Of a stretch of 22,919 nucleotides of DNA, positions 1 to 22,919 are shown piece by piece. The position numbers and the translations under genes are program-made. The stretch is from a virus: the IMG/VR virus record IMGVR_UViG_3300034283_000854, positions 1 through 22,919 of that record. One strand, written 5' to 3'. Position 1 is the stretch's first letter, and each line of letters opens with the position of its first letter. A model generated the notes under the pieces. It made no database searches and was not told the DNA's origin. It saw only the letters and a program-made list of their open reading frames with translations.

Positions 1-689
1 TAAACAGTATTTGCTCTAAGATTGGTATCCATCGAATGAAGATTAAGTATAGTGCGACGAATAATACCACCATCATTAGCAGGTGTACGCACAGGACCAA
101 AAAACCAACACTTCATAGTAAAATTATATGTGTAGACTAATGCTCTGCGATTTTCATAATCGCCCTCATAGGTATCTTCGACATTCACACCAGTCAATAT
201 TGTTGGGACATCAAGCTTGATGCCCATCTCAGGGATAAGATTTACGCTGTTGGTCCACTCAGGCCCAAAGAACGGAAGAATCTGTTCCATAATTTGAACG
301 CCGTCATCAGCATTTCTTACGTATGAATATAGCGAAAAATTTAAATTCCAAGGCACAGGTACTCTTTGATATTTGATTGTGCCCGCAGACCCCGCCGCAG
401 TATTTCTAATCGTTGATGGTAAACGACGAGAACCATCATATTCAAAACCTGTAATTTCAAAACCAAGTCTTGGTAATATTGCCTGCAACTGTGCGGTCAA
501 ATCTGGGTTGTCTTTTAATCTTGCTAGCCACTTTTCTTTCGGGCTGTAAGATATGGGTATTGCTAGAGTTTGCAACGTATTACCAGAACCATCAAGACGG
601 CTGACGGTCAGATCATTAAACATGTTACCAAATACTATAACGTATTTGCGTAGAGTCTGATGGTAGAAGGTTGAACCGAACATTGCCAT
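1..689 (-). CDS. gp15: Tail sheath stabilizer and completion protein gp15, partial
   Basis: An open frame begins at the ATG at 689 and remains open to the left edge, giving 229 complete codons; the 3' end lies outside. The N-terminus (MAMFGSTFYHQTLRKYVIVF) and the blocks LAIPISYSPKEKWLARL, LPRLGFEITGFEYDGSRR, VPVPWNLNFSLYSYVRNADD, ILPFFGPEWTNSVN and YTYNFTMKCWFFGPV match gp15 proteins of marine T4-like phages. gp15 caps the tail tube and sheath and is the tail-side connector to gp14. T4 gp15 has 272 residues, so little should be missing. A second in-frame ATG two codons on (683) could also be the start; AGG eight bases upstream favours the first. Confidence 0.88.
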   Translation of the reverse strand, partial: MAMFGSTFYHQTLRKYVIVFGNMFNDLTVSRLDGSGNTLQTLAIPISYSPKEKWLARLKDNPDLTAQLQAILPRLGFEITGFEYDGSRRLPSTIRNTAAGSAGTIKYQRVPVPWNLNFSLYSYVRNADDGVQIMEQILPFFGPEWTNSVNLIPEMGIKLDVPTILTGVNVEDTYEGDYENRRALVYTYNFTMKCWFFGPVRTPANDGGIIRRTILNLHSMDTNLRANTV

Positions 690-691
690 TC

Positions 692-1534
692 TTAGTACCT
701 ATCCACCTCGCTGAATGGGTTACGCTCGCTGAAATCAACATCTTCATATGAGCGGGTACGGAATAGCTCATTATTTGCCGTAGCCGAAACACTTTCAAGA
801 CGATATTCTTGAATTAGATAACCACCATCTTCAGACTGCATGACATCATTATTTTGCATGAGATAATTATAGCTAAACATGTCACGACTATTTTCATCTT
901 CGATACTGTCGATATCAGCGTTACCTGTATTAATTCTTTCGGAGCTGTAGCGGAATAGCTCGCACGTCATTTCATATGTGTATAGCTTACCATGCTGATA
1001 GAAAATTCTTTCATGTTCAACAAACTTAATTTCATATAGCGCACCATTGCCGTTGTTTATGAATGGTATGAATATTAGATCGCCTTCAAGTGGGCGTGAA
1101 GATGATACTGAATAACCATTTGCGCTACCAGTTTCTAACAGATAATTGTCAGTATTTGATGAGTAAGAATCTGAATTTGTTTCGATGAAGTATATGTTAC
1201 CAACCTCATCAACTAGCTTTTCTGTTCGTATCTGATCCCAACGACGACGCGCCATTGTAAGCGTTATCTGGTCACGAATTTCCAGATTGAACTTGCTTAA
1301 AAAGTCACCCTCACCTTGAAAGTTTTCAAGATTGTTTACATACACTTCAATGGGTACAGCAAGATCAAACTTAGAAAGAGGGTCTTCACCAAATTCAAAA
1401 ATCTCATTGAATATGGTTCTAGGCATGTACTGAACATCGACGCCATAAATTTTTATGGCTTCAACTATCAGGTCATCTTCTACTCTTTGCTCTCTACCGT
1501 AGCTGTAATTACGGAAGTACTTGTTAGTTGCCAT
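692..1534 (-). CDS. gp14: Neck protein gp14 (head completion)
   Basis: A 280-residue protein close in length to T4 gp14 (256). The N-terminal block matches marine gp14 proteins: NYSYGREQRVEDDLIVEAIK, YGVDVQYMPRTI, LAVPIEVYVNNLENFQGEGD, FLSKFNLEIRDQITLTMARR and RPLEGDLIFIPF. gp14 binds gp13 at the neck and is required for head-tail joining. The start is one base after the gp13 stop and only a weak GGAT-type site is seen, so translation is probably coupled. The stop TAA is separated from the gp15 ATG by two bases. Confidence 0.9.
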   Translation of the reverse strand: MATNKYFRNYSYGREQRVEDDLIVEAIKIYGVDVQYMPRTIFNEIFEFGEDPLSKFDLAVPIEVYVNNLENFQGEGDFLSKFNLEIRDQITLTMARRRWDQIRTEKLVDEVGNIYFIETNSDSYSSNTDNYLLETGSANGYSVSSSRPLEGDLIFIPFINNGNGALYEIKFVEHERIFYQHGKLYTYEMTCELFRYSSERINTGNADIDSIEDENSRDMFSYNYLMQNNDVMQSEDGGYLIQEYRLESVSATANNELFRTRSYEDVDFSERNPFSEVDRY

Positions 1535-1535
1535 A

Positions 1536-2279
1536 TCAATTCATCATATCCATGACAGGCAAGCTGTAACCGCTGTTCATTTCTTTTTCAAGTGTGTTGA
1601 TTTCGTCATTAGCTTCATCCCAAATCTTCTGCCCATTAAACTTAACAGCGCCGGGTAGATTCATACCCTCAAACTTCTTTAGGTTTTCACCCCACTGCTT
1701 TTTGACAAGTGCAGTGGCGTACTTTTTTAGCCAAGGATCAGACCAAACATCGCTAAATGCTGATGCATCAAGCACTCGATAGCAATCGACAATTACAAAA
1801 TCGTCAACCTTTACATCTTTATCCCATTTCATATCAACATATAGACGATTATTGTGACGATTAAATCGAATTGGTTTGCTACCAACAAATATTTGCTCTA
1901 GCTCCTCAATATGTCTCATACCCATAACATACGGAACGTATGTTGTGCTAGAAAAGTCAAATAGGTCATTTAGGTGAATCTGATATCGGATATTAAATAG
2001 ATTAGATGTGCTGGTTGCTCTACCAATATCAAATATGCGAATTACATAATTGATATCTTCTGGTAAAGTAATATATTTGTTATCGACATCCGATTGGGTA
2101 ATTTTATATGACAGATAGACATGCTCTGTACCATCAAAGTGAAAATCACGATAATATGCAAGCGCATCGTCGATGCGATCTTCAACTTGACCGTCATCGA
2201 CGTTAATATCAATAACAGGAAAACCTAGCCTGCGAAGGCAGTAATCCTTAAATAGCTTGCGTGTTGTTGGTACAGCCAT
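1536..2279 (-). CDS. gp13: Neck protein gp13 (head completion)
   Basis: A 247-residue protein starting at the ATG at 2279, five bases after GGAGG. A longer frame from a TTG inside the ribosome-binding site is rejected. The N-terminus (MAVPTTRKLFKDYCLRRLGF, then VDDGQVEDRIDDALAYYRDF) is highly typical of gp13 in marine T4-like phages. So are FDGTEHVYLSYKITQSDVDN and YITLPEDINYVIRIF. gp13 joins the portal and gp14 in the neck and is needed to complete DNA-filled heads before tail joining. It is slightly shorter than T4 gp13 (309). gp14 starts one base after its TGA, so the two are translated together. Confidence 0.9.
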   Translation of the reverse strand: MAVPTTRKLFKDYCLRRLGFPVIDINVDDGQVEDRIDDALAYYRDFHFDGTEHVYLSYKITQSDVDNKYITLPEDINYVIRIFDIGRATSTSNLFNIRYQIHLNDLFDFSSTTYVPYVMGMRHIEELEQIFVGSKPIRFNRHNNRLYVDMKWDKDVKVDDFVIVDCYRVLDASAFSDVWSDPWLKKYATALVKKQWGENLKKFEGMNLPGAVKFNGQKIWDEANDEINTLEKEMNSGYSLPVMDMMN

Positions 2280-2300
2280 TCTACCCTCCAAACTGTTTGG

Positions 2301-2308
2301 CTATTTAG
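2301..2308 (-). promoter_or_regulatory. Late-promoter box CTAAATAG upstream of gp13
   Basis: The minus strand reads CTAAATAG, identical to the box before the lysis genes. Its last three bases are the TAG stop of the holin gene. It lies 21 bases upstream of the gp13 ATG, with GGAGG between. Spacing and sequence make it the best placed of the late boxes here. Confidence 0.6.
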
Positions 2309-2816
2309 GGGTACCTTTTGCCTCATCCTTAGCACGTGATCCAGCCGAAGAACCAAAATAGAATGATACCACAGCACCCCATGCAGTACCGAGAGTACCT
2401 AGCATAACAAGCATGGCCTCACCACCACCTGCCGCAGGAAGTCCATACATGAGCATATACATTAGCACACCAAAAAATCCAACTGTAATCGCACCCGCAA
2501 GCGCGCGAGGAGTCCAGTCTCTGGGATTCTGTATGGCCATCTGACGGGCGCTATCGCGGTCGCCTGCACTAATACGCTCAAGATCAACATCAAGTTTTTT
2601 CATCTCAAGCTTAAATTGATTTTCAGCATTTTTTAGCGCAAGCATTTGTTCTGGTGTTGCATTCTTAGCAGCTTCCATTAGCTCTTCCTGTGTACCATCA
2701 GGCTTACCTAATAGTGTCTCAGATAGAGTACGAACTGCCATGCCCGCAAGCGGCCCACCCATCGCGGTTGCGATGGATGGAGCTACAGTTTTAACGATGT
2801 TTAGAAGCTGATCCAT
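2301..2816 (-). CDS. Putative holin (3-TM gene-transfer-release holin family)
   Basis: A 171-residue protein. A hydrophobic or amphipathic N-terminal helix (5-32) is followed by a soluble helical region with EQMLALKNAENQFKLEMKKL. The DRDSARQ motif (86-92) is characteristic of this holin family, which is common in marine phages and gene transfer agents. Two strong membrane spans are at about 105-127 (LAGAITVGFFGVLMYMLMYGL) and 133-156 (MLVMLGTLGTAWGAVVSFYFG), ending in a charged tail. It would form inner-membrane lesions at the end of infection. No endolysin is seen in the window. It is preceded by AAGGAAG and its TAG lies inside the late box for gp13. Confidence 0.78.
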   Translation of the reverse strand: MDQLLNIVKTVAPSIATAMGGPLAGMAVRTLSETLLGKPDGTQEELMEAAKNATPEQMLALKNAENQFKLEMKKLDVDLERISAGDRDSARQMAIQNPRDWTPRALAGAITVGFFGVLMYMLMYGLPAAGGGEAMLVMLGTLGTAWGAVVSFYFGSSAGSRAKDEAKGTPK

Positions 2817-2820
2817 GGCC

Positions 2821-3084
2821 TTACTTCCTTATGAAATTAGCCGATACCATCCCAACAAAGCAGCCGACAACGGTCTGGAACGCAGGTCCAATAACCTCAA
2901 ATATTTTGTCATTGCTTACATCAGGGTGAAATATGCTAATAAGCAAAACAAAGACTACAGAAACCATAATTGTAGCAAGTGACATTACAGAAATTCTTGC
3001 TACAAAATTTGAATTTTGCACGGCAAGTGCTTGTGCATCGGGTTGTGGTGGTGCTACTGGTGCAGCTTCTTTATTCTCAGCCAT
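2821..3084 (-). CDS. Small two-span membrane protein, likely lysis accessory
   Basis: An 87-residue protein if started at the ATG at 3084, which is nine bases after GGAGG. An in-frame ATG at 3093 sits directly against GGAGG and leaves no spacing, so it is unlikely. The N-terminal 25 residues are Ala/Pro/Glu-rich and soluble. Two hydrophobic spans follow at about 30-52 (ISVMSLATIMVSVVFVLLIS) and 61-83 (IGPAFQTVVGCFVGMV), with a short basic tail. There is no cleavable signal. It lies four bases before the holin-like gene, so a holin partner, antiholin or second holin is plausible. No named family is recognised. Confidence 0.72.
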   Translation of the reverse strand: MAENKEAAPVAPPQPDAQALAVQNSNFVARISVMSLATIMVSVVFVLLISIFHPDVSNDKIFEVIGPAFQTVVGCFVGMVSANFIRK

Positions 3085-3137
3085 ATAGGGCATCCTCCAA
3101 CTATACTATTAATGGCATTGTATAGTTAGGTCACTAC

Positions 3138-3145
3138 CTATTTAG
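3138..3145 (-). promoter_or_regulatory. Late-promoter box CTAAATAG before the lysis genes
   Basis: The minus strand reads CTAAATAG, a variant of the T4-type late box also present before gp13. It overlaps the TAA stop of the upstream gene and lies about 55 bases before the first lysis-region ATG. It would restart late transcription after the accessory cassette. Confidence 0.5.
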
Positions 3146-3837
3146 ATTCTTGCCACTATTACGGATGTAACAAATTTATAAGTACCCTGATTTGTTGACC
3201 ATTTACTATCATATTTTTTAGCTAAAAATATTTCTTGACATGAAATTTGTGATTTAAGATCATCTGGATTGTATATCGGATTACCATATCGCATTTTCAT
3301 ATTGCTAGTACCATGTACGGATACTAATGTACCCTTAGGTAAATTTGGTAATAGTTCATTAAAAGGTAATAGCATGTTTATAGATGGAACCATTACTATC
3401 TGACGTTTGATAAAATATTCATTTATATCATTAAACACTACATTTTTTCTAATATATTGTATATCCAGATTTGGATACATATTCGATATCGTCTTACCCA
3501 ATAAAATTACAGATTTATCATGGTCAAGTAATATTATTTTTTTAATTTTACCTATTGCATTAAAAATTTCAAGTCTCATCAAAGATAACCAAGATGCAAG
3601 TATTAATACGTTATCTTCGTCCTTAATATGTTGCATTACTTCCATGGTTGATTCATATTCAGGTATAGAGTAGGTAGTTGCTATGCTATTGCGTATAATA
3701 CAAGATACTGCATCTTCATTTAATTCTATTAGAAGTTTAGCTTTTTCTTTAACTCTATAATATAGAGTCATATAATCAATTTCATATTTTTTTGGAATAG
3801 TTTTTAGAGATACCTCTTCATAATTCTCACAAAGCAT
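3142..3837 (-). CDS. Rossmann-fold protein, possible SAM-dependent methyltransferase
   Basis: A 231-residue protein translationally coupled (TAATG) to the glycosyltransferase before it. Residues 75-108 look like strand-helix-strand of a Rossmann fold (NVLILASWLSLMRLEIFNAI, then KIILLDHDKSV). The acidic residue ending the second strand (LLDHD) is where methyltransferases bind the adenosine ribose. Further strands are DIQYIRKNVVF (125-135), QIVMVPSINMLLPF (146-159) and GTLVSVHGTSN (169-179). The usual glycine-rich GxGxG loop is replaced by ASWLS, so the assignment is tentative; a degenerate or different Rossmann enzyme is possible. The gene is AT-rich like the two upstream. Its TAA lies inside a late-promoter box. 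Confidence 0.6.
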   Translation of the reverse strand: MLCENYEEVSLKTIPKKYEIDYMTLYYRVKEKAKLLIELNEDAVSCIIRNSIATTYSIPEYESTMEVMQHIKDEDNVLILASWLSLMRLEIFNAIGKIKKIILLDHDKSVILLGKTISNMYPNLDIQYIRKNVVFNDINEYFIKRQIVMVPSINMLLPFNELLPNLPKGTLVSVHGTSNMKMRYGNPIYNPDDLKSQISCQEIFLAKKYDSKWSTNQGTYKFVTSVIVARI

Positions 3838-4586
3838 TAAAATTGACCTTCTTTAATATCATGTTTAATCCATAATTCTTTAGCCCATCCTTTAACCTCA
3901 TTTAAATCAAAACCTACACCATGAGAATTATTGAATAAGCATATTTTATATTTTTCACGATATACACCTTTAATAATATCATCGGGCCAAGCGGCGCCGG
4001 CATTATAGGTATAGATTATATTTTTAGGATGGTATGAATATTTACCTTCTAGGAGGTAAATCATAGAATGGTCAAGGCTCCAGTAAATTTTAGATATTTT
4101 ATTCATATTATCTTTGTAATATTGAAAAATATAATCTGCCTGGTCGCTCTGCCAAGTAACAAAGGATGAATTGATATTACAATAATTATGCCCATAATGG
4201 GTTATCATGGCATTTGGTGGTTGCCAATAATTATAGATTAATCTAAATTCTGTAAAACAACCATCAAGATATTCAGTTAAATCTCCATGAATTAGTATAT
4301 CCAAATCTAATAATACATATGGACCATTACAGTCCAAAAATCCCTTTCTAAAAGAACTTAGTTTTTCTATTGTAAACATAGTTTCTTTAGTACCACGAAA
4401 GAAACTATGTTTGTCAATATCATCTATTATTACTTCGGGTCTTATACCAGACCCATCATCTGTTATGCAATGAAATGCAAATGGTCTATTATAATTTTTC
4501 TTGACCATTGCATATAAACGATTGACATATATACTGGGATATTTGGTGCCCCATTTATAGCATATAAATCTTATCATATCGGTCAT
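3837..4586 (-). CDS. Glycosyltransferase-like protein (GT-A fold)
   Basis: A 249-residue protein. The N-terminus reads FICYKWGTKYPSIYVNRLYA and then PFAFHCITDDGSG, the pattern of a family of bacterial and phage glycosyltransferases. The DxD motif is LLDLDILIHGDL with Asp 94 and 96. INSSFVTW (138-145) and YWSLDHSMIYLLEG (168-181) follow, and FNNSHGVGF near 218-226 offers a C-terminal His-Gly (222-223). It uses the ATG with AGGA eight bases upstream. Its stop overlaps the next ATG by one base (TAATG). It is a diverged relative of the plus-strand neighbour, arranged head to head. Donor sugar and acceptor cannot be told. Confidence 0.78.
   Translation of the reverse strand: MTDMIRFICYKWGTKYPSIYVNRLYAMVKKNYNRPFAFHCITDDGSGIRPEVIIDDIDKHSFFRGTKETMFTIEKLSSFRKGFLDCNGPYVLLDLDILIHGDLTEYLDGCFTEFRLIYNYWQPPNAMITHYGHNYCNINSSFVTWQSDQADYIFQYYKDNMNKISKIYWSLDHSMIYLLEGKYSYHPKNIIYTYNAGAAWPDDIIKGVYREKYKICLFNNSHGVGFDLNEVKGWAKELWIKHDIKEGQF
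4563..4570 (+). promoter_or_regulatory. Candidate late promoter for the plus-strand gene
   Basis: TATAAATC on the plus strand matches seven of eight positions of the T4 late box. It ends 29 bases before the ATG of the only plus-strand gene. It lies within the opposing gene's N-terminal codons. The surrounding DNA is AT-rich, so a chance match is possible. Confidence 0.4.
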
Positions 4587-4599
4587 GAGGTAAATCCTA
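4587..4599. promoter_or_regulatory. 13-bp head-to-head spacer carrying both ribosome-binding sites
   Basis: The spacer between two divergent start codons reads GAGGTAAATCCTA on the plus strand. GAGG at 4587-4590 serves the plus gene, nine bases before its ATG. TCCT at 4595-4598 is AGGA on the minus strand, eight bases before the minus-gene ATG. Neither promoter can lie inside so short a gap, so the two transcripts must overlap around it. Confidence 0.6.
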
Positions 4600-5229
4600 A
4601 TGTATCATCTATATTCGATACTGGTTAAACCAAAATATAATATAAATTTTGTTAGAGCTATCCATAACTCCTTTAAAAAATATATATCAGAACCTTTTAT
4701 TCATACTTGCTTAACCGATGATATACAGCAGTTTGAAGGAGAAAATTTCTGTAATGTAATTGATATTAGTTGCCATAATTTACCTACATTTTGGAATAAA
4801 ATGTTATTTTTTGAAAAAAATGGTATTTGTAAGGATGGTGAATTGTGTATTTTTTTTGATCTTGATGCTAAAATTTTGAGAAATTTAACTCCTATGATAA
4901 ATCATATTAGTGGAAAAATAATTGTCGGGCTAAACAATAGCAAAATTAATAGTCATTATGCCACAAAAGCATGTAATTCTTCAGGCCATGGAAAACATTT
5001 AACCATATTAAATTCTTCATGCATGTTATGGATTGGTGGTGAACATGATAATCTATGGAAAAAATTTATCTTAAATAAAGAAGATGATATGATTAGATAT
5101 TATGGTAATGATGAATATATGACATTTGAATATCCAATGGGTTATAGACTTATTGATAGAAAATGGGTATTAGGTGACGGTACAGAAAAAACTGCAATAT
5201 ATGATAATAAGATGAAAAAAAGAAAATAA
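4600..5229 (+). CDS. Glycosyltransferase-like protein, only plus-strand gene
   Basis: A 209-residue protein with GAGG nine bases before its ATG. The sequence is very AT-rich and Lys/Asn/Ile-rich. It aligns by eye with the divergent neighbour: VKPKYNINFVRAIHNSFKK...PFIHTCLTDD near the N-terminus, DLD at 87-89 (FFDLDAKILRNL), LNSSCMLWIGG at 137-147 and GNDEYMTFEYPMG at 169-181. That is a GT-A glycosyltransferase fold with a DxD motif. The product is about 40 residues shorter than its neighbour and lacks the final His-Gly segment that often binds the metal, so it may be altered in activity. The substrate is unknown. No room exists for a promoter in the 13-bp spacer; a TATAAATC box at 4563-4570 is a candidate. 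Confidence 0.72.
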   Translation: MYHLYSILVKPKYNINFVRAIHNSFKKYISEPFIHTCLTDDIQQFEGENFCNVIDISCHNLPTFWNKMLFFEKNGICKDGELCIFFDLDAKILRNLTPMINHISGKIIVGLNNSKINSHYATKACNSSGHGKHLTILNSSCMLWIGGEHDNLWKKFILNKEDDMIRYYGNDEYMTFEYPMGYRLIDRKWVLGDGTEKTAIYDNKMKKRK

Positions 5230-5246
5230 TTTATATTATCAATAAT

Positions 5247-5888
5247 TTAACCATTTTCAATTTCTAAAATCATATTATCCCAAATATTTTTGTCATAGAT
5301 TATATAACTAAGTGTTATACGATCACAGTCTGTGCGCGCGGCGTGCCAATAAACTTTATCGGGTTTTTTAAATGGACCAAAATATCCTACCTTGATATTC
5401 CATCCAGGGTTATCTTTATATTCTGTAATTTCTTTTGTCTTTAGATCATATGAATAAAATGAACCTTCTCCGGTCTTACTATAAGACATGATAATATTAT
5501 ACCCCGGCGCATTTCCATTATTATGCCAACCTATAAAACCTTGAGGTGGGTAATACATCTTTAGCGCATTATTTCTTGCGCCAAGAAATGTAATTAGGTC
5601 ATCATCAAGCTTTCTAAGAACTGGGTTAAAATGTTCGGGTAGGGGTTTTTCATTTGGGAATGGGTTCATATCTATCCCATAACTATCTCTAGGAAATCCA
5701 AATCGATCCGGTGTTGGTAGAGCATCTTCGAGATACTGACGTTCGGTGCATTCGATATAACTCAATTGTTTTTTAAAATCATCTCGTCTTTTAATAGACA
5801 ATACTGATATATCTTGCTTAAAAAACCAATCAACAAAATTATCTAAGATCGTCAGAAGATCCGGATTGACCTTTGATAGCGTACGCAT
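5247..5888 (-). CDS. 2OG-Fe(II) oxygenase-like protein
   Basis: A 213-residue product starting at the ATG at 5888, which has GGGAG seven bases upstream. An upstream TTG at 5924 has no such site. It overlaps the glycosyltransferase gene by 50 bases. The C-terminal half has the double-stranded beta-helix signs of 2-oxoglutarate dioxygenases: GWHNNGNAPGYNIIMSY with His 122, Asn 124 two residues on, then WHAARTDCDRITLSYII with the distal His 182 and the 2-oxoglutarate-binding Arg 190. Asn stands where the family usually has Asp (HxD). The whole resembles oxygenase-like proteins found in T4-like marine phages. The substrate is unknown; hydroxylation of a protein or sugar is possible given the neighbours. 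It converges with the plus-strand gene, 17 bases apart. Confidence 0.72.
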   Translation of the reverse strand: MRTLSKVNPDLLTILDNFVDWFFKQDISVLSIKRRDDFKKQLSYIECTERQYLEDALPTPDRFGFPRDSYGIDMNPFPNEKPLPEHFNPVLRKLDDDLITFLGARNNALKMYYPPQGFIGWHNNGNAPGYNIIMSYSKTGEGSFYSYDLKTKEITEYKDNPGWNIKVGYFGPFKKPDKVYWHAARTDCDRITLSYIIYDKNIWDNMILEIENG

Positions 5889-6594
5889 TAACTTGCTCCC
5901 GTGGTATGGTATAGTGATAAACAACTATTGGTTTATCTGTTTCATCTTCATTATATACATGCACAAAATTCCATCTAGCATCATCTGGTAATATAGTTAT
6001 TTTAATTGATGGATCTTTCTTTAATAAACGCCAAAAAGTAAATTGGTCCCATGGTTTCATTTTCGGATTATATTCTGGGTATGGCCATTGTCCCGGCGCG
6101 GCCTGTATTAGATATTCGCTCCACCACTTTCTCATAAATTCTAAAATTTTTTCAGTTTTGCGATATAAAAACATACCACAATGATATGTCATATTTTCTG
6201 TATCACTAACCTTAGTACCTTTACCAGCATATTCTCTAATATTTGTTATTGCAATATCATTATCGCCTAAAAGATCAAATATCTTAGAAATATCTTCATG
6301 CCAAATTTCAGTATCACAATCAAGATACAATGTCAAATCATATGGAGTCTTATCTAATGCCCACAATTTAGCTCTTGAATGAACCGGTATGCCCACCACA
6401 ATTTTTTCAAAAAGATGAACATCTTTTTCATCAACAAACTCTTGATGAGTAAAAAGAGTTATTCTAGCATCAGGATAATGATCTTTTATTGATATCGCGC
6501 ATCTAACAGCTGCTTTATAAAAAGCAGCAGACATAGATGCAACAAAGATAATACCTTTACTAATTTCAGCTAGTTGTTTCTGTCGTTTCGGCAT
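5839..6594 (-). CDS. Glycosyltransferase, GT-A fold (GT8-like)
   Basis: A 251-residue product when started at the ATG at 6594, which has AGGTGG six to nine bases upstream. A longer frame from a TTG at 6630 lacks such a site. Residues 14-35 form the first Rossmann strand and helix (KGIIFVASMSAAFYKAAVR). The nucleotide-sugar and metal-binding motif is LYLDCDTEIW, with Asp at 92 and 94. HCGMFLYR (about 138-145) and PWDQFTFWRLL (about 181-191) are the usual acceptor-side and catalytic-region elements. A late YHY (His 227) could be the metal-binding His. Donor and acceptor are unknown. It overlaps the genes on both sides, so it belongs to the fibre-to-cassette transcript. Targets could be fibre proteins or host surface glycans. 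Confidence 0.82.
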   Translation of the reverse strand: MPKRQKQLAEISKGIIFVASMSAAFYKAAVRCAISIKDHYPDARITLFTHQEFVDEKDVHLFEKIVVGIPVHSRAKLWALDKTPYDLTLYLDCDTEIWHEDISKIFDLLGDNDIAITNIREYAGKGTKVSDTENMTYHCGMFLYRKTEKILEFMRKWWSEYLIQAAPGQWPYPEYNPKMKPWDQFTFWRLLKKDPSIKITILPDDARWNFVHVYNEDETDKPIVVYHYTIPREQVNAYAIKGQSGSSDDLR

Positions 6595-7024
6595 CGGCCA
6601 CCTTTTGAATATTATAGGTTTCTGCTGCAATTAATGACGCCAAAACTGTAACTTCAATTATTGAAGTCGCTTTTCTAAGACGAGATTTTAATTGTGTATT
6701 GGTTGAATTTCTAACTAATTCAATTTCAAATGCATCACTTTTTGCTATAAAGAGTGATTCGCGGCGCATGTTATCGACACGCCTTTGCTCTTCCATTTCA
6801 CGAGTTAATTGAACCTCTCTATGCTTTTCTACTCGTTTTGCGGTATTATTATCGATTTGTTCTACAGTAAAATTAGCAAATATTTCGTCCCAATCTGGAT
6901 TACCCTCACTTGTTTGAGAGACTGATGCAGTTACGATACCACCATCAGCATATTTGAATTTACAAACAACCTGATTTTTTAAATTTGAAGTCCAATATGG
7001 CTCTAAAATTTCTCTTTCACTCAT
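6566..7024 (-). CDS. Small charged protein after the fibre genes (possible fibre assembly factor)
   Basis: A 152-residue protein starting two bases after the repeat-fibre stop codon. The N-terminal part looks like a small beta domain (VVCKFKYADGGIVTASVS, about 19-36) followed by GNPDWDEIF. The centre (about 64-90) is strongly charged and probably a coiled helix (KRVEKHREVQLTREMEEQRR). The C-terminal third contains a helical hydrophobic stretch (IIEVTVLASLIAAETYNI). I do not recognise a named family, but similar proteins sit beside fibre genes in marine T4-like phages. Its place immediately after a fibre gene suggests a fibre chaperone or minor virion part. The 3' end overlaps the next gene by 29 bases. 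Confidence 0.7.
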   Translation of the reverse strand: MSEREILEPYWTSNLKNQVVCKFKYADGGIVTASVSQTSEGNPDWDEIFANFTVEQIDNNTAKRVEKHREVQLTREMEEQRRVDNMRRESLFIAKSDAFEIELVRNSTNTQLKSRLRKATSIIEVTVLASLIAAETYNIQKVADAETTETTS

Positions 7025-7025
7025 C

Positions 7026-8354
7026 TTATGCAGTCCTTATCCAGAGGTTGATTGTTGATATTGTTTCTAATGCGGCCTGAATGGTTGCACCGGTATAAAC
7101 CCCAGTATAATTTCCTGTATATGCACCTGTAAATGATTGTGCATATGATCCTGTATAGATCCCCGTAAAATTACCTGTATATGCTCCTGAATAAACTCCT
7201 GTAAAATTACCTGTATATGCTCCTGAATAAACTCCTGTAAAAAATCCTGTATAAGACCCTGCATAGAATCCTGTAAAAAATCCTGTATAAGACCCCGCAT
7301 AAAATCCTGTAAAAAAACCCGTATAGAATCCTGTAAAATTACCATATGGCACGCCGCCAAAGAAAAGTGTATAAACTCCAGTAAACCCTTGCGATCTAAA
7401 TCTAGCATATGCCCCAGTAAACCCTTGTGAATATGTACCAGTATATGCGCCGGCAAATGCTCGTGAATATGCACCAGTATATGCGCCGGTAAATGCTCGT
7501 GAATATGTACCAGTATATGCGCCGGTAAATGCTCGTGAATATGCTCCCGTATATACGCCGGCAAAATTGCCTGTATAAGATCCTGTATAGGTTCCCGCAT
7601 ATACACCAGTATAATTCTGATTAGTAAGTTGGTTTCTAGTATCATCAAATGCTGCACCAACAGTAGTCCAAGTTCCGGGTGTAGGAGCTGAAGTTTGAAC
7701 TCTATATGTACCGATATTTGTTGCTATAATTCTATTGCGTAGTCGATTTGTTAAAGATTGTATCTCCGCATCTGTCATTTGCTGAACAGATTTTGTTGGG
7801 CTGGTTTGATATTTTAACGGTCTTATTGTTGTTGGTGCAGTTGCATTTGTTCTACGCCACAATGTAGAAGTATTTGTACCTGCACTTGTTGTATTTGTAA
7901 TTATACCAATTGATGTCCAGGTGCCTGCAGGTGATGATGGCTGCAATGCATAAGAACCTACACCACCAGTAACCATAGTATTAAGTGCTCTAGAAATAAC
8001 AGAATCATTTAACTGAGTATCATTCTGTTGTCTAACACCAGTCGAAGAATATTCTACTGGCCTAGTTAATGATTCGGATGCGCTAGAAGTAATATCCTGC
8101 TTAAAGGTATATGTTACAGAATTGGTTGTTGTTCCAACTGGATGATCACCCACAGCAAAGGGTCTGGTAGTATCTACAAATGTACCAATTGATGTGCCTG
8201 TTGCACCATCAATATTGACAGTACCCAAACCGCTATTTGTGCTGGCAAAATTTTTAAGAATGACATCAACGGCATAATCCATTTCCGCATCGGTCATCGT
8301 CTGAAGACCTTGGAATGTAGCTCCTGATAATCTGACTTTTAAAGGATTGGCCAT
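7026..8354 (-). CDS. Tail-fibre-like protein with 44 tetrapeptide repeats
   Basis: A 442-residue protein preceded by GAGGA. Residues 1-247 hold three related modules. The first and third start with the QxMTDAE helix (18-24 and 191-197). The second and third share a hairpin (GSYALQPSSPAGTWTSIG at 133-150, GTYRVQTSAPTPGTWTTVG at 215-233). Two modules also end in DTTR or DDTR. Residues 248-423 are 44 uninterrupted four-residue units, mostly [YF]-[TAS]-G-x. A 19-residue tail ends LWIRTA. No transmembrane or enzymatic motif is seen. Position among fibre genes, repeat architecture and lack of Cys suggest an extended, exposed fibre or decoration. Tyr/Thr/Gly repeats of similar look occur in other marine phage structural proteins, but I know of no established function. 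A long open frame on the same strand in another reading frame is a by-product of the repeat. Confidence 0.85.
   Translation of the reverse strand: MANPLKVRLSGATFQGLQTMTDAEMDYAVDVILKNFASTNSGLGTVNIDGATGTSIGTFVDTTRPFAVGDHPVGTTTNSVTYTFKQDITSSASESLTRPVEYSSTGVRQQNDTQLNDSVISRALNTMVTGGVGSYALQPSSPAGTWTSIGIITNTTSAGTNTSTLWRRTNATAPTTIRPLKYQTSPTKSVQQMTDAEIQSLTNRLRNRIIATNIGTYRVQTSAPTPGTWTTVGAAFDDTRNQLTNQNYTGVYAGTYTGSYTGNFAGVYTGAYSRAFTGAYTGTYSRAFTGAYTGAYSRAFAGAYTGTYSQGFTGAYARFRSQGFTGVYTLFFGGVPYGNFTGFYTGFFTGFYAGSYTGFFTGFYAGSYTGFFTGVYSGAYTGNFTGVYSGAYTGNFTGIYTGSYAQSFTGAYTGNYTGVYTGATIQAALETISTINLWIRTA
7086..7613 (-). repeat. 12-bp coding repeat encoding 44 [YF]-[TAS]-G-x tetrads
   Basis: The repeat runs without a phase break over 176 codons. 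Higher-order 36-bp units are visible. YSRA-FTGA-YTG(T/A) recurs in the first part, YTGF-FTGF-YAGS in the middle, and YSGA-YTGN-FTGV toward the end. Different supermotifs dominate different parts, which is the pattern expected of local duplication by slippage or unequal recombination. The phase is kept through an irregular stretch (units 18-23, which include YARF, RSQG and PYGN). Confidence 0.92.
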
Positions 8355-8362
8355 CTAATTCC

Positions 8363-8941
8363 TCACGGATACAATTGGGAGCCATTTGAGGCATAGACAT
8401 ATAGTGGTGCTGTGGTAAGAGCACCATCTGGATACTTATAACCACTATTAGCTAATACAACACCGTTAACATGAAAGGCTGTATTTGGGCGCAATGTATT
8501 TACACCAACACGATTGGAATTTCTTTGTAGAAAAAGCAATCCAGTATCTATATTCAATACAGCCGCACCCATAGTTACAGTATTACCATTTAAGGTCAAT
8601 CTATCAGCAGCAGCATCACCTAAGATTGTATTACCCGATGAAGATAATGACGAAGTAACAGTTAGTTTATTAGTGGTTGTATTGCCACTAACAGTCATGT
8701 TGCTACTTACTGTAATTCTACCATTGGCCGTAAGCGCACCATTAACTATAGTAGTATCATTATTTGCATTACCAAGTTTTGTTGAGCCTAGTGATATAAA
8801 ACGAACATTAGCTGTTAGTGTATTAGCATATAATTGTGATTCATTAATTGTAAATTGACTTAGACGATTGAATGACTGGTTGGATCGAATCCTCCAGGTA
8901 TCAAATGTGTTTGTTAAAGCTACGTTTGCAATTTTAGCCAT
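8363..8941 (-). CDS. Short tail-fibre-like structural protein
   Basis: A 192-residue protein. The N-terminus (ANVALTNTFDTWRIRSNQSF) is the kind of attachment head seen on tail-fibre and virion proteins of marine myoviruses. Residues 60-135 are low-complexity polar beta sequence (VSGNTTTNKLTVTSS, then GNTILGDAAADRLTLNGN), resembling trimeric beta-helix stems. The region 144-175 has RVGVNTLRPNTAFHVNG and YKYPDGALTTAP, which in longer fibres precede a receptor-binding tip or an autochaperone. Here the protein ends 17 residues later, with no S74-type chaperone, so it is short and possibly a truncated or simplified fibre. Its TGA overlaps the ribosome-binding site (TGAGGA) of the next gene. Confidence 0.8.
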   Translation of the reverse strand: MAKIANVALTNTFDTWRIRSNQSFNRLSQFTINESQLYANTLTANVRFISLGSTKLGNANNDTTIVNGALTANGRITVSSNMTVSGNTTTNKLTVTSSLSSSGNTILGDAAADRLTLNGNTVTMGAAVLNIDTGLLFLQRNSNRVGVNTLRPNTAFHVNGVVLANSGYKYPDGALTTAPLYVYASNGSQLYP

Positions 8942-8947
8942 CTATGA

Positions 8948-9172
8948 CTATTCCTTGGACCCGATAAGCTGACGTAGCAGGTCCTTAATTTCGGCAACAT
9001 CCTGCTTTAGGGTATTTATCTCATCTAATTTAGCTTGCATCTCGGCCGCCTTTTTCTTTCTCATTTTATATGCTTCTAATCCAGCAAGATCAGTTGAGAT
9101 TATGGCTTTGTTAGCCATATCTTTAATATAACCTGATTCATTTTTTATTTTAGCAAAAGGTGGATTTGTCAT
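8948..9172 (-). CDS. Small coiled-coil virion-associated protein
   Basis: A 74-residue protein whose ATG overlaps the stop of the giant structural gene by four bases (ATGA), implying translational coupling. The N-terminus (MTNPPFAKIKNESGY) is followed by a basic stretch (YKMRKKKAAEMQAKL, about 35-49). A heptad-like helix runs to the C-terminus (LDEINTLKQDVAEIKDLLRQL), consistent with a coiled coil. Small proteins of this type accompany the giant structural gene in marine T4-like phages, so it may be a trimeric linker or assembly partner. No membrane span or catalytic motif is seen. A late-promoter-like box (9013-9020) lies inside the gene. Confidence 0.75.
   Translation of the reverse strand: MTNPPFAKIKNESGYIKDMANKAIISTDLAGLEAYKMRKKKAAEMQAKLDEINTLKQDVAEIKDLLRQLIGSKE
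9013..9020 (-). promoter_or_regulatory. Possible late promoter inside the 74-residue gene
   Basis: The minus strand reads GATAAATA, the same box as upstream of gp25 and gp8. It lies about 70 bases before the fibre gene that starts at 8941. It falls within coding sequence, so a chance match in AT-rich DNA is possible. Confidence 0.3.
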
Positions 9173-12100
9173 CTTTGTAATGCAATTACTCTGATATCAT
9201 CCAATCTTGGTGGATTAGCTGTAGATGTGCTAGTCAAAACAGCTTTGATTGAAAGATATTTATAGCCGACAAATTTAGCACCAATTGAATTTCTATATTC
9301 AATTATATTACTATTAGTAGTATTTGCTCCTGAATTATAATCAGAGCTAAAATTAGGAGTCACAAATACATATTCTCTAAAATCATTTTTTAATTCTGAG
9401 CTGGAGAATGTTGCAGATGATGCAAATCCTGTTTCCAAAGAAGAATCCATTGGAATCCATTTAGCTTTATCAAATGTATCGCTATCTTCTCTGTGGAGAA
9501 TTTTATAATATACATTTATATTTGATCCGGGTGGTCGATATGCTGTCAGATATACTCTAATGTCTTCCGCATCTTGGCCATCTGCTAGAGTAATTTTTCT
9601 AGTAATATATTTGGCTAAAGCATTACCGCCACTAGATGTATTTGCCTCACCTGTTGTATCATTATTAATCAAATTTTGCACGATTATGGCAGAAATGCGT
9701 TGAACGTCAATTACGGGAGAAGCATATCTATTCAAGCTAATCAATGTAGATTTTAGTTCGGCTGATCTATCAACTGCCATTGATGACCCACTAATTGAGG
9801 TATTGGATTCCATACTACGGCTAAGAATAAATCTTGGTGTTGGGAATTCCGTATTATTATTGACATCTAAGTTTATAAAAGACGTATCTCGCGCGCTATT
9901 ACTAGTTGCAAATTTACCTGATGTTAAAATTGCAGTATTTGTCGGTGTTAAGAAATCCGATGATATGTTTATTAGATCGGCCTCAAGGCGATCAAGCTTT
10001 ACAATACGAGCCGTATAACCATTAACCTGACCACGAATAAAATTATTAGCAAAAAATACCCTACCAGGACCAGATGCCGGTCCGCTATTGGTAAATGATA
10101 CATTTGCTAGGTGTAGGTAAGTATTTGCATAAGATACCGAATCATAGTAAGCTACTCGACCTATCGGTGTTGTTGCTGAAGTAATACCACCAGATGAATT
10201 ACCAACTATTACACCGGTAGTAGCATTAGTATTACGAATGCGAATTTGTTCACCACCTCTAAATTTTGATGTTAGCGATACATTACGAACACGTAGCTGA
10301 GTTGGGTTAAAACGTGATATCGTACCAGTTGCACCTGAAGTTACACCTTGAACAAAAGTTACGCCTGTATTTACTGCCTTAGTATTAGCAAATGTACCAA
10401 CTAAAATTGTTTCACCATGAACTTGTTCACCTGAACGTATAAATGCACCAGATACATTTGAAATTTGTAGATAGTCGCGCAATTCATTTTTAAATACTAC
10501 AGATCCAACAGATGATATTTGAAAATTCGCAACATATAATGTAAACTTTAAATCTTCATCTTGTACAGCAGAATATGCTCTATCATTTGAGGATACAAAT
10601 AACATACCTGCTGCAGGCTGAGTTGTTATTCTATTACCTGTAAGAATATCAACCTCACCCAAACGAGAAATATGTAGAGATGTATTTGGATTGTTACCTA
10701 TAGGTTTAATTACTATTGCATAATCTCTACCATTCTGTAGATATACAGGTGCACTAAAATATACTGGTGTGGGTGCAGATCCATCAGAACTTACATTTAT
10801 CTCTGCTGGTTGTAAAAAAACCGTGCTAAATGGAATTACCCTAGGTGTTATAGAATTTGATAGTGTATCAATATCCCGTATATGAACTTCACAACCAAAT
10901 ACTGAATCCTTTGTCGCAAAAAATAGATCAACTTTTGTGACAAATGCACCTGAACCGCCAACTTTACCAGCGCCTACAGTATTCACACTAAATGATTGTG
11001 CTATAGGGTCCTCAACGCCGGGAAGCGGATCTCGAGGAACATTGGTCACAATTTCCGGATTGATTATATTTTGTATGTTTGTTATATTATTTATATTATT
11101 AGTAACATTTGTGACGTTTGTGATATTTTGAGTTACGGATGCGCTAACTGCTGTGACGCTTGTCGCTGCTGCACTTGTAATTGCTGTACGAGATTCGGAA
11201 ACTGCGGTCATAATAACTTGAGGATTTCTAGTTGTAACAACAGTATCTTGAGTCTGTTGAGTCAATCCTTGAGCAGTATAAGAACCTTCTGCTGCTGTTA
11301 AGAATGAACCCTGAGCAGAGTCATTTGAAAAAGAATCAGACAAACGAAATCTTAATGTACCTGTTCTAAATCTTAATCTTTCATCAGCAGGGATTCTGAA
11401 TATACCATAAGCATTTCCGTTTGCAGTAGCAAATATGGGTCCACCTTCATTAGCGGTATTTGCAAATAATGAATTTGTGGGTGTTACATAATCCGATACT
11501 GATGTTCCGTCGAAGTAAGCATATAATCTTGCACCAGGCTTAACCCCAGTTGCGGTAAATCTAATTAATCTAGATCGCATAAAAGGTTGAATATTTGTCG
11601 ATACTACTCTGGGTCCATTTCTAACTGTGGATGTAACTGGCGTTAATGAATATTGAATACCACTTCTAGTTTGTCCAGATGTAGTGGTTGTGGTAGTAGT
11701 GCTAACAGTGGTTGCTATAGTAGCATCACCTTGCGTTGATACTGTTGTATCATTTACAACTGCATCCGATGACGATTGCCAAGTAGTTTGCCAATCATTC
11801 CAAGCGGTACCCCAAGCACCACTTTGAGCCCAGTTATCATCAAAATTATTGACATTGACATTTACATCAGGAAGTTGTACAGTATCCAACCAATAATCAC
11901 TATCAGGATTGAGAGCTATTCTACCACCCCATAACCAAAATAGTCCGGCCGCATTTTTTGTAGTAGAAGAAAATGGTTGACTAACAAGAATTTCATGGGT
12001 ATACGGTAAAGTAATCAAATCACCCGGAGGAATAGCATATACACCAGAAATTACTGATGATCCTGTGGTGCTTGTGACCGTAGAACCAACAGAAAAGTTA

Positions 12101-15100
12101 GCAGTGGCATTTTCAACATAAAGCTTATTATTTACCTTAAATCTCAAAATACCAGATGCACCCCCGGCGGTAACACTCTGACCTGCCACAAATGATACTG
12201 CACTATTTGATATGAAAACTATTTGATCTCTAGCAATACCACCAACTGTTGTATTTGTGCGAACTACATTTGATGAATTGGCCGCATTATAAAATAATTC
12301 AAAATTATCAAGCTTGAAAGGTGGACGAGCTTGACCAGTAGCAGCATCAATCGATATCTTATAATCAGAATTGGTAACATCTCCAATATTGTGTCCGTGA
12401 AAAGGATCAACCAATATACCATTCTTAAATCTATTATCACCTTCTTCATTTCGAATTAATAAGTTTTTAGTATCCATCTCCAATAAATTTAGTGTCGTAT
12501 AATATTCGAGATTTTCAATTCTATCTCTAAGAACACCAATATCTTTCATAGTAAATCTAGGATTCTTAATTGGAAATACTTTAGAAGCAAGATCAGTTCT
12601 ACCGACTCTACGAGCTTGTTCATCGGGTAGAGATGGATATGGTGTTAGATTTATCGTAGCAACCGACATAGAATCTAGCGGTTCATCGGGTGTTATTGGA
12701 GTATTAGATGGTACCCCTCTAACTAATGAAAATACACCTGTACGATCTAGAACTATCCTATCATTTCTATAGAGAAAATAATCAAGATCAGTAGTAAATG
12801 TATCACCAGGTGACATAAATCTTAAACCACCTGACGGCTGATCGAATGATGTTGATAGCTTAGGATTTATTGATATATTGGTAAGAGAAGTAACGGTATT
12901 TGCAGTATCCGTCATTCTTGGGCGTATATCAATACTATCTCTAAGATCATAAATTGAGCCGGTGCGCTGAGAAACAAATCTTGGTATCTCATATGTGTAA
13001 ATTTTTGTCGTATCTGTTCCCGCATTGGTGTCATCGACAGGATAAGAATCGATAGAGAAATAACCAACACCTGTAGAATAACTATGAGTAAAATAATCAA
13101 GCTTTACAAGCAATCTATCGCCAGAAGATATATTAATTCCAGCACCAGGTCTTTTAACTAATTGGGCATGACTATAGTAATTATCATTCATACCAGAATC
13201 AAGCACAAAGCTATTTGTTACATCAGTACCTTCGCTGAGGGATGAAAAATTTGATCCAGATTTTCTACGTACAGATACTATCTTAAAACCATCGGAAATA
13301 CCAAGAGGCCATGGTCCTGTAGTATTCGCAATATATGATGTACCACCACCAGCTCCGATACGAATCTGTACCAATTGATTTCGATTTACCGTTTTAGAAG
13401 CTTCTTGACCATCTACTTTGTTTAGCTCAGCTATCACCGTAGCATTGATGGATGAACCAAGAGTTTCCTTAAGATCAAAATCAGTCTGAGTAGGTGATGA
13501 TACTGTTATGGTGCGCGCAGCACCAGCAAGCCCACCTTGGCCACCAAAATCTAAAACTTGGCCTTGTTTAATAAGCTTATGTACTCGCATATTTGTTTTG
13601 GTTGCAGGCGCTGTAGAAAGCGTCGTAAGAGACGATGCGGATACCGATGTGACAATAAAATCACCAGTATTTGCAACTCGAATGAGATCGCCTGCATTAA
13701 TGCGGGTTGATAGATCAATAGAGCTATTGGATCGTGTTATAGTATTAGAGCCGCTAGTCGTGCTTAAACGCAGGGTGCTAATTGCGGCAGTATTACCTGA
13801 TCCGCGCGCAACCACATAATAATTTGCCCGACCAAAACTTGCAGATAGGCTACCCGAACCAGAAAATGTTTCGCTAGCTAACCCTGTTGTAGCTGTTGCG
13901 GTACCTGCGGTACCAAAAGTTATATCAAATGATTTCTTAAATCTAAAATCTGAAACCACAGTTCCTGATCTATTTCTTAAACGTCTGATAAATTTTGCAG
14001 GTAATTTAAAGACAGCCCTCTCAAATGAAGATTCTGCGGTATTAGCATTAAGACCATTAGATCCAAGTATATCGGCCTTACCATTAGCTTGACCCGACCC
14101 TGCATTAAATCCTATAAACTGAACATTTTGAAATCCAAAACCAGAGTTCATATTGATATCGGTCAAATAAAGCTTATATTGTGCTGATGGTAGGCCTGGT
14201 ATTCCGTTATGGTATTCTATCGAGCGAACTCTAGCCGTACCAATTTGTGTTGATGGAAAATTGGTTGTAGAATATGCCAGTGTAGATACTGAGTTAGCTT
14301 GCTGCGCTCGCAAGCTAACTAGGGCTTGAGAATTTATCCCCCATCCACCCGCTATATTATCTACTAAAACATAGTTACCATAATCTATTACCGCGGATGC
14401 TGTTGATACAGAAGCAAAATCATTGGCCTTATCAATTTCTACTCTCGCACTTTGCAGAGTTTCAATATCATATCCCTGAACATATGCTTTACCTGGATTA
14501 AGTTCTACAACAAGCTTTGTTGCACTACCACCGTCTACGGCAGCAAATACCCCCTGATTATTTCCACTTGATAGATGTTCACGAAGTCTGGGAACAAGAC
14601 CTCTTACGACATAATTACCTGATTCATCATATGTACGTTTGGCAAAATAATCACGTAATAGTCCATATTGTGGTGAGTCTGATTTTGACTGTGTTATACC
14701 ATCTTTTAATTGAGTAAGTTCTATAAAATTATTACTTCCTGTCTCATTTAATCCAATTGTCGTAAATTTAGCTTCTAATTTCAATCTGGCTGCGCCTGGT
14801 GCAGCATAATTATATGCTCCTGATGCTGGATCTAATAGACTAGAATCATCAGATTCTTTAATAATTGATTCTATAATATTAAATCCTACACGCACCGAAG
14901 CATTGGTCGAATATTTTGATAAGGTTAATAGATTTTCATCTGTACGAATAAAATGATCTTTTGCATATATTACACCTGGTTCTATCTTCATAAAAGCAGA
15001 AAATCCAATAGCAGCAGATGAAATTAAATTAGCCGTAACATTACCACCACCAGATGCTGTGATTATTTCTCCATTCGAAAATATACGAATCGCACCATTT

Positions 15101-15525
15101 GCGCCGGTTAGTTTAACAAAAAGAGTCTTAAAATTAGGAGTATTTGCCTCTGAGCCGTCATTAACTTTTATGACGCTAGCCGAAACACCTGAAGTAGATC
15201 CAATAATTGTCTTATTTAAGAATGAATAGACATTAACGGAAGTAACACCGTTAGAAGTTCTATCGCGCAGTTTTATAAACATAACACTATTATCTAATAG
15301 AGTTTGACACCCGCGAACAATGCTACCTTCTTTAAACACATGTTCAGCAAAACGATCAATCTGATTTTGTAGAATTGATTGAATTTGAGTAAGTTCGCGA
15401 GCCTGAACAGCAAGACCAGGTCGAAACAAAATACGGTGAAAATTCTTTGATTCGTTAAAATCATCATAATACGGATCAACATTTAGATCCGTAGAAAGCG
15501 TGACGGTATTAGCAATAGACGCCAT
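9169..15525 (-). CDS. Giant DUF4815-type virion structural protein
   Basis: A 2118-residue protein, the largest here. Residues 18-72 match the DUF4815 entry signature: NFHRILFRPGLAVQARELTQ, then QNQIDRF and HVFKEGSIVRG. Such proteins are virion structural components in marine T4-like phages, thought to lie at the baseplate or tail-fibre junction. The middle carries many SGATGTISRF- and SGILRFKV-type beta elements. An Asn-rich stalk (residues 1467-1489) precedes a conserved C-terminal domain that opens with DPIAQSF (1506-1512) and continues GAFVTKVDLFFATKDSVFG. The very end (NPPRLDDIRVIALQR) is also typical. The ATG follows GGGGTAAG. The stop overlaps the next ATG (ATGA). It occupies the place where T4 has genes 9-12 and wac, so it may carry some of their roles; that is inference. 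Confidence 0.88.
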   Translation of the reverse strand: MASIANTVTLSTDLNVDPYYDDFNESKNFHRILFRPGLAVQARELTQIQSILQNQIDRFAEHVFKEGSIVRGCQTLLDNSVMFIKLRDRTSNGVTSVNVYSFLNKTIIGSTSGVSASVIKVNDGSEANTPNFKTLFVKLTGANGAIRIFSNGEIITASGGGNVTANLISSAAIGFSAFMKIEPGVIYAKDHFIRTDENLLTLSKYSTNASVRVGFNIIESIIKESDDSSLLDPASGAYNYAAPGAARLKLEAKFTTIGLNETGSNNFIELTQLKDGITQSKSDSPQYGLLRDYFAKRTYDESGNYVVRGLVPRLREHLSSGNNQGVFAAVDGGSATKLVVELNPGKAYVQGYDIETLQSARVEIDKANDFASVSTASAVIDYGNYVLVDNIAGGWGINSQALVSLRAQQANSVSTLAYSTTNFPSTQIGTARVRSIEYHNGIPGLPSAQYKLYLTDINMNSGFGFQNVQFIGFNAGSGQANGKADILGSNGLNANTAESSFERAVFKLPAKFIRRLRNRSGTVVSDFRFKKSFDITFGTAGTATATTGLASETFSGSGSLSASFGRANYYVVARGSGNTAAISTLRLSTTSGSNTITRSNSSIDLSTRINAGDLIRVANTGDFIVTSVSASSLTTLSTAPATKTNMRVHKLIKQGQVLDFGGQGGLAGAARTITVSSPTQTDFDLKETLGSSINATVIAELNKVDGQEASKTVNRNQLVQIRIGAGGGTSYIANTTGPWPLGISDGFKIVSVRRKSGSNFSSLSEGTDVTNSFVLDSGMNDNYYSHAQLVKRPGAGINISSGDRLLVKLDYFTHSYSTGVGYFSIDSYPVDDTNAGTDTTKIYTYEIPRFVSQRTGSIYDLRDSIDIRPRMTDTANTVTSLTNISINPKLSTSFDQPSGGLRFMSPGDTFTTDLDYFLYRNDRIVLDRTGVFSLVRGVPSNTPITPDEPLDSMSVATINLTPYPSLPDEQARRVGRTDLASKVFPIKNPRFTMKDIGVLRDRIENLEYYTTLNLLEMDTKNLLIRNEEGDNRFKNGILVDPFHGHNIGDVTNSDYKISIDAATGQARPPFKLDNFELFYNAANSSNVVRTNTTVGGIARDQIVFISNSAVSFVAGQSVTAGGASGILRFKVNNKLYVENATANFSVGSTVTSTTGSSVISGVYAIPPGDLITLPYTHEILVSQPFSSTTKNAAGLFWLWGGRIALNPDSDYWLDTVQLPDVNVNVNNFDDNWAQSGAWGTAWNDWQTTWQSSSDAVVNDTTVSTQGDATIATTVSTTTTTTTSGQTRSGIQYSLTPVTSTVRNGPRVVSTNIQPFMRSRLIRFTATGVKPGARLYAYFDGTSVSDYVTPTNSLFANTANEGGPIFATANGNAYGIFRIPADERLRFRTGTLRFRLSDSFSNDSAQGSFLTAAEGSYTAQGLTQQTQDTVVTTRNPQVIMTAVSESRTAITSAAATSVTAVSASVTQNITNVTNVTNNINNITNIQNIINPEIVTNVPRDPLPGVEDPIAQSFSVNTVGAGKVGGSGAFVTKVDLFFATKDSVFGCEVHIRDIDTLSNSITPRVIPFSTVFLQPAEINVSSDGSAPTPVYFSAPVYLQNGRDYAIVIKPIGNNPNTSLHISRLGEVDILTGNRITTQPAAGMLFVSSNDRAYSAVQDEDLKFTLYVANFQISSVGSVVFKNELRDYLQISNVSGAFIRSGEQVHGETILVGTFANTKAVNTGVTFVQGVTSGATGTISRFNPTQLRVRNVSLTSKFRGGEQIRIRNTNATTGVIVGNSSGGITSATTPIGRVAYYDSVSYANTYLHLANVSFTNSGPASGPGRVFFANNFIRGQVNGYTARIVKLDRLEADLINISSDFLTPTNTAILTSGKFATSNSARDTSFINLDVNNNTEFPTPRFILSRSMESNTSISGSSMAVDRSAELKSTLISLNRYASPVIDVQRISAIIVQNLINNDTTGEANTSSGGNALAKYITRKITLADGQDAEDIRVYLTAYRPPGSNINVYYKILHREDSDTFDKAKWIPMDSSLETGFASSATFSSSELKNDFREYVFVTPNFSSDYNSGANTTNSNIIEYRNSIGAKFVGYKYLSIKAVLTSTSTANPPRLDDIRVIALQR
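11059..11127 (-). repeat. Asn-Ile/Val-rich triplet repeat (putative trimeric stalk)
   Basis: Residues 1467-1489 of the giant protein are built almost only of N, I, V and T. Hydrophobic residues fall at spacings 3-3-4-3-3-3, starting with NITNVTNVTNNINN and continuing ITNIQNIIN. The spacing suggests a short trimeric coiled-coil or fibre-like stalk between a Ser/Thr/Ala-rich region and the conserved C-terminal domain. In DNA it appears as a nine-base periodic, very AT-rich tract. Confidence 0.6.
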
Positions 15526-15540
15526 CTGTTTTCTTACCCC

Positions 15541-17109
15541 TTAAAACGTCACGACAAAACGAAATTCTTCAAGCTGATCCGGCTTTCTGACAATTGGCGG
15601 ATTTCGTTCTATGTATAAGACATCCCCGGTATTTTCTCTAATTGCAGGCTTTATAGCATTGATAATAGTAGCAGTTACACCAGATGAAGATGATGTCAAT
15701 GATTCGGTTTGTGCAAACCCACCACCAATACCATTTGTTGTCAGACGAATAACACGAAGCACACCTCTGGTCCGAGTTGCATTTGTATTTGCAAAATATA
15801 CTACTCTTGCTTTAGCGCCGCTTACGCCACCAGTTACAATTTCATCAGCGGTGTAGTCGCCCGACACATTTTGTAGCACTATACGATGACACTGATCGAT
15901 TACCGATGCATTGGCTGCAGGCCCGCTTCTAAGCTTTGGATCTCTAATTACACCGATGGTTCTAAAATCATTATTTGTTGGAAATGTATTTGACTCACCA
16001 CCAGCTATAGATACAGAAAGCATTAGATCCTTAGCATTTAATTCTTTGCGTGCATTGCTACCATGACCACCTCTTGGTGATATGATAGCTTGTGCGATAG
16101 CACCTGACCCATATGATGAATTTGCTATGATGGCTACATTTGCTTCGCCATAACTACGACCGTTAGTTATCATGGTGATTTTGCGAACTTGGCCACCCAA
16201 TGTATTAGAAACATGTGCGGTTGCGCGTATGGATGCAGTTGCACCACTATCACCACTAACTATCACAGTAGGCGCAATAGAATAAGTCGATGAAGTATTT
16301 GGTGTAATAGTAAATGCGTTGTTAACTGTTACCACTCGACCTGTACCAACATATTTTGTTATACGTCTAAGCTGACCCACACCAAGTCCGGATGAGATAT
16401 ACAGAGTTGATCCGGTATATGCGCCGTCAATCTGTAATGCATTAGTTTCTAATCTTACCACGCTCGAATTTGTTACTGATAAGAAGGTATTAGCCGTGCT
16501 TATATAACCACTACCATTGGATGTAACTACAATATGGTCAATTGACCCATTGGCCGCAACTTGCTGCACCGACCACTGTGCGCTTCCGTTATTTGCAGTT
16601 ATCTCCCTAACTGGAATATAAGAGCTATTTAAGAATTTTTGCGCATCGGCGGTAGTTATAGCAAATAAGAACTTCCAACGATAACCATCGGCTGTGCTAA
16701 CAACTGATGTGCTAATACCAGAGGGTTCTTCTATCGATACTGCGCCTCTATTATTGTCTATGCACTTATAGACATTGTTTTCTGATGTAAGCACATAAAA
16801 TTGCTTATCATATAGATTTGCAGTTCTATCATTATATTCAGTATATACAGTATTATTTGTCCAGTTATATCGAGGCGCAATTGAGATGATGTCGGTTGAA
16901 TTGATTCTCTTTAGCGCAACCATATCTCGATATACATCAAACTCTGTAGTAAATTGATTGTTTGTTACTGCCGGTGGTGATGAATCATTAGCAAAAGGTG
17001 TTACCCCACCCATAAACATGTAAAGCCGAGTCGGTGAAGGCTCATCAAATGACTCCTTCAACTGATCGGCTGTATTTAAACGAAAGAATGGAGTGATTCT
17101 ATTTGTCAT
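15541..17109 (-). CDS. gp8: Baseplate wedge subunit gp8-like
   Basis: A 522-residue protein, longer than T4 gp8 (334) but in the range of marine T4-like gp8 proteins. The N-terminal half carries that family's hallmarks: RLYMFMGGVTPFANDSSPP near 28-46, YRDMVALKRI near 60, then PRYNWTNNTVYTEYND, FYVLTSENNVYKCIDNN, EEPSG and TADGYRWKFLFAITTADAQK. gp8 forms homodimers at the wedge periphery next to gp7. The C-terminal half contains several SGATASI- and SGAKARVVYF-type strands, like those in its large neighbours, which may be added beta domains. It starts at ATG after its own late promoter and stops 15 bases before the next gene. Confidence 0.85.
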   Translation of the reverse strand: MTNRITPFFRLNTADQLKESFDEPSPTRLYMFMGGVTPFANDSSPPAVTNNQFTTEFDVYRDMVALKRINSTDIISIAPRYNWTNNTVYTEYNDRTANLYDKQFYVLTSENNVYKCIDNNRGAVSIEEPSGISTSVVSTADGYRWKFLFAITTADAQKFLNSSYIPVREITANNGSAQWSVQQVAANGSIDHIVVTSNGSGYISTANTFLSVTNSSVVRLETNALQIDGAYTGSTLYISSGLGVGQLRRITKYVGTGRVVTVNNAFTITPNTSSTYSIAPTVIVSGDSGATASIRATAHVSNTLGGQVRKITMITNGRSYGEANVAIIANSSYGSGAIAQAIISPRGGHGSNARKELNAKDLMLSVSIAGGESNTFPTNNDFRTIGVIRDPKLRSGPAANASVIDQCHRIVLQNVSGDYTADEIVTGGVSGAKARVVYFANTNATRTRGVLRVIRLTTNGIGGGFAQTESLTSSSSGVTATIINAIKPAIRENTGDVLYIERNPPIVRKPDQLEEFRFVVTF

Positions 17110-17131
17110 CTGAACCTTTTCCTAGTCACAT

Positions 17132-17139
17132 TATTTATC
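17132..17139 (-). promoter_or_regulatory. T4-type late promoter upstream of gp8
   Basis: The minus strand reads GATAAATA in the 34-base gap before the gp8-like gene, about 23 bases upstream of its ATG. It is identical to the box in front of gp25, including the initial G. A GGAAAAGG ribosome-binding region lies between the box and the start codon. Confidence 0.6.
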
Positions 17140-17143
17140 AGGT

Positions 17144-19624
17144 CTAGGTTGACCTTTGGTAGGTATAAACTGTGTCGGTTGATGTACCCACAACAAACAA
17201 TTTTGTTTGATCTATGCTTAATGCTAACCCATGTGGAACTGATTCTCGGGATCCAACATTTAAGCTCTTATTATCATATGTTGCTGTAGAAATATCCCAC
17301 GCCGTTGATAGTGTATATTGATAAACTGTATCAGTGGTGCTACCAACTACAAGAACCTGTTTACCATCACTACCAAAAACCATAGCTAGTGGGCTATTTT
17401 CTTGTGTGGCCACCGATAAAAATTTAGATGCATACGTTGCTGTAGAAACATCCCACGGGGTTGATAGTGTATATTGAAAAATTCTATCATTGGTAGAACC
17501 GAGAATATACATCTTGCTACCATTATCACCAAATTCAACAGACTGTGGTGCAGTATCTTGTGATGATACTAATGCACTTTTGGATGCAAATGTTGCTGTA
17601 GATACATCCCAAGCTTTAGATAAAGAATATTGATAAACTCTATCCCTAATGGTACCAACAATATACATTGTATGACCTTCAGGATGAAATTTTACATCGG
17701 TTGGTGATGTATCACCAGCACCGGTTGTTGATGTATTTGCAATTGATATATTTTTAGAAGTATAAGTTGCGGTTGATACATCAAATGCTGTTGATAATTT
17801 ATATTGATATACTCTATCCGTATTCGACCCAATCATGTACATTTGTCTACCTGATGGGCTAAAGGTTAATCCAACTGCTTGACTATCTTGAGCAGCAACG
17901 GATACATTTGCCGATCTTAATGTTGCCTTATTAACACTTAATGTAATCGGTAAAATTGCTTCTTGACTATAAATGAAACCATGATTATGTGATAGATTTG
18001 TATTTGATACAAACTGATAGCTACCAAACATCTTAGAGCCTGCAGGATGCAATACTCTCTTGACAACATCTCTATATCGATCTACAATCTCTGTGACCTT
18101 AATCAGATATGAATATTCCTGATAAAAATCATTATCTTGTAATCTCATATTCCAGCTAAGAAAGCCTTTAGTATCAATGTATCTACCCGGCTGAGTAATA
18201 ACGCCAGCAATAATAGGTTTGATATCAGCGTTATATGTTGTATTTCTAATGGTAAAACGCTGATTACCTGCTAAATCAATATTCTGATCTATTGTGGGTG
18301 CGGTGCCTCGAGAATTTACTACAATTGCATCAGTAAATTTATCAAATGATGCATCCGATGATATTACCCCAAGAGATGAAATTGCTCCGGGTGCTCGTAT
18401 TGGAATAATTACTGCATCATCACCCTGAAGTCTACCAGCTTGGCCAGGCACACCTAGCTCGAATACAATTTGATCCCGTGTAGTAACTGTTGGTAATTCC
18501 GGTACGTAATTAATACCAACACTAGTAACTGAAATTGCATTAATTGATCCAGCAACTGAATTTGCAAAATTTAAGGATGTTGCAAGAGTCGATGATATAT
18601 TGGCCGCCGCCAAATTTGCAGATACCGAAGCTGTATTTGTACCAAGAGATACGAATGTTGGGCCCGTATTAAGAACTACATTAGATAATGGTGCTATCTG
18701 ATTTGTATTTAAACTAACAAATGTAGTATTAGATAAAGATGTAACAATAGCAGCCGCACCAGTGCCCGATCCACCTTCCACAATTATTGCAGTTTGACCT
18801 AAACGATAACCACTACCTCCTCTATTGATGCGAAATGATACTGGTCCTAAATCATTTGTTGATGCTACTCTTGCTGATGCTGTAGCCCCTGATGAGGTTA
18901 TTATAACAGAATCGCCGGATTGGTGAAAAGCACCGGGATCAACAACTTGTTCAATACCAATTAAGCTACCAAATGCTGAAGTAATTGTTGCATTATTACC
19001 TAAATCATCAGATACAGTTTCACCATCAATAAACTCACCAACAACATTTTCAACAAGCAATTCAAATAGTGGATGACCAAGAACCACAACGCGAGTAACT
19101 TTCTGTACCCGAGCCGTCGCACCTGAAACTGATCCGACAATATTTCTACCGTCTAAATTAGTAGGTAGTGTTGAAAATGGATTACCAACTCTAAGTATTG
19201 TCTCTCGTACCCATCTACCATCAGATGCTCTTAGTATAAAATCACCAGGATAAACAATCTCTATTTGCTTATTGAACAGCGCATAGAATAGAAAATCATA
19301 TGAAAATTTAGATCCTCTAGTTCTATAGAAATCTCTAATATGCTTGACAAGTAATCTTTTATCGGCCAAAACATCTTTTGGAATGTTTAACATAAATTCG
19401 CGTTGAAAATATTCAACAAATGAATCTAAAGTTCGATCTATATCTTGATTATCAATTAAGCTTCGGGTCGCATTAACAGCCTGACCAGACTGCTCCATAA
19501 ATTCATAATAAGCTTTTAAGAAGGATACAAATCGGGGTCCTTCTTCACGTATGAATGCAGGAAATTGTGCCTCAATAAGAGGTGATATTTTTTTGAATGT
19601 TTCTTCGGCGCCTGATATTGTCAT
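17144..19624 (-). CDS. Baseplate-associated virion structural protein (gp7 position) with C-terminal beta-propeller
   Basis: An 826-residue protein in the position of T4 gene 7, directly after gp6. The N-terminal 150 residues resemble the marine T4-like virion protein that follows gp6: QFPAFIREEGPRFVSFLKAY at about 20-39, NIPKDVLADKRLLVKHIRD, and PGDFILRASDGRWV near 125-138. The middle is beta-rich with recurring SGATARV-type strands. Residues from about 560 to 826 are a repeat domain: blocks of 52 residues with the pattern xxMYhhGSxxDxVYQYxLSxxWDVSTATY, probably a five-bladed propeller. Repeats of this type occur in marine phage structural proteins; fused to a baseplate wedge protein they suggest a surface-exposed binding or spacer domain. 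Whether the N-terminal part is a true gp7 homologue cannot be decided here. A late promoter for gp8 lies between its stop and the next gene. Confidence 0.85.
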   Translation of the reverse strand: MTISGAEETFKKISPLIEAQFPAFIREEGPRFVSFLKAYYEFMEQSGQAVNATRSLIDNQDIDRTLDSFVEYFQREFMLNIPKDVLADKRLLVKHIRDFYRTRGSKFSYDFLFYALFNKQIEIVYPGDFILRASDGRWVRETILRVGNPFSTLPTNLDGRNIVGSVSGATARVQKVTRVVVLGHPLFELLVENVVGEFIDGETVSDDLGNNATITSAFGSLIGIEQVVDPGAFHQSGDSVIITSSGATASARVASTNDLGPVSFRINRGGSGYRLGQTAIIVEGGSGTGAAAIVTSLSNTTFVSLNTNQIAPLSNVVLNTGPTFVSLGTNTASVSANLAAANISSTLATSLNFANSVAGSINAISVTSVGINYVPELPTVTTRDQIVFELGVPGQAGRLQGDDAVIIPIRAPGAISSLGVISSDASFDKFTDAIVVNSRGTAPTIDQNIDLAGNQRFTIRNTTYNADIKPIIAGVITQPGRYIDTKGFLSWNMRLQDNDFYQEYSYLIKVTEIVDRYRDVVKRVLHPAGSKMFGSYQFVSNTNLSHNHGFIYSQEAILPITLSVNKATLRSANVSVAAQDSQAVGLTFSPSGRQMYMIGSNTDRVYQYKLSTAFDVSTATYTSKNISIANTSTTGAGDTSPTDVKFHPEGHTMYIVGTIRDRVYQYSLSKAWDVSTATFASKSALVSSQDTAPQSVEFGDNGSKMYILGSTNDRIFQYTLSTPWDVSTATYASKFLSVATQENSPLAMVFGSDGKQVLVVGSTTDTVYQYTLSTAWDISTATYDNKSLNVGSRESVPHGLALSIDQTKLFVVGTSTDTVYTYQRST
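17147..17884 (-). repeat. 156-bp coding repeats (52-residue beta-propeller blades)
   Basis: Residues 581-826 of the 826-residue protein consist of units beginning near 581, 640, 692, 744 and 796. Three of them are exactly 52 residues, the first is 59, and the last is a half-length 31. Each carries a Gly then MY or equivalent, then G(S/T)xxDxVYQYxLSxxWDVSTATYxxK. The half unit at the C-terminus (ending TDTVYTYQRST) could be completed by the strand before the first unit (KATLRSANVSVAAQD), giving ring closure. The repeats are also visible in the DNA, for example GTTGATAGTGTATATTGA near 17302 and again near 17460. Confidence 0.85.
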
Positions 19625-19625
19625 A

Positions 19626-21470
19626 TTAGAATGTCGTTAGCTGAGAAATTGAGGTTGCACCTAAAGTCGCGCTGTTACCGACAGTACTAACGGTTTCCAG
19701 ACGCGCATCAATTGCGCCTGTATTGTCATTTATTAGTGTTATCTTTGCACCAGCTATTAGTAATATCTGATTGCGTATAGGTGAGATATTATAATCATCA
19801 AGTTCTACACGAATATCAATTTCACCAGTTGCAACTGATGTAGGCTGAAATGCATTTAGTGTAATTAGTCCAGTCAGGTAATCTATTGTACCAATATTTT
19901 TGATATAAGTTCGCTTACCCTGAGATACGTAATATACCCGTACATTTCCGTTACCATCATCATCAAAAAATGATGTAAATCCATTTAAAATAAATGATGT
20001 AGATGAAGTGGCCGTCTGATATCCGTCACTTGGGTGATATATCATTCGATTGAATGAAATTCGATAGGTATTTGATTGTGTAATTGACGGTAAGAATTTC
20101 TTTTGAGCTTCAATTTTGGCCGTGCTTGATACGATTGATGATTCAGCCGAATCAATCGAATCTAGAAATCTAGAATATCTAAATTTACCATCAAAACGAT
20201 TTAAATTTGATGATTCATATGCTATGATCTTATTTGCAACGCGAACTGCAATTTCTGATGGTTGTAGTGTGGTGAGAAGAGGATCGTAACGAACTATTGT
20301 TGTTGGGACCACATATAGGTATGTTGGATCGACAATTTCAAGGTCGATTGACTGCACATTATAAGATTTAATGGCCAGCTTTATGCGCTCTTTGCGATTA
20401 GTAGATACGAGCGTGCCAACACTAGGCTTTACACATGCATATACTTTACCAAATATTGGCGGATCATTTTCTTCGCCACCCCAAACATTGACTGCCGATA
20501 GATCAGGGTTATCGCGCAGAATTATTCTCTTATAGTCTTCCTTAGTTACTGCACGATTTTGTGTTTCATAGAGACGCGGTGCGTTAAATCTAATCGATTC
20601 GATTGATTCAATTTCTGCACCACCAGTGGCTCTTTCGACTGTTGTTAACGTAAAGCTGCTTTGCCCACCAACTGTGCTTATGGCGGTAAAATTATTGGCA
20701 CCATTAGCTCTTGTTCCGTTTGTTGCTCGATATGATACCGCAACTGTGCTATTAAACGTAGGTTTCTGCCCGAGAACATTATCACCAAAGCTAATTTTAA
20801 ACAGCTTATTGCGATCAGGTTCTATAAAGAAAACCTTTGATGTAGAATTGACAGTTCTTAAATCGGATGCTTGAATATATGTCTGAGTATTACCCGATGT
20901 CGTGACTGCGACAGTTATGCTTGATGTGTCGGTATTTGCATTAGGTAATATAAATGATGTATTGGCCGCAGAGAAAAGAAATCTATGCGTTAATGGTACA
21001 CCCTCTGTAATCTGAATAAAACCATTAAATCTATTTGATGAATTTGCAGTTATAGGATATGATTGTGGTGTCACAAATGTATATGATACACCATTAACTA
21101 CGGCCCTAAACTGAGTATTTTTTGCAATATTGATAGTTCTGAAAGTTGAATTTGCTGGAACTGTAAAACTTACTCGCACATTTGCGGTTGGGCCGCGTGC
21201 TGAAGTCGGAAGATATCCAAGCATTTTGGCGCGAGATACGACGTTATCATAAATCTGAGCCGTATCAAGAAATGCTTCATTTGCTGCCATATTTGCATAG
21301 AATGCGCTATAGTAAGTATTATATGCCAGAAGATCAAGTAGCGTACCTATGGCAGAATCCTCAAAATCAAAATCTGAGAAATCGGGTTTACCTGCCATAA
21401 AGTTTCGCAGATTGAGACGAATCGTATCAAAATCTAGACCTGCTACGGTAATTGCACTATTAGCCGCCAT
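19626..21470 (-). CDS. gp6: Baseplate wedge subunit gp6 (baseplate J-like)
   Basis: This 614-residue protein is the wedge core subunit whose dimers form the inner ring of the baseplate; T4 gp6 is slightly longer (660). The N-terminal part (residues 13-75) carries the helical block typical of marine gp6 proteins, including NFMAGKPDFSDFDF and LLDLLAYNTYYSAFYANMA. The baseplate-J signatures follow: FGDNVLGQKP at 228-237, then GGAEIESIESIRFNAPRLY and QNRAVTKEDY at about 283-313. The C-terminal third is a beta-rich domain. It starts by TAATG overlap with gp25 and ends one base before the next ATG, so gp25, gp6 and the 826-residue gene form one tight translational unit. Confidence 0.92.
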   Translation of the reverse strand: MAANSAITVAGLDFDTIRLNLRNFMAGKPDFSDFDFEDSAIGTLLDLLAYNTYYSAFYANMAANEAFLDTAQIYDNVVSRAKMLGYLPTSARGPTANVRVSFTVPANSTFRTINIAKNTQFRAVVNGVSYTFVTPQSYPITANSSNRFNGFIQITEGVPLTHRFLFSAANTSFILPNANTDTSSITVAVTTSGNTQTYIQASDLRTVNSTSKVFFIEPDRNKLFKISFGDNVLGQKPTFNSTVAVSYRATNGTRANGANNFTAISTVGGQSSFTLTTVERATGGAEIESIESIRFNAPRLYETQNRAVTKEDYKRIILRDNPDLSAVNVWGGEENDPPIFGKVYACVKPSVGTLVSTNRKERIKLAIKSYNVQSIDLEIVDPTYLYVVPTTIVRYDPLLTTLQPSEIAVRVANKIIAYESSNLNRFDGKFRYSRFLDSIDSAESSIVSSTAKIEAQKKFLPSITQSNTYRISFNRMIYHPSDGYQTATSSTSFILNGFTSFFDDDGNGNVRVYYVSQGKRTYIKNIGTIDYLTGLITLNAFQPTSVATGEIDIRVELDDYNISPIRNQILLIAGAKITLINDNTGAIDARLETVSTVGNSATLGATSISQLTTF

Positions 21471-21868
21471 TATCGTATGGCCTCCAGAGTTAATGTTAGG
21501 TTAGCAGGAGCCTGAGAAGTTGTAGTTCTAAAAGTTATGTTTACACGAACAACATTATTCTCTGGATCATCAACCACACCTACGTTTAGTATTATAGCTC
21601 TTTCTTCATAATTAGCTACGGCTAGTAAAACATCACTTTCTATCTGTAGCGCCAAACTAGGATCCATAAGATCAAATAGTCTCGCGCGAATGTCAGACCC
21701 AAACTGATTTCTAAATGGTCTTTCGCCTCTATCCGTAAGTATTAGCGATCTAAGAGCCTGCTTAACTGAATCTTGATTCTTACGCACAATTAGCTTACCC
21801 GTTACCGGGTGCATCTTCATGTTTAGATCAAAATCCTTAAAGATTGGCGTCTTGATCGCGTTTGACAT
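21470..21868 (-). CDS. gp25: Baseplate wedge subunit gp25
   Basis: The 132-residue product is the same length as T4 gp25 and belongs to the gp25/TssE (lysozyme-like fold) family. In contractile tails gp25 sits in the inner wedge next to gp6 and helps nucleate the sheath. The family core is seen at residues 46-63, where DRGERPFRNQFGSDIRA contains the Gly-Glu-Arg-Pro turn corresponding to the conserved EPR region. The C-terminal beta strands (NVVRVNITFRT) also fit. The ATG follows GGAGAG and a late-promoter box. Its TAA overlaps the gp6 ATG by one base (TAATG), so translation is probably coupled to gp6, as expected for two subunits that assemble together. Confidence 0.92.
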   Translation of the reverse strand: MSNAIKTPIFKDFDLNMKMHPVTGKLIVRKNQDSVKQALRSLILTDRGERPFRNQFGSDIRARLFDLMDPSLALQIESDVLLAVANYEERAIILNVGVVDDPENNVVRVNITFRTTTSQAPANLTLTLEAIR

Positions 21869-21888
21869 TCATCTCTCCGTTTGTGGCT

Positions 21889-21896
21889 TATTTATC
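21889..21896 (-). promoter_or_regulatory. T4-type late promoter upstream of gp25
   Basis: The minus strand reads GATAAATA, one mismatch from the T4 late -10 box TATAAATA. It sits in the 35-base gap between the 272-residue gene and gp25, about 20 bases upstream of the gp25 ATG. A GGAGAG ribosome-binding site lies between box and start. It would open a transcript covering gp25, gp6 and the 826-residue gene. Confidence 0.6.
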
Positions 21897-21903
21897 AACC
21901 ACA

Positions 21904-22722
21904 TTATGGCGATGTGCGTATAAATGCCTGTTGTTGTTCTCTTGTATCAAGCATTTGTCGTGCAAGATCGGCGCGTTCTTGATCATCGGTTGACCAAAAT
22001 CTTTGTAAACTTAATCTCCAATATTGAGCTTCCAATGCGGCCCTTTGCTGGTCTCTAATGCGATTTAATGCATCATCTGTTGATGTATTTCCGGCAGAAC
22101 CAGCAACCCCAGGTGGTGGTTCTAGTGGCTCACGAGTTATCTGAGACTGATATGAAAGATTTACAACTGGTGCGGGTTCAGGTGCTTCCGGTGTTGGTTG
22201 TGCTGTTGGCGCAGCTTCAGCGGATGCAGTAGATGGTGGGTGATTGGGTGCTTGCTGCGCTGCTTCTGCCGTTGCTTGGCATATATTCATACCAGATAAT
22301 ATTCGATTTAACAAACCGTTAAGGTCTAGGTTTGGGAATAATCTTTGAATATTAAGATATTGTGCGATAAAGGCCGCAGGATTATTGACCAATCGCAAAA
22401 GATTAGCAACCTCAGCTTGAATTTGATTTGCTAAAGCATTAAGCTCACGCACAGGACCTAAAGCATTTGTTATTGCTGTTGATATAACACCACTTACTTG
22501 CTGTGTGATAATATTCGGTAGATTTTGCACAGCAGATATGATATCATTTGCTGTAGATATGGCATTATTGATTGCTTCACTAGCTTGTTGTATCGATGAA
22601 TTAATTTGCGATAGTGCTGAACCAACACCGCAACCTGCACCAAGAGCTTGCTGCGCTGAAGCAACAACACCTGATGCTGATGATATAGAAGCTTGTAAAT
22701 TTTGTGGGCTAGGAATAGTCAC
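21904..22722 (-). CDS. Hypothetical Ala/Pro-rich protein in the baseplate cluster
   Basis: This 272-residue protein starts at GTG with a good ribosome-binding site (GAGGTGAT) upstream. I do not recognise a family. Residues 5-155 are rich in Ala, Ser, Gln, Asn and Ile in a pattern suggesting long amphipathic helices. A disordered Pro/Ala/Glu linker covers about 156-186. Residues 215-265 are charged and probably helical (RIRDQQRAALEAQYWR, then ERADLARQML). There is no signal peptide or clear membrane span. It lies between the gp5-like end and gp25, so a virion or assembly role (hub-associated protein, tail chaperone or length-related factor) is plausible by context only. A late-type promoter for gp25 lies just after its stop codon. 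Confidence 0.8.
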   Translation of the reverse strand: MTIPSPQNLQASISSASGVVASAQQALGAGCGVGSALSQINSSIQQASEAINNAISTANDIISAVQNLPNIITQQVSGVISTAITNALGPVRELNALANQIQAEVANLLRLVNNPAAFIAQYLNIQRLFPNLDLNGLLNRILSGMNICQATAEAAQQAPNHPPSTASAEAAPTAQPTPEAPEPAPVVNLSYQSQITREPLEPPPGVAGSAGNTSTDDALNRIRDQQRAALEAQYWRLSLQRFWSTDDQERADLARQMLDTREQQQAFIRTSP

Positions 22723-22734
22723 GCTATCACCTCA

Positions 22735-22919
22735 TTATGGTGGGTTTAGATCGATCCTAGACCCCTTAATAGTTGTGGGCCCAGGAGATCCTGATGTGAA
22801 TGAAGATTTACCGGCTATTGAGGTTGCGCCACCAGAACCCATATTCAGATCACCGCCAGATACCTGAGTTATTTTGCTAGCGACGGTTGTAAGCTTGGAA
22901 CCACCAATTATTTGGGTTA
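22735..22919 (-). CDS. C-terminus of a probable baseplate hub/spike protein (gp5-like), partial
   Basis: An open frame enters from the right edge and ends at a TAA at 22735-22737, giving 60 readable residues; the start lies outside the window. The tail is rich in Gly, Ser and Thr with alternating polar and hydrophobic residues (GGDLNMGSGGATSIAGKSS) and ends in GSRIDLNPP. That style is typical of the C-terminal beta-helix of phage spike and VgrG/gpV-like proteins. In T4-like marine phages the gp5 hub/lysozyme gene commonly lies just before gp25 and gp6, which fits the position. No lysozyme domain is visible because only the last part is present. Only 12 bases separate its stop from the next gene, so the two are probably co-transcribed. 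Another repeat-rich tail protein is possible. Confidence 0.5.
   Translation of the reverse strand, partial: TQIIGGSKLTTVASKITQVSGGDLNMGSGGATSIAGKSSFTSGSPGPTTIKGSRIDLNPP

Follow-up and report, generated by a model that had tools for sequence, protein, structure and literature searches.

What does a phage protein build from a long, exactly periodic run of Tyr- and Gly-rich units? The window (the whole 22,919-nucleotide viral stretch analysed, IMGVR_UViG_3300034283_000854) encodes a 442-residue protein (7026-8354, minus strand), of which residues 248-423 (nt 7086-7613) consist of exactly 44 units of four residues. The pattern [YF][TAS]Gx was matched by 34 of these units, whereas none of 10,000 composition-preserving shuffles gave more than 7; Tyr or Phe stood at position 1 and Thr, Ala or Ser at position 2 in 42/44 units each, and Gly at position 3 in 36/44. 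The 44 units described in an earlier note on this DNA, made from the letters alone, were thus confirmed, as were its nested 12-residue supermotif (self-identity of 0.65 at a lag of 12 residues, compared to 0.38-0.40 at lags of 4 and 8) and its 36-bp duplications, found by TRF as two arrays (7143-7333 and 7407-7565). The tract had also been called uninterrupted, which holds for the four-residue count but not for the motif, as units 18-23 in the middle of the tract (YARF RSQG FTGV YTLF FGGV PYGN) depart from it. This break is the most informative part of the tract; that note had overlooked that the tract has a central apex and arms of equal length, and that genes for a putative chaperone, a glycosyltransferase (GT) and an oxygenase-like protein are linked to it. 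A 197-aa ORF in an alternative frame over the repeat (7067-7660, minus strand) is likely a by-product of the repeat codons.

Genomic setting and relatives of the fibre protein

The genes around the ORF form the tail/baseplate region of a T4-like phage, including one (8948-9172) matching a virion structural PHROG, which bears out the fibre-like context proposed earlier and, as genomic context, suggests a role as a virion tail fibre or spike. The fibre protein of the window had no Pfam or PHROGs match; when it was searched against PHROGs together with 37 relatives, one member matched one PHROG (5e-4), and a PDB sequence search with the fibre profile gave no match. No description of the tetrad repeat or of the gene set was found in the openly available literature. 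Elsewhere in the window, the product of 17144-19624 (minus strand) has, in its C-terminal part, repeats that read YQYTLSTAWDVSTATY and may form a beta-propeller.

Related loci (L004-L298) were collected from viral-contig scans using the fibre, a fibre alignment, the GT, the oxygenase and the tract-less fibre of locus L060 as queries; L225-L234 derive from cellular genomes, and the closest GT relatives among them (L225-L227) appear to be phage contigs placed in metagenome bins. The fibre relatives have in common an N-terminal domain and a C-terminal strand, ending mostly in LW.R, and the tract between the two ranges from almost none to about 2,300 residues. The length variation anticipated from the duplications was therefore borne out between relatives, for which unit counts were compared. 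Near-identical contigs showed no change in tract length: of L022 and L072, which match the window at 100% identity along 12.2 and 6.3 kb, respectively, the former spans the tract.

The nearest annotated relative was Phage C48C1 (OQ984149, Kyanoviridae), in which a homologous fibre (26.5% identity over 97% of the query) is likewise followed by homologues of the chaperone, GT and oxygenase (CDS0201-0204). Its fibre differs in being far longer (3347 aa), with a much longer tract and other domains inserted, and the proteins are annotated as hypothetical. Giant fibres with globular domains inserted in the tract were seen in L131 (2277-8552) and in C48C1 CDS0201 (L001:17983-28026), one inserted domain resembling, by eye, a carbohydrate-binding-type fold. 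Small proteins with short Tyr-rich tracts and another C-terminal domain were observed 5' of the fibre in L273 (4675-5514), L285 (4782-5540) and L287 (4710-5567).

Two equal arms around a central apex

In the AlphaFold2 (AF2) monomer model of the window protein, the N-domain (residues 1-247; 7614-8354, minus strand), which is conserved in relatives, had pLDDT mostly above 90. It comprises three similar modules (about residues 1-98, 99-178 and 179-247), each a helix followed by a terminal beta-hairpin, a similarity noted on visual comparison of the sequence and the order of DSSP elements. The equally conserved C-terminal cap TIQAALETISTINLWIRTA (residues 424-442 and stop; 7026-7085, minus strand) was modelled with pLDDT 91-98 and a strand at residues 419-440, which occupies the place of strand 2 in the terminal hairpins of modules 1 and 2 (78-86 and 159-170). 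As the cap thus replaces the second strand of the module-3 hairpin (modules compared by eye), the tract is an insertion in the hairpin loop; according to the model, it is the expanded loop of the last N-domain beta-hairpin.

The tract itself falls into an outbound arm (residues 248-333, i.e. 86 residues ahead of the apex Gly; 7356-7613, minus strand), an apex YTLFFGGVPYGNFTG (residues 328-342, apex Gly 334; 7329-7373, minus strand), proposed to be the hairpin turn or tip, and an inbound arm (residues 335-423; 7086-7352, minus strand), with a right minus left difference of 3 residues as in relatives. Both the central position and the motif of the apex are conserved in relatives, whose arms measured 10, 22, 30, 42, 50, 68, 90 and 112 residues, compared to 86 in the window. 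Tract starts were set at the first aromatic past the module-3 D(T)R and ends at 14 residues ahead of the final LW.R. With these anchors, the apex motif lay at the exact centre in 31 of 67 non-redundant tracts (19 tract lengths, 23 to 187 residues), compared to a mean of 1.0 and a maximum of 5 at 80 other offsets, counts to be read with caution because anchors and apex patterns were picked after seeing the sequences. A second test used the same anchors and scored nothing but breaks in the four-residue spacing of aromatics: the centre fell inside such an interruption in 56/75 non-redundant tracts (expected 19.4, maximum 38 in 1e5 simulations), and the longest interruption lay at most 3 residues from the centre in 40/73 (expected 8.0, maximum 21); these simulated limits are not formal probabilities, since redundant tracts were removed by k-mer filtering of the N-domain rather than with a tree. 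The 363-residue tract of L197 also fitted a central apex.

Among 30 single-apex members, right minus left equalled 3 in 20, while several of the other 10 reflected regex matches off centre. The Pearson correlation of single-apex arm lengths (0.15) was discarded, being spoiled by false regex matches, and whole-column information content proved a poor apex statistic, dominated by the repeat itself. In a batch fetched later, the preset motif lay at the centre in 7 of 19 loci, and most of the remainder had, by eye, a variant apex (AADY[SD]G) in that position. Overall, two equal arms around a turn, as in an antiparallel hairpin, were found in tracts of no more than about 360 residues, above which no simple single central apex was seen. 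Three loci (L025, L117 and L118) carried a pair of apex-like motifs lying at roughly equal distances to either side of the centre (at 0.31 and 0.66 in L025).

Length changes were paired in close relatives, with arms of 68, 90 and 112 residues in L185, L184 and L187, 30 and 38 in L122 and L033, and 42 and 74 in L078 and L076; the more distant pair of L024 and the window had arms of 50 and 86. Two-residue phase breaks were equal in number in both arms of L126, L173, L183, L191, L196 and L218 (6 of the 13 members listed) and unequal in the other seven, often beside the apex and partly through noisy detection. An unrelated Gly-rich protein (L134:7741-8994) was seen to have a tetrad tract embedded in it; the apex is again the same (YIRYYSGRNAG) and is flanked by 11 and 10 in-phase aromatics in a simple count, which suggests that the hairpin is a portable module.

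The pairing of residues between arms was described by counting from the apex Gly (0), residues i and j being partners when i + j = S. Cross-arm mutual information was maximal at S=2, where 42.7% of 2,521 pairs were aromatic-Gly and Gly-Gly pairs rounded to 0.0%; by our arithmetic, S=2 is likewise obtained for module 3 when the register that AF2 assigns to the similar hairpin of module 2 is carried over. Members without phase breaks leave the register unfixed, because mutual information there was highest at S=-2 and also high at 0, 2 and 4, dropping outside this range; conserved positions near the base and the apex may contribute. In the AF2 model of L087, which has a short tract of 47 residues, a two-residue turn gives, for the region around the apex (pLDDT about 70), a register unlike S=2. 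Because the members without breaks and the L087 turn speak against S=2, we treat the cross-arm facing of Tyr or Phe with Gly as inferred.

A probable hairpin ribbon and its alternatives

The best reading of the tract is an antiparallel Tyr-Gly hairpin ribbon with an apical turn, to which we assign a probability of about 0.75. The last N-domain hairpin would project outward as a two-stranded antiparallel ribbon, arm 1 heading out, the conserved glycine-rich apex reversing the chain and arm 2 returning as the C-terminal strand of the domain. The four-residue unit would suit such a ribbon, as one face of each arm would alternate aromatic residues and Gly, and the offset between arms would set each Tyr or Phe over a Gly of the opposite arm. 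Length changes would be paired because the arms must remain equal. The equal arms, central apex, mirrored phase breaks, L087 hairpin and three-gene linkage are supported by sequence or model; the oligomer state and the putative role of the apex as a contact tip are inferred.

The earlier note had suggested a beta-solenoid, and a triangular one, with 12 residues per coil and three four-residue sides, would agree with the strong 12-residue superperiod and with the two-residue strands (EE--EE--EE) at about residues 344-380 of the window model, where pLDDT is 39-49. A one-way coil, however, would not explain why the arms are equal, why an apex sits at the centre or why lengths change in pairs, and the expectation for a one-way array, that repeat number is free to change anywhere, did not hold, as arms covary in tracts up to about 360 residues. 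The confident AF2 model of L087 (mean pLDDT 90.6) is one continuous beta-hairpin, with strands at 236-268 and 271-312 around the turn. The symmetry, the mirrored phase breaks and this hairpin favour a two-arm ribbon, and the solenoid now appears unlikely. The low pLDDT of the window tract in the monomer model (mostly 27-50) and its composition, rich in Gly, Thr and Ser, would also fit a flexible, largely disordered Tyr/Gly-rich linker. We consider such a linker very improbable, as arms that are equal to the residue, with phase breaks mirrored between them, imply that every residue has a defined partner, and as the short member L087 was predicted as strand throughout.

Equal arms might also arise as a by-product of repeat growth, such as expansion around a fixed central sequence without any pairing, and blocks of 36 bp and 66 bp have clearly been duplicated. 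Yet the 22-residue additions that distinguish L185, L184 and L187 differ between arms, with a KTYSG type on the left and a GTSAYSG type on the right, and, with sequences that differ in this way, the two arms seem to have grown in separate steps of equal size. Moreover, Gly never stands opposite Gly at S=2, even in members with phase breaks, which leaves growth without pairing a quite improbable account of the symmetry.

Foldseek returned no match at E ≤ 0.001 for the window model against the PDB or for the L087 model against BFVD. A Gly-Tyr 'mortise-tenon' is reported for outer-membrane beta-barrels, where Tyr interacts with Gly of the adjacent strand (PMC5542473). The cross-strand contact is like the register inferred for the tract but occurs as a conserved pair in a membrane barrel, whereas here it would be repeated along a whole phage ribbon. 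The hairpin stems of pore-forming toxins are also very long two-stranded hairpins projecting from a globular part, but have no sequence relation to the tract and only a weak shape match (VIA-align Z 2.0-2.7, mostly over 40-47 residues); the weak resemblance to perforin-2 P2 is likewise one of shape only. We know of no tandem Tyr/Gly repeat in such stems.

More tentatively, and at well under even odds, the whole would represent a novel repeat architecture in which the two halves zip via Tyr-Gly pairs, length evolves only by matched changes, and a dedicated chaperone, GT and oxygenase modify the ribbon. If the hairpin ribbon is confirmed, a four-residue code would offer a simple route to a length-tunable fibre, and the covariation of indels, which is rare and akin to base pairs in RNA helices, would make structure readable from metagenome repeat counts.

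Linked genes for a putative chaperone, a glycosyltransferase-like and an oxygenase-like protein

Downstream of the fibre gene lies a small conserved protein (6566-7024, minus strand) that adjoins the fibre in relatives, 116 unique copies being found beside it. The window protein had no Pfam or PHROGs family match, and its position makes it a putative fibre-assembly chaperone. It is followed by a GT-A/GT8-like glycosyltransferase (5839-6630, minus strand) with an invariant DxD (D92 and D94 in A4 numbering, across 46 sequences) and weak GT-A family matches: Nucleotid_trans was matched by 7/46 members (best 3.3e-7) and Glyco_transf_8 by 1/46, the window protein falling below Pfam cut-offs. The best PDB match of the GT profile was glycogenin-1 (E 0.005, first 100 columns), a GT8 tyrosine O-glucosyltransferase; this match is weak and partial, and the link to tyrosine is a lead only. 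The third gene encodes a putative 2OG-Fe(II) oxygenase-like protein (5247-5924, minus strand) with an invariant H122-x-N124 ... H182 ... R190, in which Asn replaces the expected iron-binding Asp/Glu. Its family matches were weak and limited to single members (phrog_61, E 0.007; PF03171, E 0.037), a PDB sequence search with its profile gave no match, and on sequence grounds 2OG-oxygenase activity is uncertain.

A tract-bearing fibre was found upstream in 108 of the 111 chaperone loci with upstream sequence, and both the GT and the oxygenase downstream in 108 of the 109 unique loci with enough downstream sequence, a linkage that is partly ascertained because the seeds came from tract-bearing loci. 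Later-fetched loci agreed with it. The three upstream exceptions were L169 (short tract), L194 (fibre at 3757-7518, missed by the distance rule) and L060. In L060, a single case and also the one downstream exception, the N-domain is joined to the cap without a tract (fibre 2897-4279) and the chaperone is kept, but GT and oxygenase are absent from the following 6.6 kb.

It is plausible that the GT and the oxygenase modify the tract. Against this, both might act elsewhere, on host glycans, DNA or another tail protein, and be linked merely as part of a tail-gene block; 2OG-Fe(II) oxygenases of phage genomes are, to our knowledge, not generally tied to tract proteins, and the cassettes of L137 and L169 still carry both enzymes despite very short tracts. 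However, the linkage persists for loci found via the fibre, the GT or the oxygenase, the tract-less L060 lacks both enzymes in spite of its N-domain, cap and chaperone, and in L134 the GT directly follows the unrelated protein with the embedded tract. Action on another substrate is a serious contender that we place slightly below an even chance. A conserved phage gene set is thereby named, whose role in fibre-protein modification is open to test.

Two more GT-like proteins are encoded nearby in the window (3837-4586, minus strand; 4600-5229, plus strand), the latter matching PHROG 1962 glycosyltransferase (E 9e-5), and L060 encodes proteins that, by eye, resemble the former.
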